A stretch of DNA of 64,000 nucleotides, taken from the NCBI GenBank assembly GCA_019637755.1, contig JAHBVC010000002.1, positions 186,001 through 250,000 on the forward strand, written 5' to 3'. Made by a program: the position numbers and the translations under genes. Positions within the stretch are counted from its first letter, which is position 1; the number at the start of each line of letters is the position of its first letter. The notes beneath the pieces are model-generated. The model was not told where the DNA came from. It did not search any database and saw nothing but the letters and a program-made list of their open reading frames with translations. Source of the DNA: Anaerolineales bacterium (GTDB lineage Bacteria; Chloroflexota; Anaerolineae; Anaerolineales; UBA11579). Below are positions 1-64,000 of the stretch, piece by piece.

Positions 1-28
1 CACCACCCGCAACTTGGTGCGGGTAGTG
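1..28 (-). terminator. Hairpin after the FMN aptamer (expression platform)
   Basis: Read on the minus strand, an 11-bp stem (ACCCGCA against TGCGGGT, extended by CAC/GTG) lies about 25 bases after the aptamer. It is the likely terminator half of the riboswitch expression platform. The bases that would form the U-tract fall outside the window, so intrinsic termination cannot be confirmed. Confidence 0.5.
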
Positions 29-51
29 CTTGCGGAGTCTTCGTCTCCGCG

Positions 52-268
52 TCTTCTTTCATCCGGACTATACCGTCGGCCCCGGAGTTTCACCGGATCC
101 TGCGCTCAAGAGCGCTCGTGGGCTGTACCACCGATCGGGAATTTTACGCAGCGGCTGGCGCCGCTGCTAATGGAGTTTGCTGTGCAACTCCACCGCCTTG
201 GCGTTCAGAGTTGCGAAGCAACTCCGCCAGCATCGGCAACGCCGATACGTAATCACCCTGCCCCGAAG
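52..268 (-). promoter_or_regulatory. FMN riboswitch (RFN element) with an expanded P2 loop
   Basis: The minus strand carries the conserved RFN blocks in order: TTCGGGGCAGGGTG (5' side), AATTCCC, a CGGTGG block, AGCCCACGAGC, GATCCGGTGAAACTCCGG, and the 3' block GTCCGGATGAAAGAAGA. These aptamers bind flavin mononucleotide and usually repress riboflavin synthesis or uptake genes. The controlled gene lies beyond the left edge. Between GGGTG and AATTCCC, where a few bases are usual, there are about 105 bases (146-250) that fold as four consecutive hairpins. The transcript probably starts near 334, inside the heptamer array upstream. Confidence 0.93.
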
Positions 269-281
269 AGTATTCAGTTGT

Positions 282-337
282 TAGCTTATAGCTTATAGCT
301 TATAGCTTATAGCTTATAGCTTATAGCTTATAGCTTG
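282..337. repeat. Eight tandem heptamers (TAGCTTA)
   Basis: Exactly eight copies of TAGCTTA (the last ends in G) make a 56-base array. It lies between the FMN aptamer and the probable -10 box of its transcript, so it would be the start of that transcript's 5' leader. It belongs to the family of heptamer arrays seen elsewhere in the window. Confidence 0.95.
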
Positions 338-340
338 CAA

Positions 341-346
341 ATTATA
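341..346 (-). promoter_or_regulatory. Candidate -10 box for the FMN riboswitch transcript
   Basis: A perfect minus-strand TATAAT lies just upstream of the heptamer array and riboswitch. The sequence 17 bases further upstream (TAACGT) is a poor -35, so the assignment rests on the -10 and its position. Confidence 0.45.
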
Positions 347-366
347 CAACCTACATCTGCAAAACG

Positions 367-882
367 TTACTTCGCGCCGCCTTCAACCGATTCGATGTCG
401 GCCAGGGTGCTTTGCACGTACTGCTCCGCCAGCAACAGGTTGCCCGCCGAGCGTTCGATCACGCTGAGGATCGTGCTCATCTTGGAGACTTCTTCCAGTT
501 GCTCATTGACGAACCAGCCGAGGAACTCCTGAGCAATGTAATCCTTCTCCTTGACGGCAATGTCCATCAAGTCGTTGATCTGGCGGGTCACTTCCTCTTC
601 CCACTGCAGCGCCGCGCCCACCGCATCCTGCGGCGATTTGAAATCGGCGCGCGCCTGCGCAATGGCCGGCACGCCAACCGTGCCGCCCGCATCCAATACA
701 TAGCGCACAAACTTCATGGCGTGGGCATTCTCTTCGGCCGCCTGCTCAAAGAACAGCTTGCCAAATAGCAGCATGTTTTCGGCAGTGAAGTACGCGGCGA
801 TATTGACGTACTGCATGGCCGCGCCGAACTCGCGCCCCACCTGTTCATTGATCGCCTTCATCAAGTTTTGACTGATTAGCAT
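367..882 (-). CDS. ftnA: Bacterial non-haem ferritin
   Basis: 171-residue four-helix ferritin that oxidises Fe(II) and stores the iron as a mineral inside a 24-mer shell. Ferroxidase residues are visible: Glu in NEQVGREF near the N-terminus, the FEQAAEENAHA segment with its ExxH pattern near residue 50, and Glu/Gln in FVNEQLEEV near residue 125. The start at MLISQ is chosen because an AAAGGAGC Shine-Dalgarno lies 5 bases upstream; the longer frame to 906 would bury that site. Two inverted repeats upstream could be metal-responsive operators. It is a single gene on its strand, with no clear terminator after it. Confidence 0.93.
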   Translation of the reverse strand: MLISQNLMKAINEQVGREFGAAMQYVNIAAYFTAENMLLFGKLFFEQAAEENAHAMKFVRYVLDAGGTVGVPAIAQARADFKSPQDAVGAALQWEEEVTRQINDLMDIAVKEKDYIAQEFLGWFVNEQLEEVSKMSTILSVIERSAGNLLLAEQYVQSTLADIESVEGGAK

Positions 883-927
883 TTTTGCTCCTTTACCTTG
901 GCCCATACTGTATCACATTTTCACCCC

Positions 928-989
928 AGTTGATAATTAAAATCAACTAAATGTAAAACTCCTTCGTTATTTTTATGATTTATATCATA
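928..989. promoter_or_regulatory. AT-rich inverted repeats upstream of ferritin
   Basis: Two inverted repeats stand out in an AT-rich island: AGTTGAT-N7-ATCAACT (928-948) and TATGAT-TTAT-ATCATA (974-989). They lie 46-107 bases upstream of the ferritin start, where operators for an iron- or metal-responsive repressor would be expected. The regulator is unknown; neither repeat is a textbook Fur box. Confidence 0.4.
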
Positions 990-1014
990 CTAATTCGCAG
1001 GGTTAACCCACACA

Positions 1015-1036
1015 GGGCCAACCAAATGGTTGGCCC
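1015..1036 (-). terminator. Strong hairpin after the SPFH gene
   Basis: GGGCCAACCA-AA-TGGTTGGCCC is a perfect 10-bp stem just after the stop of the minus-strand SPFH gene. It lacks a U-tract, so it may be a weak terminator or a 3'-end stabiliser. Confidence 0.45.
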
Positions 1037-1056
1037 GGCGCTAGAGCTACAGGGGG

Positions 1057-2079
1057 TTAAGGGTTGGTGCCCGGCAAAGGCAGCAGGAAGGGATTGTCCG
1101 TAGGCACCAGCATCACTTGGATATTGGGCGCCAGCTTTTGAATGTATTCCAACGTGAGCACATTGGGGTTGCGCCCCAAGGCCTCCGCCAGCATGCGCAG
1201 CGCCTCAGCTTCGGCCTCCGCCTGGATCAAGCGTGCCTCGGCTTCACCTTGGGCGCGGATCACGGAGGCGTCGGCAGCGCCCTGCGCCACCTGGCGGGCC
1301 TGCTCGGCCTCCTGGCGGCGCTGCTCCACCACAAAGGCGGCCTGCTGCGCCTGTTGCTCGGCGATCTGCTTCTGCTCTACCGAGTCAGCATACTCTTCCG
1401 AGAAGGCAATGTTGCGCACCACAAAATCCACCAGTTCGATCCCGTTCATGGCGAAGCGGCGCTCCATTTCCTCGCTGACCAGTTGGGTCAACTCCATGCG
1501 CTTGCTGCTATAGACCTCTTCAACGCCAAACTGCGCCACCGCATCGCGAATAATGCCGCGCACGATCGGGCGCACCATGCCGTTGATGTACCGGTTTTGC
1601 CAACGGATATGTACATTGACGACTTCTTCGGGATCGATGGCAAAGATCACCGAGGCATCCACATGCACCACCTGCCCATCCGAAGTGCGCGCCTCCACAG
1701 CATCATCGCGGAAGACATCGCTCTCCTCAGGAATGACCGACATGGTATAGGTCTGGCGCGAGATGGTGTAAGGGATCACGTTCTCAGCAAAGGGCACCAC
1801 CCAATGCAAGCCCGGTTGCAGGGCTTCATCACGAATACCGCCCTGGGTGGCGCTGATCACTACGCCGCGCTCACTGGGCTGAATGAAGACCAGGCCGGCG
1901 GCCAGCGTGCTGATCAAGATCGCGGCGATCAACGCCACTGCGATCATCACTCCACCACCCGCCAAGGCTTTGCCACCCGTGCGGCTGCGCAGGGTGCGTA
2001 CCACCACCAAGGCGACCACGCCAACGACCACGATCCAGGCCATGACCGCCAGGAATGCAAGAATACTTACCAGTTCCAT
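1057..2079 (-). CDS. SPFH/band-7 (prohibitin-like) membrane protein
   Basis: 340 residues. Two hydrophobic segments lie at about 7-29 and 44-68. They are followed by the SPFH/band-7 domain (about 65-240) and a long Ala/Gln/Glu-rich coiled coil (about 235-300) with repeats such as AEQQAQQAAF and AEAEAEALRM. SPFH proteins form large membrane-anchored ring oligomers that scaffold microdomains or modulate membrane proteases; no substrate can be named here. The start has a GAGGAGGAG ribosome-binding site. It is divergent from the PyrK-like gene, with 87 bases between them. No NfeD or FtsH neighbour is present. Confidence 0.88.
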   Translation of the reverse strand: MELVSILAFLAVMAWIVVVGVVALVVVRTLRSRTGGKALAGGGVMIAVALIAAILISTLAAGLVFIQPSERGVVISATQGGIRDEALQPGLHWVVPFAENVIPYTISRQTYTMSVIPEESDVFRDDAVEARTSDGQVVHVDASVIFAIDPEEVVNVHIRWQNRYINGMVRPIVRGIIRDAVAQFGVEEVYSSKRMELTQLVSEEMERRFAMNGIELVDFVVRNIAFSEEYADSVEQKQIAEQQAQQAAFVVEQRRQEAEQARQVAQGAADASVIRAQGEAEARLIQAEAEAEALRMLAEALGRNPNVLTLEYIQKLAPNIQVMLVPTDNPFLLPLPGTNP

Positions 2080-2166
2080 GACTCCTCCTCACAGAGCGCT
2101 GCTATCTCTAAAACGGCAGACCCCACCCAGGTGTTTTGCCAACTGGGCATGGTAGCATGCCGATGA

Positions 2167-2871
2167 ATGGCGATGAATCATTATACGGTGCGGCTGGCTA
2201 CGCTCCTGTTAGAACCCTATCAGAACGCCGCGGCGCGCCTCGAGTTGCCCGCAGCCGCCCTGCCGCGCCCCGGGCAATACTTGCAAGTGCATGACCCCGC
2301 AGACCGCCAGGCGGTCATCGCCACGCAGTTGTTTGCAGCCAGCTGGCAAGCTGCCGCAACCCAACGCGGGCAGGTGGCGCTGCACGTGGCCGGCCAGCTA
2401 CCTGCCAATTGGCAACCGGGCCAGGTGCTGCACGCCCGCGGCCCGCTGGGGCGCGGCTTTGCCGTGCCGGCGCCGACGCGCCGCCTGGCCCTGGCCGCCA
2501 GCGGGCGTTCGGCCAGCCGCCTGCTGCCGCTGGGGCAGGCAGCAAGCGAAGTAGCCGTCTTCTGCGATGAAGCGCTTGGGGAGCTGCCCAGCCATATCGA
2601 AGTGCAGCCGCTGGCGGCGCTGCCCGGTGCACTGGCCTGGGCCGATTTCCTGGCACTGGACCTACCGCCCGATCAAGTTAAGGAGCTGCCGCGCCTGCTC
2701 GGCTTGAATGAGCGCGTGCCCAAGACGCTCAGCGGGCAGGCGCTGATCACGCCGCCGATGCCCTGCGGCGGGCTGGCGCAGTGCGGTGTGTGCAGCTTTG
2801 CCACCGCCCGCCGCACGCTGCTGGCCTGCGCCGCAGGGCCGGTGTTTGATTTGGGCGAGCTGTTGGCGTGA
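2167..2871 (+). CDS. PyrK-like 2Fe-2S electron-transfer protein
   Basis: 234 residues. The C-terminal cysteine set C-GGLAQ-C-GV-C-(x)n-C followed by AAGPVF matches the [2Fe-2S] site of dihydroorotate dehydrogenase electron-transfer subunits (PyrK), where the last Cys is followed by a similar GPVF. The N-terminal two thirds resembles a much diverged FAD-binding domain (PGQYLQV near residue 37, ARGPLGRGF near 96), while the usual NAD-binding GGGxG loop is not evident. Function in pyrimidine synthesis is therefore uncertain; no pyrD is adjacent. TAGCAT lies 8 bases before the ATG, with no Shine-Dalgarno. Confidence 0.65.
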   Translation: MAMNHYTVRLATLLLEPYQNAAARLELPAAALPRPGQYLQVHDPADRQAVIATQLFAASWQAAATQRGQVALHVAGQLPANWQPGQVLHARGPLGRGFAVPAPTRRLALAASGRSASRLLPLGQAASEVAVFCDEALGELPSHIEVQPLAALPGALAWADFLALDLPPDQVKELPRLLGLNERVPKTLSGQALITPPMPCGGLAQCGVCSFATARRTLLACAAGPVFDLGELLA

Positions 2872-2994
2872 CTTTTAGCACGGTACTAGACAGACAAATA
2901 CACATAGGCAAACTCTGCCTTAGCGGATTCCTCCTCGGCCTACGGCAAACGGACGAAGCAATCCTTTGTATTCATAATGCAGCCAAGTCAACGT
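2872..2994. repeat. Intergenic repeat fragment (GGATTCCTC / ACGAAGCAATC type)
   Basis: Contains CGGATTCCTCCTCGG and CGGACGAAGCAATC, both pieces of the palindromic intergenic repeat family found many times in this window. No gene is seen. Confidence 0.6.
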
Positions 2995-3025
2995 TAAAAA
3001 AAGGCGAGGAGCACCTCGCCTTTTA
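2995..3025 (-). terminator. Rho-independent terminator of the phosphohexomutase gene
   Basis: The stem AAGGCGAGG-agca-CCTCGCCTT is flanked by an A-run on the plus strand, which is a U-tract for the minus-strand gene ending at 3065. It can also act in the other direction. Confidence 0.85.
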
Positions 3026-3066
3026 CTGATTACAGATTACTACTCACTGCTCACTACTTACTACTC
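3025..3066. repeat. Degenerate heptamer array overlapping a stop codon
   Basis: Six 7-base units in register (ACTGATT, ACAGATT, ACTACTC, ACTGCTC, ACTACTT, ACTACTC). The array runs into the TGA stop of the minus-strand phosphohexomutase gene, where the stop is part of a GTGAGTA-type unit. Confidence 0.75.
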
Positions 3067-4510
3067 ACGACACACTGGCGGCCACCTGTTCGCCGTAAGC
3101 CATTAGCGCCGCCACCATCTCCGGCGTGCGGCCCTCGGCATACACGCGCAGCACCGGCTCGGTGCCCGAGGGGCGAATGAGCAGCCACGAGTCATCCGCC
3201 AGGATGTACTTGGCGCCATCGCGGCTGAGCACTTCGCTCACCGCCTGGCCGCCGATGGCCTGCGGAGCCTCCTCAGTGAGCTTGGCGGTCATCGCCTTCT
3301 TCTCCACCGGGCGGCTGAGGCGCAGATCTTTGCGGGCATAGTGTGCCGGGCCAACGCTGGCCAGCAGATCGGCCACCAGGGCGCGCAGGCTACTGTCGGC
3401 ACGCGCCACCATCTCGACCACCAGCAGGCCCATCAGCACGCCATCGCCTTCGGGGATGTGTCCGGTGAACGAAATGCCGCCCGACTCTTCGCCGCCGATG
3501 AGCACATCGCCCGCCAGCATATGGTCGGCGATGTGATTGAAGCCCACCGGGGTTTCCTCCACCGGCAGACCGTACTTGGCGGCCAAGCGGTCGATCATGC
3601 GCGTGGTGGAGACGGTACGGATGACCCTGCCGGAATGCCCACGCGCCTCCACCAAATGGCGCAAGGCCAGCGACATGATCTTGTGCGGGTCTACGAAGAC
3701 GCCGTCTTCATCCATTGCCCCCACACGGTCGGCATCGCCATCGGTGGCGACGCCGTAAAACCCGGGGTGCAGGGCGATGGCATCCGCCAGCGCCTGCAGG
3801 TGCGGCATGATCGGCTCGGGGTGCACGCCGCCGAAGCCGGGGTTCATGTCGCCGCGGATCTCAACCACTTCGCAGCCAGCCTCACGCAGCATGGCGGCGA
3901 TGTGGCCGCGGCCGGAGCCAAACATCGAATCGACCACTACCTTTTGCGGGTGCTGGCGGATGATGTCGAAATCAATCAGGGTGGCCAGGTGGGCCTTGTA
4001 ATCAGGCAGCGGGTCAAAGCGGGCGATCAGGCCTTGTTCCACCGCGTGCTCATAATCCATCACCGAGGCGCCCCGCCCGCGCGTCTCGTTGTCGCTCAGG
4101 TAGATCTCCACGCGGTGGCACAGCTCCTGCGGGGCCGAGCCGCCATAGGCCGCCTTGAGTTTGATGCCGTTGTAGCGCGGCGGGTTGTGTGAGGCAGTGA
4201 TCATCACCCCGCCGATGGCCTGGTGCTGGCGCACGGCGAAGGAGATCGCCGGCGTAGGCGCATCCGCCTCGGCCAGCAGCACGTGGAACTCGTTGGCGGC
4301 CAGAACGCAGGCCACATCGCGTGCAAAGCGATCCGAAAGGAAACGTGTGTCAAAGCCCACCACCACCAAGGGCGCCGGCTGGCCGCCCTGGCTCTGCCAA
4401 TCGGCGCGCATGGCATCGGCGATGGCCTGGGCCACCATGCGCAGGTTGGCAAAGGTAAAGGTATCGGAAATTACGGCTCGCCAGCCGTCAGTACCGAAGT
4501 GGATAGGCAT
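3065..4510 (-). CDS. Phosphoglucomutase/phosphomannomutase
   Basis: 481-residue alpha-D-phosphohexomutase that interconverts hexose 1- and 6-phosphates. All four active-site loops are present: the phosphoserine loop TASHNPPRYNGIK (about residue 102), the metal loop DGDADRVG (about 257), the sugar-binding loop GGEESGGIS (about 338) and the phosphate-binding loop RPSGTEP (about 445). Whether it prefers glucose or mannose cannot be read from the motifs. The N-terminal FGTDGWRA is typical of the family, which supports the start. It is a single-gene unit with its own terminator. Confidence 0.93.
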   Translation of the reverse strand: MPIHFGTDGWRAVISDTFTFANLRMVAQAIADAMRADWQSQGGQPAPLVVVGFDTRFLSDRFARDVACVLAANEFHVLLAEADAPTPAISFAVRQHQAIGGVMITASHNPPRYNGIKLKAAYGGSAPQELCHRVEIYLSDNETRGRGASVMDYEHAVEQGLIARFDPLPDYKAHLATLIDFDIIRQHPQKVVVDSMFGSGRGHIAAMLREAGCEVVEIRGDMNPGFGGVHPEPIMPHLQALADAIALHPGFYGVATDGDADRVGAMDEDGVFVDPHKIMSLALRHLVEARGHSGRVIRTVSTTRMIDRLAAKYGLPVEETPVGFNHIADHMLAGDVLIGGEESGGISFTGHIPEGDGVLMGLLVVEMVARADSSLRALVADLLASVGPAHYARKDLRLSRPVEKKAMTAKLTEEAPQAIGGQAVSEVLSRDGAKYILADDSWLLIRPSGTEPVLRVYAEGRTPEMVAALMAYGEQVAASVS

Positions 4511-4626
4511 TTGTTAACCTCATGTATGCAGTGTTCAGGGGAATGGCGAAAATTCTAACACCGCTGGCCGTATTCCTCGCCACCGGCTACGCCACCACCC
4601 CGCCAGCGCCCGATTCGGGCGCATGC

Positions 4627-4632
4627 TAAAAT
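4627..4632 (+). promoter_or_regulatory. -10 box placing the next start at the 5' end of the mRNA
   Basis: TAAAAT is followed by only six bases (GCCCCC) before the ATG at 4639. Transcription would start at or within a base or two of the A of ATG, giving a leaderless mRNA. Confidence 0.55.
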
Positions 4633-4638
4633 GCCCCC

Positions 4639-6285
4639 ATGAGCGCAGACAGCACGCTAAGCGAACGCATCTCGCTGCTGAAAGAAGTGGCCCTGTTTCG
4701 CGAGCTCAAAGAGCACGAACTGGCGCAGATCGCCGGGCGCTTCATTGACTATACGCTCAGCCGCGGCCAAGCCTTGTACGAAGAGGGGGAGCTGGCGGAA
4801 AATCTCTACCTGGTGGTGGATGGCCACCTGCGCTGCGAATTGGTCAATAGCCATGACCAGGTGGTCGCCTCCGGCTTGCAGAACGGCGATATTTTCGGCG
4901 CCCGTAGCCTGGGCCTGGATGGCAGCCCGATTTCACGCGTCAAAGCGCTGCACGCCAGCCACCTGCTCTACTTGCCGCGGCGCGATCTGGATTACGTGCT
5001 CCAAGCCTTCCCTGCCCTGGCCCAACGCCTGCACACGCTGGCCGCCGGCCGCAGCCTGAAGCCGGAGAGCTCGTTTGAATGGCTGGGGCGCGATGAATCG
5101 ATCCAATTCGTGATGCGCAAGCATTCCGCGGCCCTGTGGCTGCGCCTGACCCGCGCCCTGCTGCTGGCCATCGCCAGCCTGCTCTGCGTACAGGTCAGCC
5201 TGGGGGCCACCAATGCGATGCCCTGGCTGCTGGCGGCCGGCGGCCTGCTACTGGCCGCGGCAGGCTGGGCCGCCTGGGAAGCCGCCGATTGGCGCAATGA
5301 CTTCTATGTCCTCACCGATCAGCGCGTAGTGTGGCTGGAGCACAAGCTGTTGCGCTCGGCCAGCCGCGTCGAAGCGCCGCTGGAAACGGTGCAATCGGTC
5401 AACACCCATACCAGCCTGCTGGGGCGCCTGCTGGGCTTTGGCGATGTGATGATCCAAACTTTCACCAGCACGGTGTCGATGCCCAACGTAGGCGACCCAC
5501 ACACCACCAAATACTTAGTAGAAGAGTACGTGCTGCGCCAGCGGCGCGGGGCGCGCCTGGCCCGCCATGATGGCATCCGCCAGGCGGTGCGCGAGAGCCT
5601 GGGCACCGCGCCGCACAACCGCACACCAGAGCGCCCAGTGGCCTCGGTCAGCCAGGCGCCTAGCCGCACGGAGCGCCTGTGGTTGTTCCCCACCCGCACC
5701 ATCGATGGCGACAAGATCATCTATCACAAGCACTGGGCCAAACTGCTCAGCACGCTGTTCTTCCCGTTGCTGTTTCTGGTGGCGGTGTTCTTTGCCGTCG
5801 AGTACGTGTATGCCGGCCTGCCGCGCGACGGCGCCGGCTGGCTGGTACTGCTCGGCGCCCTGCTGGTGCCGCTGGCGATCATCCTCTACCACTATGTCGA
5901 CTGGCAGAATGATATTTATATGCTCACGCCAGAGAGCCTGATGGATTCTGAAAAGAAGCCGCTGGGCAGCCTGATCACCAAGACCGCCCCACTAGCCAAT
6001 GTGCTCAGCCTGGAGAACCATCGCATCGGGCTGATGGGGCTGCTGTTCAACTTCGGTGTGGTGCGCATCAATGTCGGCGATAGCTGGCTGGATTTTGATG
6101 GCGTGCACGACCCGGCCCAGGTGCAGCAAGACATCTTTGCGCGCATCGAGGCCTTCAAGCTCAAAACACAAAAACAGCGCGACCAGGACGAGCGGGCACG
6201 CATGGCCGAGTGGCTCAAAGTCTATGAAGAGGAGCGCAGCCGCGGCGTATCGCGCCCAGGCGGCGCAGACGAGGCGGTAGAATAG
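4639..6285 (+). CDS. Cyclic-nucleotide-binding-like domain fused to two membrane PH-like domains
   Basis: 548 residues. A cNMP-binding/CRP-type beta-roll is at about 12-125; in its phosphate-binding cassette the usual FGE is FGA, so cAMP or cGMP binding is doubtful. Then come two transmembrane segments (about 172-215), a bacterial PH-like domain (about 216-300, starting NDFYVLTDQRVVW), two more transmembrane segments (about 372-420) and a second PH-like domain (from NDIYMLTPESLMD, with MGLLFNFGVVRI). The two halves have matching layouts, which suggests an internal duplication. No enzymatic motif is seen; a membrane sensor is plausible. First gene of a tight set with def and recF. Confidence 0.75.
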   Translation: MSADSTLSERISLLKEVALFRELKEHELAQIAGRFIDYTLSRGQALYEEGELAENLYLVVDGHLRCELVNSHDQVVASGLQNGDIFGARSLGLDGSPISRVKALHASHLLYLPRRDLDYVLQAFPALAQRLHTLAAGRSLKPESSFEWLGRDESIQFVMRKHSAALWLRLTRALLLAIASLLCVQVSLGATNAMPWLLAAGGLLLAAAGWAAWEAADWRNDFYVLTDQRVVWLEHKLLRSASRVEAPLETVQSVNTHTSLLGRLLGFGDVMIQTFTSTVSMPNVGDPHTTKYLVEEYVLRQRRGARLARHDGIRQAVRESLGTAPHNRTPERPVASVSQAPSRTERLWLFPTRTIDGDKIIYHKHWAKLLSTLFFPLLFLVAVFFAVEYVYAGLPRDGAGWLVLLGALLVPLAIILYHYVDWQNDIYMLTPESLMDSEKKPLGSLITKTAPLANVLSLENHRIGLMGLLFNFGVVRINVGDSWLDFDGVHDPAQVQQDIFARIEAFKLKTQKQRDQDERARMAEWLKVYEEERSRGVSRPGGADEAVE

Positions 6286-6298
6286 CCCCCGAATACCC

Positions 6299-6826
6299 AT
6301 GGCGACCCGAGAGATTGTCAAGTACCCCAGCGATGTGCTGGAACAAAAAGCGCAGCGCGTCGAACGCATTGACGCTGAAACCCAAGCCCTGATCGACGAC
6401 ATGATCGAGACCATGCGCGCCGCCCCCGGCGTAGGCCTGGCCGCGCCGCAAGTCAACGTGCCCTTGCGCGTCGTCGTCATCGAATACGGTGAGGCTGAAA
6501 GCGAAGAGGAAGAAGATACGGTGGAGAAGCAGCTCTTCACGCTGATTAACCCCGAAATCAGCCGCATGAGCCGCGAGAAGGAGATGGGCACCGAAGGCTG
6601 CCTGTCCTTCCCGGGCATCCTCGCTGAAGTCGAACGCTCGCTGGGCGTCACCGTGGTGGCGCAAGACCGCAACGGTGACCCGCTCAAGATCAAGGCCGAG
6701 GGCTGGCTGGCACGCATCTTCCAACACGAGATCGACCACCTCAATGGCGTGCTGTTCACCGAGCGCGCCAACAAGGTCTACGAGATCAAGCCCGACGAAG
6801 AAACCGAAGACAGCCACGCGGCCTGA
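6299..6826 (+). CDS. def: Peptide deformylase
   Basis: 175-residue metalloenzyme that removes the formyl group from the initiator methionine of nascent proteins. All three family motifs are present: GVGLAAPQV (about 41), EGCLSFPG (about 98, with the metal-ligand Cys) and QHEIDHLNG (about 141, with two ligand His and the catalytic Glu). An acidic insert, EAESEEEEDTVE, lies between motifs 1 and 2. It starts 13 bases after the upstream stop and ends 11 bases before recF, so the three genes are probably cotranscribed. Confidence 0.96.
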   Translation: MATREIVKYPSDVLEQKAQRVERIDAETQALIDDMIETMRAAPGVGLAAPQVNVPLRVVVIEYGEAESEEEEDTVEKQLFTLINPEISRMSREKEMGTEGCLSFPGILAEVERSLGVTVVAQDRNGDPLKIKAEGWLARIFQHEIDHLNGVLFTERANKVYEIKPDEETEDSHAA

Positions 6827-6837
6827 GGCACAGCCGC

Positions 6838-8034
6838 ATGCAGCTCTCGCGCCTCTCGCTCACTCACTTTCGCAACTTTGCGCGCCTGGATGTGCAAGTG
6901 CCGGCGAGTGCCGTGCTCATCGTCGGCCGCAACGCGCAAGGCAAGACCAGCCTGCTCGAAGCGATCTATTTTCTGGCCACACTCAACTCCTTCCACGCCG
7001 AGACCGACCGCCAACTGATCAACTTCATTGAAGCGCGCAACCCGTTGGCCGTGGCGCGCCTGCAAGCCAGCTACGCGCGCAATGGGCGCACGCACCAGCT
7101 CGAGATTCGCATCATCAAGGAACAAACCCGCAACGGGGTGGAGCGCAGCCGCAAAGAAGTGCTGCTAGACGGCGCCAAAAAGAAGGCCAGCGAGGTCATC
7201 GGCCACTTCCAGGCGGTGCTGTTCCTGCCGCAGATGCTGCAGATCGTAGACGGCACGCCGCGCCACCGCCGCCGCTACCTGGATCTGGCGCTGGCGCAGG
7301 TGCACACACAATACAGCGAGAACCTGAGCGAATACGAAAGCGTGCTGACCCAGCGCAACGCGCTGCTGCGCCAGCTCAGCGAAAACGGCGGTGACCATAA
7401 CCAGCTCGATTTCTGGGATCAGCGTCTGGCGGCCCGTGGGGCGCAGGTGCTGGCCGCCCGCTGCCGCGCCATCCAGGAGCTGGAGCAGGCCGCGGCACGC
7501 CTGCACCACGGCCTGACGCGCGGCGCCGAAGTGCTGCGCCTGAGCTACCAGCCCAGCTATGACCCGCTACCGGCCCCCGCCGGCCAGCGCATGCTGCTGG
7601 ATGCCCCCACCGATCGCAGCGGCATCTCCGCCGAGAAGATCGAGACGGGCTATCTGGCCGCCCTGCAAAAAGCGCGCCGCGAGGATTTGGCGCGCGGCAC
7701 CACCAGCCTCGGCCCGCACCGTGATGAGCTGCGCTTCCTGGGCAACGGCATCGACCTGGGCAGCTATGGCAGCCGCGGCCAGGTGCGCACCGCCCTGCTG
7801 ACGTTGAAACTGGCCGAGTTGGAGTGGATGCACGCCCGCAGCGGCCAGCGCCCGGTGCTGCTGCTAGACGAAGTGCTGGCCGAGCTGGACGAGAGCCGCC
7901 GCGCCGATCTACTCGAGCGCCTGAAAGCCAACAGCGACCAGGTGCTGCTCACCACCACCGATTTCAATTTGTTCACGCCAGAGTTTTTGGAGAGCGCCGC
8001 CCGCTGGGAGATTGAGGGCGGGCAGCTGGCGTAG
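6838..8034 (+). CDS. recF: DNA replication and repair protein RecF
   Basis: 398-residue SMC-like ATPase that, with RecO and RecR, loads RecA at single-strand gaps. Walker A is GRNAQGKT (30-37), the ABC-type signature is GSRGQVRTALL (about 306-316) and Walker B is LLLDEVLAELD (about 341). The start (MQLSRLSLTHFRNF) matches the family N-terminus. Unlike many bacteria, it is not beside dnaA/dnaN/gyrB here but after def. Confidence 0.96.
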   Translation: MQLSRLSLTHFRNFARLDVQVPASAVLIVGRNAQGKTSLLEAIYFLATLNSFHAETDRQLINFIEARNPLAVARLQASYARNGRTHQLEIRIIKEQTRNGVERSRKEVLLDGAKKKASEVIGHFQAVLFLPQMLQIVDGTPRHRRRYLDLALAQVHTQYSENLSEYESVLTQRNALLRQLSENGGDHNQLDFWDQRLAARGAQVLAARCRAIQELEQAAARLHHGLTRGAEVLRLSYQPSYDPLPAPAGQRMLLDAPTDRSGISAEKIETGYLAALQKARREDLARGTTSLGPHRDELRFLGNGIDLGSYGSRGQVRTALLTLKLAELEWMHARSGQRPVLLLDEVLAELDESRRADLLERLKANSDQVLLTTTDFNLFTPEFLESAARWEIEGGQLA

Positions 8035-8041
8035 AGTAGGC

Positions 8042-8059
8042 TATAATCGTCATACGATT
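8042..8059 (+). promoter_or_regulatory. vapBC promoter with overlapping palindromic operator
   Basis: The -10 box TATAAT (8042-8047) overlaps the perfect inverted repeat AATCGT-CAT-ACGATT (8045-8059). A repressor bound there would block RNA polymerase, the usual autoregulation of toxin-antitoxin operons by the antitoxin or the complex. Confidence 0.6.
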
Positions 8060-8081
8060 TTCTCATCGATAGGAAAAACGT

Positions 8082-8288
8082 ATGACAAGCGTAAAAGTAT
8101 CCCCGAAGTTTCAGATCGTCATTCCCAAGGCCATTCGCAAATCACTGGGCATCAAGCCCGGGCAGACGGTGCGTGTGATTCAATATGGCGATCGTATTGA
8201 ACTGATCCCTCAAATCGGTATCGCTGAAGCGCGCGGGCTATACAAGGGGATTGATACAGACGTAGACCGTGAGCCAGACCGCGAATGA
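8082..8288 (+). CDS. vapB: AbrB/VapB-type antitoxin
   Basis: 68 residues. The SpoVT-AbrB swapped-hairpin fold covers about 1-45 (VSPKFQIVIPKAIRKSLGI, then PGQTVRVI). The acidic tail (IDTDVDREPDRE) is the likely toxin-neutralising segment. It probably binds the palindrome 23 bases upstream. It overlaps the toxin gene by four bases (ATGA), so the two are translationally coupled. Confidence 0.9.
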   Translation: MTSVKVSPKFQIVIPKAIRKSLGIKPGQTVRVIQYGDRIELIPQIGIAEARGLYKGIDTDVDREPDRE

Positions 8289-8665
8289 ACCTCATCGATT
8301 CATCAGGGTGGCTAGAGTATTTTGCCGATGGCCCCAACGCGGCTTTCTTCGCCGCACCTATCAAGAAAACTAGCCAGTTGATCGTGCCGAGCGTGTGCCT
8401 TTACGAGGTCTTTAAACGCATTCATCATCAACGCGGAGAAGGGGCAGCGCTACAGGCTGTCTCCATCATGCACGAGGGACTGATCATTGAGCTGGACGCA
8501 GAGCTTGCGTTACTGGCAGCCAAGTTCTCGCTGGAACTCAAGCTACCGATGGCAGATAGCATCATCTACGCCAGCGGCTACGCTAACAACGCCGTGATAT
8601 GGACCCAGGATGCAGATTTTGCAGGCTTGGCTGGCGTCAAGTACAAAGCCAAGGCCCTGCGCTAG
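8285..8665 (+). CDS. vapC: PIN-domain toxin (VapC-like)
   Basis: 126-residue PIN ribonuclease. The acidic residues that bind Mg are visible: Asp in NLIDSSGWLEYF (residue 5), Glu in LYEVFKRI (about 41), Asp in MADSIIYA (about 92) and Asp in TQDADF (about 110). VapC toxins cut tRNA or rRNA and stop growth when the labile antitoxin is lost; the target here is unknown. It appears intact. Confidence 0.9.
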   Translation: MNLIDSSGWLEYFADGPNAAFFAAPIKKTSQLIVPSVCLYEVFKRIHHQRGEGAALQAVSIMHEGLIIELDAELALLAAKFSLELKLPMADSIIYASGYANNAVIWTQDADFAGLAGVKYKAKALR

Positions 8666-8689
8666 TCGGCTTGCTATTCTTTTAATTCG

Positions 8690-9170
8690 CATAGCTCAAT
8701 TATTGCGAGGCATGCTACGCTGCAGAGCAGCCTACGCCCCTGATGGCTGCCAAGAACCAGATTACTTCGTCCGTTTGCTGCAAGCGGCACCGTTTAGCGG
8801 TAATACTCCTCGCAATGATAAGAATTGCGCCGCCTCGCCAACGCTGCATTTTCTTGCCATTGCGAACGAGGCCGAAGGCCGAGGAGGAATCCGTTGTGGG
8901 CTGGATGCACAGATATGCCGTAAAGAAAATGAGCGTAGCACGGATTCCTCGCTGACGCTCGAATGACACTCAAGGTCGCAGCATGCTGCGCCCCACCCCG
9001 GCCCCGTCATTGCGAGGCCGTGAAGCGGCGCAGCCGCTGAACAACGAAGCAATCCCCAAGTGCAGGCGCACACAGGCTTTCGCCCCTACGAGAGTTTGTT
9101 GGATTGTCATCCCAACTGGCAAGAATTCAATCCCACTGGTAGGGGCGGGGTTACCCCGCCCCTACGGCTC
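8690..9170. repeat. Cluster of palindromic intergenic repeats
   Basis: Roughly 560 bases without a gene between vapC and rsmG. They hold several copies of the repeat whose ends read CATTGCGAG/CTCGCAATG and whose middle has TTCGTCCG and GAAGCAATC (near 8700-8820, 8850-8965 and 9007-9060). A perfect 12-bp hairpin, GTAGGGGCGGGG-TTA-CCCCGCCCCTAC, follows at 9139-9165 with a T-rich tail. Confidence 0.8.
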
Positions 9171-9229
9171 TATTTTTGCAAAAGAGCAAGCAAAGGTTTA
9201 AAGCTAATCGCTGAGCGCTGACCGCTGTC

Positions 9230-9943
9230 TCACAGCGGCTTCTTGCTCGGCGTGCCCGCTTGGCGCGGGAAGCGTTCCGGCGTAGCTTTCACCTTGCGCA
9301 CCACCACCAGCCAGCGCTCCTCATCCTCCAGGCCGGGTACGCGCACCTGCACCAGCTCGTGTAGCTTGCCGCCCAGTTGTCCGAAGGCGTTGGCCGCCGC
9401 CTTGGCCTCCTCAGCCACGCCGCGCGCCTTCTGCGCCAGCATGTAGCCGCCCATGCGTACGAAGGGCAGCAGGTACTCCGCCAGCACCGGCAGCGGCGCC
9501 ACGGCGCGTGCCAGCGCCCAGTCGTACTGCTCGCGCTGCGCCGGGTCACGCCCGGCGTCCTCGGCGCGGGCGGTGAGCACCTGCACATCGCGCAGGCCCA
9601 GAACTTGCACGATATGCTCAAGAAAGCTCGCCTTCTTGCCCACCGACTCCAGCAGGCTGAGCTGCAGCCCCGGCTGCCAAATTTTTAACGGCAGCCCCGG
9701 CAGCCCGGCGCCGGTACCCACATCAATGATGCGGCTGCCCGGCTGCTGGCGCATGGCCAGCCAGCAGCTCAGCGAATCGAGGAAGTGGCGCGTGTATACG
9801 GCTTCGCGCTCGCGCACGGCAGTCAGGTTGATGCGCTGGTTCCACTCCAGCAACTCAGCGGCATAGGTGTCAAAGGCGGCGGCTTGCTCGGCGCTCAGTG
9901 GTTCGCCCAGCAGGGCTTGTGCAGAATCAGTGAAGGATGGCAT
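9230..9943 (-). CDS. rsmG: 16S rRNA (guanine-527-N7) methyltransferase RsmG
   Basis: 237-residue SAM-dependent methyltransferase that modifies G527 of 16S rRNA. It shows the typical LLEWNQRINLTAV motif (about 32), the SAM-binding DVGTGAGLPGLPLKI (about 74) and a conserved ARAVAPLPVLAEY segment. The start at MPSFTD is chosen because a perfect TATAAT lies 7 bases upstream; the frame is open to 10150, but that extension crosses the divergent promoter and the palindrome. Expected to be a leaderless mRNA. Confidence 0.94.
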   Translation of the reverse strand: MPSFTDSAQALLGEPLSAEQAAAFDTYAAELLEWNQRINLTAVREREAVYTRHFLDSLSCWLAMRQQPGSRIIDVGTGAGLPGLPLKIWQPGLQLSLLESVGKKASFLEHIVQVLGLRDVQVLTARAEDAGRDPAQREQYDWALARAVAPLPVLAEYLLPFVRMGGYMLAQKARGVAEEAKAAANAFGQLGGKLHELVQVRVPGLEDEERWLVVVRKVKATPERFPRQAGTPSKKPL

Positions 9944-9950
9944 GCGAGCG

Positions 9951-9994
9951 ATTATATGGATTATTCGATCGATTAATTGATTAATCGAATAATC
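9951..9994. promoter_or_regulatory. Minus-strand -10 box and 36-base imperfect palindrome
   Basis: TATAAT on the minus strand (9951-9956) serves rsmG. Next to it GATTATTCGAT (9959-9969) and ATCGAATAATC (9984-9994) form a perfect 11-bp inverted repeat with a partly symmetric centre. It sits between two divergent genes and is a good operator candidate for either. Confidence 0.5.
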
Positions 9995-10031
9995 TGTTCG
10001 TACCAAGGGTAGTATTTGGGCAACAAAGATT

Positions 10032-11270
10032 ATGAAGAAAGCGCTCTTTTCCTTCACCCTGCTGCTTGCTTTGGCAACAGCACCTATCGCCGCCCACGCC
10101 GCGCCGGCCAACCTGCCATCCCAGGCCGATCTGCCCTCGCAGGCGTACATTAGCGGCTTCGTCGGCCGCGCCCAGCAGTATTCGCTGTCGTGCGAATCGC
10201 GCTCGGCCGTGGATGTGGCCGCTTTCTGGGGCTATGCCATCACCGAAACCGAATTCTTTACCAACCTGCCCAGTTCAGACGACCCCAACCTGGGTTTCGT
10301 TGGCAACGTCAACGACGCCTGGGGTTATATTCCGCCCAACTCCTACGGCGTGCATGCCGAGCCGATCGCGCGCCTGCTGCGCAGCTATGGGCTCAACGCC
10401 AACGCCGCCGAAGGGTTGAGCTGGGGCGATCTGCAAAACGAAATCGCCGCCGGGCGCCCGGTGATCGTGTGGGTCATCGGCAGCGTGTGGGCCGGCACGC
10501 CACGCACGTACACCACCCAGGCCGGGCTGAGTGTCCGCGTGGCGCACAACCAGCACACCATGACGCTGATCGGCTACGACGAAAACTCGGTGCAACTCGT
10601 CGATGCGCTGACCGGCTACACCATCACCCACTCGATACAAAACTTCCTGGCTTCATGGGGCGTGCTGAACAACATGGCCGTATTCACCGACGGGCCGCGC
10701 TACCTAGCCGAGCCCAGCGAACCGCAAAGCGAGCCTGCCGAAGAAGCCGGCGCGCCCGGCTATAGCGTGCAAAGCGGCGACACGCTGCAGCGCGTGGCCG
10801 CCCGCCTGGGCTTAGCCTGGGAGGATCTGGCCGCCTGGAACAATATCGCCTATCCCTATGCGCTCTTCCCTGGCCAGACCCTGCGCGTGGAGGCTCCGCC
10901 GCAGGCCAATCCCGTAGTGCCCAGCGCCGGCACCTATACGGTGCAACGCGGCGATCATTTGATGAAGATCGCTCGTGAGCTGGCGCTGGATTGGCAGGCG
11001 CTCGCCGCCATCAACGAGATGGAATCGCCCTACCTGCTCTTGCCCGGCCAAGTGCTGCAACTGCCCGCAGCCGACGGCCAGGCCAGCCCGCAGGTAAGCA
11101 GCCCGCCGCCCGTGGCGATCGAGGTGCCTGAGTACTACACCGCCGGGCGCACGGAGAGCTTGTTTGCGTTGGCCCACTACTATGGGCTGGATTGGCTACA
11201 GGTCGCCGTGCGCAACAATCTCAACTTCCCCTATACGCTGACGCCCGGGCAAACGGTATATTTTCAGTAA
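10032..11270 (+). CDS. Secreted C39-like cysteine-peptidase-fold protein with three LysM repeats
   Basis: 412 residues. A signal peptide (MKKALFSFTLLLALATAPIAAHA) is followed by a C39-like papain fold (about 38-220): Cys in SLSCESRSAVDV, His in HNQHTMTLIGYDE and Asp in QLVDALTG. Three LysM domains follow, at about 243-285 (YSVQSGDTLQ), 300-343 (YTVQRGDHLM) and 367-412 (YYTAGRTESLF). LysM domains bind peptidoglycan glycans, so the protein is likely held at the cell envelope. Whether it cleaves or only binds peptides is unknown. It has its own terminator. Confidence 0.85.
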   Translation: MKKALFSFTLLLALATAPIAAHAAPANLPSQADLPSQAYISGFVGRAQQYSLSCESRSAVDVAAFWGYAITETEFFTNLPSSDDPNLGFVGNVNDAWGYIPPNSYGVHAEPIARLLRSYGLNANAAEGLSWGDLQNEIAAGRPVIVWVIGSVWAGTPRTYTTQAGLSVRVAHNQHTMTLIGYDENSVQLVDALTGYTITHSIQNFLASWGVLNNMAVFTDGPRYLAEPSEPQSEPAEEAGAPGYSVQSGDTLQRVAARLGLAWEDLAAWNNIAYPYALFPGQTLRVEAPPQANPVVPSAGTYTVQRGDHLMKIARELALDWQALAAINEMESPYLLLPGQVLQLPAADGQASPQVSSPPPVAIEVPEYYTAGRTESLFALAHYYGLDWLQVAVRNNLNFPYTLTPGQTVYFQ

Positions 11271-11271
11271 C

Positions 11272-11302
11272 AAAAAGCCCCGCAAATTGCGGGGCTTTTT
11301 TA
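11272..11302. terminator. Bidirectional terminator
   Basis: AAAAAGCCCCGC-aaatt-GCGGGGCTTTTTT lies between the convergent LysM gene and infA and has A/T runs on both sides, so it can end transcription from both. Confidence 0.9.
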
Positions 11303-11548
11303 GGGCATTGGGTTTTGGTTGGGCGCCTTGTTGTAGCGGTAGACGATGCGGCCGCGCTGCATATCATACGGCGACATCTCCAAGGTGACGCGGTCACCCA
11401 GGAGGATACGAATATAGAAGCGGCGCATTTTGCCCGAAAGATAGGCAAGCACGCGGTGGCCGTTATCCAGCTCAACCTGGAACTGAGTGCCCGGCAGCGC
11501 TTCGATCACCGTGCCCTCAACTTTGACCATGTCTTTTTCTTTTGCCAT
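11300..11548 (-). CDS. infA: Translation initiation factor IF-1
   Basis: 82-residue OB-fold protein that binds the ribosomal A site during initiation. Family sequence is clear: [49 protein letters not shown] and GRIVYRYN. The C-terminus (KAPNQNPMP) is about 10 residues longer than the usual 72-residue protein. It is not inside a ribosomal protein operon here. Confidence 0.96.
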
Positions 11549-11608
11549 AACCCGCTAATGATACCTCATTGCGAATAAAAAGACACTACCCAATCGGCTA
11601 GGCGCCGC

Positions 11609-11691
11609 AGCGGCGCCACGCCACCGCGGCTGTGTTGAACAAGCGGCGCCACGCCACCGCGGCTGGGCTCAACAGGCGGCGCCACGCGTGC
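11609..11691. repeat. 33-base direct repeats upstream of the mutase gene
   Basis: Two and a half tandem copies of a 33-base unit that begins AGCGGCGCCACGCC (11609, 11642, then a partial copy at 11675). The array ends just before the -10 box of the methylmalonyl-CoA mutase gene, so it could bear regulator sites. The period is a multiple of three and stays open in the mutase frame, but that extension is not thought to be translated. Confidence 0.85.
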
Positions 11692-11694
11692 AGG

Positions 11695-11700
11695 TATACT
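11695..11700 (+). promoter_or_regulatory. -10 box of the mutase-epimerase operon
   Basis: TATACT lies nine bases before the ATG at 11710 with no Shine-Dalgarno between them, which fits a leaderless or nearly leaderless transcript. Confidence 0.55.
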
Positions 11701-11709
11701 CTGCTCTGC

Positions 11710-13326
11710 ATGGCATCAGACACCCCTTCCCCCAAGCCAGACGAGCGCAAGCCCAACTTCGCCACCCCCAGCGGCATCGAATTGCCCGGGGTGCTCACGC
11801 CAGGTGACGTACACAGTGACCCGGCCAGTGCGCTGGGTGCGCCGGGCGAATACCCCTACACGCGCGGCGTGCAGCCCACCATGTACCGCGGCCGCCTGTG
11901 GACCATGCGCCAGTACGCTGGCTACGCCAGCGCCGAGGAATCCAACCAACGCTACCGCTATCTGCTCTCGCAGGGCCAATCCGGCCTCTCCGTCGCCTTC
12001 GACCTGCCCACCCAGATCGGCTACGACGCCGACGACCCAATGGCGCTGGGCGAGGTGGGCAAAGTAGGCGTGAGCATCTCCTCCATCGAGGATATGCAGC
12101 AACTGTTCGAGGGCATTCCGCTCGACCAGGTCTCCACCAGTATGACGATCAACGCGCCGGCCGCCATCCTGCTGGCGCTCTACATCGCCGTGGCCAAGCG
12201 CCAGGGGGTGGAGCCCAGCAAGCTGCGCGGCACGGTGCAGAATGACATTCTGAAAGAATACATTGCCCGCGGCACCTATATCTACCCACCCCAGCCCTCG
12301 ATGCGGCTGATCACCGATATTTTCAAGTATTGCCAGCAGGAAGTGCCGCGCTGGAACACGATCAGCATCTCGGGCTATCACATCCGCGAAGCTGGCTCCA
12401 CCGCCGTGCAGGAAGTGGCCTTCACCCTGGCCAATGGCATTGCCTATGTGGAAGAGGCGCTGCGCGCCGGCCTAAACGTAGACGATTTTGCCGGCCAGCT
12501 CTCGTTCTTCTTCAACGCCCACAACCACTTTCTTGAAGAGATCGCCAAATTCCGTGCCGCCCGCCGCATTTGGGCGCGCATCATGAAAGAGCGCTTCAAG
12601 GCGCAGAACCCGGCCTCATGGAAGCTACGCTTCCACACGCAGACGGCTGGCTCCACGCTCACCGCCCAGCAGCCGCAGAACAACGTGGCGCGCGTGACGG
12701 TGCAGGCGCTGGCCGCCGTGCTCGGCGGCACGCAGAGCCTGCACACCAACAGCCTGGACGAGGCGCTGTGGCTGCCCACTGAGAGCGCCGTGCGCGTGGC
12801 GCTGCGTACGCAGCAGATCATTGCCCACGAATCCAAGGCCGGCGATACGGTCGACCCGTTGGGTGGCGCGTATGCCATCGAGTACCTCACCGACCAGATC
12901 GAAGCCGAGGTGCAAAAATACCTCGAGCGCATCGAGGGTATGGGCGGCGCGTTGGCGGCGATCCAGCAGGGCTACGTGCAGAACGAGATCCAGAACGCCG
13001 CCTATGAGTTCCAGCAAGCGTTGGAGAGCGGCGAAGAGATCGTGGTGGGCGTGAACGCCTTCCAAACCGAAGAAGACGTGCAGCCCGAACGCCTGCAAGT
13101 CGACCCGAGCCTGGAGGCTGCCGCCCGCCAACGGCTGGCGGCGCTGCGCCAACGGCGTGATAACGCCCGCGTGCACGAGCTGCTGGGCCATCTGGAGACG
13201 GCCGCCAAAGGCAGCCAGAACCTGCTGCCGGTGTTCATTGAATGTGTAGAGAACAACATCACCCTCGGCGAGATCTGCAATCACTTGCGCAGCCTGTGGG
13301 GTGAATACCAGCCGCCCGCGGCCTAA
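11710..13326 (+). CDS. Methylmalonyl-CoA mutase, large (substrate-binding) subunit
   Basis: 538 residues covering only the TIM-barrel part of the B12-dependent mutase; the cobalamin-binding domain must come from a separate small subunit, not seen here. Characteristic segments: [79 protein letters not shown] and [18 protein letters not shown]. The Arg before FHTQ and the His in SLHTN match the carboxylate-binding Arg and catalytic His of methylmalonyl-CoA mutases. It interconverts methylmalonyl-CoA and succinyl-CoA. Start at MASDTP; the frame to 11632 runs through repeats. In an operon with the epimerase. Confidence 0.9.
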
Positions 13327-13341
13327 GGAGCCAGAAGCGCA

Positions 13342-13893
13342 ATGCCTTCGTTCGTCAAGAAGATCGATCACATCGCCGTGGTGGTAAAGGACATGGATAA
13401 AGCCCTGGAATTCTGGCAGGATGCGCTCGGGCTAGATCTCTCGCACCTCGAAGAAGTGCCCAGCGAAAAATCCATCGTGGCCTTTTTGCCCGCTGCCGAG
13501 AGCGAAGTGGAACTGGTGACCCCCACGGATACGGAGAGCGGCGTGGCACGCTACCTGGAGAAGCGCGGGCCAGGTATGCATCACATCTGCTTCGAGGTGT
13601 ATGACATTGAAGCCACCATGGCGCACCTGCGCACCAAAAATGTGCGCCTGATCAACCCCGAGCCGATCATCGGCACAGGCGGCAAGAAGATCGCCTTCAT
13701 CCACCCGGAGAGTACCCACGGCGTGCTGGTGGAGCTGTACGAGCTGAGCGGGCAAGAGTTGCAGATCCGCCTGGAGCGTGCCCGCCAGGCCGCCGCGCAC
13801 CTGCTCAACCAAGGCCAGCTGCGCGCCGCCGAAGCCATCGAGTACTTGCGCAAGCTCACCCGCCCGGCCAGCCCGCGCGACAAGCGCAACTAA
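13342..13893 (+). CDS. mce: Methylmalonyl-CoA epimerase
   Basis: 183 residues. Vicinal-oxygen-chelate fold of two beta-alpha-beta-beta-beta modules (about 4-135). Metal ligands are visible: His in KIDHIAVVV, Glu in EVELVTP, His in MHHICFEV and Glu in VLVELYEL. It interconverts the 2R and 2S forms of methylmalonyl-CoA and so feeds the mutase 15 bases upstream; together they are the propionyl-CoA/succinyl-CoA module. A helical tail of about 45 residues (ARQAAAHLLNQGQLRAAEA) is longer than usual. Confidence 0.93.
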   Translation: MPSFVKKIDHIAVVVKDMDKALEFWQDALGLDLSHLEEVPSEKSIVAFLPAAESEVELVTPTDTESGVARYLEKRGPGMHHICFEVYDIEATMAHLRTKNVRLINPEPIIGTGGKKIAFIHPESTHGVLVELYELSGQELQIRLERARQAAAHLLNQGQLRAAEAIEYLRKLTRPASPRDKRN

Positions 13894-14777
13894 GCCCGGT
13901 TGACGATAAACACGCTGCCCAGCACCAAGCCACCGCCCAGCAACAGGGCCGGATCCAACGTTTCGCCGAGGAACAGCACGCCCATCACCACGCCCACCAG
14001 GGGAAAGGTGTAAGTGGTCAGCGAAACGCGCGCCGGGCCGATGGTACGGATCAAGTAGTAATACAGCAAATAGGCCAGGTAGGAGCTAAACACACCCAGG
14101 TAGAGCACGCCCAGCAGCGGCAGCCACTGGGTAGGCGCTTGCACCGGCCGCTCGACCAGCGGCACCAGCAGCCATACCAGCGCACCGCTGAACAGCGTGG
14201 GCACCAGCGCCTGCACCAGCACGCTGTGCGGGTGCAAGGCTTTGCGGGCGAACACCGCGCTGGCCGCGTACAGGAACGCGGCCAGCAAATGCGAAACGTA
14301 GCCCCACAGCGTCGATTGGCTTGCCCCCACATCGCGCAAAAGCAACAGCACCACGCCGGCAAAGCCCACCAGCAAGCCCAGCCACTGCCAGCCGCGCAGG
14401 CGGTCTTCCTTCAACGTGAAGTACGCCAAAATAACAGTGAACAAGGGCATAGTGGACAGCATGATGGAAGCCACGCCGGTATCAATGTATTGCTGGCCGG
14501 AAGTGGTCATCACCCACGGCACCGCCATATTGATCAGGCCCATCAACAACAGCGGCCACCACTGCGCCCAGCCGCGCGGCCATTGCGGGCGCACGATCAG
14601 GGCGTGCAGCGCCAGCAGCAGGCCGCCCACCAACAGGCGCCAACCTACCAGCGTGAAGGGCGGCAACTGCACCAACGCTACTTTGATCCAGTAAAAGGCA
14701 CCGCCCCACGCCAGGCATAGGGCAACGAAAGCCAGCAGCTCCAGGCGCGCCTGGCTGCGTACAGGGGAAGAGGCCAT
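13890..14777 (-). CDS. EamA/DMT family transporter (first of a tandem pair)
   Basis: 295-residue membrane protein with ten predicted transmembrane segments in two EamA repeats, the drug/metabolite exporter fold. Family markers are LAWGGAFYWIKVAL at the N-terminus and VGVVMGVLFLGETLDPALLLGGGLVL near the C-terminus. The substrate is unknown. Its stop overlaps that of the convergent epimerase gene by four bases. It lies 9 bases after the paralogous gene, which has a similar sequence, so the pair looks like a tandem duplication. Confidence 0.88.
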   Translation of the reverse strand: MASSPVRSQARLELLAFVALCLAWGGAFYWIKVALVQLPPFTLVGWRLLVGGLLLALHALIVRPQWPRGWAQWWPLLLMGLINMAVPWVMTTSGQQYIDTGVASIMLSTMPLFTVILAYFTLKEDRLRGWQWLGLLVGFAGVVLLLLRDVGASQSTLWGYVSHLLAAFLYAASAVFARKALHPHSVLVQALVPTLFSGALVWLLVPLVERPVQAPTQWLPLLGVLYLGVFSSYLAYLLYYYLIRTIGPARVSLTTYTFPLVGVVMGVLFLGETLDPALLLGGGLVLGSVFIVNRA

Positions 14778-14786
14778 GCGTTGGGC

Positions 14787-15653
14787 TTAGCCGCGGTTGA
14801 CGATGAGCAGGCTGGCCAGGATCAGCAAGCCGCCCAGCACCAGATGCCAATCCAGCGCCTCGCCCAGGAACAGCACACCCAGCGTCACCCCCACCACCGG
14901 AAAAGTATAGGTGACCATGGTGGTGCGCGTCGGGCCCACGGAGTGGATCAGATAATAGTAAAACAGGTAGGCGGCGCACGAACCCACCAGGCCGAGCCAG
15001 GCCAGCGCCACCCAGGTGATGCCCATCTGCGGTAGATGCAGCGGGGATTCCACGGCCAGCGCTGAGGCCCAAATGAACGCATCCGCGGAGAGCAGCGGGA
15101 TCAGTGCCTGCACTACCGGCGTGGTGCCCTTGGTGCGGCTGCGCGCAAACACCGCGCTGCCAGCATAAAACAACACCGCCAGGATCATGGCACCCTGTGC
15201 CAGCAGGTTCAGACGCACATCCCCCGGCACATCACGCAGCACCAGCAGGGCCACGCCCACAAAGCCCACCAGCAGGCCGGCCACACGGCGCACGCTCATC
15301 TTGTCATCGCTGAGCATGAAGTGCGCGATCACGGTGGTGAACAAGGGCACCGAGCTATTCAAAATTGAGGCCACCGCCGAGTCAATGTGCAGCTCCGCCC
15401 AGGAGATGAGCGCAAACGGCAACGCCGTATTGGTGATGCCCAGGATCAGCAGGTTGCGGATCAGGGCCTTATCGCGCGGCCATTCGGATTTGCGCAGGAA
15501 GTAGACCACCAGCAAGCCTAGAATGCCAAACAGCACGCGCAGCGCCACCAGCAGGAACGGGCCCACTTCGCTCAGCGCGATCTTGATCCAGAAAAAAGAC
15601 GAACCCCAGGCCAAGGCCAGGCCCAGAAATACCAACCAATCTTTGCTCTTCAT
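14787..15653 (-). CDS. EamA/DMT family transporter (second of a tandem pair)
   Basis: 288 residues, ten predicted transmembrane segments, two EamA domains (LAWGSSFFWIKIAL; VGVTLGVLFLGEALDWHLVLGG). Closely similar in layout and motifs to the next gene downstream, which it probably cotranscribes with. Paired DMT genes sometimes form heterodimers, but each here has a full-length ten-segment protein. Substrate unknown. Confidence 0.88.
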   Translation of the reverse strand: MKSKDWLVFLGLALAWGSSFFWIKIALSEVGPFLLVALRVLFGILGLLVVYFLRKSEWPRDKALIRNLLILGITNTALPFALISWAELHIDSAVASILNSSVPLFTTVIAHFMLSDDKMSVRRVAGLLVGFVGVALLVLRDVPGDVRLNLLAQGAMILAVLFYAGSAVFARSRTKGTTPVVQALIPLLSADAFIWASALAVESPLHLPQMGITWVALAWLGLVGSCAAYLFYYYLIHSVGPTRTTMVTYTFPVVGVTLGVLFLGEALDWHLVLGGLLILASLLIVNRG

Positions 15654-15772
15654 ACACTCCTCATCTATTCAGCTCTGGGCCAGCGATCCACAGGGCATAA
15701 CCCCCAGCCTGCGTTGGCGATACTGTTATAACCCGCCCCGGCAATTTTTTGTGAAAGCAGGCAATCTCATGC

Positions 15773-15807
15773 AAAAAAAAATCGGGCTGGCCAATGGCCA
15801 GCCCGAT
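15773..15807 (-). terminator. Terminator of the MarR-MacAB-like operon
   Basis: A perfect 12-bp stem, ATCGGGCTGGCC against GGCCAGCCCGAT (loop AAT), is followed on the minus strand by eight U residues. It lies 21 bases after the permease gene. Confidence 0.93.
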
Positions 15808-15827
15808 TACAGACACTGTAGCCGCGC

Positions 15828-17054
15828 CTATTCGTAACGCAGCGCTTCCACCGGTTGCAAACTGGCCGCCTGGTTGGCCGGGTACAAGCCAAAGAACAGG
15901 CCCACCGCCATCGAGAACAGAGTGGCCAGCAGCACAGAATCGAGCCCGATCACGGGGGTGATATCGGCGTTGCTGGCGGCCGCCACGGCACCCACGGCGA
16001 GCGAGATCAGCCAGCCGAGCAGAATGCCGAGCACGCCGCCCAGCAAGCTGAGCATCGACGATTCGGCCAGGAACTGGATCAGAATGTCCCGCTTGCACGC
16101 CCCCAACGCCTTGCGCAGGCCGATCTCACGCGTGCGCTCGATCACTGAGACGAGCATGATGTTCATGATGCCGATGCCGCCCACCAGCAGCGAGATGGCC
16201 GCCACGCCGCCCAGGAAAATGGTCAGCACACCGGTCACCGCCGCAGCCGTATCCAAAAAGTCTTGCTGGTTGAAGATGGTGAAATCATCGGCGCCGATGC
16301 CAGTGCGGTGGCGTGCCCGCAGGATGGCCGCGATCTCTTCACTGGCCTGGGGTACTGCCTCCGAGCTGGCCGCCTGCACGATGACCATATCGACGCGGTT
16401 GGGTGTGGTGCGCCGCAGCAGGCGCGCCTGGGCCGTGGTGAGCGGCACAATCACGCGATTGTCCTCATTGGTGAAGCCCGAGCCGCCCTTGGAAACCAGC
16501 AAGCCGATCACGCGGAAGGGCTGGCCTTCGATGCGCACACTTTCACCCACCACGCCATCCGTGCGCCCGAAGAGCTCCTCGGCCACATCCGGCCCCAGGA
16601 TCACCACCGCCGAGCGCGCCAGCAGGTGCGCCTCGGAGATGAACTCCCCTTCGGTGAGCTCGATGTTGCGCACCCAGCTGTAGTCCGGCGTGACTGCATC
16701 GAGCACGGTGGAGGTGCTTTCACCCTGGGCGGTGACGGTGGCCGAGCCTTGCATCATCGGCGCCACGCCGATCACCGAGGGCGCGGCGAAGTTGTCTTGC
16801 ATCGCCTGGGCATCCGCCAGGGTCAGCGGTTTGGGGTTGGTGACATCACTGCCACCGCCGGAAATGACGAAGAGCAAATTGGTGCCAATGCCTTCGATCG
16901 TGCCGGTGATCGTGCTCTGCGCCCCGCGCCCCACCGCCAGCATGGCGATCACCGCGGCGACACCGATGACGATGCCCAGCACGGTGAGCGCCGAGCGCAA
17001 TTTGTTGGCGGCCAGGCTCTCCAGCGCGACCACAAAAGAATTCAGATAGTTCAT
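15828..17054 (-). CDS. ABC transporter permease, MacB/FtsX type
   Basis: 408 residues. One N-terminal transmembrane segment (LGIVIGVAAVIAMLAVGRG), a large extracytoplasmic MacB-like core domain (about 50-270) and three C-terminal transmembrane segments of the FtsX domain, with the conserved GIGIMNIMLVSVIERTREIG and KALGACKRDIL stretch. With the ATPase and adaptor upstream it forms a tripartite-like mechanotransmitting exporter. The start at MNYLNSF lies one base after the ATPase stop (TAACATG), so translation is coupled. Confidence 0.92.
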   Translation of the reverse strand: MNYLNSFVVALESLAANKLRSALTVLGIVIGVAAVIAMLAVGRGAQSTITGTIEGIGTNLLFVISGGGSDVTNPKPLTLADAQAMQDNFAAPSVIGVAPMMQGSATVTAQGESTSTVLDAVTPDYSWVRNIELTEGEFISEAHLLARSAVVILGPDVAEELFGRTDGVVGESVRIEGQPFRVIGLLVSKGGSGFTNEDNRVIVPLTTAQARLLRRTTPNRVDMVIVQAASSEAVPQASEEIAAILRARHRTGIGADDFTIFNQQDFLDTAAAVTGVLTIFLGGVAAISLLVGGIGIMNIMLVSVIERTREIGLRKALGACKRDILIQFLAESSMLSLLGGVLGILLGWLISLAVGAVAAASNADITPVIGLDSVLLATLFSMAVGLFFGLYPANQAASLQPVEALRYE

Positions 17055-17055
17055 G

Positions 17056-17787
17056 TTAGCTCTCCGCCACCTGGCCATCACGGATCGTGACGACGCGCTG
17101 GGTGCGCTTGGCGATCTCAGGATCATGGGTAACGATGATCAGGGTCACGCCGCGCTCTTTGTTGAGCGCCAACAGCATCTTCATGATCTCATCGCCCGAT
17201 TTGCTATCCAGGTTGCCGGTGGGCTCATCCGCCATGATGAAAGCCGGATTGTTGACCAGCGCCCGCGCAATCGCTACGCGCTGCTGCTGCCCACCGGAAA
17301 GTTCGTTGGGTTTGTGGTGCAGGCGCTCGCCCAGGCCCACGGCTTCGAGCGCCTGGCGGGCGATGGCGCTGCGGTCTTCGTTGCGGTTGGCATAGCGCAG
17401 CGGCAGCTCGACATTGGCCAGGGCGCTGGCGCGCTTGAGCAAGTTAAAGGTCTGAAAAATAAAGCCCACTTTGCGGTTACGCACATCCGCCAACTGGTCA
17501 TCATTCATCTCGGCCACGCTTTCGCCGTCCAGGTAGTATTCGCCGCTGGTCGGCCGGTCCAGGCAGCCCAGGGTGTTCATCAGGGTCGATTTGCCGGAGC
17601 CGGAAGGCCCCATGATCGCCATGACTTCGCCGCGTGCCACTTCGAGCGAGAGGCCGCGCAGGGCGTGCACTTCTACATCGCCCATTTGATAGACCTTGGT
17701 GAGGTTACGCGCCTCAACCACCAGGTCTTTCTTTGTTGCGCTAATTGAAACCTCCCATGAATTGGTTGGAAGGATCCATCGGGTCAA
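17056..17787 (-). CDS. ABC transporter ATP-binding protein, MacB/LolD type
   Basis: Walker A is [10 protein letters not shown], the Q-loop FIFQTFNLL, the signature LSGGQQQR, Walker [12 protein letters not shown] and the switch His is in IVTHD. It powers the adjacent MacB-like permease. The start is unusual: the only ATG in frame (17787) would overlap the adaptor gene by 47 bases. A GGAGG Shine-Dalgarno lies five bases before an in-frame ATT (17745) that overlaps the adaptor stop as ATTAG. The family N-terminus ([12 protein letters not shown]) begins soon after, so ATT initiation is a real alternative; the coordinates give the ATG frame. Confidence 0.9.
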
Positions 17788-19237
17788 AGCTGGATACCGG
17801 TGGGTTGAGCACGATCACATCGCCTTCCTTCAATTCGCCGTCCAGAATTTCGCTATAGGTCTCAGACGAGGCGCCCAGGGTGATCTGCACCGGCTCCATG
17901 CGCACGCCGCGTTGCACATACACCACGCGGTGGCCGTTTTGCACGCGCACCGCGCGGTTAGGCACCAGCAACACGTCTTCTAGTTCGGTCACCACGATGT
18001 TGACCACCGCGGTCATGCCCGGGCGCACATTGGCATCGGCATCATCCAGCTCCACTACCACGCGGAAGGTCACGCCGCCCTGCGTGCTGTTGCCTGATTG
18101 GGCCACGGCTACCACTTCGCCCGCGTAGGCCACATCCTGCACAGCATCCAGCACCACGCTGGCCGGCTGGCCCACGGCAATGCGGTTGATGTCGACTTCA
18201 GAGACTTCCACCACCACCTGCACGGTGCTGAGGTTATCCACCTGCACGGCCGGCGCACCGGTGTTCACCAGGTCGCCCGCGTTGGGGTAAATATCGGTGA
18301 GGGTGCCATTGAACGGCGCTAGGATGTAGCCCATGTCCACGCTGGCCTGAGCGGCGGCCAGGCGTGCCTCGGCCGCGGCGCGCTGCTGGGCGCTAGGCCC
18401 CTGGCTGACTTCGTCATAGTGTTGCTGGGCAATCTCCAGTTGGGCCTTCGCCAGCGCCAGATCGGCCTCGGCCTTGGCGATTGGTGTGGCGCCGGAGCCC
18501 GAGGACAGGGCGTTGTACTGGCGCACAGCCGCATCGTATTTCTGCTGCGCCTCGGTGAGCTGCAACAGCAGCCCGGCACGCGTCAGGTCGCCCTCGGCGC
18601 GGCTGGCAAAGGGTTCGTAGGCATTGCGCGCCCGGTCAAGCCCGTCTTGCGCCAGGATCATATTAGCCTTGGCCTGGTCAATATCCACCGGGCGGCCGGG
18701 GTTGCTGATCGAGCTGAGATAGCGCTGGGCCTTCTCGAAAGCGTCTTGCGCCTCGGCCAGCTCTTTTTGCGCCTGGCTCAGGCCCAGATCACCAAACGAA
18801 TTTTCAAAGTCTTCGAAAGCATCCTGGGCACTTTGCAGATCGGCCTGGGCGAGGATGACGTTAGGTGGCATCGAGGAGATCACCAGGCTGGCGATCACAT
18901 CGCCTTTGCGCACCCGGTCACCCACGGCGAAATGGATCTCCTCCACCACGCCTGAGGTCTCCCAGGCCAGCGCGGCGCTCTGCAGGGCGCGCACGCTGCC
19001 GGTGGCGCCCACCGTGGCGACCAGGCTGCCGCGCTCCACGCGGGCGGTCTGCACATTGCTGGCCGCCGACTGGCTGGGCTGGCTGGCGTTACGCACCAGC
19101 ACCGCCACCACCAGCAGCAGCAACGCCGCCCCACCGACGATGAACCATTTGCGGGTATCCATCGTCTTGAACCATTCGACGATGGACCATTTGCGGGTGC
19201 CCATCGTTTTGAACCATTCTTGAATGCGCTTGATCAT
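17741..19237 (-). CDS. HlyD/MacA-type efflux adaptor protein
   Basis: 498-residue adaptor with one N-terminal transmembrane segment (about 34-50), a lipoyl/barrel-sandwich part ([16 protein letters not shown]), a long coiled-coil hairpin (about 125-300) and a beta-barrel domain ([19 protein letters not shown]). In the cytoplasmic tail a 13-residue segment is duplicated: [13 protein letters not shown] and [13 protein letters not shown]. In MacAB-like systems the adaptor couples the permease to the outer layers; in a monoderm it would work without TolC. First structural gene after MarR. Confidence 0.9.
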
Positions 19238-19244
19238 GTATCTT

Positions 19245-19700
19245 TTATGACTCCTTGGTCTGATCCGCCCGGTTCTCCAGGCTGGTAATCGCTTTATTGA
19301 GTAAGTGCACCAATTGCGCTTGTTCCTCGGCCTCCAGGCCGCTCAACAATACGCCAATCTGTTTACGTTGAAACTGCTGGGCACGTTTCGCGAAGGCGCG
19401 CGCCTTTTCGGTCAGGTGCAGGCGCAGCGAACGCTTATCCTGCGGATCAGCCTGGCGCAGCAGCCAGCCCTCCCCCTCCAGCTTGCGCAAGCCCACGCTA
19501 ACCGTGGGGGCGCTCAAGTGCAGCAGCTGCGCCAGTTCATTGACGCGAATGCCGGGATGGCGCTGCACGGCAAACAACAAGCCGAGCTGCGACAAGCTAA
19601 GCTCCAGATCCTTGGCGGCCATGCGGCCCAGCCCCAGGCCTTCCAGGCGTTGCAGCACGGCGATCAATTGCTCTTGCGAAGCGGCAGTCTTGTTTTGCAT
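19245..19700 (-). CDS. MarR family transcriptional regulator
   Basis: 151 residues with a winged helix-turn-helix (VNELAQLLHLSAPTVSVGLR, then the wing LLRQADPQDKRSLRLHLTEKA). MarR proteins usually repress their own operon and release DNA when they bind a small phenolic or lipophilic ligand. It is the first gene of the exporter operon, 7 bases before the adaptor. The inverted repeat overlapping its -10 box is the obvious operator. Confidence 0.93.
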   Translation of the reverse strand: MQNKTAASQEQLIAVLQRLEGLGLGRMAAKDLELSLSQLGLLFAVQRHPGIRVNELAQLLHLSAPTVSVGLRKLEGEGWLLRQADPQDKRSLRLHLTEKARAFAKRAQQFQRKQIGVLLSGLEAEEQAQLVHLLNKAITSLENRADQTKES

Positions 19701-19702
19701 AG

Positions 19703-19736
19703 TAGTTAGTTTATCTAACTAAACGATTGTAGTCAA
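19703..19736 (-). promoter_or_regulatory. Promoter and operator of the MarR-exporter operon
   Basis: Minus strand: -35 TTGACT (19731-19736), 17-base spacer, -10 TAAACT (19708-19713), then seven bases to the ATG at 19700, so the mRNA is probably leaderless. A perfect inverted repeat TAGTTAG-N5-CTAACTA (19703-19721) covers the -10 box and start site, a position where MarR binding would repress. Confidence 0.75.
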
Positions 19737-19795
19737 CGCGGCCATCGATAACATGTGGGCTGGATAAGAAAGCTATTTCTGCAAGCCGGATCGAG

Positions 19796-19824
19796 TTGAC
19801 ACGCACTCGGCGCCTGCCTACACT
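19796..19824 (+). promoter_or_regulatory. Sigma-70-type promoter of the recombinase-like gene
   Basis: -35 TTGACA (19796-19801), exactly 17 bases, -10 TACACT (19819-19824). The transcript would have a short leader with a TAAGGAG ribosome-binding site near 19845. Confidence 0.75.
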
Positions 19825-19863
19825 ACAACGATTGACTATGCGCATTAAGGAGCACCGCTGAGC

Positions 19864-20775
19864 ATGCCTAAAACCGCCGCCCCCTTCAGCCTGGGTGCCA
19901 AGAGCACCCTGCCCCCGGCCATCCAGGCCTGGGCCAGCTACCTGGCCGACCAAGGCTCTTCGCTGCACACGGTCAAAGCCTTCACTGGTGATGTGCGCCT
20001 GCTGGCCAGCTTCCTGCCAGCGGATCAGCCCGTGGGCAGTATCACCACCAATGACCTGAACAATTTTCTGGAGTGGATGCAACACAAGCGCGGCGTGGAG
20101 TGCAGCCCCAAGACGCTCAGCCGGCGCATCACGTCACTCAAGGGCTTCTTCCGCTGGCTGCAAGCCGGTGGCGCCGTGCTGGCCGATCCCGCCGAGCGCG
20201 TGGTGCAGCGCAGCGTGCTCAGCCCGCTGCCCGCGGTGCTCAATGAAGCCGCACTGCAGAACGTGCTGGCCGTAGCCGCGCGCCAGCGCCGCGGCAAGCA
20301 AGGCGATGCGCGCGCCTACACCCTGCTGGCCCTGCTGCTCAGCACTGGCATCAAGAAGGGGGAGACGCTGGCGCTGAAAACCAATCACGTGGATATGGAA
20401 GCGGCCGAAGGCCCGCTGCTGTTCGTGCGCTACCCCAGCCCCAAGGATCGTTACAAGGAGCGCAAGATCAGCCTGCCGCTGGAATGGGTGGAAGCGTACG
20501 AGGAGTACCGCCGCCAATATGATCTCAGCCGCGCCCTGTTTCCCTGGTCCCCGCGCCGCTTGGAATACTTGCTGGAAGATATCGGCAAAGCCGCCGGCCT
20601 GCCGCAACAGCTTTCGTTCCTGATGTGCCGCTGGAGTTGTGCGCTGCGCGACCTGCGCAGCGGGATGGATGAAACTTTGCTGCGCCAAAAATTAGGCGTC
20701 TCCGAGATCCAATGGCGCGAGTTGAGCATGAAACTCAACCGCCTGCGCGCTGAAGACCAGTTGCAATTGTTCTGA
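19864..20775 (+). CDS. Tyrosine-recombinase-fold protein lacking catalytic residues
   Basis: 303 residues. An N-terminal SAM-like core-binding domain (about 20-105) and a C-terminal phage-integrase-like catalytic domain (about 125-290) are recognisable. Key residues are altered: the first Arg (usually in TGLRxSE) is Lys in TGIKKGE, the HxxR His is Leu (FLMCRW), the second His position is Trp, and no nucleophilic Tyr follows GVSEIQWRELSMKL. Lys in the beta-hairpin (YKERK) and the second Arg remain. It should bind DNA but not recombine it. The open frame, good promoter and ribosome site argue against decay. Role unknown. Confidence 0.75.
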   Translation: MPKTAAPFSLGAKSTLPPAIQAWASYLADQGSSLHTVKAFTGDVRLLASFLPADQPVGSITTNDLNNFLEWMQHKRGVECSPKTLSRRITSLKGFFRWLQAGGAVLADPAERVVQRSVLSPLPAVLNEAALQNVLAVAARQRRGKQGDARAYTLLALLLSTGIKKGETLALKTNHVDMEAAEGPLLFVRYPSPKDRYKERKISLPLEWVEAYEEYRRQYDLSRALFPWSPRRLEYLLEDIGKAAGLPQQLSFLMCRWSCALRDLRSGMDETLLRQKLGVSEIQWRELSMKLNRLRAEDQLQLF

Positions 20776-20890
20776 TAGAGATTAGAGTGAGCAGGTAGTG
20801 CTCTCTCTGGGACAGCCATGATTTTTGTCATTCCGCTGAGCGGCGCAGCCGCGAAAGGGGAATCCGCCAAGGGTTTGGGTTAGTACTGCC
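20774..20890. repeat. Heptamer fragment and palindromic repeat
   Basis: About four degenerate heptamers (TGATAGA, GATTAGA, GTGAGCA, GGTAGTG) run from the recombinase stop. They are followed by a copy of the GTCATTCCG...GAATCCGCC repeat at about 20826-20870. No gene is seen up to tilS. Confidence 0.55.
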
Positions 20891-20956
20891 TTATCTGATC
20901 AATTCGGCACGCACGGCACAGAAGATATGCCAGCAGCCCGGCCCCCTGCCCACGCT

Positions 20957-22360
20957 CTACTCGCTACCTGTCACCAGCTCAGCATGCACCGCCGCTTGCC
21001 CCGGTGCGGCGGCATAGCCGTGCGCCAGGCGCAAGCCCGGCGCCCACACCACCGCATCGCCGGCACATAGCAGCGGCCAGGCGGCGCGGGCACGCTGCGG
21101 CAGCTTGGCATTGATGAACAGGTCGGCCAGCTTTTGGCGGCCATGGGGCAACGCCATGCGGTCGCCCGCTTGCGGGCGGCGCAAAACCAATTGCGCCGCC
21201 AGGCTAGCATCCAGCCAGGCTTGGAACGCGTCGGCGGCCGGCGCCGCCGGCGCGGCCTGCACCTGCAGCCGCAGCCGCCAGCCTGCCCCCAGGGTCACAT
21301 CGGCGGGCGTTGGCAGCGCCAGCTGGGCCTGCGGCGCCTGTGGCCAGGCGGCAGGCAGCTGCCCGCGGCGCAATACCTCACGTTCCGCCAGCCAAAGCTG
21401 CGGCCCTTCCACCAGCAGCACCAAGCCATCGAACCAATCCTGCTCGCCCGGCTGGCCGTCCAACGCGGCGCGCGCCTGCTCGATCAACCCAAAGGTAAGC
21501 GCATCCCTATGCGGGCGCAGCACACTGGCGGCGCGCTGCAACACCCGGCGCTGCAGGGCGAGTGGTTCGGCAGCCAAGGCCCCGCGCTGCAGGCCAATAA
21601 AGCCTGCGGCGCGCCGCGCAACGCAGCGCTGCCAGGCCGCCTCACTGGCGGCTTGCAGCACCTCATTCTCAGCAGCCTGCACTGCGGCGCTGTGTGCCAG
21701 GCGCGTCTTCACGCCCGGTGCCAGCGCTTCCATTGCGGGCAGCAGGGTGTGGCGCACCCGGTTACGGAAAAATGCGGGGTCGTGATTGCTGGGATCCTGT
21801 TGCACGGCAAGCGCGTGGGTTTTGCAATATGCCAACACCGCGGCACGGCTTGTCTCCAGCAGCGGGCGCACCAAGGCCACGCGATCACTCCATGGATTGG
21901 GCCGCCAATAGGCAGGCATGCCTTGCAGCCCCTGCGCGCCCGCCCCGCGCAGCATATGCATCACCAGCGTCTCGGCCTGATCATCGGCAGTGTGTGCGCT
22001 GAGCACGGCGTGGGCGCCGTGCTGCTCGGCCAGCTCAAACAAGAAGGCATAGCGTGCCGCACGCGCCGCCGCCTCCAGCGATTGCTTGTGCTGCCGCGCC
22101 AAAGCGGCCACATCCACGCGCCGGCTGGCAAACGCCATGCCGTAGCCAGCCGCCACCCGGCGCGCCGCGGCGGCCTCCGCCGCCGATTCGGGCCGCAGCG
22201 CATGGTCCAGGTGCGCGGCCAGTAGCGGCCAACGGCCCAGGCCGTGCAAGGCATGCAGCAAACTGGCACTATCCGGCCCGCCGGAGAAGCCCACTACCAG
22301 CAGCCCGCCGGGCGCCAACTGCGCCACGGCCGCCGCCGAGAGGAACGCACTTTCACCCAT
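20957..22360 (-). CDS. tilS: tRNA(Ile)-lysidine synthetase
   Basis: 467 residues. PP-loop motif SGGPDS (26-31), followed by HLDHALRPES and SAHTADDQAETLVMHMLRG of the N-type ATP pyrophosphatase domain; a TilS C-terminal domain is recognisable (LRRPQAGDRMALPHGRQKLADLFINAKLP). The enzyme adds lysine to C34 of tRNA-Ile(CAU), changing both its charging and decoding. A perfect minus-strand TATAAT lies six bases before the ATG and there is no Shine-Dalgarno, so the mRNA is expected to be leaderless. Confidence 0.95.
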   Translation of the reverse strand: MGESAFLSAAAVAQLAPGGLLVVGFSGGPDSASLLHALHGLGRWPLLAAHLDHALRPESAAEAAAARRVAAGYGMAFASRRVDVAALARQHKQSLEAAARAARYAFLFELAEQHGAHAVLSAHTADDQAETLVMHMLRGAGAQGLQGMPAYWRPNPWSDRVALVRPLLETSRAAVLAYCKTHALAVQQDPSNHDPAFFRNRVRHTLLPAMEALAPGVKTRLAHSAAVQAAENEVLQAASEAAWQRCVARRAAGFIGLQRGALAAEPLALQRRVLQRAASVLRPHRDALTFGLIEQARAALDGQPGEQDWFDGLVLLVEGPQLWLAEREVLRRGQLPAAWPQAPQAQLALPTPADVTLGAGWRLRLQVQAAPAAPAADAFQAWLDASLAAQLVLRRPQAGDRMALPHGRQKLADLFINAKLPQRARAAWPLLCAGDAVVWAPGLRLAHGYAAAPGQAAVHAELVTGSE

Positions 22361-22366
22361 AGGCTG

Positions 22367-22372
22367 ATTATA
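22367..22372 (-). promoter_or_regulatory. -10 box of tilS (leaderless)
   Basis: Minus-strand TATAAT, then AGCC-type spacer of six bases, then ATG. Among the clearest examples of the leaderless pattern in this window. Confidence 0.65.
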
Positions 22373-22447
22373 GCGAGGCGCGCCGGCCCAGCGGCCACGC
22401 CGGCATGAATTGCCGCCCCGCCGCCTTTATGCTAGACTCAACTCCTT

Positions 22448-23662
22448 ATGATGGCGCAGACCTATACGCTGCTGGTGGTTGACGACGATCTGGATACCCT
22501 CAAGCTGGTGGGCACCACGCTTGAAAAGCAGGGCTTCGTGATCCACATCGCCAAAGATGGGCAGGAAGCGCTGGACAAGGTGCAGGAAGCCAAGCCCGAT
22601 CTGATCCTCTTGGATGTAATGATGCCCAAGATGGATGGCTACGAAGTCACCCGCCGCCTGCGCGCCAACCCACAAACCGCGGGCATCCCCATCATTCTGT
22701 TCACCGCCAAAGCCCAGGTAGACGATAAGGTGGCCGGCCTGGAAGCTGGAGCCGACGATTACCTGACCAAGCCGACCCACCCCGCCGAGCTGGTAGCCCG
22801 CGTGCGCAACATCCTTAAGCGCCCGGTGACCAGCATGCTGCCGCCGCTCCCCAGCGAGGAGCCCAGCCGCCCGGCGGCCAGCCCGCCGCCTGCCGCCATC
22901 CCGGCGGGCAGTAGCCAGAGAGTCATCGGTGTGCTCGCTGCCAAGGGCGGCCAGGGCGTTTCAACCCTGTGCATTAACCTGGCAGCCGGCCTGGCCGAGC
23001 AATACCCGCAAAGCGCCATCCTCCTGGCCGAACTCACCCCCGGCCACGGCGATCTCAACATTCGCCTGGGCCAAAGCGGCGATGGCCTGGCGCAATTGCT
23101 GCGCCGCTCGGCACGCGATATCTATCGCAGCGCGGTGGAAGCTGCGCTCAGCGAACACAAGGGCAACCAGCGCCTGCTGCTGGCTGGCACGCGCCCCAGC
23201 GATGCCCCGCTGAGCCAGGCGGGCGAGCAGATGGCCGCCATCATCGGCGAGCTCAAGCAGATCGCCAACCATGTCGTGCTGGATCTGGGCGTCGGCCTTT
23301 CGCTGGGCAACCAGCGCGCCCTGGCCTTGTGCAGCCATGTTCTCGTAGTGGCTGAGCCCGATCCGTATACCTTTGAGCAGACCAAAGCGCTGCTGGCAGA
23401 CCTGGAAGCGCTGCCGCTGCCCAATGCGCGCCTGATGGCCGCCATGGTGCACCGCGTGCGCAACGACCTGGCGGTGAATGCGGCCGAATTGCAGAAACAG
23501 CTCGGCCGTGAGCTCGACGCCGTCTTCACCCCGGCGCCCGAGCTGGCCTACCAGGCCACACGCCAACAGCAATCCATGCTCGAGACGGACCCGCAGAGCT
23601 ATAGCGCCCAGCAGACCCTGAAACTGGTCAACCTGATCGCAGAACCCAAGCGTCGCCGCTGA
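22448..23662 (+). CDS. Response-regulator receiver fused to a ParA/MinD (CpaE-like) ATPase
   Basis: 404 residues. Receiver domain (about 6-122): acidic pocket VVDDD, phospho-acceptor Asp in LILLDVMMPKMDG, and Lys in DYLTKP. A Pro/Ala-rich linker (about 128-158) leads to a ParA-like domain with a deviant Walker A (AAKGGQGVST), as in CpaE proteins that position pilus and secretion machinery. No kinase or pilus gene lies nearby. TAGACT lies nine bases before the start. Confidence 0.88.
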   Translation: MMAQTYTLLVVDDDLDTLKLVGTTLEKQGFVIHIAKDGQEALDKVQEAKPDLILLDVMMPKMDGYEVTRRLRANPQTAGIPIILFTAKAQVDDKVAGLEAGADDYLTKPTHPAELVARVRNILKRPVTSMLPPLPSEEPSRPAASPPPAAIPAGSSQRVIGVLAAKGGQGVSTLCINLAAGLAEQYPQSAILLAELTPGHGDLNIRLGQSGDGLAQLLRRSARDIYRSAVEAALSEHKGNQRLLLAGTRPSDAPLSQAGEQMAAIIGELKQIANHVVLDLGVGLSLGNQRALALCSHVLVVAEPDPYTFEQTKALLADLEALPLPNARLMAAMVHRVRNDLAVNAAELQKQLGRELDAVFTPAPELAYQATRQQQSMLETDPQSYSAQQTLKLVNLIAEPKRRR

Positions 23663-23700
23663 TCCGGCAAGTTGCATTGATTTTTTATTGCGATGAAACG

Positions 23701-25431
23701 CTAGCGTGCCCCGCGCCGGCCAAATTGCTTTTCCAATACATCGATCGATAAATGGATCATCGTCGGGCGGCCGTGCGGGCAGGTGCGCGGCGCCTCGCAG
23801 GCCTCCAGATCGCGCAGCAAAGCGCGCTGCGCCTCCGGCGAAAGCGCCTGGCCGGCCTTCACCGCGATGCGTTTGCAGATCCGTGCGATCAGCTTGGCTT
23901 CCAACTGCTTTTCCAGCGGCTGCTCATCTTCTTCGAAATCTTCCACCACGGCACGCAGCGCCGCCTCTGGGTCTGAGCCTAACAACAGGGCCGGGATGGC
24001 ACGCACCTTATAGGTCTGCGGGCCAAACGGTTCAACATCAAAGGCCAGGCCGCGCAACGTATCCAGTTGCCCTTCCAGCAGCTCGGCTTGCGCCGCGGGC
24101 AGCTGCACCGTGGCGGGCTCCAGCAGCAATTGCGAGCCGAGTTGGCTGCGCTGGCTCTGAAAGCGCTCGTACAGCACACGCTCGTGCGCGGCGTGCTGGT
24201 CTACCAAATATAAGCCATCCGGCCCTTCCGCCACCAAGTACGCCGAGCCCACCTGCCCCACCAGGCGCAGCAGGGGTACGCCCGGCAGCCGCGGCTGGGC
24301 GGCTTGCGCGGCGGGTATGGGCGCGGCTGCGTCTTCCTCCGGCGGCATGGCCAGCTCGGAGTAGGGTTCGGGGGCCGGCTCGGCGGGAGCCGGCATCGGG
24401 CGCCAGGCCAGCCCGGGTTGTAGCGGCTCCAGTTGCGGCAGCGGGGCGTGTGCCAGCAGGGCGCGGCGCACGGCGCGCTGCAAGGTAGTGAACACACGGT
24501 CGCGCTGGGCGAAGCGCACCTCGGCTTTGGTGGGATGTACATTGACATCCACCAGCTCGCTGGGCAGCTCAATGAACAGCACCACCAGCGGGTAGCGCCC
24601 CACCATCAGTAAGCCGTGATAGGCCTGGATGGTGGCGGCGGCCAGGGCGCTATCTTGCACCCAGCGCCCATTAACAAAAAAGGTCAGCTCGGCGCGGTTG
24701 CCGCGCGTCAGATCCGGCGGGCTGATAAAGCCGCTCACCCCCACCAGCGCATCCGGCGCTTCCACCGGGATCATGCGCCGTGCCAGGCCGGCATCATACA
24801 GTGTGGCCAGGATCTCGCGCCGCTCCCCGTTGCCACTGGTTTGCAGGGTATGGCGCCCGTCCATTTGCAGGTCGAAGGCCACGCCGGGATAGGCCAGGGC
24901 ATAACGGGCCACCAGTTGGCTGATGTGGCGACGCTCGGTAGCATCGCCTTTGAGGAATTTGCGCCGGGCAGGCAGATTGAAAAAGAGGTCCTCAACATGC
25001 GCCAGGGTACCCACTGGCGCGCCGATCTGTTCCAGGGCGGCGCGCTGGCCAGCATCCACCTGAATGCGCGCCGCCGCCTCACTGGCCGGCGGGCGCGAGG
25101 TGAGCGTGAAGCGCGACACCGAGGCGATCGCCGCCAGCGCTTCGCCGCGGAAGCCCAGGGTGTGAATGTGTTCCAGATCCTCGGCGGCGGCCAGCTTGCT
25201 GGTGGCATGCCGCTCCAGCGCCAGCGGCAGCTCGGCTACGGGGATACCCAGGCCATCATCGCTCACCTCGATCAGGCGCTGGCCGGCGCCTTCCACGCGC
25301 ACCTGGATGCGGCTGGCCCCCGCATCCAGCGCGTTCTCCACCAGCTCTTTGACCACCGAGGCGGGCCGTTCGACCACCTCCCCAGCGGCAATTTGTGAGG
25401 CCAGCGCATCTGGCAACATGCGAATCGGCAT
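23701..25431 (-). CDS. mutL: DNA mismatch repair protein MutL
   Basis: 576 residues. The N-terminal GHKL ATPase (about 1-320) has all motifs: KELVENALDAGA, DDGLGI and HTLGFRGEALAAI. The C-terminal dimerisation and endonuclease domain (about 385-576) has DQHAAHERVLYE (about 409-420) and CPHGRPT, the metal-site motifs of nicking MutL proteins. It therefore cuts the new strand itself after MutS finds a mismatch, as in bacteria without MutH. No mutS is in the window. Confidence 0.95.
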   Translation of the reverse strand: MPIRMLPDALASQIAAGEVVERPASVVKELVENALDAGASRIQVRVEGAGQRLIEVSDDGLGIPVAELPLALERHATSKLAAAEDLEHIHTLGFRGEALAAIASVSRFTLTSRPPASEAAARIQVDAGQRAALEQIGAPVGTLAHVEDLFFNLPARRKFLKGDATERRHISQLVARYALAYPGVAFDLQMDGRHTLQTSGNGERREILATLYDAGLARRMIPVEAPDALVGVSGFISPPDLTRGNRAELTFFVNGRWVQDSALAAATIQAYHGLLMVGRYPLVVLFIELPSELVDVNVHPTKAEVRFAQRDRVFTTLQRAVRRALLAHAPLPQLEPLQPGLAWRPMPAPAEPAPEPYSELAMPPEEDAAAPIPAAQAAQPRLPGVPLLRLVGQVGSAYLVAEGPDGLYLVDQHAAHERVLYERFQSQRSQLGSQLLLEPATVQLPAAQAELLEGQLDTLRGLAFDVEPFGPQTYKVRAIPALLLGSDPEAALRAVVEDFEEDEQPLEKQLEAKLIARICKRIAVKAGQALSPEAQRALLRDLEACEAPRTCPHGRPTMIHLSIDVLEKQFGRRGAR

Positions 25432-25535
25432 GGCTAGATGTTAACTGCTATTTGCCCTTTGCGGAAAGTGCCGCGGCGTGCTATTCTGTGCCGCTTCATC
25501 GTTAGCTACATCAATTCAGCCTCTCAGGAGAACGC

Positions 25536-26336
25536 ATGAAACCATTTGCAAAATCCCTCGGCCTGCTTCTACTCACGCTTCTGCTGGTAGCCTGCGGCGG
25601 TGCCGGCCCCAGCGCCACCGAAGCGGCAGGCGCCGGCAGCCCCGCAGCGGAAGCCAGCGCTGAGCCCAGCGTGCCGGCCAGCCTGTGCAGCGTACAGTAC
25701 ATGCCCGTGGTGGAAGGTGCCACCTGGCACTACGAAGGCAGCAGCGAGACCGGCCCCTACAGTTGGAGCGTGCTCACCAGCGAAGTTGGCGATGCCAGCT
25801 TCACCGTGACCCAAACTCACGATACCGGCGGTGAGCCGCTGATCGTGACCCAGCGCTGGACCTGCTCAGAAGAAGGCGCCACGGCGCTGGAGTATGGCGG
25901 TGGCGCGGATGCTTCGCTGACCTACTCGGGCTTGAACGTCACCCTGGAAACCTTGCAGACCACCGGCATCACCATACCGCGCAACATCCAACCGGGTGAC
26001 AGCTGGCAGCAAACCTTCGAGATCGAAGGTACGATCCTGAGCGCTGATATCGAGAGCACGGTGCAGGGCAATATCACACAGGATTATCAAGCCATCGGCA
26101 TCGAGAGCGTCAGCACGCCGGTGGGCAGCTTTGATGCGCTGAAGCTTGACATCGTTACCACCTTCAACCTGCAGGCCAGTGTGATGGGCATTACGGTGCC
26201 GTTCAACCTGGTATCCACCAACACATCCTGGCTGGTGTCAGATATTGGCTGGGTCAAAACTACCGGCAGCGCCACGATGGAAGGCGCCAGCGGTTTTGAG
26301 ACCACCATCGAATTGCAAAGCTACAACATCCCCTAA
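25536..26336 (+). CDS. Lipoprotein of unknown function
   Basis: 266 residues. A type II signal peptide with lipobox LLVAC puts the lipidated Cys near residue 22. A low-complexity Ala/Ser/Glu linker (about 24-52) follows, then one all-beta domain (about 55-266) beginning YMPVVEGATWHYEG, which repeats short Thr-rich strands. Proteins opening with such a segment are often annotated as hypothetical exported proteins; no catalytic motif is seen. It has a CAGGAGA ribosome site and its own terminator. Confidence 0.8.
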   Translation: MKPFAKSLGLLLLTLLLVACGGAGPSATEAAGAGSPAAEASAEPSVPASLCSVQYMPVVEGATWHYEGSSETGPYSWSVLTSEVGDASFTVTQTHDTGGEPLIVTQRWTCSEEGATALEYGGGADASLTYSGLNVTLETLQTTGITIPRNIQPGDSWQQTFEIEGTILSADIESTVQGNITQDYQAIGIESVSTPVGSFDALKLDIVTTFNLQASVMGITVPFNLVSTNTSWLVSDIGWVKTTGSATMEGASGFETTIELQSYNIP

Positions 26337-26354
26337 ACGTCAAGTTCGACTCGG

Positions 26355-26386
26355 AAAAAGCGCCAGCCACAAGCTGGCGCTTTTTT
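26355..26386 (+). terminator. Terminator of the lipoprotein gene
   Basis: AAAAAGCGCCAGC-cacaa-GCTGGCGCTTTTTT, 16 bases after the stop. Confidence 0.93.
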
Positions 26387-26432
26387 GAATCGCAAAGCCA
26401 TCTACAATGGGGAGAATGTTCAAGGGAGTTTT

Positions 26433-27275
26433 ATGTACAGCGAAGCGGAGCTCAAACCACTGCTACAAAGCATTGCCAGCCAAGAATATGCGCCGCCTGA
26501 TGGAGAGGATGTCTTCGCGCTGGCGCAGGCGATGCTGGCCCATCTGGGCAGCCCGGATGCCGAGCTGCGCGATGACCTGATCTACGGCACGTTGGCGCGC
26601 TGGATCCTGCGCCAGCAGCGCTTCGAGAGCGAGGCGCTGCGCCAGTTGCTGTGGCAACTGGCCGACGACGAGCACCTTGGCTACGGCCTGGGCCAGGCCG
26701 GAGACGATTCGGTCTTCCGGCGTTCGTTTTCGGTGTTGCTGTGGCCGCCGGTCCTGATCGTCGAACGCCAGCGCCCCTTCTTGAGCGCAGCGGAAACGCA
26801 AACCTTGAAAGAGCGCATGGCCCACTATCTACGCAGCGAACAGGACCATCGCGGCTATGTGCCCGGCAAAGGCTGGGCACACGCCGCGGCGCATGCCGCC
26901 GATGCGCTGGACGATCTGGTGCAGTGCGCGCAACTGCACCCCAGCGACCTGCTGGAGTTGCTGGATGCGGCCGCTGCCAGTATTGCCTTTGCCCCCATGC
27001 CGCACCTCTATGAAGAAGATGAGCGCATGACCACGGCGGTGTTCTCGGCGCTGGGGCGCCAGCTGCTGCCTGAGCAGCATGTGGTGGCCTGGCTGCAGCG
27101 CCTGGCGGCCCGAGCGCTGGAGCCAGCCGAAGCCGGCTCCAGTTTCGTACATTTCAACGTTAAGGCCTTTTTGCGCAGCTTTGCCTTCCGCGCCCGGCGG
27201 CATGCGCTACCGGCGGCCCTGCTGGCGGCCAGTGAGGCTGCCCTGGCCGAGATCGATCATTTTAAAAACGTTTAG
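26433..27275 (+). CDS. DUF2785 family protein
   Basis: 280 residues, mainly helical. The conserved DUF2785 core is visible (SEQDHRGYVPGKGWAHAAAHAADALDDL split around residues 145-170), with several His and Asp that could bind a metal. Function is unknown in the family. The start at MYSEAEL follows an AAGGGAG ribosome site and a TACAAT -10 box near 26402; an in-frame TTG at 26385 lies inside the preceding terminator and is rejected. Its end overlaps the convergent DinB gene. Confidence 0.82.
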   Translation: MYSEAELKPLLQSIASQEYAPPDGEDVFALAQAMLAHLGSPDAELRDDLIYGTLARWILRQQRFESEALRQLLWQLADDEHLGYGLGQAGDDSVFRRSFSVLLWPPVLIVERQRPFLSAAETQTLKERMAHYLRSEQDHRGYVPGKGWAHAAAHAADALDDLVQCAQLHPSDLLELLDAAAASIAFAPMPHLYEEDERMTTAVFSALGRQLLPEQHVVAWLQRLAARALEPAEAGSSFVHFNVKAFLRSFAFRARRHALPAALLAASEAALAEIDHFKNV

Positions 27276-27748
27276 CCCGCAAAGGCCTTGCCTTCAGCCC
27301 ACAGTTGGTAGGTGAGCTGCATATGCCCCAGGTGCATGGCATAGTGCGCCAGCACATGTTGCAGAATGCCACGCACACTGCGCGTCCGGCCGTTGAAGGT
27401 GAGGGTCTCATCCAAGCGAGCGGCGCTGAGCGCCGCCAGGATCGGCTCGCTTTCGGCGGCGGCGGCTTGCAAGGCCTGCAAGACCTGCTCGGCTGACTGC
27501 GCCACGAAGCTGAACTCGGCGGCACGCTGGCGCGTGGGCGGCTGGGCGGCGATGCCCTCGGCGAACCAGAAGTGCTCGGCGCCGGTGCTGTGCACGGCCA
27601 GCACAGCCAGCGAGTTGGTTTCATCCGCAGCGGGCGGCAGGCTGGGCCGCCAGTTGAGGCCAGCCAGCGGCGTGGCCGCCACGATGGCGGCCATCTGGCC
27701 GCGCAAGCCAGCCAAGCTGGCCAGGGTGTCTTGGATCTCGGGCAGCAT
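27272..27748 (-). CDS. DinB superfamily protein
   Basis: 158 residues forming the four-helix DinB/YfiT bundle. The metal-binding His residues are at the expected places: AVHSTGAEHFW (about 53) and LQHVLAHYAMHLGHMQLT (about 130-147). DinB-like enzymes include thiol S-transferases and other metal-dependent enzymes; the reaction here is unknown. It lies 8 bases after the aspartase/fumarase gene and may be cotranscribed with it. Confidence 0.85.
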   Translation of the reverse strand: MLPEIQDTLASLAGLRGQMAAIVAATPLAGLNWRPSLPPAADETNSLAVLAVHSTGAEHFWFAEGIAAQPPTRQRAAEFSFVAQSAEQVLQALQAAAAESEPILAALSAARLDETLTFNGRTRSVRGILQHVLAHYAMHLGHMQLTYQLWAEGKAFAG

Positions 27749-27756
27749 AGCGCGGC

Positions 27757-29193
27757 CTACTTGACGATGCCGCCCTCGGTCAGCTTACGCAAATCGCTCA
27801 GCGCGTGGCGGATCTCATCGGCGGTGGCAGGGCGATCTTCATTGACATGCTGGAGCAAGCCGGCGTTAGCTTTCTCCACGGCCAGCTCGGTGATTGCCAG
27901 GTTGTCTTTCACGGCTTCCTTCACCAAGGCGGCACCCGCCTGGTACCCGATGAGCGGGTTGAGGGCGGTGACGATGATGGCGTTGCGCGCCAGCCAGCCT
28001 TCGGCCTTCTCTTGATTGGCGCTCAGCCCCACTACGCAGCGCGTGGTGAAGGCGTTGACCGCGCCGATGATGACTTGCATCATCTCGAACAGGTTGTGGG
28101 CGATGATCGGCATCATCACGTTGAGCTCCAACTGGCCAGCGGCCGATGCCATCGCCACGGTGGTGTCACAGCCGATGACGTGATACATGGCCTGGTTCAT
28201 CATCTCGGCCAATACCGGGTTGACCTTGCCGGGCATGATGCTGGAGCCGGGCTGCACGGCGGGCAGGCGCACTTCGTCGAGCCCGGTGGAGGGGCCGGAG
28301 GCGAGCAGGCGGAAATCGTTGGCGATGCGCGTCATCGTCAGCGCGTAGGTGCGCAGGGCGGCCGAGAAATCGGCGGCATCCGCCAGGCTCTGCATGCTCT
28401 CGAAGAGGTTATCGGAGGTGTGCAGCTCCAGCCCGGTGATCTCGCTCAGGCGGGCCACCATGTTCTTATGATAGCTGGGATGGGCGTTGAGGCCGGTGCC
28501 GGTGGCGGTGCCACCGATGCCCAAGCGGCGCAGGCCATCGGCGGCGCGGCGGATGCGCTCGGCATCGCGGCGCACGGCTTTGGCATACGCGCCGAACTCC
28601 TGCCCCAGGCGCACCGGCACGGCATCTTGCAGGTGGGTGCGGCCGGATTTGACCACGCCATCAAACTCGACGGCTTTGGCTTCGAGGGCAGTGGCCAGGC
28701 CGTCCACCGCGGCGAGCAACTCCTCCAGGCGCCATAGGGCGCCGAGGCGGATGGCGGTGGGGATGGTGTCGTTGGTGGATTGGGCCATGTTGACATGGTC
28801 GTTCGGGTTGACCAGGTAGTTGCCCAGCTCGCCGCCGATGAGCTGGGTGGCACGGTTGGCCAGCACTTCATTGACATTCATGTTGTGGCTGGTGCCGGCG
28901 CCGGCCTGGAAGGGATCGACCACGAACTGATCGGCCCATTGGCCGTCCATCACTTCGCTGGCGGCTGTGGCGATGGCTTTGGCTTTGTCGCCATCCAGCA
29001 GGCCGAGGCCGCTATTGACGTCGGCGGCGGCGCGCTTGATGGCGGCCATGGACCAGACGAAGGCGCGCCAGGGTTTGAGCCCGGACACGGGGAAGTTTTC
29101 GACGGCACGTTGGGTTTGCGCACCATACAAGGCCCCGGCAGGCACTTTTACTTCGCCGAGGGAATCATGTTCAATACGTACGTCTTGGCTCAT
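27757..29193 (-). CDS. aspA: Aspartate ammonia-lyase / class II fumarase family
   Basis: 478-residue homotetrameric lyase. The superfamily signature GSSIMPGKVNP is at about 318, with QAGAGTSHNMNVNEV at about 97 and SGRTHLQDAVPV at about 187. Segments such as LLASGPSTGLDEVRLPA and GQLELNVMMPII are closer to aspartases (aspartate to fumarate plus ammonia) than to fumarase C. The aspartase call is probable rather than certain; fumarase is the alternative. Confidence 0.8.
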   Translation of the reverse strand: MSQDVRIEHDSLGEVKVPAGALYGAQTQRAVENFPVSGLKPWRAFVWSMAAIKRAAADVNSGLGLLDGDKAKAIATAASEVMDGQWADQFVVDPFQAGAGTSHNMNVNEVLANRATQLIGGELGNYLVNPNDHVNMAQSTNDTIPTAIRLGALWRLEELLAAVDGLATALEAKAVEFDGVVKSGRTHLQDAVPVRLGQEFGAYAKAVRRDAERIRRAADGLRRLGIGGTATGTGLNAHPSYHKNMVARLSEITGLELHTSDNLFESMQSLADAADFSAALRTYALTMTRIANDFRLLASGPSTGLDEVRLPAVQPGSSIMPGKVNPVLAEMMNQAMYHVIGCDTTVAMASAAGQLELNVMMPIIAHNLFEMMQVIIGAVNAFTTRCVVGLSANQEKAEGWLARNAIIVTALNPLIGYQAGAALVKEAVKDNLAITELAVEKANAGLLQHVNEDRPATADEIRHALSDLRKLTEGGIVK

Positions 29194-29750
29194 ACTGTCC
29201 TTTTGAGGTAGGTAGTGGTGTTTGTCTATGGCTTGCGGCCACAGGGGATTGTATTTTAGTCGATTGAAAAGTTTTAATCATCATCATGGCTGCGGGGGCG
29301 GGCAGGGTTAATAGTTCAAGCGGCTTGACGGGCTGGCGGGTGAGGCAACTGCGTGGCATGCGCTGGTTATAACGCGGGGGCTGTGCGAGGGGTGCGGTTG
29401 GCGGCGGGTGTCAAGGGAACGGTGGGTGTGCCGCCGGTTTGCTGCGATGCGCGTTGGGGATGAGGAGGATGGCCTAAGGATTCCGTGGCTGCGTTCGGGA
29501 CAGATTGCTTCGTGCGCAGCTCCTGCGGAGCATGCTCCTCGCAATGACAAGATGAGGATGGATAGGCTTTGCTTTGGCCTAAAGGATTCCTCGCAATGAC
29601 AAGGGCGCGATAGCTAGACTTTGCTTGGCCTAAAGGATTCCTCGGCTGGAAGGCATTATTGCTTTGTGGATTTCAGTACACCGCCTCGGAATGACGGGCG
29701 GAATATGCGCAGCTCCTGCGGAGAGTGCGAGTTGCAATGACAAGGTGCCC
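29194..29750. repeat. Gene-free stretch with diverged palindromic repeats
   Basis: No gene is supported in 29194-29852. From about 29440 there are several worn copies of GGATTCC...GCAATGAC repeats (AAGGATTCCTCGCAATGAC-like pieces near 29465, 29580 and 29635, CTCCGCAGGAGC near 29520 and 29711). The region is less regular than the other clusters. Confidence 0.65.
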
Positions 29751-29805
29751 TCACCCGTTCACTACGTTCGCTCCCATAGCGGGCTGGTTGCCGTGATAGG
29801 TATAC

Positions 29806-29833
29806 AAAAAGAGCCCGCCGAATGGCGGGCTCT
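29806..29833 (-). terminator. Terminator of the ferredoxin gene
   Basis: GAGCCCGCC-gaat-GGCGGGCTC with a minus-strand U5 tract, 20 bases after the ferredoxin stop. Confidence 0.9.
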
Positions 29834-29852
29834 TGGTGAGGCTTGGTGAGGA

Positions 29853-30278
29853 TTACTTGCCGTGCTGCTGCCAGCCGTCCCAGTAGCCTGGGCCGCTGCC
29901 GAAGTAATCGTAGTTGAACTGAATGTCATCGCGGAGGTTAACCGTTTCACCGGCGGTCAGGGTCTTGACCGTATCGATGGCTACGGCGTGTCCGTGGTGA
30001 TTGCTGCCTTCGTAGTGCTCAGCAAAGCCAGGGGTGCCGGCGGGCTTGGACTGCTTCTGATCGGCCTTGGCCTCGTAGGAGTCAGGCACTTCATCTTCGG
30101 TGAAGATAGCTTCGAAGGGGCACTCCGGGATGCAGGCGCCACAATCGATGCAGGTGTTGGGATCAATGTAGTAGAGCGGGTATTGATCCTGAGGCATACC
30201 GGGAACAATACACTCGACTGGGCAAACTTCTACGCAACCGCCGTCACGCAGGCATAAACTGGTGATGATGTGGGTCAT
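29853..30278 (-). CDS. Ferredoxin with two iron-sulfur clusters (FdxA-like)
   Basis: 141 residues. The N-terminal domain (1-60) has two cluster motifs: C-LRDGG-C-VEV-CPVE-C and CIDCGACIPECP, as in 7Fe/8Fe ferredoxins. It is a low-potential electron carrier. The C-terminal 80 residues (about 62-141) are an unusual extension with several His and aromatic residues (EGSNHHGHAVA; GPGYWDGW) and no known match to me. A GGAGG ribosome site is present. Single-gene unit. Confidence 0.88.
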   Translation of the reverse strand: MTHIITSLCLRDGGCVEVCPVECIVPGMPQDQYPLYYIDPNTCIDCGACIPECPFEAIFTEDEVPDSYEAKADQKQSKPAGTPGFAEHYEGSNHHGHAVAIDTVKTLTAGETVNLRDDIQFNYDYFGSGPGYWDGWQQHGK

Positions 30279-30351
30279 TTAGTGAACCTCCGTTGAGCGT
30301 ATTTTACACCCAGGTTGCTATTTTTGCTAGCCCCGATTTAGCGAAACACCA

Positions 30352-30378
30352 CGGGCCAGCGAAGATTCGCTGGCCCGG
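30352..30378 (-). terminator. Hairpin after the SOD gene
   Basis: CGGGCCAGCGAA-gat-TTCGCTGGCCCG, a strong 12-bp stem 28 bases after the SOD stop. The following U content is weak, so termination strength is uncertain. Confidence 0.6.
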
Positions 30379-30406
30379 GCTTGCCTGCTTGTGGGGACTG
30401 CGCAGG

Positions 30407-31009
<603 letters not shown>

Positions 31010-31121
31010 TTTGAGTCTCCTTTCAATTGAGAAAACGGCCAAAAATAGGTTAAGTTACAATGGCAGTGGCGATTGTAGTCGTTGCCTTTCCCCTTTGTCA
31101 AGAAAAGCCCCGATCGAGGCT

Positions 31122-32069
31122 GTGAACACCCCCACCAAACCTTCCGTTAGCCCGCATGTGGTTCTGGCGCTGGGCATTTTTGCGGTGGCCTCTTCTTCGC
31201 TGCTGATCCGCTTCGCGCAGGCCGAGGTGGGCTCGCTGGTGATCGCGGCGTACCGCATGGCGCTCTCGGCCTTGATCCTGATCCCGCTGACCCTGCCGCG
31301 GCATAGCGGCGAACTGCGCGGCCTCAGCCGGCGTGGTGTAGCGCTGGCGGCGTTGAGCGGCGTGCTGCTGGCAGTGCACTTTGCCAGTTGGATCCTTTCG
31401 TTGGAATACACCAGCGTGGCCAGCTCCGTGGTGCTGGTGACCACCAACCCGCTGTGGGTGGCGTTGCTGGCGCCGCTGGTGCTGAAGGAGCGCCTGGGGC
31501 GCGGAGTGCTACTAGGCATGCTGGTGGCGCTGGCGGGTGGCGTGGGCGTGGCGCTGAGCGATAGCTGCACGCTGGCGGCCAGCGGGCTGGCCTGCCCGCC
31601 CTGGCAGGAATTTGTGGCTGGGCGGGCATTTTACGGCAACCTGCTGGCGCTGGTGGGTGCGCTAAGCGGGGCAGGCTATATTCTCATCGGGCGCATCCTG
31701 CGGCCGCAGCTCTCGCTGACCGCGTATATCTTCCTGGTGTATGGCATGGCGGCGCTGGTGCTGGTGGCACTGGTGCCGTTCTCGGGCCAGGCGGCGTTTG
31801 GGTTCAGCCCGAGCAGCTATGTGTATCTTTTGCTGCTGGCGGTGCTGCCGCAGTTGATCGGGCACTCTAGTTTTAACTGGGCGCTGGCACATCTGCCGGC
31901 CTCTTATGTTTCGATCGCCCTGCTGGGCGAGCCGGTGAGCAGTATTGTGCTGGCGACGCTGCTGCTGGGGGAAACGCCCAGCGGGTTCAAGCTGCTGGGG
32001 GCTGGCCTGATCCTGGTGGGCATCTTGATCGCCAGTCTGGCGCCTGGCGCACAAGCGCCAGATGTATAA
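31122..32069 (+). CDS. EamA/DMT family transporter
   Basis: About 315 residues, ten predicted transmembrane segments, two EamA repeats (ending LLGETPSGFKLLGAGLILVG). Contains a cysteine-bearing loop (DSCTLAASGLACPPW) between segments 5 and 6. The start is uncertain: a GTG at 31122 begins NTPTKPS just before the first membrane segment. The frame stays open to 31011, but that part overlaps the divergent SOD start and reads as non-coding. Substrate unknown. Confidence 0.82.
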   Translation: MNTPTKPSVSPHVVLALGIFAVASSSLLIRFAQAEVGSLVIAAYRMALSALILIPLTLPRHSGELRGLSRRGVALAALSGVLLAVHFASWILSLEYTSVASSVVLVTTNPLWVALLAPLVLKERLGRGVLLGMLVALAGGVGVALSDSCTLAASGLACPPWQEFVAGRAFYGNLLALVGALSGAGYILIGRILRPQLSLTAYIFLVYGMAALVLVALVPFSGQAAFGFSPSSYVYLLLLAVLPQLIGHSSFNWALAHLPASYVSIALLGEPVSSIVLATLLLGETPSGFKLLGAGLILVGILIASLAPGAQAPDV

Positions 32070-32095
32070 TTCAGCCACTGACAAAGGAGTTAACC

Positions 32096-32683
32096 ATGCT
32101 AGTACGCTGTACGCATTGCCACACCCCTTTTACATTGAATCAGGAAACCATTCACGCCGCGCTGGACCAGCTAGAGGCGAAGGGTTGGAAGCACTACAAC
32201 GCCTACTGCCCGCGCTGTGCGCGCACCAATGTGGTGCCGCGCGATCAATTGCTGCGCTTCGCCCCGGATTGGGCGCCAGGCGGGGCGGCCCCTGCCCCCA
32301 GCGCGCCGGCCATGCCGGCCAGCGCGCCCAAGCCGGCGCCGGTAGCGCCAGCGCCCGCCAAGGTTGAGGCCAAGCCAGTAGCCGCCAGGCCGGCGCCAGT
32401 GAAAAAGGCCGCCCCAGCGAAGAAGGCTGCCCCAGCGAAGAAGGCTGCTCCGGCCAAGAAGGCTGCTCCGGCCAAGAAGGCTGCTCCGGCCAAGAAGGCG
32501 GCACCGGCGAAGAAGGCGGCTCCGGCCAAGAAGGCGGCGCCAGCTAAGAAGGCTGCGGCGAAGAAGCCTGCAGCCAAGAAGGCGGCCGTGAAGAAGGCAG
32601 CGCCGGCCAAGAAGGCCGCGGCCAAAAAGCCCGCCGCCAAGAAGACGGCCGCCAAGAAGGCACCCGCCAAGAAAAAGAAGTAA
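32096..32683 (+). CDS. Zinc-ribbon protein with a histone-H1-like Lys/Ala/Pro tail
   Basis: 195 residues. N-terminal domain (about 1-60) has CTHC and CPRC pairs that can bind zinc. A Pro/Ala linker (about 62-100) leads to a very basic tail (about 101-195) built from KKAAPA repeats, then KKPAAKK-type units, like eukaryotic H1 tails and bacterial H1-like proteins. The tail would bind DNA or RNA without sequence preference. The DNA of the tail is an 18-base tandem repeat, prone to length change. A TATAAT and an AAAGGAG ribosome site precede it, and a strong terminator follows. Confidence 0.85.
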   Translation: MLVRCTHCHTPFTLNQETIHAALDQLEAKGWKHYNAYCPRCARTNVVPRDQLLRFAPDWAPGGAAPAPSAPAMPASAPKPAPVAPAPAKVEAKPVAARPAPVKKAAPAKKAAPAKKAAPAKKAAPAKKAAPAKKAAPAKKAAPAKKAAPAKKAAAKKPAAKKAAVKKAAPAKKAAAKKPAAKKTAAKKAPAKKKK

Positions 32684-32685
32684 GC

Positions 32686-32716
32686 AAAAAACGACCCCGC
32701 ACGGGGTCGTTTTTTC
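32686..32716 (+). terminator. Terminator of the H1-like gene
   Basis: AAAAAACGACCCCG-ca-CGGGGTCGTTTTTT immediately after the stop; symmetric A/T runs make it bidirectional. Confidence 0.95.
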
Positions 32717-32744
32717 TATACTTCTATTGACGCCAATCCCCCCG

Positions 32745-33310
32745 CACCTTGAGCGAGCGCAGCTCGCAAGCTGCCCGGAATGACAACACCCCCGAAGGTT
32801 GTTATTCTGGGCAGCGCTTTTGTATCTGCGGGAGAAGCAAGTGCTTAACCACAAAGACACAAAGGTCACAAAGAGGGCAAAGGTCTGTTCGTTTTTATAG
32901 AGTGTGCTCGGGGTGACCTAAAGGATTCCTCTCTCGCTGCGCTCGTTCGGAATGACGTGAGCTCAAAACTTTGTGTTCTTTGTGGCTAAAGGCAAACCAC
33001 AAAGTCACAAAGGACACAAAGAGAAGGCCAGGGTCTGTTCGTTTTTGCAGAGTGTGCTCGGTTTGGCCTAAAGGATTCTCGGCTGGAAGGCGCAGCCGGG
33101 CGCTGCGCTCGCTCGGAATGACGTGAGCTCAAACTTTGTGTTCTTTGTGGCTAAAGGCAAACCACAAAGTCACAAAGGACACAAAGAAGGCAAGGGTCTG
33201 TTCGTTTTTGCAGAGTGTGCTCGGTGTGGCCCTAAAGGATTCCTCTCTCGCTGCGCTCGTTCGGAATGACGTGAGCTCAAAACTTTGTGTTCTTTGTGTT
33301 CTTTGTGGTT
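32745..33310. repeat. Three tandem repeats of about 150-165 bases bounded by CACAAAG motifs
   Basis: Units begin with AACCACAAAG at 32847, 32995 and 33159 and the array ends with CTTTGTGGTT at 33310. Each unit holds GGTCTGTTCGTTTTT, AGAGTGTGCTCGG, CCTAAAGGATTC, a GAATGACGTGAGCTC block and CTTTGTGTTCTTTGTGG. Ends of each unit are inverted with respect to each other, so each can fold on itself. No gene is present. Confidence 0.85.
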
Positions 33311-33330
33311 AAGGGATAAAGCAAAACCGC

Positions 33331-34821
33331 TTACTTGCTGCGCGCGTTGCGCTGGTTGAGTGCGGCGATGCGCTGGGCCAGGCTGGGGGTGAGGTGGCCG
33401 CCGTCTACGCGCCAGTGCCAGTTGCCCAGCGGCGTGCCGGGGATGTTCATGCGGGCTGCGCTGCCCAACTCCAGAAAATCCTGCAGGGGGGCTACGGTGA
33501 GGGCGGCTTGTGAAGCCCACAACATTTCGAGCATGCTCCACACGAAACCTTGCGGGCCGACTTGGATATAGCGCTCACACAGGGCACGCTGCGCGGCAGG
33601 GGCATGTTCAAACCAGCCCAGGAACGTGTCATTGTCGTGCGTGCCGGAGTAGGCGACGCAATTGACCGGATAGTTGTGCGGCAGGAAGGGATGCTCCATG
33701 CCGAGGTCAAAGCCGAATTGGAAGACCTTCATGCCGGGCAGATGGAACTGGTCGCGCAGGGCGATGACCTCAGGGGCGGCCTCGCCGCCAAGGTCTTCGG
33801 CGATGAGTGGCAGGTGGCCGAGCTCACGCTCGACGGTGTGGAAAAAATCTTCGCCGGGACCGAGCTCCCAGGTGCCGTGCATGGCCGTGTCTTCACTGGC
33901 AGGGATGGCGTAGTAGGTAGCGAAGCCGCGGAAGTGATCGAGGCGAATCACATCCGCCTGGGCGAGGGTGGCGCGCAGGCGATTGAGCCACCAGGCGTAG
34001 CCTTCGGCCTTGTGCAGATCCCAGCGGTAGAGCGGGTTGCCCCACAGTTGGCCAGTGGTGCTGAAGATATCGGGCGGCACGCCGGCCACACGCTGCGGCG
34101 CGCCGTGGGCGTCGAGCTCGAACAGATCCGGGCGGCACCACACATCGGCGCTGTCGTGGGCGACATAGATGGGCAGATCGCCGATGACGCCCACGCCGCG
34201 GGCGGCCATATGGGCGCGCAGTTGCGTCCACTGGCGGAAGAGCAGGAATTGTTGGAAGGCGTAATAGGCCAAGCTGCTGGCCTGGGCCTGGCGCACGGCG
34301 GCCAGTGCTTCAGGGTGGCGCGCCCGCAGCGGCGCGGGCCAGTGCGGCCAGGCCTGCTGGCCGTGCTGGCTCTTGAGCACCATGAACATACTGTAGTCGT
34401 CGAGCCAGGCGGCCTGGGCGGCGCAAAAGGCTGCGAATTCGGCGCGCAGGGCCGGCAGGCTGTGCAGGCGGGCAAAGGCCACCTGGTAGAGGCCGCGTTT
34501 CCACTGCGTGACGGCGGGGAAATCGACGGTGTGGGATGGGAAGGCCGGCGCGGTTTCGAGGTGGGCAGCATCCAGCAAACCATCCACCAGCAGCTGCTCG
34601 GGGCTGAGCAGATTGGGGTTGAGCGCGAACGAAGAATAGGATTGGTACGGCGATTCGCCGTAGCCGGTGGGACCCAGCGGCAGGGTCTGCCACCAGCGCG
34701 TGCCGCTGGCGGCGAGGAAATCTACCCAGGCATAGGCTTGCGGCCCCAGGTCGCCGATGCCAAAGCGGCCGGGCAGGCTGGTGATGTGGAGCAGGATGCC
34801 GGAGCGGTGTTGGAAATCCAT
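33331..34821 (-). CDS. malQ: 4-alpha-glucanotransferase (amylomaltase, GH77)
   Basis: 496 residues. It transfers glucan segments between maltodextrins. GH77 hallmarks: GILLHITSLPG at the N-terminus, YQSYSSFALNPNLLSP, the nucleophile region RLDHFRGF (about 298), the acid/base Glu in LIAEDLGG (about 345) and SGTHDNDTFLGWFE (about 397). The start at MDFQHRSG is chosen over the upstream in-frame ATG from the family N-terminus; TAAAAT lies ten bases before it. No other glycogen gene is adjacent. Confidence 0.94.
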   Translation of the reverse strand: MDFQHRSGILLHITSLPGRFGIGDLGPQAYAWVDFLAASGTRWWQTLPLGPTGYGESPYQSYSSFALNPNLLSPEQLLVDGLLDAAHLETAPAFPSHTVDFPAVTQWKRGLYQVAFARLHSLPALRAEFAAFCAAQAAWLDDYSMFMVLKSQHGQQAWPHWPAPLRARHPEALAAVRQAQASSLAYYAFQQFLLFRQWTQLRAHMAARGVGVIGDLPIYVAHDSADVWCRPDLFELDAHGAPQRVAGVPPDIFSTTGQLWGNPLYRWDLHKAEGYAWWLNRLRATLAQADVIRLDHFRGFATYYAIPASEDTAMHGTWELGPGEDFFHTVERELGHLPLIAEDLGGEAAPEVIALRDQFHLPGMKVFQFGFDLGMEHPFLPHNYPVNCVAYSGTHDNDTFLGWFEHAPAAQRALCERYIQVGPQGFVWSMLEMLWASQAALTVAPLQDFLELGSAARMNIPGTPLGNWHWRVDGGHLTPSLAQRIAALNQRNARSK

Positions 34822-34849
34822 GCGTACTGGGATTTTATCAGCGAGCAGT

Positions 34850-35059
34850 AGCACTTTCTTCTTTCTCAGGAGCCCTGCCCTGGCCCCGTAGGGGGAACTA
34901 CGCTGCGCTTGCGTTGGTTCCCCCTAACCCCCTCCGCAGATCGTTCAAGCCGGGTGCTGCAACCTACGGAGCTCACTTGGTGGCCCGCGTCGCAACTGCG
35001 GGTCATCCCATGGCAGCGTCACTATAAGCGGATGGCTGCCCGCTTATGACGGCTTTATG
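34850..35059. repeat. Non-coding stretch with two inverted repeats
   Basis: Between malQ and the flippase gene. TAGGGGGAAC and GTTCCCCCTA face each other at about 34889-34927 across an 18-base loop, and ATAAGCGG and CCGCTTAT face each other at about 35024-35047. No gene is seen. Confidence 0.6.
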
Positions 35060-35115
35060 GCTGATAGCTGATAGCTGATGGCTGATGGCTGATGGCTGTT
35101 AGCTGTTAGCTGTCA
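35060..35115. repeat. Eight tandem heptamers (GCTGATN)
   Basis: Units in register: GCTGATA twice, GCTGATG three times, GCTGTTA twice, GCTGTCA once. The 56-base length equals that of the array at 282-337. It ends 10 bases before the -10 box TACACT (35126-35131) of the next gene. Confidence 0.92.
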
Positions 35116-35139
35116 ACTGATTTGGTACACTCCACACAT

Positions 35140-36468
35140 ATGCAATCCCCTACCCCTCCCCTGACCCAAAAACGAATTTTGCTGACCTGGCTGCCCTTGG
35201 CGGCCAGTTGGCTTTTGATGGCGCTCGAGATGCCCTACATCAACGCCGCGCTGGCGCGGCTGCCGCAGAGTGTGCATATGATCGCCGCCTTCGGCATTGC
35301 CGCTTCGCTGAGCATTACGATCGAGAGCCCGGTGATCTCGCTGCTCTCGACGAGTACGGCCCTGGCGCGCAGCCGCCAAAATTACCTGATGCTGCGGCGC
35401 TTTACGCAGCATTTGATGGTGCTCACCACTCTGCTGCACATCCTGCTGGGCTGGTCGCCCTTGTTTGATTGGGTGGTGCGCGGCTGGATGGGCGTGCCGG
35501 CCAGCCTGCTGCCCTCGGTACAGTTGGGGCTGCAGCTCATGGCGGTGTGGAGCGCGGCGATCGCCTGGCGGCGCTTCCGCCAGGGCATCCTCATCCGCTT
35601 TGGGCAGAGCCAGTATGTAGGCAAGGGCACCTTGGTGCGGCTGTTGGCCTCGGCGGGCAGTGCCACCCTGCTGGCCCTGTTCACGCCGATGCCGGGTGTA
35701 GGCATCGGCACGCTGGCCCTCAGCCTCGGCGTGGTGGCCGAGGCGCTGTATGCCCAGCAGGTCTCGGCGCGGCTGGTGGCCGAGCGCTTCGGCGCAGACA
35801 GCTCGCAGGCAGCGCCGGAGCTGAGCTATGGCGCGCTGGTGAACTTTCACTGGCCGCTGGCGATGAGCAATCTGCTGTTTCTGTTTACGCAACCTCTGAT
35901 CGCCGCGGCGCTGGCGCGCAGCCCGGAGCCGGAGACGGCGCTGGCCGCCTGGCCGGTGCTGAACGGGCTGTTCTTCCTCAGCCGTTCGTTGGAAATGGCC
36001 ATCCCTGAAGTCACGATTGCCCTGTACGACGAACCCGGCAGCCAGGCGGCCTTGCGGCGCTTCAGCTACCGGGTGGGCCTGGCCGCCAGCCTGCTGCTCA
36101 CGCTGGTGGCGTTCACGCCGCTGTCGGATTTTTACTTTCACACGCTGATCGGCGTGGATGGCCAGTTGGCGGCGCTGGCCGAAGGCGGCGCACGCCTGGG
36201 CGTGCTGCTGCCGCTGGCCATGGCAGCGGTGTGCCTGGCGCGCGGCCTGCTGACGGCGCAGCGCATCACGCGGCCGCAAGCCTACGCCATGGCGCTGGAG
36301 CTGGCGGTGCTGGCCGGAGTGCTGGCCGGCGGCGTGGCACTGGGCCTGCCGAGCATTCCCACCGCGGCGGCAGCGCTGACGCTTTCGATGGCCACTGAAG
36401 CGATCTACTTAGGTACGCTGGCGCACAAGGCGCCCATTCCCGCCGCGGCGCTGCCGCTGCAAAACTGA
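35140..36468 (+). CDS. MATE/MOP-superfamily-like membrane protein
   Basis: 442 residues with about twelve predicted transmembrane segments. The layout (LLTWLPLAASWLLMALE at the start; a second half beginning YGALVNFHWPLAMSNLLF) is like polysaccharide or multidrug flippases of the MOP group. No family-specific motif proves a substrate. The ATG lies eight bases after TACACT, so the mRNA is probably leaderless; an in-frame TTG at 35122 overlaps the promoter. Ten bases before the aldo/keto reductase gene. Confidence 0.7.
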   Translation: MQSPTPPLTQKRILLTWLPLAASWLLMALEMPYINAALARLPQSVHMIAAFGIAASLSITIESPVISLLSTSTALARSRQNYLMLRRFTQHLMVLTTLLHILLGWSPLFDWVVRGWMGVPASLLPSVQLGLQLMAVWSAAIAWRRFRQGILIRFGQSQYVGKGTLVRLLASAGSATLLALFTPMPGVGIGTLALSLGVVAEALYAQQVSARLVAERFGADSSQAAPELSYGALVNFHWPLAMSNLLFLFTQPLIAAALARSPEPETALAAWPVLNGLFFLSRSLEMAIPEVTIALYDEPGSQAALRRFSYRVGLAASLLLTLVAFTPLSDFYFHTLIGVDGQLAALAEGGARLGVLLPLAMAAVCLARGLLTAQRITRPQAYAMALELAVLAGVLAGGVALGLPSIPTAAAALTLSMATEAIYLGTLAHKAPIPAAALPLQN

Positions 36469-36477
36469 GGAGCACAT

Positions 36478-37455
36478 ATGGACATGCAATACACAACGCT
36501 CGGACGCACCGGCTTGCAGGTCAGCCGTTTGTGCCTGGGCACGATGAACTTCGGGCCGAAGACCAGCGAAGCGGATAGCTTCGCGATCATGGACCGCGCC
36601 CTGGAGCTGGGCATCAACTTCTTCGATACGGCCAATGTGTACGGCTGGAAGAAAGGTGAAGGCGTGACCGAGCAGATCGTCGGGCGCTGGTTTGGGCAAG
36701 GGGGCGGGCGCCGCGAGAAGGTGGTGCTGGCCACCAAGGTGTACGGCGAAATGGGCGACTGGCCCAACGAGAAGCGCCTCTCGGCGCGGCATATTCGCCA
36801 GGCCTGTGAGGCCAGCCTGAAGCGCTTGCAGACCGAGTATATCGATCTGTATCAAATGCACCATATTGACCGCACGACGCCGTGGGAAGAGATCTGGCAG
36901 GCGATGGAGGTGCTGGTGCAGCAAGGCAAGGTGATCTACATCGGCAGCAGCAACTTCGCTGGCTTCCACATTGCCCAGGCGCAAGCCGAGGCCAAAGCGC
37001 GCCACTTCATGGGCCTGGTGTGCGAGCAGAGCTTGTACAACCTGGCGGCGCGGCGCATTGAGCAGGAAGTGATCCCGGCGTGCCGCGAGTACGGCCTGGG
37101 CCTGATCCCCTACAGCCCGCTGGCGGCGGGCACGCTGGCCGGCGCCTTCGAGAAGGTGAAGGACAGCCGCCGCACGGATGACCGCAACCAGGAGCAGGTG
37201 AAACGCCGTGAGCAGCAGCACAAGGATTATGAAGCCCTGTGCGCAAAGCTGGGCGCCAGCCCGGCCACGGTGGCGATGGCTTGGCTGCTCGCCAACCCGG
37301 TGGTGACGGCGCCCATCATTGGCCCGCGCACGCTGGAGCAGTTGGAGACCGCGCTGCAGCCGTTGGAGTTTGCGTTGGATGCGGAGACGCTGAAGGCGCT
37401 GGATGAGATCTGGCCCGGCCCGGGCGGCGAGGCGCCGGAAGCGTACGCATGGTAA
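36478..37455 (+). CDS. Aldo/keto reductase
   Basis: 325-residue NADPH-dependent TIM barrel. The catalytic tetrad is visible: Asp and Tyr in FFDTANVYGWKKGEG (about 50-57), Lys in VVLATKVYGE (about 88) and His in YQMHHIDR (about 127). C-terminal NADP site around GPRTLEQLETAL. The physiological carbonyl substrate is unknown. A GAGGAG ribosome site lies before it and it is probably cotranscribed with the preceding membrane protein. Confidence 0.92.
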   Translation: MDMQYTTLGRTGLQVSRLCLGTMNFGPKTSEADSFAIMDRALELGINFFDTANVYGWKKGEGVTEQIVGRWFGQGGGRREKVVLATKVYGEMGDWPNEKRLSARHIRQACEASLKRLQTEYIDLYQMHHIDRTTPWEEIWQAMEVLVQQGKVIYIGSSNFAGFHIAQAQAEAKARHFMGLVCEQSLYNLAARRIEQEVIPACREYGLGLIPYSPLAAGTLAGAFEKVKDSRRTDDRNQEQVKRREQQHKDYEALCAKLGASPATVAMAWLLANPVVTAPIIGPRTLEQLETALQPLEFALDAETLKALDEIWPGPGGEAPEAYAW

Positions 37456-37488
37456 AACGCCAAAAAAGCATTGGCGTTTTACCATGCG
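37446..37488 (+). terminator. 18-bp stem overlapping the reductase stop
   Basis: CGCATGGTAAAACGCCAA and its exact complement (37446-37463 and 37471-37488) enclose a seven-base loop. The stem includes the last two codons and the stop. The descending arm has TTTT, so it is a likely terminator. Confidence 0.65.
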
Positions 37489-37800
37489 TTTGGCGTATTG
37501 CGCTGCTTCGCAGCGCCTAATACGCCAGCCAATAGAGGTGCGTTCACTTGTAGGTTGAACTCTGTATTTCGGGCGGGCGGGTTACGCTGCTCCGCAGCGG
37601 TTCTGCCTGGAAACTTGTGATTCCGATGAACGGCGAATGGCGTGAGGAGAAAACCTTTAGGGCAAAGGATTTCAAACCAGATTTGCAATGCCCTAAAGGA
37701 TTCCTCCCTCGTTTCACTCGGTCGGAATGACGGTTCTCATATATAGTGCCACTAATCGATTAACTGACGAACCCGATTAGACGATCAAACAAGATTGGCG
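37489..37800. repeat. Gene-free stretch with hairpin and one intergenic repeat
   Basis: A near-perfect hairpin built on GGCGTATT-GCGCTGC and its complement lies at about 37491-37527. A CCTAAAGGATTCC...GGAATGACGG repeat is at about 37690-37733, and CTAATCG...CGATTAG faces itself at 37750-37780 shortly before the next gene. No coding region is seen. Confidence 0.55.
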
Positions 37801-37807
37801 GAAGCAA

Positions 37808-38989
37808 ATGGCAACACTCGTACAAGAAAAAACCCAGCAAGCCGTCAGCATCCTACAGGAGCACAACGTAGACCTGTGGCTGACCTTTGTGCGCGAGACG
37901 CGTGCCGGGGGCGACCCGATGCTGCCGATCATCGTGGGGGCTGAGCTTACCTGGCAAAGCGCGCTGATGGTGACGCGCCAGGGCGAGCGCATTGCCATCG
38001 TGGGCACGATGGAGGTGGACACGCTGGAGCACACCGGCGCGTATGACACCGTGCTCGGCTACGACCATTCCATTCGCCAGGTATTGCAAGAAACGCTACA
38101 ACGCCTGAACCCCGCCCAGATCGCGGTGAACATCTCGCGCAATGATCCCTTTGCCGATGGGCTGGGCAGCGGCTTGCAGGAAGTGCTGCGTGAGTATTTG
38201 GGGGCCTACGCCGAGCGCCTGATCTCAGCCGAGCGCATTGTGATGGCGGTGCGCGGCCGCAAAACGGCCGAAGAACAGCGCCGCATCCGCCTGGCGATCG
38301 CTGCCGCGGAGGAGATCTTCGCCGCCACCTACCCCTTTGTAGGCGTGGGGCGCAGCGAGCGCCAGATCGCCGCGCACATGCACGCCGAGACGCAGCGGCG
38401 CGGGCTGGATTTTGCCTGGGATGCGCCGTTCTGCCCGGCGGTGAACAGCGGGCCAGACAGCCCGATCGGCCACGCCGCCCCGACAGATATCCAGGTGCAG
38501 CCCGGCCATCTGGTGCACTTCGATTTTGGCGTGATGGTGGAGGAGTACACCTCGGACCTGCAGCGCATGCTGTACGTTCTGCGCCCGGGTGAACGCCAGG
38601 CGCCCGCCGAGGTGCAGCGCGGCTTCGATACGATCCGCGCGGCGATCGAAGCGGCGGTGGCGCTGATCAGGCCCGGGGTGAGTGGGCTGGCGGTGGATAC
38701 GGCGGCACGCCAGGTGGTGACCGCAGCCGGCTACCCCGAGTTTCCGCACGCGCTGGGCCACCAGATGGGCCGCAGCGTGCACGACGGCGGCGGGCTGCTC
38801 GGCCCGCTGTGGGAGAAGTACGGCGAGACGCCCAGGCTGCCGCTGGAGGTGGGCCAGGTGTTTACCGTGGAGCCCAGCCTGATCGTGCCCGGCTATGGGT
38901 GCATGGGGCTGGAAGAAGACGTGGTGGTGACAGCCAACGGCTGCGAGTTCCTTGGGCCGCCGCAAACTGAGTTGATCTACGTGGAGTGA
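37808..38989 (+). CDS. M24 family metallopeptidase (Xaa-Pro aminopeptidase-like)
   Basis: 393 residues. Creatinase-type N-terminal domain (about 5-150) and pita-bread catalytic domain (about 155-390). Metal ligands of M24 are visible: Asp in LVHFDFGVMV, Asp in YTSDLQRM, His in HALGHQMGRSVHDGG, Glu in VFTVEPSLIVPG and Glu in GLEEDVVV. It likely removes N-terminal residues before proline or cleaves dipeptides; the exact substrate is unknown. Followed after two bases by mgsA. Confidence 0.9.
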   Translation: MATLVQEKTQQAVSILQEHNVDLWLTFVRETRAGGDPMLPIIVGAELTWQSALMVTRQGERIAIVGTMEVDTLEHTGAYDTVLGYDHSIRQVLQETLQRLNPAQIAVNISRNDPFADGLGSGLQEVLREYLGAYAERLISAERIVMAVRGRKTAEEQRRIRLAIAAAEEIFAATYPFVGVGRSERQIAAHMHAETQRRGLDFAWDAPFCPAVNSGPDSPIGHAAPTDIQVQPGHLVHFDFGVMVEEYTSDLQRMLYVLRPGERQAPAEVQRGFDTIRAAIEAAVALIRPGVSGLAVDTAARQVVTAAGYPEFPHALGHQMGRSVHDGGGLLGPLWEKYGETPRLPLEVGQVFTVEPSLIVPGYGCMGLEEDVVVTANGCEFLGPPQTELIYVE

Positions 38990-38990
38990 T

Positions 38991-39455
38991 ATGCCCATCC
39001 ATTATCTACCTGCCAAAAAACGCATTGCCTTAGTGGCGCACGATGGCCGCAAGAAAGACTTGATCGAGTGGGCGGTCTACAACAAGGGCACGCTCGCCAA
39101 CCATGAGCTGTACGGCACCGGCGGCACGGGCACGCGCATCGCCGAAGCCACCGGGTTGCACGTCACGCGCTTTCTGAGCGGCCCGCTGGGCGGCGACCAG
39201 CAGTTGGGCGCGGCGATCGCCGTGGCCGAGATCGACATGCTGGTCTTTTTCTGGGATCCGCTGGAGCCGCAGCCGCACGACCCGGATGTGAAGGCGTTGC
39301 TGCGCCTGGCGGTGCTGCATAACATCCCCACGGCCTCCAATCGCTCCAGCGCAGACTTCCTGATTACGTCCCCATTGATGGCGCAGGAGTACGGGCGCAA
39401 GGTGCCGGATCTGTCGCGGCGTATGCAGGAGATCCGTGAGGATGAGGCGGATTAA
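38991..39455 (+). CDS. mgsA: Methylglyoxal synthase
   Basis: 154 residues. Converts dihydroxyacetone phosphate to methylglyoxal and phosphate, a bypass that relieves sugar-phosphate stress. Family motifs: ALVAHDGRKKDLIEW (N-terminal), TGGTGTRIAEATGL (phosphate-binding), GPLGGDQQLGA with the catalytic Asp (about 68), FFWDPLEPQPHDPDVKALL and NIPTASNRSSADFL. It follows the peptidase gene by one base after the stop and must be cotranscribed. Confidence 0.96.
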   Translation: MPIHYLPAKKRIALVAHDGRKKDLIEWAVYNKGTLANHELYGTGGTGTRIAEATGLHVTRFLSGPLGGDQQLGAAIAVAEIDMLVFFWDPLEPQPHDPDVKALLRLAVLHNIPTASNRSSADFLITSPLMAQEYGRKVPDLSRRMQEIREDEAD

Positions 39456-39459
39456 GTAA

Positions 39460-39730
39460 CTACTCCTCGCAATGACAAGAAAACAACCGTCATTGCGAGC
39501 GCAGCGAAGCAATCTGGTTTATGCCCAGCGTGCTACCCCCAGATTGCCTCGTCCGTTGCCGCTGCTGCGCAGCGCCTACTCCTCGCAATGACAAAGCAGC
39601 GAAGACAAAGAAGACAACTGTCATTGCGAGCGCAGCGAAGCAATTTGGTTTAAGCCCAGCGCGCTAACCCTAGATTGCTTCGTCCGTTGCCGTTGCTGCG
39701 CAGCGCCTACTCCTCACAATGACGGATTGG
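39460..39730. repeat. Two near-identical long palindromic repeats
   Basis: Copies at about 39490-39598 and 39620-39723 share GTCATTGCGAGCGCAGCGAAGC, GCAATTTGG/CAATCTGG, CCCAGCG, AGATTGC, TCGTCCGTTGCCG, CTGCGCAGCGCCTACTCCTC and an end CAATGAC. The two ends of each copy are inverted (GTCATTGCGAG against CTCGCAATGAC), so each is a palindrome of about 105 bases. Confidence 0.85.
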
Positions 39731-39752
39731 CTGGGTCGCAACGACAATTCAG

Positions 39753-39787
39753 GCTGACAGCTAACAGCTGAATGCTGATTGCTGTTT
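39753..39787. repeat. Five degenerate heptamers abutting a -10 box
   Basis: GCTGACA, GCTAACA, GCTGAAT, GCTGATT, GCTGTTT in register, then GG and the -10 box TACACT (39790-39795) of the P1 peptidase gene. Confidence 0.85.
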
Positions 39788-39814
39788 GGTACACTCCCCG
39801 ACAGGAGAACTCCT

Positions 39815-40810
39815 ATGCCAACCAACAACTCCATCACTGCCATTCCTGGTATCCGCGTCGGCCATGCGCATGACGAAGCGGCCGCCACCGGTTGCACCGT
39901 CATCTTGGCCGAGAAAGGCGCGGTGGCCAGCGTCGACCAGCGCGGCGGCGCGCCGGGCACACGCGAGACCGACCTGCTGCGGCCCGGCCATCTGGTCAAC
40001 AAAGTACACGCCATCATGCTATCGGGCGGCTCGGCCTTTGGGCTGGACGCGGCCAGCGGCGCCATGCGCTACCTTGAGGAGCGCAAAGTAGGCCTCAACG
40101 TGGGCGTAGCGCGCGTGCCGATCGTGCCCAGCGCGATCTTGTTCGATCTGGGCATCGGTTCGGCGACGCGCCGCCCCGATGCGGCGATGGGCTACCAGGC
40201 CTGCGTGAACGCCAGCACCGCGGAGCCCGCCCAGGGCAACGCCGGGGCCGGCATGGGCGCCACGGTGGGCAAGCTGCTGGGCATGGGCCAAGCCATCAAG
40301 GCGGGCATTGGCAACGCGCTGGTGGACGCCGGCGGCGGGGTTAAGGTGGGGGCATTGATCGCGGTCAACACTTTTGGCGATGTGATCGGGCCGGATGGCG
40401 AGATCCTGGCGGGTGTGCGCTCGATCAAAAAAGGCCCGCTCAAAATTGGCAAAGGCATGTTTGCCGACAGTATGCAGGTGCTGCGCACGGCCGCCGGGCG
40501 CAGCGTGATGGGCCTGGCGCAGGGTAGCAACACCGTCATCGGCGTGGTGGCCACCAACGCCCAGCTAGACAAGGAAGGCGCCAGCAAGGTGGCCGCGATG
40601 GCCAGCAACGGGCTGGCACGCTGCCTGCGCCCGGCGAACACCATGCTCGACGGCGACACGATCTTTGCCCTCAGCAGCGGCCGCAAGGCGGCAGATGTGA
40701 GCATTGTGGGCGCGTTTGCAGCCGAGGCAGTGGTGCAGGCGGTCTACAACGCCGTGCAGGCCGCCCGCGGCCTGGCGGGCGTGCCCAGCCTGCACGAGCT
40801 GGGCGGGTAA
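39815..40810 (+). CDS. P1 family peptidase (DmpA/L-aminopeptidase D-esterase type)
   Basis: 331 residues. Typical N-terminus ITAIPGIRVGHAHD, LLRPGHLVNKVHAIMLSGGSAFGLDAA, and the self-processing region near GNAGAGMGATVGKLL (about 142). Members are N-terminal nucleophile hydrolases that remove N-terminal residues from peptides or D-amino acid amides. In this copy the residue after GAG is Met where many members have Thr or Ser, so the processing site should be checked. Start at MPTNNS with a CAGGAG ribosome site; the ATG at 39779 lies in the promoter. Confidence 0.88.
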   Translation: MPTNNSITAIPGIRVGHAHDEAAATGCTVILAEKGAVASVDQRGGAPGTRETDLLRPGHLVNKVHAIMLSGGSAFGLDAASGAMRYLEERKVGLNVGVARVPIVPSAILFDLGIGSATRRPDAAMGYQACVNASTAEPAQGNAGAGMGATVGKLLGMGQAIKAGIGNALVDAGGGVKVGALIAVNTFGDVIGPDGEILAGVRSIKKGPLKIGKGMFADSMQVLRTAAGRSVMGLAQGSNTVIGVVATNAQLDKEGASKVAAMASNGLARCLRPANTMLDGDTIFALSSGRKAADVSIVGAFAAEAVVQAVYNAVQAARGLAGVPSLHELGG

Positions 40811-40872
40811 CGAATTTTTCTAAATTGGGTTAACTAGATTAAATCGGCACCTACTCAAAAAGGAGAGGTTAT

Positions 40873-41493
40873 ATGTTGATGGAACGTATCATCGGCGCAC
40901 TTACTTTCAAGCGCCAAGTGTATGCAGATGTAGAAAAGGACACCAGCTTCACCAGCACCGCCTGGGGCATTGTGGCGGTGGTGGCCTTCCTGAGCCAGCT
41001 AGGTACCACCGCCAGCGCGGCCTACGGCGAGGGTGGCCAGCTCAATGCCAGCAGTTGGCTGCTGGGTGCAATCGCCGGCACGGTAATTGCGGTGGCTGCC
41101 TTTGCGCTGGGCGCCTACCTGATTGCCTGGCTGGGCAAAGCGCTCTTCAAGGCCGATGTAACCTTTGAAGAGATGGTGCGCACCCTGGGCCTGGCCCAGG
41201 TGTGGACTCTGGCCAGCGTGCTGGGTGTAGCGGGTGCGTTTGTGCCGCTGCTGGGCTGCATCACTGCGCCGATTGCGTGCATTGGCGGCATTCTGGGCCT
41301 GGTTTCGTGGTTTGTGGCCGCCCAAGAAGCGCTGGATCTGGATACGGCGCAGACGGCGATCACCGTGATCGCTGGCTGGATTGTGAGCTTCCTGGTTTCT
41401 GGGTTGTTGGGCAGCGCCGTACTGGCTGCCGTTGGCCTGGCTTCCGGTGGCGCTTCGCTGCTGATGGACCAGTTGCGTCAGATCGCTCCGTAG
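40873..41493 (+). CDS. Yip1-family membrane protein
   Basis: 206 residues with about five transmembrane segments. N-terminal MERIIGALTFKRQVYADVEKD and the loop ALFKADVTFEEMVRTLGLAQ match the bacterial YIP1 domain, whose role is unknown. AAAAAGGAGAGG is a strong ribosome site. Followed by a terminator, so it is transcribed alone or with the P1 peptidase gene. Confidence 0.8.
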   Translation: MLMERIIGALTFKRQVYADVEKDTSFTSTAWGIVAVVAFLSQLGTTASAAYGEGGQLNASSWLLGAIAGTVIAVAAFALGAYLIAWLGKALFKADVTFEEMVRTLGLAQVWTLASVLGVAGAFVPLLGCITAPIACIGGILGLVSWFVAAQEALDLDTAQTAITVIAGWIVSFLVSGLLGSAVLAAVGLASGGASLLMDQLRQIAP

Positions 41494-41516
41494 TTTTTCT
41501 GTTCGAGTAACCCAAA

Positions 41517-41552
41517 CAAAAGCGGTCGGGTGATTTGCCCCGACCGCTTTTT
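41517..41552 (+). terminator. Terminator of the Yip1-family gene
   Basis: AAAGCGGTCGGG-N7-CCCGACCGCTTTTT, 24 bases after the stop; a run of A on the other side lets it work in both directions. Confidence 0.9.
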
Positions 41553-41636
41553 GTAATGATATTGACAACAGTTACCCTACTCGATATACTCTTTACAATC
41601 ATGATGAGAGGGTAAACCTTAGGTACGTCCTTTGGT

Positions 41637-42167
41637 CTATCCCTCTCGTTTTGTTTTAAATTCTAGTTTTTCCTTCAAATCTGAGATATAGGCCGTTTTT
41701 GTGGCAAATTTACGCAACAGAGAAGAATAGCGGTGCCTATTGGGTACTAAAAGTGCCTTGAGTTTACCCAGCCCATCAAGGTGTTCAATGAGGCAAAGAA
41801 AGTCTCCATCTCCAGAAACAATAATCGCTTGATCGTAGTTTGGTAATTCAATCATGGAATGTAACACCAGTTCGGCATCCACATTTCCTTTTGTTACACC
41901 GTCTTTCTGAGAAATTGTTGGCTTATATATCATTTTGTATCCAACTTCTTCAAGAAAATCGTATAGCGATTGATTGCCGGGCTTCTTGCCAATAAAGAGA
42001 TACACCTTATCCACCCTGTATTTATCTTTTAGATAAACGAAAAACCGCCTAAAGTCCAGTTTCCATCCAGAATAGACATTGTGCTTGCCAATAACAATAT
42101 CATTGCTGACACCCAAGTTTAAATTTTGGCTGTCTACAAAAGCATAAACAGTGTGCTCCTCAGTCAC
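41637..42167 (-). CDS. NYN-domain (LabA-like) putative nuclease
   Basis: 176 residues. NYN/PIN-like fold with the acidic metal site: Asp in YAFVDSQNLN, the KGNVDAELVLHSM helix with Asp, and SGDGDFLCLIEHL. Such proteins are thought to be Mg-dependent RNases. The base composition is clearly more AT-rich than its neighbours (codons such as AAA, AAT, TTA), which suggests recent transfer. The start is GTG at 42167, following AGAGGTGGG; a TTG at 42188 is less likely. A TACAAT -10 box lies about 30 bases further upstream. Confidence 0.82.
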   Translation of the reverse strand: MTEEHTVYAFVDSQNLNLGVSNDIVIGKHNVYSGWKLDFRRFFVYLKDKYRVDKVYLFIGKKPGNQSLYDFLEEVGYKMIYKPTISQKDGVTKGNVDAELVLHSMIELPNYDQAIIVSGDGDFLCLIEHLDGLGKLKALLVPNRHRYSSLLRKFATKTAYISDLKEKLEFKTKREG

Positions 42168-42247
42168 TTTCCCACCTCTAGCGGACAACTTAACGCTATT
42201 GTACTATTTTCACCAGGAGTACCCCCCGAACTGCGAGCGAGGTGTTG

Positions 42248-42616
42248 CTAGCTCAGCATCTCACTGAGCGCCTGGGCAAACTGCGAGCGCGGCACCACCT
42301 TGTGTACGCCGGCCTTGCGTGCCGCCGCCAGCCGCGGCGCATCGGTGTGCGGGCCATAGGCCAGCCAGGGCACCGCCGCCAACGCCGTTTCGGCTTGGGC
42401 GGCAGCCAGCCAGCCCTGCCAAGGCAGCGCGCTGCCCAGATCCAGCAGCACCAGCGCAGTGGGTGCGGCGGCCAACTGGGCGCAGAACTGCGCCGGCGTC
42501 AGTGGCTGATCGATCCAGCTAAAGTCACCGCCAGCCGCTTGGGCAATCGCTTGCACCTTGGGCATGAAGAACAAATCGCTAGTGATGGCGAGGACGCGCG
42601 TAGAGCCTTCGGTCAT
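42248..42616 (-). CDS. Degenerate receiver-like (CheY-fold) protein
   Basis: 122 residues. The alternating strand-helix pattern resembles a response-regulator receiver: VLAITSDLFF at strand 1, VLLDLGS with an Asp at the phospho-acceptor position, and VHKVVPRSQFAQAL at the end. The N-terminal acidic pair and the conserved Lys are not clear (KVVPRSQ), so phosphorylation is doubtful. Start at MTEGSTR after a TGGAAGTGATT ribosome site. Function unknown. Confidence 0.6.
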   Translation of the reverse strand: MTEGSTRVLAITSDLFFMPKVQAIAQAAGGDFSWIDQPLTPAQFCAQLAAAPTALVLLDLGSALPWQGWLAAAQAETALAAVPWLAYGPHTDAPRLAAARKAGVHKVVPRSQFAQALSEMLS

Positions 42617-42631
42617 AATCACTTCCAACAT

Positions 42632-42711
42632 AGTGAATAGTAATCAGTGAGCAGTGATTAGGGGGCAAGCCTGAGCCCTGCTCACTGTTCACTGCTGACT
42701 TACTTCCTAAC
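42632..42711. repeat. Degenerate heptamer array running into a -10 box
   Basis: Units in register: AGTGAAT, AGTAATC, AGTGAGC, AGTGATT, then irregular units, then CTCACTG, TTCACTG, CTGACTT, ACTTCCT. The second half is inverted relative to the first, giving a weak hairpin. It ends one base before TATAAT (42712-42717) of the GDSL gene. Confidence 0.8.
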
Positions 42712-42717
42712 TATAAT
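42712..42717 (+). promoter_or_regulatory. -10 box of the GDSL hydrolase gene (leaderless)
   Basis: Perfect TATAAT followed by eight bases (ACCCAGCC) and the ATG at 42726. No Shine-Dalgarno is present. Confidence 0.65.
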
Positions 42718-42725
42718 ACCCAGCC

Positions 42726-43319
42726 ATGCCCACCATCGTATTCATCGGAGACTCGATCACAGAAGGCGCCGCGGATTATGTGCGCGGCGGCTGGTCGCGC
42801 CGCCTGGCTGCCAGCCTGCCGCCGGGCTGGGAAGCGGTGCAAGCCGGCGTGGGCGGCGACACCATCCAACTCATTCTGGCGCGGCTGGAGCAAGACGCGC
42901 TGATCTACGCCCCGGATATTGTGGTGCTGGCGGTAGGCATCAACGACTCGCGCCGCTATGGTGCCAACGGGCCTTACGAAGTGCCCCTGGAAGAGTTCCG
43001 GCGCGGGCTGGCAGAGTTTGCCCGGCGCATGGCCGGCCACCCCACGCAGGTGCTGGTCGTAGGGCTCACCCCGCTCGACGAGGCGCGCACTCTGCCGATC
43101 GCCGAAGACCTGTATTACACGCAAGTGGCCGCCACGCAGTACGATGCGGCGCTGGAACACTTTGCCGCGCAGCACGGCTATCGCTACGTGGCGCTGGCGC
43201 CGGCCTTCGCCGCGGCCGGCGGTGCGGCCGCGCTCACGGCGGATGGCCTGCACCCTACCCCGGATGGCCATGCACTCATCGCCGCGGCGGTGCAGGCCGG
43301 GCTGCAAGGCTGGCTGTGA
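42726..43319 (+). CDS. SGNH/GDSL-type hydrolase
   Basis: 197 residues. Block I FIGDSITEG (catalytic Ser), block II Gly in GVGGDT, block III Asn in VGINDSR and block V DGLHPTPDGH with catalytic Asp and His. These are small cytoplasmic esterases or lipases of broad specificity; no signal peptide is present. It overlaps the AlkX-like gene by one base (TGATG), so the two are translationally coupled. Confidence 0.92.
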   Translation: MPTIVFIGDSITEGAADYVRGGWSRRLAASLPPGWEAVQAGVGGDTIQLILARLEQDALIYAPDIVVLAVGINDSRRYGANGPYEVPLEEFRRGLAEFARRMAGHPTQVLVVGLTPLDEARTLPIAEDLYYTQVAATQYDAALEHFAAQHGYRYVALAPAFAAAGGAAALTADGLHPTPDGHALIAAAVQAGLQGWL

Positions 43320-44569
43320 TGGCAAAGAGTCTGCCAACTGAAGTCACGGTGAGCGTGGGGCAAGCGCGCCGCTACCTGGTGGCGTACCAGCGCCTGGCCC
43401 AGCCGCGCACTCTCAAGGGCAAAGCCGGGGCGCTCGAATACATCCGCCAGGTGAATTGCATCCAATTCGATCCGATCAATGTGGTGGGGCAAAACCCTCA
43501 CCTCGTTTTGCAATCACGCGTGCGCAACTACCGGCCGGCACTGCTGGATGAACTGCTGTACCGCGAGCGCAGCCTGGTGGATGGCTTCGATAAGGTGATG
43601 TCGATCTACCCACGCGAAGACTGGCCCTTCTTCAACGCCTACCGCGCGGCGATGGGCCAACTGTACAAAGAGGCCAGCAGCACCGAGAAAGCCACGCGCC
43701 TGCTCGATTGGGTGCGCGAGGAAATTCGCACGCGCGGCCCGCTCTCGGCATTGGAATTGGAAGACGATACCAAGATGGATTGGTGGCTCACCGGCTCGGC
43801 GCGGGCGGTGCGCATCGCTCTCGACATTTTGTTTTACTCAGGCGAGGTAGTGATCCACCACCGGGTGGCCAACCGGCGCTATTTTGAGCTGGCGACGCGC
43901 GTATTGGGCGAGCCGCTCACCGCGCCGGCCGATCCGCACGAGGATGCCAGCGCCTACCGCGAATGGCACGTACTGCGCCGCATCGAAAGCATGGGGCTGG
44001 CTCGCCCGCAGGGCAACGGCCAATGGGGCGGCATCCAACGTAGTGGCTCGCTGGAGCCGGTGCTGGCGCGCCTGGTGGGCCGCGAGGCGATCGCCCGCGT
44101 GGGCGTGGAGGGCGTGCCCGGCCAGGTGTTTTACCTGCCGCGCAGCCAACTCGCCGCGCTACAACGCACGCCGCCGCGCCGGGCTGCTGCTGCCAGCTTC
44201 CTGGCGCCACTGGATAACCTGCTGTGGGATCGTGACCTGCTGGAGCAGCTGTTTGGCTTCTACTACCGCTGGGAAGTGTACGTGCCCGAGGCGAAACGCC
44301 AGTATGGCTACTATGTGCTGCCAGTCTTGTATGGCGATGCGTTTGTAGCGCGTTTTGACCCGGGCTATGACCGCAAAACACAAACGCTGACGATCAAGAA
44401 TTGGTGGTGGCAGCCCGGCGTGCCGCGCCGCGATGAAGCAATGCAGACCGCTTTGGCGCAATGCCTGCGTGATTTCATGCGCTACCTGGGCGCCCAGCGC
44501 ACAGTGCTGGGCGCGCCGGTGCAGCGCGAGCGCACGCTGAAGGCAATCGTGCGCCTGGCGGCGAGCTAA
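43319..44569 (+). CDS. AlkX/YcaQ-family DNA glycosylase (HTH_42)
   Basis: 416 residues. Tandem winged helices of the HTH_42 (YcaQ/AZL) family. The catalytic QxD motif is in VNCIQFDPINVV (about residue 50), as in the YcaQ subfamily that unhooks interstrand crosslinks and removes bulky N7-alkyl adducts; the AZL subfamily has QxQ. Other conserved parts: RSLVDGFDKVMSIYP, FLAPLDNLLWDRDLLEQLF and YGDAFVARFDP. Start ATG overlaps the previous stop. Confidence 0.88.
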   Translation: MAKSLPTEVTVSVGQARRYLVAYQRLAQPRTLKGKAGALEYIRQVNCIQFDPINVVGQNPHLVLQSRVRNYRPALLDELLYRERSLVDGFDKVMSIYPREDWPFFNAYRAAMGQLYKEASSTEKATRLLDWVREEIRTRGPLSALELEDDTKMDWWLTGSARAVRIALDILFYSGEVVIHHRVANRRYFELATRVLGEPLTAPADPHEDASAYREWHVLRRIESMGLARPQGNGQWGGIQRSGSLEPVLARLVGREAIARVGVEGVPGQVFYLPRSQLAALQRTPPRRAAAASFLAPLDNLLWDRDLLEQLFGFYYRWEVYVPEAKRQYGYYVLPVLYGDAFVARFDPGYDRKTQTLTIKNWWWQPGVPRRDEAMQTALAQCLRDFMRYLGAQRTVLGAPVQRERTLKAIVRLAAS

Positions 44570-45870
44570 GGCGCCAGGGACGCGGGGGCGCGCAAGGTGT
44601 CTAGCTGGCGTACTTCGCCAGGCGTAGCGCCGAGCTGCCACAGCGCCAGCTGGGCGGGGCTGCGCTGCCCATCCGGGTAGCCGGCGGCCTGCAGCCCGGC
44701 GGCCACCTGGGCCGGCGTGATCGCCGCCGGCGAGCCGGCGGCAGCCAACGCATGCTCAAGGGCGCTGGTCAGGATGGCCAGGCTGGCCTGGGCGAAGCTG
44801 TCCTGTACCAGGCCCAGCACGGCAGGCGCCTGCCCCTCCCCCACGGGCTTCAGCGGCAGCGCCGAAACGAGATACAGCCCCTCGGCGAAGGCTGGATCGG
44901 CCAGGTATTCGTACAGCGCCGGCTCATAGGCCAGGCTGGGCGCGGCCACTGCGAAGCGCCCCTGCAGGCCGAGGTGGCCGAGCGCGTTGAGCACCGCGGC
45001 CAGCCCATACGAATCCGCATTGACATACAGCAGATTAACATTGAGATCGCGGGCAGTGTAGATCCACTCGTAGACGTTGAGATCCGCACGGGGGCTGAGC
45101 TCGACGGTTTGCACGATGGGCACATCAAGCTCCTCGGCAAATTGCTCCAGCTGCGGGGTGAATACTTCCCCCGCCAGGCTGCCCGGCCAGGAGACGATCG
45201 CCAGGCGCAGCGGGCTGCTCAGGCTGCGGGTATCCTCGGCGCGGCGCGGGGCTTGCATAAAGCGCAGCCAGTGGGCCAGGGCCTGGGCCGGAGGCGGCTC
45301 CAGGCCGTAGAGCACACCGCGGGCCTGGGCGGCAACTCCCGGACCAAGCGCAGGCAGATTGCGTTGTGTGAGCCACTGGATGAGCAGCTCTTCGCTGGCG
45401 GCATCGCAGAGCAGAGCTAGCGGCGCGGGCTGGTCCGTAGCGGCTTGCTGGGCGGCGGCCGCGGCGGATGGCTCCGGCTGGGTGGCATCGCCCGTATCGA
45501 TCAGATCAAACTGTAACTGGGCCCCTTGCAGGCCACCGGCGGCGTTGTATTGCTGCAGGGCCGCCTCCAGCGCACCGGCACGCCATGCAGACGAAGCGGA
45601 CAAGGGGCCGCTGCGGGCGCAGAACAGATGCAGGTGCAGAGTCTGCCCAGCGAAGGCGGTGCTGATCGTGGCGGCTGGCGTGGCGGGCTGGGCCGCGGCC
45701 GCGGTGGGCGTATAGGTGGCCAGGGTTTGGCCATACAGACTGGAGAAAATATAGGGGGTCGGCGTGGAGACCGGCGCAGGCAGGCTGAGCGCCGCGCTGG
45801 GTTGGCAGGCGAACAGACCCAGGGCCAACAGTGCCAACAAGCGGAGAGAGCGGCGTTTGACGGTGCTCAT
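44566..45870 (-). CDS. Periplasmic-binding-protein-like lipoprotein
   Basis: 434 residues. Lipobox LGLFAC puts the lipidated Cys at about residue 22. A Pro/Thr/Ala linker (about 30-70) leads to a type 1 periplasmic-binding fold (about 75-420) like branched-chain amino acid receptors (ALEAALQQYNAAGGLQGAQLQ is the typical helix). No permease or ATPase gene is adjacent, so it may work as a sensor or with a distant transporter. ATGA overlap with the upstream dehydratase gene; convergent four-base overlap with the glycosylase gene. Confidence 0.8.
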   Translation of the reverse strand: MSTVKRRSLRLLALLALGLFACQPSAALSLPAPVSTPTPYIFSSLYGQTLATYTPTAAAAQPATPAATISTAFAGQTLHLHLFCARSGPLSASSAWRAGALEAALQQYNAAGGLQGAQLQFDLIDTGDATQPEPSAAAAAQQAATDQPAPLALLCDAASEELLIQWLTQRNLPALGPGVAAQARGVLYGLEPPPAQALAHWLRFMQAPRRAEDTRSLSSPLRLAIVSWPGSLAGEVFTPQLEQFAEELDVPIVQTVELSPRADLNVYEWIYTARDLNVNLLYVNADSYGLAAVLNALGHLGLQGRFAVAAPSLAYEPALYEYLADPAFAEGLYLVSALPLKPVGEGQAPAVLGLVQDSFAQASLAILTSALEHALAAAGSPAAITPAQVAAGLQAAGYPDGQRSPAQLALWQLGATPGEVRQLDTLRAPASLAP

Positions 45871-46220
45871 TCAGACGAATAGAGCGCGTCGGTCTTGGCA
45901 GCCATGATGAAATCGTTACCGTGCAGGCCGTGAATCTTGTGCGTCCACCATTCCACGCGCACTTTGCCCCATTCGGTGCGCAGCAGCGGGTGATGCCCCT
46001 GCTGCTCGGCCAGCGCTCCGACGCGTTGGGTGAAGGCGAGCGCGCCGGCAAAATCGGCAAAGCGGAAGCCGCGGCGCAGGCGCTGCACGCCGCCCACGCT
46101 GACCAGGCGCCATTCGGGCACCTGCGGCAGCAGCTGGTTGATCTCGGCGGCGGTGAGGGTGGGCTCGCCTGCCTGGCAGGCGGCACAGGTTCGTTGGCCT
46201 AACGGCACAAGCGTACTCAT
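45867..46220 (-). CDS. 4a-hydroxytetrahydrobiopterin dehydratase (pterin-4a-carbinolamine dehydratase)
   Basis: 117 residues. Conserved active-site stretch GHHPLLRTEWGKVRVEWWTHKIHGLHGNDF with three catalytic His, written here in parts: GHHP, WWTHKIHGL, GNDFIMAAK. It recycles the oxidised pterin cofactor of aromatic amino acid hydroxylases. The start at MSTLVPL is fixed by a perfect TATAAT six bases upstream; the longer frame to 46307 crosses the divergent promoter and riboswitch. It includes an N-terminal CAAC pair that could bind metal. Confidence 0.92.
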   Translation of the reverse strand: MSTLVPLGQRTCAACQAGEPTLTAAEINQLLPQVPEWRLVSVGGVQRLRRGFRFADFAGALAFTQRVGALAEQQGHHPLLRTEWGKVRVEWWTHKIHGLHGNDFIMAAKTDALYSSE

Positions 46221-46226
46221 GGCTTG

Positions 46227-46234
46227 ATTATAAT
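46227..46234. promoter_or_regulatory. Overlapping divergent -10 boxes
   Basis: ATTATAAT reads as TATAAT on the minus strand (46227-46232, for the pterin dehydratase) and as TATAAT on the plus strand (46229-46234, for the preQ1 riboswitch transcript). The two promoters would compete for polymerase. Confidence 0.6.
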
Positions 46235-46279
46235 GTTTGCGTAGCAGGGCTGGCTTAGGGCCACTTAAGCCTGCCCTAT

Positions 46280-46313
46280 GCCGGTTGCAGCGCACCCGGC
46301 TTATCAAAACTGC
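46280..46313 (+). promoter_or_regulatory. preQ1-I riboswitch aptamer
   Basis: P1 is GCCGG (46280-46284) with CCGGC (46296-46300). The loop reads TTGCAGCGCAC and the tail TTATCAAAACTGC. Loop GCAG (46287-46290) pairs with tail CTGC (46310-46313) to form the H-type pseudoknot, and an unpaired C follows GCAG as in known aptamers. The A-rich tail and ACC motif match the class. It binds the queuosine precursor preQ1 and lies upstream of a queuosine-precursor transporter, so it fits biologically. Confidence 0.87.
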
Positions 46314-46316
46314 GGC

Positions 46317-46342
46317 GAGGACTTGGCGTCCTCATTTCTGTT
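46317..46342 (+). terminator. Expression-platform hairpin of the preQ1 riboswitch
   Basis: GAGGAC-ttggc-GTCCTC (46317-46333) followed by ATTTCTGTT, four bases after the pseudoknot. It could be an intrinsic terminator set by preQ1 binding; the U-tract is interrupted. Confidence 0.55.
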
Positions 46343-46348
46343 AATTGA

Positions 46349-46418
46349 GTGAGCAGGGATCAGTGAGTAGTGAGTAGAAAGAAGTGAACTGGGAGCAGTG
46401 AGTAGTAAGTAGCCGCTG
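46349..46418. repeat. Ten degenerate heptamers in the yhhQ leader
   Basis: Units in register: GTGAGCA, GGGATCA, GTGAGTA, GTGAGTA, GAAAGAA, GTGAACT, GGGAGCA, GTGAGTA, GTAAGTA, GCCGCTG. The array lies between the riboswitch terminator hairpin and the ribosome site. Confidence 0.85.
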
Positions 46419-46451
46419 TTCACTGGTGATTTGCAATAAGTTAGGAGCATC

Positions 46452-47108
46452 GTGAAAAAAGAAGACATAGCAGCCCCCTCCCCCCTCCCCGCCACCGCTG
46501 TAGTGGTGATTGCCGCGTACATTGCGGCGCAAATGTTGGCGGATGTGGCCAGCGTCAAAATCGGCACGCTGACCCTGCCGGCGTTGGGCAGCCTGGCGGT
46601 GGATATGGGCACGTTCATCTACCCGATCACGTTTACGCTGCGCGATGTGGTGCACAAGCTGCTGGGGCGCAGCGTGGCGCGCACGCTGGTGGTGGCGGCA
46701 GGCGCCATCAACCTGGGCATGGCGGCCTACCTGGTGTGGGCGGCCAAGTTCCCCAGCGATGCCAGCTGGGGGTTGGGCGCCGAGTTCGCCGCGGTGCTGA
46801 CGCCGGTGTGGCGCATTACGCTGGCCTCGATCGTCGCCGAGGTGGTGAGCGAGCTGCTGGATACGGAGCTGTATCACCTGTTCGTGACGCGCATCACGTG
46901 GCGCTACCAATGGGCGCGGGTGCTGGTGAGCAACAGCCTGAGCGTGCCGGTGGACAATCTCATTTTTGCGGTGGGCGCGTTTGGCGGCCTGCTGCCGTGG
47001 GCGACGGTGTGGGGCATTTTTGTGGTGAATTTGCTGGTCAAGTATGCGGTGACACTGTTGAGCCTGCCGCTGATCTATGTGGTGCCGGAGCGGCGCGGGG
47101 TGGAATAA
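46452..47108 (+). CDS. yhhQ: Queuosine precursor transporter (YhhQ/VUT family)
   Basis: 218 residues with six predicted transmembrane segments. VUT-family features: AAYIAAQMLADVASVK, TFIYPITFTLRDVVHKLLG (with conserved Asp and charged residues) and SELLDTELYHL. It imports preQ0 or preQ1 for queuosine tRNA modification. The GTG start has a TAGGAG ribosome site seven bases away. The preQ1-I riboswitch 140 bases upstream supports the function. Confidence 0.93.
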   Translation: MKKEDIAAPSPLPATAVVVIAAYIAAQMLADVASVKIGTLTLPALGSLAVDMGTFIYPITFTLRDVVHKLLGRSVARTLVVAAGAINLGMAAYLVWAAKFPSDASWGLGAEFAAVLTPVWRITLASIVAEVVSELLDTELYHLFVTRITWRYQWARVLVSNSLSVPVDNLIFAVGAFGGLLPWATVWGIFVVNLLVKYAVTLLSLPLIYVVPERRGVE

Positions 47109-47239
47109 AAGCTACAGTTGATAGAAGATATGCCAGCAAAGATTCTTCCCTGGTCAGGCTTCGGCTATCCTGGTGTGGATGAACAAACCCGGTCAGAATG
47201 ACACAGTACGTTTGGTCGGCACAGCATGAATATGCGCTT

Positions 47240-47720
47240 GCCAGCATGCTTGTCCCTCAACAAAAACTGGGGCTTGCTGTGCCCTAAAGGATTCTTCATC
47301 CGCTGCGCTCGTTCGGAATGACGGTGTTGTGCGTTGCGTGAACATATCTGAGATTGCTTCGTCCGTTTGCCGCAAAGCGGCAGTACTCCTCGCAATGACA
47401 ATAAGGCAAGAGGCCAGCATGCTACGCTGCGAAGCAGCGGACGCCCCTACACAGCCAAGCCGTCATTCCGAGCGTAGCGAGGAATCCTTTAGGACATAGC
47501 ACAATAAGCCTGTTTGTAATGTCCTAAAGGATTCCTCCTCGCGGCTACGCCGCTCGTTCGGAATGACAGCCTGCACGGAGCAGTCCCAAAGCCTGTGTAC
47601 GCCTGCACTTGGGGATTGCTTCGTCCGCTTGCCGCAAAGCGGCAATACTCCTCGCAATGACAATAAGGCAAGGCGCAGCATGCTACGCCATGAAGCAGCG
47701 GACGCCCCTGCATGATGGCT
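47240..47720. repeat. Cluster of palindromic intergenic repeats
   Basis: Within a gene-free 656 bases. Copies of CCTAAAGGATTC...GGAATGACG lie at about 47283-47324, 47462-47496 and 47522-47569. Two near-identical blocks, GATTGCTTCGTCCG...TTGCCGCAAAGCGGCA...CTCCTCGCAATGACAATAAGGCAAG...AGCATGCTACGC...AAGCAGCGGACGCCCCT, lie at 47350-47450 and 47615-47709. Confidence 0.85.
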
Positions 47721-47735
47721 ATAGTCTAAAAATCA

Positions 47736-47763
47736 AAAAGGCCGAGCGGTTGCTCGGCCTTTT
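47736..47763 (-). terminator. Terminator of aspS
   Basis: AAAAGGCCGAGC against GCTCGGCCTTTT with a minus-strand U5 tract; it starts right after the aspS stop. Confidence 0.93.
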
Positions 47764-47764
47764 G

Positions 47765-49555
<1,791 letters not shown>

Positions 49556-49581
49556 CACAATCCTCACAAGAATAAGTGCAA

Positions 49582-49662
49582 ACAAAAACGCCCGGTGCGA
49601 ATGCACCGGGCGAGAGCCAACCAGGCGGACCTAACGAGCCGCCAGGCAGGGGCCTCCCGCCC
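49582..49662 (-). promoter_or_regulatory. Transcription attenuator of aspS: antiterminator versus terminator
   Basis: Minus-strand strand A GGGCGGGAG (49654-49662) pairs fully with strand B CTCTCGCCC (49608-49616). Strand B shares CGCCC with the ascending arm of an intrinsic terminator, CGCCCGGTGC-ATTC-GCACCGGGCG plus TTTTTGTT (49581-49612). The two structures are mutually exclusive. A small hairpin, GGCGG...CCGCC, sits inside the antiterminator and holds the leader peptide stop codon. The terminator lies 26 bases before the aspS start. Confidence 0.8.
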
Positions 49663-49714
49663 GCTGGGGGTTATTGTCCAGATTATTGCTGTCCACAACG
49701 ATGGGTTGGAACAT
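49631..49714 (-). CDS. aspS leader peptide rich in Asp and Asn codons
   Basis: 27 codons plus TAG. The peptide begins MFQPIVVDSNNLDNNPQ and ends GPCLAAR. Codons 8-15 read GAC AGC AAT AAT CTG GAC AAT AAC, so two Asp and four Asn codons fall within eight positions. A perfect TATAAT lies six bases before the ATG, so the peptide would be read from a leaderless mRNA start. Strand A of the antiterminator begins at codon 18, just downstream of the Asp/Asn cluster, the arrangement expected for ribosome stalling control. Confidence 0.75.
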   Translation of the reverse strand: MFQPIVVDSNNLDNNPQRAGGPCLAAR

Positions 49715-49720
49715 ACGGGG

Positions 49721-49726
49721 ATTATA
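49721..49726 (-). promoter_or_regulatory. -10 box of the aspS leader transcript
   Basis: Minus-strand TATAAT; a candidate -35 TTGCTG lies about 19 bases upstream. The transcription start is predicted at the A of the leader-peptide ATG (49714). Confidence 0.65.
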
Positions 49727-49813
49727 GCATTAACAATTTAATCCCCAGCAAGGGTCCAGCGAGAAATCGCGCGTCTGCAGGCTTAACAGACACTTGACCA
49801 GGGCAAAAGCCGT

Positions 49814-50647
49814 CTAATCAAACCAAAAATAGCGCCAGCCCTCGCCAGCATCGTTCACCTGAAACCAGCCTGGCGTGGATTCCACGCGGCTCGGGCCGAG
49901 TAGAAGAATCCATGAATCATGGCTGATCATGCTGTGCTCGCCCAGTGGGTTATAGACCACGAGTTCACGTGCCCCAAAGTTATCGAGAATGAAGCGCGGC
50001 TGCTCAAAGAACAAATTGAACCCCGCACCTTTGGCTGCATAGAAATAGCGACTTATCCCCACCACCCCCGGTGCATAGTCTTGCCAGACTGCTGCCAAGG
50101 ACGCCGGATAGGCGCCATGCGCGGCATGGTACGCCTCGATAGCGTCCAACAGTTCAGCGCTATTGGCAATGCCACGCGCCCGGCTGGCTTGGGTGAGCGG
50201 CCCCGCCAGCATAAGCTGGGCGGCCAGCAGCGCCAGGGGTAACAGCGCCATGTACCGGGCCGCGGTTACCGCTTCCGCGGCACCCACGCCTGTGCGCAGG
50301 CGGGCAAGACGCTGTAGGGGCAATAGCGCTGCGATGGCGAAGGCAACGGCCAACAGCACGCCGCTCAATGCGTAAGCAGCCACGCACAGCAGCACCGCCA
50401 GCAGGCCAGCTGCCACCACGGCGGCCAGCGCCCAAGCGCCAGAGCGGGGCTTCGCACCGCGCCTTTCATATACCAGCCAGGCAATTCCGATCGGAGCCAA
50501 CAATACTGTGCCCCCCGCTCCCAATAGCTGCATCAGGGTGGACACTGGCACCGCTAGCGCATCATATCGCCCGGGAAGAAAGGGATAGAGCATGGCGGCG
50601 AGCAAGAGCGCCAATGTAATCAGCATGTGCAGGGATTGAATAGGCAT
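49814..50647 (-). CDS. Membrane protein of unknown function
   Basis: 277 residues. About five hydrophobic segments in the first 155 residues, then a soluble C-terminal domain (about 160-277). The start of that domain, SAELLDAIEAYHAAHGAYPASLAAV, resembles the helix after the pilin-like segment in type II secretion pseudopilins, where short conserved AYxxxxGxYP patterns occur, but the membrane part is not pilin-like. No catalytic motif. It lies between the tRNA gene and aspS with no partner. Confidence 0.7.
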   Translation of the reverse strand: MPIQSLHMLITLALLLAAMLYPFLPGRYDALAVPVSTLMQLLGAGGTVLLAPIGIAWLVYERRGAKPRSGAWALAAVVAAGLLAVLLCVAAYALSGVLLAVAFAIAALLPLQRLARLRTGVGAAEAVTAARYMALLPLALLAAQLMLAGPLTQASRARGIANSAELLDAIEAYHAAHGAYPASLAAVWQDYAPGVVGISRYFYAAKGAGFNLFFEQPRFILDNFGARELVVYNPLGEHSMISHDSWILLLGPSRVESTPGWFQVNDAGEGWRYFWFD

Positions 50648-50706
50648 CCAGGCTCCGCGTGTGTGCTTATAGGGTCGTCACTAGATGCAACATCGGCCAG
50701 TAAAAG

Positions 50707-50790
50707 TAGCTCGGGTGGGAATCGAACCCACAAGAGGTTGCCCTCGGAGGATTTTAAGTCCCCTGCGTCTGCCAGTTCCGCCACCGAGCC
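50707..50790 (-). tRNA. tRNA-Leu (anticodon UAA)
   Basis: 84-base type II tRNA. Acceptor GGCTCGG pairs with CCGAGCT (first pair G-U) followed by discriminator A. D-arm GGCGGAACTGGCAGACGC, anticodon loop CTTAAAA with anticodon TAA, a long variable arm (TCCGAGGGCAACCTCTT region) and T-arm GTGGGTTCGATTCCCAC. The 3' CCA is not encoded. It decodes UUA and UUG. Confidence 0.97.
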
Positions 50791-50826
50791 GTGCGTAAAC
50801 GCCGAGTGATTTTATCGCAGTTAACG

Positions 50827-50935
50827 TGAGCAGTGAGCAGTAACCAGTGAGCAGGGGTTGCCTGTTCACTGATTACTGTTCACTATTCACTGTTACCTGT
50901 CCACTACTTACTGCTCCCCGCTCCCCTGCTCACCT
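50827..50935. repeat. Long degenerate heptamer array with an orientation switch
   Basis: Units GTGAGCA, GTGAGCA, GTAACCA, GTGAGCA, then a short irregular piece, then the inverted form GTTCACT, GATTACT, GTTCACT, ATTCACT, GTTACCT, GTCCACT, ACTTACT, GCTCCCC, GCTCCCC. The 3' part supplies the last nine codons and the stop of the minus-strand PHP gene. Confidence 0.85.
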
Positions 50936-51566
50936 TATTCACAATCGCCGCATAGCGCGAGGCCAGGCGGATCAGCGGGCCGCTGGCGCGCTTCGTATAC
51001 TGCGCCTGCGGCATGGCCGCCCGCAGGCTGGCCGCATCCGTAAACTCGGGCACCTGCATGGTGGCGCGGCCGACCTCGATGAGGGTGTGCGCATCGGAGC
51101 CAGCGGTGCCGCCCAGCTTGAAGCGGGTGGCGAAGCGCTCGGCGGCCTCGTTGTAGGCCGGGCGGATGTTGCGGGCGTTGAAGGTCTCGACCGCATCCAC
51201 GTGCGGCGCAATCGCCTCCAGGGCGCGCAGCTCCCAGCCGCGGCGTGGGTCAAACGGGTGCGAGACGCTGATGTAGGCGCCCTGCTCACGCAGCATGCGA
51301 ATGGCGTCCATGGGCGGCAGGTGGCGGGGCACCTCTTCGCTGACGAAGAAGGCCAGCAGCTCGCCCTGCTCGGTCATGATTTCCTCACCGATGATGATGA
51401 GCTCGGGGTCGAGCTGCTTGGCGCGCACCGCCCCACTGATGGAGTTGTGGTCGGTCACCACCAGGCGGTCAATGCCGCGGCGGCGGGCGGTCTTGATGAG
51501 GTCTTCCACGCGTACGCGGCAATCGCCGCTGGCGTCTGTGTGGCAGTGGGTTTCTACGGTGAGCAT
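50904..51566 (-). CDS. PHP-domain phosphoesterase
   Basis: 220 residues. Metal-binding motifs of the PHP fold: ETHCHTDASGD at the N-terminus, VVTDHNSISGA, GEEIMTEQGELLAFF, SHPFDPRRGW, ETFNARN and GSDAHTLIEVG. Single-domain PHP proteins hydrolyse phosphoesters such as nucleoside 3',5'-bisphosphates; the substrate is unknown. The start at MLTVETH lies six bases after TACAAT, so the mRNA is leaderless. The C-terminal residues VSRGAGSSK come from the heptamer array. Confidence 0.9.
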   Translation of the reverse strand: MLTVETHCHTDASGDCRVRVEDLIKTARRRGIDRLVVTDHNSISGAVRAKQLDPELIIIGEEIMTEQGELLAFFVSEEVPRHLPPMDAIRMLREQGAYISVSHPFDPRRGWELRALEAIAPHVDAVETFNARNIRPAYNEAAERFATRFKLGGTAGSDAHTLIEVGRATMQVPEFTDAASLRAAMPQAQYTKRASGPLIRLASRYAAIVNKVSRGAGSSK

Positions 51567-51785
51567 GGGGGGATTGTAACGGCTCATTTTCTGTCATTGC
51601 GAGAAGGTGAAACCTCTTAGTTATTTAACGACGAGATAATCAAGCTCAAACCTTTACTCTCTTAGGGGCTTCGCCCCTAAGACCACAGCTCCATAGGCAT
51701 AAATTCAGGTACCCGGTAAAACGCAGTGGGGAAGCGCAAGAGCTGGAAATATGGGTGGAGACTCCGGCAGAAGCATAGGGCCAAC
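51567..51785. other. Boundary region between chromosome and prophage
   Basis: Holds a partial intergenic repeat (GTCATTGCGAGAAGG at about 51593), a perfect hairpin CTTAGGGGC-ttc-GCCCCTAAG (51661-51681) and about 100 bases without visible structure. The left phage attachment site is probably here or nearby, but no direct repeat can be matched because the other phage end is outside the window. Confidence 0.5.
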
Positions 51786-51817
51786 AAAAAAGCCCCCAGG
51801 CGCCAGCCTGAGGGCTT
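51786..51817 (-). terminator. Terminator of the phage late operon
   Basis: AAGCCCTCAGGC-tggc-GCCTGGGGGCTT on the minus strand followed by U6, 19 bases after the last phage gene. A 16-base perfect palindrome CGTTTCTGCAGAAACG (51818-51833) adjoins it. Confidence 0.88.
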
Positions 51818-51835
51818 CGTTTCTGCAGAAACGGG

Positions 51836-52231
51836 TTAGACCCCGTCGGCCAAGCGCTTACCCAGCTTGACCACCCCCGAGGCCGCAAGCCCATACAGGA
51901 TGGCCGTGACGCAGTAAGCAAACCAGGCGCCAAAGTCTGCCGGCGTGCCGAGGGTCGCGACGAGATAGCACAGGCCAAAGATCAAACCGATGAGCATGGA
52001 GACCATCAGCAAGGCCATATCGCGTACGCCGAGGTTACGCACGTACTCGACCAGGCCAAAGATGACCACAAAAATCGGGCCCACGCCACCGATGGCGGCG
52101 GCCACGAGGGCCGCCAAGTCGATTTCTGCACCGACCACCCCGCCGGCCGCCGGCACAGCGGGTGCCGGAGCGGCAGCCACCACGAAGATGGCAGCGAACA
52201 AAACAAGCAACACAATATACGACTTCTTCAT
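51836..52231 (-). CDS. Phage membrane protein, probable holin
   Basis: 131 residues with an N-terminal signal-like segment (MKKSYIVLLVLFAAIFVVAAAPAPAV), two or three further hydrophobic helices and a short basic end (KLGKRLADGV). Size, topology and place next to the endolysin suit a holin, but no family motif is recognised. Last gene of the phage late operon. Confidence 0.55.
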   Translation of the reverse strand: MKKSYIVLLVLFAAIFVVAAAPAPAVPAAGGVVGAEIDLAALVAAAIGGVGPIFVVIFGLVEYVRNLGVRDMALLMVSMLIGLIFGLCYLVATLGTPADFGAWFAYCVTAILYGLAASGVVKLGKRLADGV

Positions 52232-52299
52232 GTTTGATCACTCTTCCGTGCCCAGGAATGTTGATCCGTTGAAAAAAACTGACCTCCACGAACTCTCTT

Positions 52300-52311
52300 G
52301 GATCACCTCCT
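52300..52311 (-). promoter_or_regulatory. 12-base perfect anti-16S sequence after a stop codon
   Basis: Minus-strand AGGAGGTGATCC is the full complement of the 16S rRNA 3' end. It begins one base after the stop of the upstream phage gene and has no start codon at normal spacing (first GTG 16 bases past GGAGG; next gene ATG about 70 bases away). Its use is unclear. Confidence 0.5.
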
Positions 52312-52312
52312 C

Positions 52313-52588
52313 TCACAAGCCAAACAATGCCAGGAATGCTTTGACCAGCACATCTCGCAGATCCGGAAGAAAGAGCGCCACGAAGGAAGCTGCCAATGCC
52401 AAGTAGGCGGCCTGGCGCACTGGCTTGACCTCTTTATCGATCTTGGTGTGGAGGTCTTTTACCTGCGCGTGAATATCTGCCTGGGCGGCCAACAGAAGCA
52501 GATCTGTCTGCTTGCGGCTCAATCCCTCGCCGCTGGGGCCGCTATCCACGAGCTTGCGAATGGTGTCGAACGTCTCGCCGTTGGCCAT
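52313..52588 (-). CDS. Small phage membrane protein, XhlA-like holin or anti-holin
   Basis: 91 residues. A soluble, partly coiled N-terminal part (about 1-58: QADIHAQVKDLHTKIDKEVKPV) is followed by one C-terminal hydrophobic helix (AAYLALAASFVALFL), the layout of XhlA-type lysis proteins. It starts one base before the stop-to-start junction of the endolysin gene and is likely coupled to it. Confidence 0.6.
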   Translation of the reverse strand: MANGETFDTIRKLVDSGPSGEGLSRKQTDLLLLAAQADIHAQVKDLHTKIDKEVKPVRQAAYLALAASFVALFLPDLRDVLVKAFLALFGL

Positions 52589-53497
52589 TTACCCGCGCCC
52601 CTGGCCAGCCGCCGCTGCCCGCATCGCCTGCCAGTCCTTGAGCACCTCCGGGCTGACGTACGGCTGCGTCTCTACCTTCACCGGCGCCGGCTCCGGATCA
52701 TCTACGACCGGCGCAGGCTCTGCTTCGGGCTCCACTGGCGGCGCCCACGGGAAGGCGCTCACCGCGGCCCACAGCGCAAGATCCTTGCGGGCGTAGTACC
52801 ACTCCCAGAAGTTCGCGCCGCTGAGGCCCAGATCCTTGCAGGCCTGCAGGAACTCGGTCACCTGGCCAGCCGTGGGTGCCCAGGCGCCATCCGGGTAGGC
52901 GCAGCCGGTGGGCACGATCGGGCGCCACACATTCAGCGCCTGGTGCTCGCTTACCGAGCGCCGCAGCTGAGCAGCCGGGTTGCTGGCCTGCACCCAATAC
53001 ACCTGCGGCATGTTGATGTCGCTGTACTCCAAGAAGGTCTCGAAGGGCAGCGGCCGGTGCAAGGTGGGGTAGCGATAGCTGCTGAAACCGACCGGCACGC
53101 CGGGCAGCCCAGCGCGCAGCGTTTGCATATATTGGCGAGCCTGCGCCTCCATGCCCTTTTGCTTGAACTCCACCTCAGCATTGACCACGAAGCCATCCAG
53201 GTTGAACTGCTTGGTGCGCTGGATGGCCATCGCCGCCTCGGCGGCCGGGTTGCGGCCGTAGATGTACTGCCAGCCCCACGCCTGGATGCCGCGGGTGCGC
53301 AACGCATCGACCACGGCCGGCACATTATCCTTGCCGGTCTTAGGGTCGATGTTGTAGGCGTACTGCCCATCCGCCACTTTGATGAGCACATGCGTCAAGC
53401 CAGCTTCGGCGGCCGTCTGGGCGATACGCTCGGGATCGCCACCTTCCACCCGGCTGCTGATCCACAAATACATTCCCTTGCCGTTCAACGTATCCAT
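52589..53497 (-). CDS. Phage endolysin-like glycoside hydrolase (TIM barrel)
   Basis: 302 residues. A TIM-barrel domain (about 5-225) resembling GH25 or DUF4015-type hydrolases: GKGMYLWISSRVEGGDP, GLTHVLIKVADG, AWGWQYIYGR, FVVNAEVEFKQKG with a likely catalytic Glu, GFSSYR, and INMPQVYWVQ. The C-terminus is a Pro/Glu linker (about 228-265) and a short helix, perhaps wall-binding. It probably cleaves peptidoglycan at lysis. Lies beside the two holin candidates. Confidence 0.72.
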   Translation of the reverse strand: MDTLNGKGMYLWISSRVEGGDPERIAQTAAEAGLTHVLIKVADGQYAYNIDPKTGKDNVPAVVDALRTRGIQAWGWQYIYGRNPAAEAAMAIQRTKQFNLDGFVVNAEVEFKQKGMEAQARQYMQTLRAGLPGVPVGFSSYRYPTLHRPLPFETFLEYSDINMPQVYWVQASNPAAQLRRSVSEHQALNVWRPIVPTGCAYPDGAWAPTAGQVTEFLQACKDLGLSGANFWEWYYARKDLALWAAVSAFPWAPPVEPEAEPAPVVDDPEPAPVKVETQPYVSPEVLKDWQAMRAAAAGQGRG

Positions 53498-53514
53498 ATC
53501 CTCTCTCTCCTCAA

Positions 53515-54213
53515 TTAGGCGACGCGTACTACGTCGAGATAACTGCCCACCAGCACACTGCTGGCGGTGCCATTGCTGGCGTTTTGCGCAAACTCAATGA
53601 CCAGTGAGCCGGCGTCACTAACTACCAAGGCGCCACGCAGCGCACAAATGCCGCTGGTGGCGCTGGTCACGCCGGCGGCCGTGCTGCCCAAATCCTGAAT
53701 ACGTGTGCCAATAGTGGGCGCTGCCGTGCCCGACTGAGCCTGCACGTAGTAATTGATCGTGCTGGCGGTGAGCCCGTTGCTGCCCGCTACGCGGTACTTG
53801 TGCCCACCACTTGCGCCGGCGCTGACGTGTAGCAGCGCCTCGAACACGTACACTCCACCCGCCGCCAGCTCAAACTCCAGCCCAGCGAGAGCGGCCAACG
53901 TGGTGTTACTGGCCATATCCACTTGACTGGCGAGATACTTGCGATGGCGCGATCCCAGCTTCCAGGCGGGCACGCGATAGGATCCTCCGCCAGCCGCCAC
54001 CACCAGCTCATCTGATTCTTCCAGTTCATCGCCCGGGTCGGGGGTGCGGCTGTCTAGATTGCCCACCCCGGCCAGCAACATTTCCAGCTCGAGCCCCTTG
54101 ACCCAGCCCGTATCAGTGGCCGGGTCGTCAATATCGCGGCCGAAAAATACATCGCCTTTTTCAGGCGGGGCCGCAAAAAGCTCTAAATCGCTATATTTGT
54201 TTTCACCGCTCAC
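53515..54213 (-). CDS. Phage structural protein, possible tail fibre or receptor-binding protein
   Basis: 232 residues. An N-terminal acidic part (about 1-75) contains DPGDELEESDELVVAAGGGSYRV, and the rest is a beta-rich domain (about 95-232) rich in Ala, Gly, Ser and Thr (GGVYVFEALLHVSAGASGG; GSLVIEFAQNASNGTASSV), the pattern of phage fibre tips. No strict family match. ATGA overlap with the previous gene. Confidence 0.55.
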   Translation of the reverse strand: MSGENKYSDLELFAAPPEKGDVFFGRDIDDPATDTGWVKGLELEMLLAGVGNLDSRTPDPGDELEESDELVVAAGGGSYRVPAWKLGSRHRKYLASQVDMASNTTLAALAGLEFELAAGGVYVFEALLHVSAGASGGHKYRVAGSNGLTASTINYYVQAQSGTAAPTIGTRIQDLGSTAAGVTSATSGICALRGALVVSDAGSLVIEFAQNASNGTASSVLVGSYLDVVRVA

Positions 54214-54638
54214 TGGTAATCCTCCGCGCTAACGCCGGCTACAGGGTGCAACTCCAGATATTCTGCCGGCAGCAAATTTAGCGCCGCGGCGGCTTGCCGC
54301 ACTAACTCAATGCGCTGCTGCCGGCGGCGTTCACCTTCAGCTAGCGCGGCGGCCACGATCGCCTGGTCTGTTTCGCGCTGGGCCAGCTCCTCGCCGGTGA
54401 GCTCGCGGTAGGTAGTGACCCATTCAGCAATGCGCCCGGATGCCACCTCGCGCTCCAGGCTCTGGCAATTGAGCTCCCACTTGGCACGCTCGCCGGCCTT
54501 GGCCTCAGAGTCTGGCATCGCCTCAATACGCACTAGCCAGGCATCCATCCCGTTGCGTTGCCATAGATAGGCACGGCGCTCCTCGCGCTCTTGCGGCGTA
54601 GGCTCGCGCAGCACCAGGCTACTGGTTGCCAGTGTCAT
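54210..54638 (-). CDS. Phage protein of unknown function (helical, Glu/Arg-rich)
   Basis: 142 residues with a strongly charged helical profile (REERRAYLWQRNG, GERRRQQRIELVRQ). Such small helical proteins between fibre genes are sometimes fibre-assembly chaperones, a guess from position. The start at MTLATSS overlaps the preceding stop as ATGA; the frame to 54686 lies within the upstream gene. It overlaps the next gene by four bases as well. Confidence 0.55.
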   Translation of the reverse strand: MTLATSSLVLREPTPQEREERRAYLWQRNGMDAWLVRIEAMPDSEAKAGERAKWELNCQSLEREVASGRIAEWVTTYRELTGEELAQRETDQAIVAAALAEGERRRQQRIELVRQAAAALNLLPAEYLELHPVAGVSAEDYQ

Positions 54639-55282
54639 GAGATGTGCTGCCCCGCAAACACAGCGCAATAACTGCCTACTTCCCATAAGCCGCCATTGGC
54701 ACTGATATCGATGCGATCGATCGGCGCCGTCTGCAGCCAGGTAGCATGCCCCGAGACGTTGTAATGTGATCCACCCGCCGCTCCCTTGTAACAGCCACTC
54801 TGCATGGTTACAGCCTTGTAGTAACTGTTGTTGCTATACCCAGGGATAGTGAGTTCCAGCACGGAGTAGGCCAGCGCCCCGGGGGTGGCATGGCTGCTCT
54901 GGATCTCGAGGCCCGCCCCAAACAACGAAGCCTGGCCGCCACCACCCGTAGAGGACAGCGTGGTAGTTGTGGCCCGCGTGAGGTTGTATGCGTAATTGGC
55001 CGCCGTGTCGCCGTTGAAGCGGATGATGCCGAAATCTTGCGTGGCTCCCGTATACGTAGAGCGCAGATAGGCAACCACATGCAGGCTGTCGTACCCCTGA
55101 GGGATATTCAGCAGGCTGAAGTTGGACGGTGTGACCAGTGGGGCAATGTAGCCCGCCTTTGCGTCTAACACGCCCAGGTTGTCGTACAAAAATTGCGCGT
55201 TATCCACCATCAACTGGTTGGCCAGCACCAGTGTCAAAGGATCGCCATTATCAAACGCGGTCGGATCTACCCAAATCGCCAT
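54635..55282 (-). CDS. Phage structural protein, probable tail appendage
   Basis: 215 residues. The N-terminus MAIWVDPTAFDNGDPLTLVLANQLM resembles the anchoring region of minor tail or head-fibre proteins. The remainder is beta-rich and Gly/Ser/Thr-rich (TTTTLSSTGGGGQASLFGAG; YSNNSYYKAVTMQSG). Likely an adhesin or fibre, but not assignable to a family by eye. Confidence 0.55.
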   Translation of the reverse strand: MAIWVDPTAFDNGDPLTLVLANQLMVDNAQFLYDNLGVLDAKAGYIAPLVTPSNFSLLNIPQGYDSLHVVAYLRSTYTGATQDFGIIRFNGDTAANYAYNLTRATTTTLSSTGGGGQASLFGAGLEIQSSHATPGALAYSVLELTIPGYSNNSYYKAVTMQSGCYKGAAGGSHYNVSGHATWLQTAPIDRIDISANGGLWEVGSYCAVFAGQHIS

Positions 55283-56866
55283 CTATACACCTCGCACCAC
55301 ATGCGTGCCGTCAATTTCACAGCGGCCAGGCACGCCGATCAGCAACGCATCTTGGGGGGGCAGCGGTAACAGCGTCCAGGTGACGCTCACCTGGTCGCGC
55401 CCGCTCAGCTCTCCCTGCTCACCCACAATGATCCCTAGCCAGTTATCCACGCCGGTCTGCCATTCGCTGACTGTCACTACCGCTCCGGGCTCCAGTAACG
55501 CCGCTTGCATATGCGTATCATTGCGATTGGCGCTAAAGCTCACCCGATACCCACCGTTTTCGCCGACAGCATCATCACGCAGCACCTTGGCCAGGCTTGC
55601 GCCAAACACGGCATTACTTTGGTATGGCAGATCCACGCGCAGCTCAGCATCTTCCCCGGGCTGGGGCGAGATATCCTCGGGCAGCGTGACCTCGTTGAAG
55701 GCGCGCACCAACTTGCCACGCAGGAAATAGTTATTAAGGTATCCGTTGTGGCGAGGCGTGAAACGCAACACGCTTTGTGTAGCACCCGCCTCGATCTCTA
55801 CCAGGAGTGACCCGCTCAACGCACCAGCCAGGTCGGCCTCCACCCTGTCAAAGTAGTAATCCACGCCGGGCTCGGGATCTCGATCGATATCCAGCGCAGC
55901 CACTGCACCGCCGCGCCCATCGCTATATGAGACTATCTTTTCCACCGTGATGCCCGCGCGCATATACTCTGCCTGATCGAGCTGCCATAAGATCGTCTCG
56001 TCTTCCTCGGCCTTGCGGGGGTGGATGGTGACAGAAACCCGCGAGTACAGAGGCTCCTCTTCATCAGGCTGCAAATCCCGCAGGCCTTCGGCGAGATCCG
56101 CCTGCACCGTCTGTTGGCGCAGCAGGTCAGCATACGCCACACTACGCACGCTCCCGCCATGCTGAGCATTGCCTTGCTCGAGCACCAGATCCCAGGCTGA
56201 GGCGGCCACCTTGTTGAGTTCGCTGGCCGCCGTTGGTTTTTGAGACAATGCGGCCGCAAAAACAAAATTCAGCGGCCGGGGGTTGACGCTCCACCGCCAC
56301 GAGGGCGGCCGGCGCTCAAGCCCGCGCGTAAGCTGTTCATACACTTGATCCGAACGCACTTCGATTTGCAGCTCCTGCAGGCTTTGACGTTGCGCACCGT
56401 GATACAAGATCATCGTGCTCTGGGCTTCTACCAGCGTGTGCCGCTGGCCATACACGCCCGGCACCGGCTTGAGGTTAGATACATAGCCTTGCCACTTGTA
56501 GACACGCACGCCGCCATACTCCAGATACCAACGGATAGCGCGCTTGCGCGCAAAGCCCGGGCGGCAGTTTGCGTGACCGGGCGAGTAACAACCAGCCAGA
56601 CCCGCGGAGTTGCTCACCGAATTGTTGAGCTCCAATTGCAAGGTGCCGATGCCTGCTACGCGGCCCGTCTGGCGGGTATCCAGCTTGCCCTTGCTCCAGG
56701 TGAGGCTCGGCACCACCACGTCAGCGGTGATATCCACATAGCCAAAGCCATCCATGACCAGGCGGCTGCCATCCTCTTGGCAGAGCTCTGTACCATCCTC
56801 CTGGCAGAGCACAGCACCCGCCAATTGCATTTCGACGCCCCAGCGGGGAAATACCGGGCCAGCCAT
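55283..56866 (-). CDS. Phage tail tip/baseplate-type protein
   Basis: 527 residues, directly after the tape measure gene, where distal tail and tail-associated proteins are encoded. Features: a tandem CQEDGTEL-CQEDGSRL motif near residue 20, a DITADVVVPSLTWSKG segment and several beta-rich modules. No peptidase or lysozyme motif is seen. Its ATG overlaps the tape measure stop by one base (TGATG). Confidence 0.6.
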   Translation of the reverse strand: MAGPVFPRWGVEMQLAGAVLCQEDGTELCQEDGSRLVMDGFGYVDITADVVVPSLTWSKGKLDTRQTGRVAGIGTLQLELNNSVSNSAGLAGCYSPGHANCRPGFARKRAIRWYLEYGGVRVYKWQGYVSNLKPVPGVYGQRHTLVEAQSTMILYHGAQRQSLQELQIEVRSDQVYEQLTRGLERRPPSWRWSVNPRPLNFVFAAALSQKPTAASELNKVAASAWDLVLEQGNAQHGGSVRSVAYADLLRQQTVQADLAEGLRDLQPDEEEPLYSRVSVTIHPRKAEEDETILWQLDQAEYMRAGITVEKIVSYSDGRGGAVAALDIDRDPEPGVDYYFDRVEADLAGALSGSLLVEIEAGATQSVLRFTPRHNGYLNNYFLRGKLVRAFNEVTLPEDISPQPGEDAELRVDLPYQSNAVFGASLAKVLRDDAVGENGGYRVSFSANRNDTHMQAALLEPGAVVTVSEWQTGVDNWLGIIVGEQGELSGRDQVSVTWTLLPLPPQDALLIGVPGRCEIDGTHVVRGV

Positions 56867-58959
56867 CAGCGCACCTCGGCAATAACTTCGAGCATCGCGT
56901 TTTTGATGTGCCCAGGGCGCGCCAGCTGCTGGAGCTGGGTAACCACTCGCCCAAAGCCCTCACGCAATTCGGCATTGAGCTGCTCGCTCGCGCGTAGATT
57001 TTGCTGCGCCATCTCCTGCACGACTTGAGCGGCAAACGCCTGGCCCTGGCCACCTACGGCGGCGCCCACACCCACCGCGCTGGCGGTGGCCGCCCGCACG
57101 GCGGCATCTGCGGCGGCCTGTACGGCCACTCCGCTATCGGTTGGTTCGTTGGCCTTCGCAGTAACGCCACCGGCGCCGGCTGGCGTGACCGCCGGAGCGG
57201 CGCTACGTGGCCGTGGGGTGGCTGCTGGCACAGGCGGGTGCCATGTGTCAAAGAGCAAGCCGCCAGCCATCATGCCGGCTTGTGCGCCGTACCCGCGGCG
57301 CTCCAGCGCCACTGATTTCTCGTGCGGGATGATCTCCCACGCGCCCTTACGGGTGTCATAGCGCCCATACTCCCAGCCACGCTCCCCCAGCTTGACGAGC
57401 GGCCCGCGCTCGCCCAAGTAGCCCCCGGTGGCATGCCCCGCCTGGGCCGCCCAGCGATCCCCATCGGCGCGCTGCCCTTTGGTGAGCGCCTGGCCACCGC
57501 CAATCACAAACTGCCCGCCGGCCAGATCCAATACCCAGGTATCGCCCTGCACCTTGACATTGACGACCAGGTCGGCATTGACGGCGGTGTCCTTAAGCGC
57601 ATCGAGGTTGTCGAGCACCTCTTGCGACAGCGCAGCGGCTTCACCAAAGGGCATGCCCAGCTCTTCCTGGATGCGCTTCTTGGCCTCGGCCATGTTGATG
57701 TTGCCGGCGCGCTCTTCAACCAGGGCCGCCTCGACGTAAAATGCATCCCAGATTTGCTTTGCTTCATCCGGCGTAAGCTGAAGCTTGCTGGCAAAATCCA
57801 CCTGCTCCTGCAGCTCAAAGCCACCGGCCATGCCTACCTTGATGTCATTCAAGGTTTTGCCAATCCCAGAGAGGCCCTTGACGCGCTCCGAAAATTCGGC
57901 CACGTAGGCTTCGCCGGCCGCCGCGCCGGCGGATGCTGCCGGCCCGGGATCCAGATCCTTGAACTGCTCCGCCATGGCCATCCAGCGCTGCATATCTGCA
58001 GACTGGCCACGGAAGCTACCACCAGCATCCTCAACAGCCTCGCCGAAGGCGATGTATTTTTCAGCACCATGTTCGACTAGGAAATTAGCGCGCTGTAGCA
58101 ATTCGTTCTGGAAAACAAAAGCACCAGAATCGAGCTCAAACAAAGTACCGCGAAGACGTCGGGCGCCGAGCAATTCGAGGGCCCGCTCAACATCATTTAC
58201 AACCTCGAGCGTATCAGCCATATCGTCAGCAATCGGAGCGGTGGATCGAGCGAGGTTGACCCGCAGGCGCTCCCAGGCCGTGCTGCCCTGCGCCTCCAGG
58301 CGCTGGAAGCTACCCAGCGTGGAGTCGGCCGCATGGCCAACTCGCTCGATCTGCTCCTCGGCCTGTTGCAGGAAGGCTTCGGTAAATGCATCGTTGGCGC
58401 TCATGCCCGAGGCAACCAGCGCATTAAGCTTCGTATCAAACCCATCTACGGCCACACCGAGCGCATCAAAGCGCATGGTGGTCTGGTTGGTCAGCGTGAG
58501 GACCAACTGGTTCATGTTCATGTTTAGGGCGCTGGCCACGGCCGAGAGACGCACCGCTTCATCGTGCGTTTTAGCCAGCCCCAACGCCATGAAGTCGCCC
58601 GCTGCGCCCATCAGCTGCGCGTCGGAGTACATGCCACGCGTGGCGGCGCGCAGATCGCGCAGCAGTACATCGCTAACAGTGCCCGCGCTCAAGGCCAGGC
58701 GATCGAATTTTTGGGCCTGGTACTCCAGCTGGGCCCCTTCTTTGCCTAGATCGAATACCTTCTTGGCGGCCGCTCCCGCGGCGGCCACGGCACCCAAGGC
58801 GATCGCGCCTTGGCCCCAGGTTGACTTGAGCGCGGCGAAGGTGGAGTTGTTCGCCTTGCCCTCATCCCCCATGTCCTTGAGTTCTTTTCTGGCTGCCTTA
58901 ATAACGCCTTCAGCGGCGTTGACAGCTTCGATGAGGATGCGGACCTTTGGATCGGCCAT
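56866..58959 (-). CDS. Phage tail tape measure protein
   Basis: 697 residues. N-terminal coiled coil (EAVNAAEGVIKAARKELKDM), then an Ala/Gly-rich hydrophobic helix (ALGAVAAAGAAAKKVF) and the typical region AAGDFMALGLAKTHDEAVRLSAVASALNMN, ending with a further coiled coil. It sets tail length; at about 0.15 nm per residue the tail would be near 105 nm, a rough estimate from the family rule. Follows the frameshifted tail chaperone pair, as is usual. Confidence 0.9.
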   Translation of the reverse strand: MADPKVRILIEAVNAAEGVIKAARKELKDMGDEGKANNSTFAALKSTWGQGAIALGAVAAAGAAAKKVFDLGKEGAQLEYQAQKFDRLALSAGTVSDVLLRDLRAATRGMYSDAQLMGAAGDFMALGLAKTHDEAVRLSAVASALNMNMNQLVLTLTNQTTMRFDALGVAVDGFDTKLNALVASGMSANDAFTEAFLQQAEEQIERVGHAADSTLGSFQRLEAQGSTAWERLRVNLARSTAPIADDMADTLEVVNDVERALELLGARRLRGTLFELDSGAFVFQNELLQRANFLVEHGAEKYIAFGEAVEDAGGSFRGQSADMQRWMAMAEQFKDLDPGPAASAGAAAGEAYVAEFSERVKGLSGIGKTLNDIKVGMAGGFELQEQVDFASKLQLTPDEAKQIWDAFYVEAALVEERAGNINMAEAKKRIQEELGMPFGEAAALSQEVLDNLDALKDTAVNADLVVNVKVQGDTWVLDLAGGQFVIGGGQALTKGQRADGDRWAAQAGHATGGYLGERGPLVKLGERGWEYGRYDTRKGAWEIIPHEKSVALERRGYGAQAGMMAGGLLFDTWHPPVPAATPRPRSAAPAVTPAGAGGVTAKANEPTDSGVAVQAAADAAVRAATASAVGVGAAVGGQGQAFAAQVVQEMAQQNLRASEQLNAELREGFGRVVTQLQQLARPGHIKNAMLEVIAEVR

Positions 58960-58962
58960 GGT

Positions 58963-59277
58963 TTATGCGTTCTTGAGTAATCCCAGTTCGATTGCGTATA
59001 GCGCCGCCCACTCCAGCAGGGCGGCACCCTCGGGGTGCTCTTTGTTCCAGGTCACCTCGCCCCCCGTTGCCGCCGCCCGCCGCCGCGCATAATGGCCAAT
59101 CGTGTCGGCCAGTTGCAGTCTGCGCAATTCGGCGGGGCTAAGCGGCCGGCCATACACCGCCTGCACCCCAAAGCGATCGATGTAACTTAGGACGCGGAGC
59201 TCGGCGCTGCGGATGGGCTCTCCGCCATCGCCATCGACTCCGAGGGCGTCGGCATAGGCGTAGGCGTAGACGCTTTT
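58963..59277 (-). CDS. Tail assembly chaperone GT, frameshifted C-terminal part
   Basis: Read only after a -1 shift from the upstream chaperone frame. After the shared Lys the product continues SVYAYAYADALGVDGDG and ends LGLLKNA, 103 residues beyond the slip site, giving a fusion of about 210 residues. A standalone start within the frame (59391) has no ribosome site. The lambda-type GT fusion bridges the tape measure and tail tube during assembly. It ends four bases before the tape measure gene. Confidence 0.8.
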   Translation of the reverse strand, partial: KSVYAYAYADALGVDGDGGEPIRSAELRVLSYIDRFGVQAVYGRPLSPAELRRLQLADTIGHYARRRAAATGGEVTWNKEHPEGAALLEWAALYAIELGLLKNA

Positions 59278-59594
59278 GGGGGTGGCGCCACACTTTCGGC
59301 GTACACCACGGCCACCTCTTTCACGAGCCAGGCCGCCAGCTCGACACCCTCGTCGGTTGGCGGGAACTGATCCGGTGACGAGGCCTGCCACCCGGCCAGG
59401 TCAAAGCGCTCAATGCAGGCATACACGGCGGGTAGCAATGCGGCCAGGTAGGTGCGGTGCGTAACCCTGGCCGGCAGGTCCTCTACCACCCCAAGCGCCG
59501 CTTCCCAGGCGGCTGCTTGGGGCAGATAGAGCGGAGACTGCAGCGTGACCGTGCCCGGCCAGCGCTGCGAGGGGCTGGCGATGACCTTGCCCAT
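59187..59594 (-). CDS. Tail assembly chaperone G
   Basis: 135 residues in the zero frame. Its first about 100 residues form a mainly helical domain (LPQAAAWEAALGVVEDL; TYLAALLPAVYACIERF), the tail is Pro/Ala/Ser/Thr-rich (PPPKASTPTPMPTP) and looks like sequence constrained by the overlapping frame. Lies between the tail tube and tape measure genes. Carries the slippery heptamer at codons 106-107. Confidence 0.78.
   Translation of the reverse strand: MGKVIASPSQRWPGTVTLQSPLYLPQAAAWEAALGVVEDLPARVTHRTYLAALLPAVYACIERFDLAGWQASSPDQFPPTDEGVELAAWLVKEVAVVYAESVAPPPKASTPTPMPTPSESMAMAESPSAAPSSAS
59274..59280 (-). promoter_or_regulatory. -1 ribosomal frameshift site (C CCA AAA)
   Basis: The minus-strand heptamer C CCA AAA is in the correct phase of the chaperone G frame (CCA, AAA codons). 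Both tRNAs can re-pair after a -1 slip (CCC, AAA), and the -1 frame is exactly the open frame that runs to 58963. It is followed by AAAAG and a GC-rich stretch that may fold. Confidence 0.85.
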
Positions 59595-59596
59595 GC

Positions 59597-60109
59597 TTAC
59601 GCCACCACGATGGCCGCAGTGCCCCAGGTGGGAGCCTTGCTGCCCGGCACCAGGCGCAGGCTGGCGGTGTAGGTCATGTTGCTCACGTCGGGCACAAATG
59701 AGCCGACGGCGACGCCATCCTCAGCGCTGGGACTGACGATCCCGAAGACCGGATCGCCTGTCTCCCAGTCGTGCCTAATGCCGATATAAACAGCAAACAT
59801 CAAAGGCACCGTCTTGCCATTGAGCGGCACCAAAATAGTGTATGACCCGCTCAATGCCGGACGAGCTCCGGAAGCTGAAGCTGCCACAGCGGGGTCTGTA
59901 CTTAATGGGCCGCCGATCTCCAGCGGCACATCACCATGACCTGCCAGCCAACCTTTTAGGGCATCTTGCAAGGCCGACACATCAACCCACTCGTGCGTGA
60001 TACCCACTCCACTAATCGTGTTGACGGGCAGATCGCGCATCACGCCGCCGATATCCTCAAGCTGAAACTTGAAATTCTTTCCTACTGTACGACCGGTGTT
60101 CGGTGACAT
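59597..60109 (-). CDS. Phage major tail/tube-like protein
   Basis: 170 residues. FQLEDIGGVMRDLPVNTISGVGI followed by VDVSALQDALKGWLAGHGDVPLEIGGPL and a beta-rich C-terminus (YTASLRLVPGSKAPTWGTA) fit tail tube proteins that often lie just before the G/GT chaperone. Two bases separate it from the chaperone gene. The neighbouring 259-residue protein also looks tube-like, so which one builds the main tube is open. Confidence 0.6.
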   Translation of the reverse strand: MSPNTGRTVGKNFKFQLEDIGGVMRDLPVNTISGVGITHEWVDVSALQDALKGWLAGHGDVPLEIGGPLSTDPAVAASASGARPALSGSYTILVPLNGKTVPLMFAVYIGIRHDWETGDPVFGIVSPSAEDGVAVGSFVPDVSNMTYTASLRLVPGSKAPTWGTAAIVVA

Positions 60110-60118
60110 ACTTTCTCC

Positions 60119-60898
60119 TTACTGCCCGAATGAGCGGACAAACCCAAGAACAAAATCAACATAGGTAGCTTGCGTGCCTGCGCCCAGCTGCCAGCGCGTA
60201 TACGCCTCCACCGTGGCGCCACGCGCCAAGGGCACAATGCCTGAGGCACCCGGGCCAACCACGCCCGAGCTGACCAGGTCCACAAAGCTGCCGTCCACGT
60301 TGGTGGCGGCATCCTGCACCGTGAGCTCTACATCGTCATCGGCAGCCAGCACCTGGTAAACCATGAAGCCGCCGTGTGCCGTGGCTATGCCAGTGAAGGG
60401 GTTGAGGATGCCCTGAGCAGCGTTGATGCCCGTGATCACGCCCTTGGCCTTGAGCAGCACACCCCAGGGGATGGCATACAAGCCGCGCAGATCGGCCTGG
60501 GCCGAGTGTGAGAAATCCATTTGCGCCGAGAGCGTCTGGCCGGTCTGGCCCGGGTCCGTGAGATACGAGCCCTGGGCAAATTGCCCGGTGTAGATCGGGT
60601 CTCCGGGCACAGGGGCGGAGCCCCCTCGGCCGATGGCCACCATCACCGTGCGCATCTGGCCCTCGGCATCCTTGAAGTTCTCGTGCGGGCCAATGCTGGC
60701 CGTGTTGTCGAAGGCAGCATTCAGCTGGCCAAGGCCGAGCGTCACCTGGTCAGGCAGGTAGCCATACAGCTCCTGGGCTAAGGCCTCATCCTTGGCCCAT
60801 TCGTAGGTCCAATCCAATGGGCCAATGCTGCGGCTGTAGCCACTCATGTCCAGCCCCTCAACAAAGACGCGAGTCGCCTTGGATACAGATCGGCTCAC
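60119..60898 (-). CDS. Phage tail tube-like structural protein
   Basis: 259 residues. Rich in beta strands; the C-terminal pattern ELTVQDAATNVDGSFVDL and ATVEAYTRWQLGAG, YVDFVLGFVRSFG resembles phage tail tube or major tail proteins with their alternating strand ending. Located between connector genes and the chaperone pair. ATGA overlap with the small gene before it. Confidence 0.6.
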   Translation of the reverse strand: MSRSVSKATRVFVEGLDMSGYSRSIGPLDWTYEWAKDEALAQELYGYLPDQVTLGLGQLNAAFDNTASIGPHENFKDAEGQMRTVMVAIGRGGSAPVPGDPIYTGQFAQGSYLTDPGQTGQTLSAQMDFSHSAQADLRGLYAIPWGVLLKAKGVITGINAAQGILNPFTGIATAHGGFMVYQVLAADDDVELTVQDAATNVDGSFVDLVSSGVVGPGASGIVPLARGATVEAYTRWQLGAGTQATYVDFVLGFVRSFGQ

Positions 60899-61113
60899 TT
60901 GGCCTCCTTGTGTTTCTTGCTCTCGGCCTTCTCGGTTTTGGGTGCCGGCTCCGGATCAGCTACGCTCGGCTCAGCAGACTGGACACGCACCGCCTGGCCG
61001 CCGGCCACAAGCTCATCGAGCTGCTCTGCCGGCAACTGCAGGTGAGCACCCGGATAGATTACGCTGCCATCTGGCATAGGGATGGGCCGAATGGCCCGCA
61101 CGTAGTCGTTCAA
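60895..61113 (-). CDS. Small phage protein
   Basis: 72 residues. The first half (YVRAIRPIPMPDGSVIYPGAHLQLPAEQLDELVAGGQAV, seen in pieces) is like short domains found in several phage head-tail proteins; the second half is a Pro/Lys/Glu-rich tail (PEPAPKTEKAESKKHKEAK). It shares a general layout with the 151-residue protein nearer the capsid gene. Four-base overlaps on both sides. Confidence 0.6.
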   Translation of the reverse strand: MNDYVRAIRPIPMPDGSVIYPGAHLQLPAEQLDELVAGGQAVRVQSAEPSVADPEPAPKTEKAESKKHKEAK

Positions 61114-61577
61114 TTGATCAGCTCCGTAACTCGCGCAGCGAGGTCAAAGCCCCAGCACATGGTGCCGTTAGGGGCGGGCACATCGCCGAATTCGCCAATG
61201 GAGGCAATTTGCAGATCCACCGCTTCGCCGCCAGTAAATGCGATGGAATCGTTTTCCGCGAAGAAGATGTACAAGACCGATACCGCCTTCAGCAAGGCAT
61301 CGAACACACCGCCCAAGCCGGCCGAGCTGGCCAGCGAGTGCATATAGCGGAAGTTGAGGTCGTAGGTAACCGTCATCTGCGCCACGCCGCCGCTACCATA
61401 GCTGTCACGCTCGATGCGGATGTTGGTGATGAAGTGCGGTGCCGGCTGCAGCAAGGGCAGCTGCGTATGCAGCGGTGCATCGACCATGTCGGCCGGGCCC
61501 TTCAGGGTGATGCCGGTCAGCGTCTTGGCGGCGATGCCCGCGGCGACTTCGGCGGGATGGATGGTGGCCGTGGTCAC
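61110..61577 (-). CDS. Phage tail terminator/neck-type protein
   Basis: 155 residues. Size and place (after the head-tail adaptor, before the tail tube) fit the tail-completion or neck proteins. Visible features are PHFITNIRIERDSYGSGGVAQMTVTY, a beta hairpin, and a helix VFDALLKAVSVLYIFF. No sure family match. Confidence 0.55.
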   Translation of the reverse strand: MTTATIHPAEVAAGIAAKTLTGITLKGPADMVDAPLHTQLPLLQPAPHFITNIRIERDSYGSGGVAQMTVTYDLNFRYMHSLASSAGLGGVFDALLKAVSVLYIFFAENDSIAFTGGEAVDLQIASIGEFGDVPAPNGTMCWGFDLAARVTELIN

Positions 61578-62173
61578 AGCATCCTCCGGTAGCGGCGGAT
61601 GATCTGGGCGGCTTGCTTGGGCACGCCAGTAGGCTCGATCACAATGCCAAACGGCGTGACCGAGGCCTGACCTTCAGCGCCCTGGCCGCTGCGGCGGCTC
61701 TCCATCGTGCGCACGATCTCCATGCAAGCCAGCTTGATGTCCTGGGGCGCTTCAGCAAAGCGCCCCCAGCTGCCCTCGATGCGGATGACGCCCCGGCGAT
61801 CGCCGTACGCATCCGCCGACCAGCGCACGCCGCGGCGCACACGCACACCGCGCTTGGCGGCGGCGTTGAGCGGCAAGAGCTGGTAGTTCTCCACAGGGAT
61901 CACGACGCCATCGCCATTGGTGAGCGAGGTGATGGCCAGACAGTCGCCGCCGAAACGCAGCTCATCGTCCTCCGGCACGTCGTACCAGCGCACCTCGCTG
62001 ACCGCGAAGAAGGTGCAGCCGGCCTCCTGGTCGATGTAGCGGCTGGCCGCTTCGATGAGCTGCGCCAGCACAGCCTCGCCAGCCCCCGCCGGGGCAACAC
62101 GGTAGGCCTGGAACTCGGCCAGGGTGCAGTACCCGTTGGTGATGCTGGGGGGCGTGGGCGTTTCTTCGGACAT
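61574..62173 (-). CDS. Phage head-tail connector (adaptor) protein
   Basis: 199 residues. An N-terminal helix pair (TLAEFQAYRVAP; LAQLIEAASRYIDQEAGCTF) followed by a beta region and a helical C-terminus (DIKLACMEIVRTMESRRSG; KQAAQIIRRYRRML) is the profile of HK97 gp6/SPP1 gp15-like connector proteins that bind the portal ring. Its stop overlaps the next start (ATGA). Confidence 0.75.
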   Translation of the reverse strand: MSEETPTPPSITNGYCTLAEFQAYRVAPAGAGEAVLAQLIEAASRYIDQEAGCTFFAVSEVRWYDVPEDDELRFGGDCLAITSLTNGDGVVIPVENYQLLPLNAAAKRGVRVRRGVRWSADAYGDRRGVIRIEGSWGRFAEAPQDIKLACMEIVRTMESRRSGQGAEGQASVTPFGIVIEPTGVPKQAAQIIRRYRRML

Positions 62174-62187
62174 GGCTCAGGCTTCGC

Positions 62188-62643
62188 TTACGCAGCGGGC
62201 GGGGTTTCCGTGGGCTCGCCTTCGGCGGACGCCGCCGTTTCTGCAGAAACGCCAGCTTCGAGGGAGAGGATTTCCTTGACCATGGCCTTCTTGTTCATCG
62301 AAGCCCACCAATTCGGGTCCTTGCCCAAGCCAGCCAGGATGGCGCGCAGCTCATCGTTGTTCTTCTTCAGTAGCTGGTGCTCGCGCGACGGCGCACCTGC
62401 CGCACTCACGCCACCTTCGGGAGGCTCGCTCGCATAGGGCTCGCCATCCACCTGCAGACCTTCGCCCGATACCAGGCGATAGGTCGCATCTTCGCGGCTG
62501 GGCTTGGCCTTGCCGATCTCGATCAGGTATTCGGCGGCCTCGGGGTCGCATTCGAGTACACTGCCCGGCTCCACATAGTTCTCGCCGGTCAGCGCACCGC
62601 GGTAGCCCTCGATGATTTCTACAACTGTGATTTCCTGTGACAT
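62188..62643 (-). CDS. Phage protein of unknown function between capsid and connector
   Basis: 151 residues. N-terminal EITVVEIIEGYRGALTGENYVEPGSVLECDPE, then a long low-complexity acidic tail (AGVSAETAASAEGEPTETPP). Position suggests a head decoration or assembly protein; it is not recognised. The start at MSQEIT has a GAAGGAGAAC ribosome site. The palindrome CGTTTCTGCAGAAACG occurs in its 3' part (62236-62251). Confidence 0.65.
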   Translation of the reverse strand: MSQEITVVEIIEGYRGALTGENYVEPGSVLECDPEAAEYLIEIGKAKPSREDATYRLVSGEGLQVDGEPYASEPPEGGVSAAGAPSREHQLLKKNNDELRAILAGLGKDPNWWASMNKKAMVKEILSLEAGVSAETAASAEGEPTETPPAA

Positions 62644-62661
62644 ACAGTTCTCCTTCGGCAG

Positions 62662-62691
62662 AAGGAGGGCTGGCCTTGACCAGCCCTCCTT
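62662..62691 (-). terminator. Strong hairpin after the capsid gene
   Basis: A perfect 12-bp stem, AAGGAGGGCTGG against CCAGCCCTCCTT, lies in the 60-base gap between the major capsid gene and the next gene. It has a short U-run (TTCT). It may partly stop transcription or protect the abundant capsid mRNA's 3' end. Confidence 0.5.
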
Positions 62692-62704
62692 TGCAAGACG
62701 TGGG

Positions 62705-64000
62705 CTAGACGGTGATGTTGTAGCTAATGGCCGAGGCCTCGGTGTCACGGTAGACCAAGCCGAAGCGAGCCAGTGCCACCAACTCCCAAGCATCGGCGCG
62801 GGCAATGCGCTCCACTTCCATGGTCATGAGGCGCTTCATGCCTAACAGCCACTGATCCCAGCGCACGGCCAGGATGGCGCCCTTGGTGTTGTTGGCCGGA
62901 GTGGTCAGATCCACCTTGCCGGCAGCGTTCGCCTTCAGGCCGTAGGTGGCGTCCTGGTTGGCACGGTGCATGTTGCCAGAGACAAAGATCCCGGTACCCC
63001 ACAAACCGGTCAACTGGCCGTTTTCCACAGTGGGCGCAGAACGCTTGTCCAAGGTGAGCACCTCATTGAGCTGCAGCGAGGCATAGTGGGTAGCGGCGTC
63101 GATGATGAATGCGACCTTGCTCTTGTCGAGCGCATTGCGGCCACCCAAGCCCATCAGCTGCAGGGTCTTGAGGTAGTCATCTACCCCCAGCGCACCGCCA
63201 TCGCGGCTATTGGCCGTATTGGTGACCAGCGCCAACTTGCGGAAGCCATCCAACAACAGATAGGCTTCACTGCCAGCAGGAGTGCCGCCGATGGTGTTGA
63301 TGTTGGTCGTAGCGCCCGTGGCCACATCGCCATCAATGGCCACATGCTCCATCACTTCAGCGCCCTCTTTCGCCAGGTCAGCCTGCAAAGTTTCGATGAA
63401 AGGGATGAGAGAATCTTCGGTCAGTTCGCCAGTGAAGAGGACGCGGGCACCAATCTTGCCGGCCTTCAGCTCACGGTTGCCGGTGCCCATCTTGGAGGCG
63501 GGCACGGTGGGGGTGGCCTGGGTCAGCGCACCGCTGTCCGTGGCGCTGGCTTGGGCGACCTTATAGAAGGTCGCAGAGCCGGCGTCGTAAGGGATAGTGA
63601 TGCTCTCGACACCTTGCGGAATTTCAACGGTAGGGATTTTTTCCAGCAGCTTGGCGCCCAGGCGGATCTTCTCCCAGAGGGCCGCACTACTGGTCTCGCC
63701 AACCCACTCGGCACCGTAGTTGGCCAAGGTGGATTGGTTGAGCTCATTGGCCTTGAGCGGCATGCCTGCGGCTTTCATCGCCGCCAGCGAGCGCGCATAG
63801 CGACGATCCTTGTCGCGCGAGCCTTCGTCCAGCAGTTTGTTGGCCAATGCTTTCACCGCCTGCTCACTGGCGCCCTTGCCGCCCTTCTCGGAATTGAGCG
63901 TTTCCACCAGCAGCGCGTGGGCGCCGGGGTCCAGGTTGGCGAATTTGGAACCTTCGGCGAACTTCAGCAGGTCAGGCGTATCGCCATCGAAGAGGCGGCT
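62705..64000 (-). CDS. Phage major capsid protein (HK97 fold), 5' part outside the window
   Basis: At least 431 residues; the frame is open to the right edge, where it reads SRLFDGDTPDLLKFAEG, so the GTG at 63907 is probably internal. HK97-type features: LANYGAEWVGETSSAALWEKIRL, LEKIPTVEIPQGVESITIPY, a central long helix (LADLAKEGAEVMEHVAIDGD-like) and the C-terminal KGAILAVRWDQWLLG. The N-terminal part, which includes the scaffold-like delta domain, is missing. A strong hairpin follows. Confidence 0.87.
   Translation of the reverse strand, partial: SRLFDGDTPDLLKFAEGSKFANLDPGAHALLVETLNSEKGGKGASEQAVKALANKLLDEGSRDKDRRYARSLAAMKAAGMPLKANELNQSTLANYGAEWVGETSSAALWEKIRLGAKLLEKIPTVEIPQGVESITIPYDAGSATFYKVAQASATDSGALTQATPTVPASKMGTGNRELKAGKIGARVLFTGELTEDSLIPFIETLQADLAKEGAEVMEHVAIDGDVATGATTNINTIGGTPAGSEAYLLLDGFRKLALVTNTANSRDGGALGVDDYLKTLQLMGLGGRNALDKSKVAFIIDAATHYASLQLNEVLTLDKRSAPTVENGQLTGLWGTGIFVSGNMHRANQDATYGLKANAAGKVDLTTPANNTKGAILAVRWDQWLLGMKRLMTMEVERIARADAWELVALARFGLVYRDTEASAISYNITV

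Follow-up and report, generated by a model that had tools for sequence, protein, structure and literature searches.

A putative leader-peptide attenuator that reads both Asp and Asn codons precedes aspS in Anaerolineae

The leader of aspS in an uncultured member of the Chloroflexota is very probably a ribosome-mediated (leader-peptide) transcription attenuator that turns aspS on when charged Asp- or Asn-tRNA is short. It lies in the window, the 64,000-nt stretch of DNA analysed here, in which aspS and all leader elements occupy the minus strand (Table 1). We further regard it as likely that the leader belongs to an Anaerolineae class of dual (Asp plus Asn) specificity, which in lineages lacking AsnRS reads both products of a non-discriminating AspRS, including the Asn-tRNA made by GatCAB, and which is retuned through its codons to Asn alone in front of asnA. 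An earlier note on this DNA had proposed attenuation by shortage of either tRNA. That reading is supported by conserved Asp/Asn frames and covarying stems, from which we infer translation of the leader, stalling of the ribosome and a change of readthrough upon Asp or Asn shortage.

Table 1. Elements of the aspS leader and the aspS gene; coordinates are positions within the 64,000-nt window.
Element	Position	Strand	Basis and remarks
Extended -10 promoter element, TGCTATAAT	49721..49729	(-)	Sequence; same or near variant before relatives' leaders
Leader frame, MFQPIVVDSNNLDNNPQRAGGPCLAAR, 27 codons and TAG	49631..49714	(-)	Sequence; probably leaderless, with +1 at the ATG or close beside it
Regulatory cluster, codons 8-15, D-S-N-N-L-D-N-N (2 Asp, 4 Asn)	49670..49693	(-)	Sequence; Asn/Asp clusters kept in relatives
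Antiterminator 5' arm (arm2, strand A), GGGCGGGAG, core GGGCG	49654..49662	(-)	Pairs with arm3; covariation
Linker hairpin GGCGG..CCGCC, leader stop codon in loop	49624..49643	(-)	Predicted, minimum-energy fold
Antiterminator 3' arm (arm3, strand B), CTCTCGCCC, core CGCCC	49608..49616	(-)	Overlaps terminator 5' arm
Intrinsic terminator stem-loop, CGCCCGGTGC-ATTC-GCACCGGGCG	49589..49612	(-)	10 pairs, loop of 4; covariation in relatives
U-tract after terminator, TTTTTGTTT	49580..49588	(-)	Sequence
Shine-Dalgarno-like GAGGA of aspS	49561..49565	(-)	Sequence
aspS, bacterial-type aspartyl-tRNA synthetase, 596 aa, His34/Gly86	47765..49555	(-)	TIGR00459, 746 bits (cut-off 374)

As is expected of an attenuator, a promoter and a short translatable frame stand upstream of the structural gene. 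The TATAAT of the extended -10 element occupies 49726-49721, and the ATG at 49714 follows six bases on, as had been noted earlier; a scan for a -35 element upstream of the leader found none that is strong. Codons 8-15 read GAC AGC AAT AAT CTG GAC AAT AAC, which confirms the two Asp and four Asn codons previously assigned to a 27-codon frame. Strands A and B had been described as perfectly complementary; their positions and their pairing hold, but the wording is slightly generous because one of the nine pairs is G-U. The overlap of strand B with an intrinsic terminator and its U-tract ahead of aspS was found as described. The 139-nt leader folds with -63 kcal/mol (z = -3.46), and none of 200 shuffled sequences is equally stable; chance is excluded as the origin of the leader and its structure. 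At the far end of the window, an FMN riboswitch (RF00050, 76 bits) occupies positions 47-166 of the minus strand.

The position of the leader ATG relative to the promoter is one that recurs across the genome of the window's bacterium (G000). In this genome, the pattern TATAATN{4,9}ATG occurs 120 times versus 10 for the backwards pattern, an approximately 12-fold excess. Among 100 sites listed, spacers of 6, 7, 8 and 9 nt account for 35, 29, 16 and 17 sites, with the histogram beginning abruptly at 6, and long frames open at most of the 30 sites that were read. Given this excess over the control, the abrupt spacer onset and the long frames, leaderless mRNAs that start at or next to +1 seem to be common in this bacterium, and a leader ATG six bases past TATAAT fits the genome-wide pattern.

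The leader is conserved well beyond the window. A protein search yielded 80 aspS loci, mostly from Anaerolineae, and a search of the genus yielded nine full-length aspS loci. About half of these 80 loci have a small frame densely set with Asn/Asp codons; that about half of the loci examined have no such leader counts against the attenuator model. The layout recurs where the relatives' AspRS is only 57-80% identical, in the order TGCTATAAT, small frame, Asn/Asp run (for example, NNNNDNAADD or NNDNNNNN), GGGCG arm, CGCCC arm, and GGGCG with a T-tract. Frames that open with ATG and have five or more Asn/Asp codons among eight precede aspS at 32 of 79 loci and are absent from all 79 reverse complements, and Asp plus Asn is the top scorer among all 190 amino-acid pairs in these upstream regions. 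Altogether, 36 clusters contain 161 Asn codons versus 1 Lys codon and 59 Asp codons versus 4 Glu codons; as the clusters were picked by Asn/Asp density, what counts as evidence is how Asn and Asp compare with Lys and Glu rather than the totals themselves. Both synonyms of each residue are used (AAT/AAC and GAT/GAC). Because Asn greatly exceeds Lys, Asp greatly exceeds Glu and both synonyms are present, the comparison argues that selection acts on the codons and not on A/T-richness. The cluster matches the downstream gene and is conserved as codons, although some relatives have weak clusters with two to four Asn/Asp codons, a point against the model.

The two mutually exclusive structures, the antiterminator and the intrinsic terminator, both exhibit compensatory changes. 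A 32-leader alignment misplaced arm2 where linkers are short, and a subset of it was used for the covariance model; pairs were therefore counted in an anchored, gap-free alignment of the arms from 35 sequences. In the antiterminator, 78.5% of the cells are paired compared with 70.7 +/- 1.1 in shuffles and at most 43% when the arms are slid, the covariation score is 0.256 versus 0.145, and both sides have changed in 45 cells versus 18.8, in each case against shuffles that ignore kinship. For the terminator, the same alignment gives 80.3% paired cells and a covariation score of 0.187 versus 0.077, again with shuffles that ignore kinship. Two positions of arm3 pair with arm2 in 29 and 22 of the 35 sequences and in the terminator in only 12 and 13. 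Because these positions pair with arm2 and are usually mismatched in the terminator, the antiterminator appears to be under a constraint of its own. The CGTTGGGCGAAGCC of arm2 is translated as R-W-A-K-P in one relative (L105) and as V-G-R-S in another (L055); read in two different codon frames, arm2 is evidently conserved as RNA and not as a peptide. The comparison therefore points to two layers of constraint, with the cluster kept as codons and arm2 kept as RNA. Small Asp/Asn frames and covarying stems conserved in related Chloroflexota are what the earlier note had proposed to search for, and its proposal passed this test.

How would these elements respond to the translating ribosome? In the relatives' leaders, the last Asn/Asp codon is mostly located 10-18 nt ahead of arm2, the stop codon falls in the interval separating arm2 from arm3, and arm3 usually starts 21-35 nt past the stop. 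These distances, together with folding by ribosome state, agree with the spacing of an attenuator, in which arm2 is free upon stalling and blocked when the ribosome is at the stop codon. With ribosome footprint lengths assumed from general knowledge, folding predicts a mean arm2:arm3 probability of 0.88 for a ribosome stalled at the last Asn/Asp codon and RNA made up to arm3, and a terminator probability of 0.98 for a ribosome at the stop codon. When the ribosome is stalled and the leader is present at full length, the predicted equilibrium fold favours the terminator (mean 0.65) over the antiterminator (0.32). Given this competition at equilibrium, the model requires a co-transcriptional order, in which arm3 pairs with arm2 before arm4 exists. 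Two observations count against the model: arm2:arm3 pairing is poor in two leaders (L084 and L090), and the antiterminator is predicted to form in the naked RNA of many leaders as well.

We propose that the transcript begins with the leader ATG or immediately beside it and that a ribosome would load on the near-leaderless end and trail RNA polymerase. When Asp-tRNA or Asn-tRNA is scarce, the ribosome would stall in codons 8-15, and arm2, about 10 nt past the last Asn codon, would be free to pair with arm3 once it is made. The arm2:arm3 helix would block the terminator, allowing aspS to be transcribed. When both charged tRNAs are plentiful, the ribosome would cross arm2 and reach the stop codon between arm2 and arm3; located in the loop, it would keep arm2 from arm3, and arm3 would pair with the 3' arm of the terminator, ending transcription. 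Both Asp and Asn would be sampled because, in the window's lineage, AspRS would supply both aminoacyl-tRNAs, with GatCAB acting after it in the case of Asn.

Does the AspRS of the window serve both tRNAs? His31 and Gly83 of Pseudomonas AspRS mark enzymes that charge both tRNA-Asp and tRNA-Asn, and His34 and Gly86 had been taken as the same mark here. Both residues are present, but all of the Anaerolineae AspRS examined have His34 and nearly all have Gly86, whether AsnRS is present or not, and the pair is therefore weakly diagnostic and separates no cases in this set. The claim of a non-discriminating AspRS is supported for the window's organism by gene content instead. A search for asnS gave nothing above the cut-off in any of the 11 genomes of the genus, the best matches in the organism's own genome being LysRS and AspRS themselves, while gatB is present in all 11 genomes and gatC and gatA in the own genome. 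Because the genus has GatCAB without AsnRS, AspRS would have to feed both tRNAs. AsnB is present, so free asparagine can also be made.

Several observations accompany this survey. The own genome and most of the genus have two gatB paralogues, only one of which is near gatC and gatA; the two stretches in the own genome (G000:C2 546500-552500, L119; G000:C1 1317500-1323500, L120) contain no match to the covariance model. The aspS frame of one genus member (L009, G010:C20 4468-6243) has one TAG stop, which is an assembly error or indicates a pseudogene. Genomes of family f3 (G114, G210, G321 and others), which have no aspS leader, encode proteins of about 440-500 aa that reach 240-258 bits against asnS, far short of the cut-off, and are perhaps archaeal-type AspRS/AsnRS.

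A covariance model built from 21 leaders was used to search 400 genomes of the phylum at an E-value of 0.01, E-values being rough, and gave 29 matches, of which 26 are directly before aspS, one is before asnA and two are before argC. Within the order, the model matches 64 of 151 genomes. One candidate (L133) was rejected as a leader, being the terminator after another gene. At 18 of the 80 loci aspS is followed by an AsnRS gene, and the leader is present at 16 of these. Among whole genomes, those with leaders may have AsnRS next to aspS, at another place or not at all, and the leaders contain both residues in each case. The earlier link between dual Asp and Asn codons and a non-discriminating AspRS thus stands for the window's genus but not where the same leader precedes an aspS-asnS operon, and a general rule that ties dual codons to the absence of AsnRS was rejected. 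Because both residues are found whatever the AsnRS status, Asp plus Asn codons suit either an aspS-asnS operon or a dual-serving AspRS. The window, from a genus with GatCAB and without AsnRS, would represent the case of an AspRS that serves both tRNAs.

At six aspS loci without a leader (L047, L052, L057, L063, L065 and L072), the 3' end of another gene lies just upstream; the gene upstream of such loci ends in an HRWRN-like motif and perhaps encodes a cupin-type regulator, suggesting other control. Upstream of argC (L167 and L168), an Arg-rich small frame (MLIFTAQAFPRRPRPPRTTGLVFKVA in L167) has a promoter-like site on one side and a terminator hairpin on the other. In this other family of the class, the argC leaders are likely to be attenuators that work through an arginine leader peptide.

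The asnA gene, which encodes asparagine synthetase A, provides a comparison of specificity. Only 9 of 399 genomes of the order have it, and in family f2 of the Anaerolineales all five copies have a leader (L164 of G130, L223, L224, L225 and L226), with cluster runs of NNNNNNNN, NNNNN, NNNNN, NNNNNNNNN and NNNGNNND; no leader was found upstream of asnA at L188 (G494) or of three family f3 asnA genes. The f2 cluster windows contain 33 Asn and 1 Asp codons before asnA versus 116 Asn and 42 Asp before aspS (Fisher p = 0.0013, kinship ignored). By this comparison, codon content follows the function of the downstream gene. The same leaders bear on the possibility that only Asn-tRNA is sensed, with the Asp codons incidental and AspRS regulated as a supply step for Asn-tRNA. 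We consider this unlikely. It draws support from an Asn:Asp codon ratio of about 3:1 and from the Asn-only asnA leaders of the same family, but it does not account for the presence of Asp in the clusters of 20 of 21 f2 aspS leaders versus one of five asnA leaders. Moreover, at L225 an Asn-only asnA leader is followed, just downstream, by a separate promoter and an Asp/Asn leader before aspS, and the aspS leader of L108 has three Asp and no Asn.

The sensing of both charged tRNAs also has to be weighed against readings in which neither is sensed through its codons. Arrest of the ribosome by the nascent leader peptide itself, rather than by the supply of charged tRNA, is improbable: poly-Asn/Asp peptides of like length do recur, but the order and number of Asn and Asp vary freely, synonyms alternate and the composition tracks the downstream gene. 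Still less probable is control of aspS by a T-box or another tRNA- or ligand-binding riboswitch. Chloroflexota do have T-boxes that control synthetase genes, and in two genomes they concern ileS and trp genes (PMC2494555), but the conserved feature here is a translated codon cluster at a fixed distance from the arms and not a tRNA-binding domain. The leader has no Rfam match at the gathering threshold and otherwise only chance-level matches; the Rfam T-box has none in the window at the gathering threshold, nor over 49450-49850 at a relaxed threshold. The Q-modified tRNAs are those for Asn, Asp, His and Tyr. Two of these four are read by the leader, but sensing of queuosine status is scarcely credible, given clusters without His codons and nearly without Tyr (one TAC) and asnA leaders that use Asn alone. 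A plain terminator with a chance frame, with aspS expressed constitutively through partial readthrough or another promoter, is hardly tenable against a frame, codons, geometry and covariation conserved across families.

Attenuation by shortage of either charged tRNA would add Asp and Asn to the residues sensed by leader-peptide attenuation and place this mechanism in the phylum Chloroflexota. It would also offer a natural specificity experiment, in which one RNA switch carries Asp plus Asn before aspS and Asn alone before asnA, even in one genome, and a genetic means of following how uncultured bacteria supply asparagine by the tRNA-dependent route. The leader frame apparently starts at +1 with no Shine-Dalgarno sequence, making first-ribosome loading directly testable. 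In the open-access literature, which leaves most subscription journals outside, we found no leader-peptide attenuator for aspS, asnS or asnA, or any in Chloroflexota; a computational screen in Shewanella has aspS in its list of predicted motifs in 5' UTRs but gives no leader peptide for it. The mechanism is classical; the sensed residues, targets, phylum and leaderless frame are new within the literature searched.

The proposed attenuator resembles those of trp, his, leu, ilv, thr and enterobacterial pheST in that a short frame contains regulatory codons matching what the downstream gene makes, the antiterminator and terminator are mutually exclusive, and the stop codon is placed so that a terminating ribosome blocks the antiterminator. 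It differs from them in sensing Asp and Asn, in targeting aspS, aspS-asnS and asnA, and, compared with the enterobacterial systems, in its phylum and in the apparently leaderless frame of the window. His-leader attenuators of hisS and hisZ in Firmicutes (PMC2965389, PMC9413887) likewise place a leader peptide ahead of an aminoacyl-tRNA synthetase gene outside Proteobacteria, but they concern another amino acid and another phylum, with no known shared sequence. In Clostridium acetobutylicum, aspS2-gatCAB is described as being under T-box control (Saad et al. 2012, 2013, as cited in PMC4206432). Both that system and the present one would make expression of a tRNA-dependent route to asparagine depend on how far its tRNA is charged; whereas the T-box RNA binds uncharged tRNA directly, the sensor in the Anaerolineae leader would be the translating ribosome.
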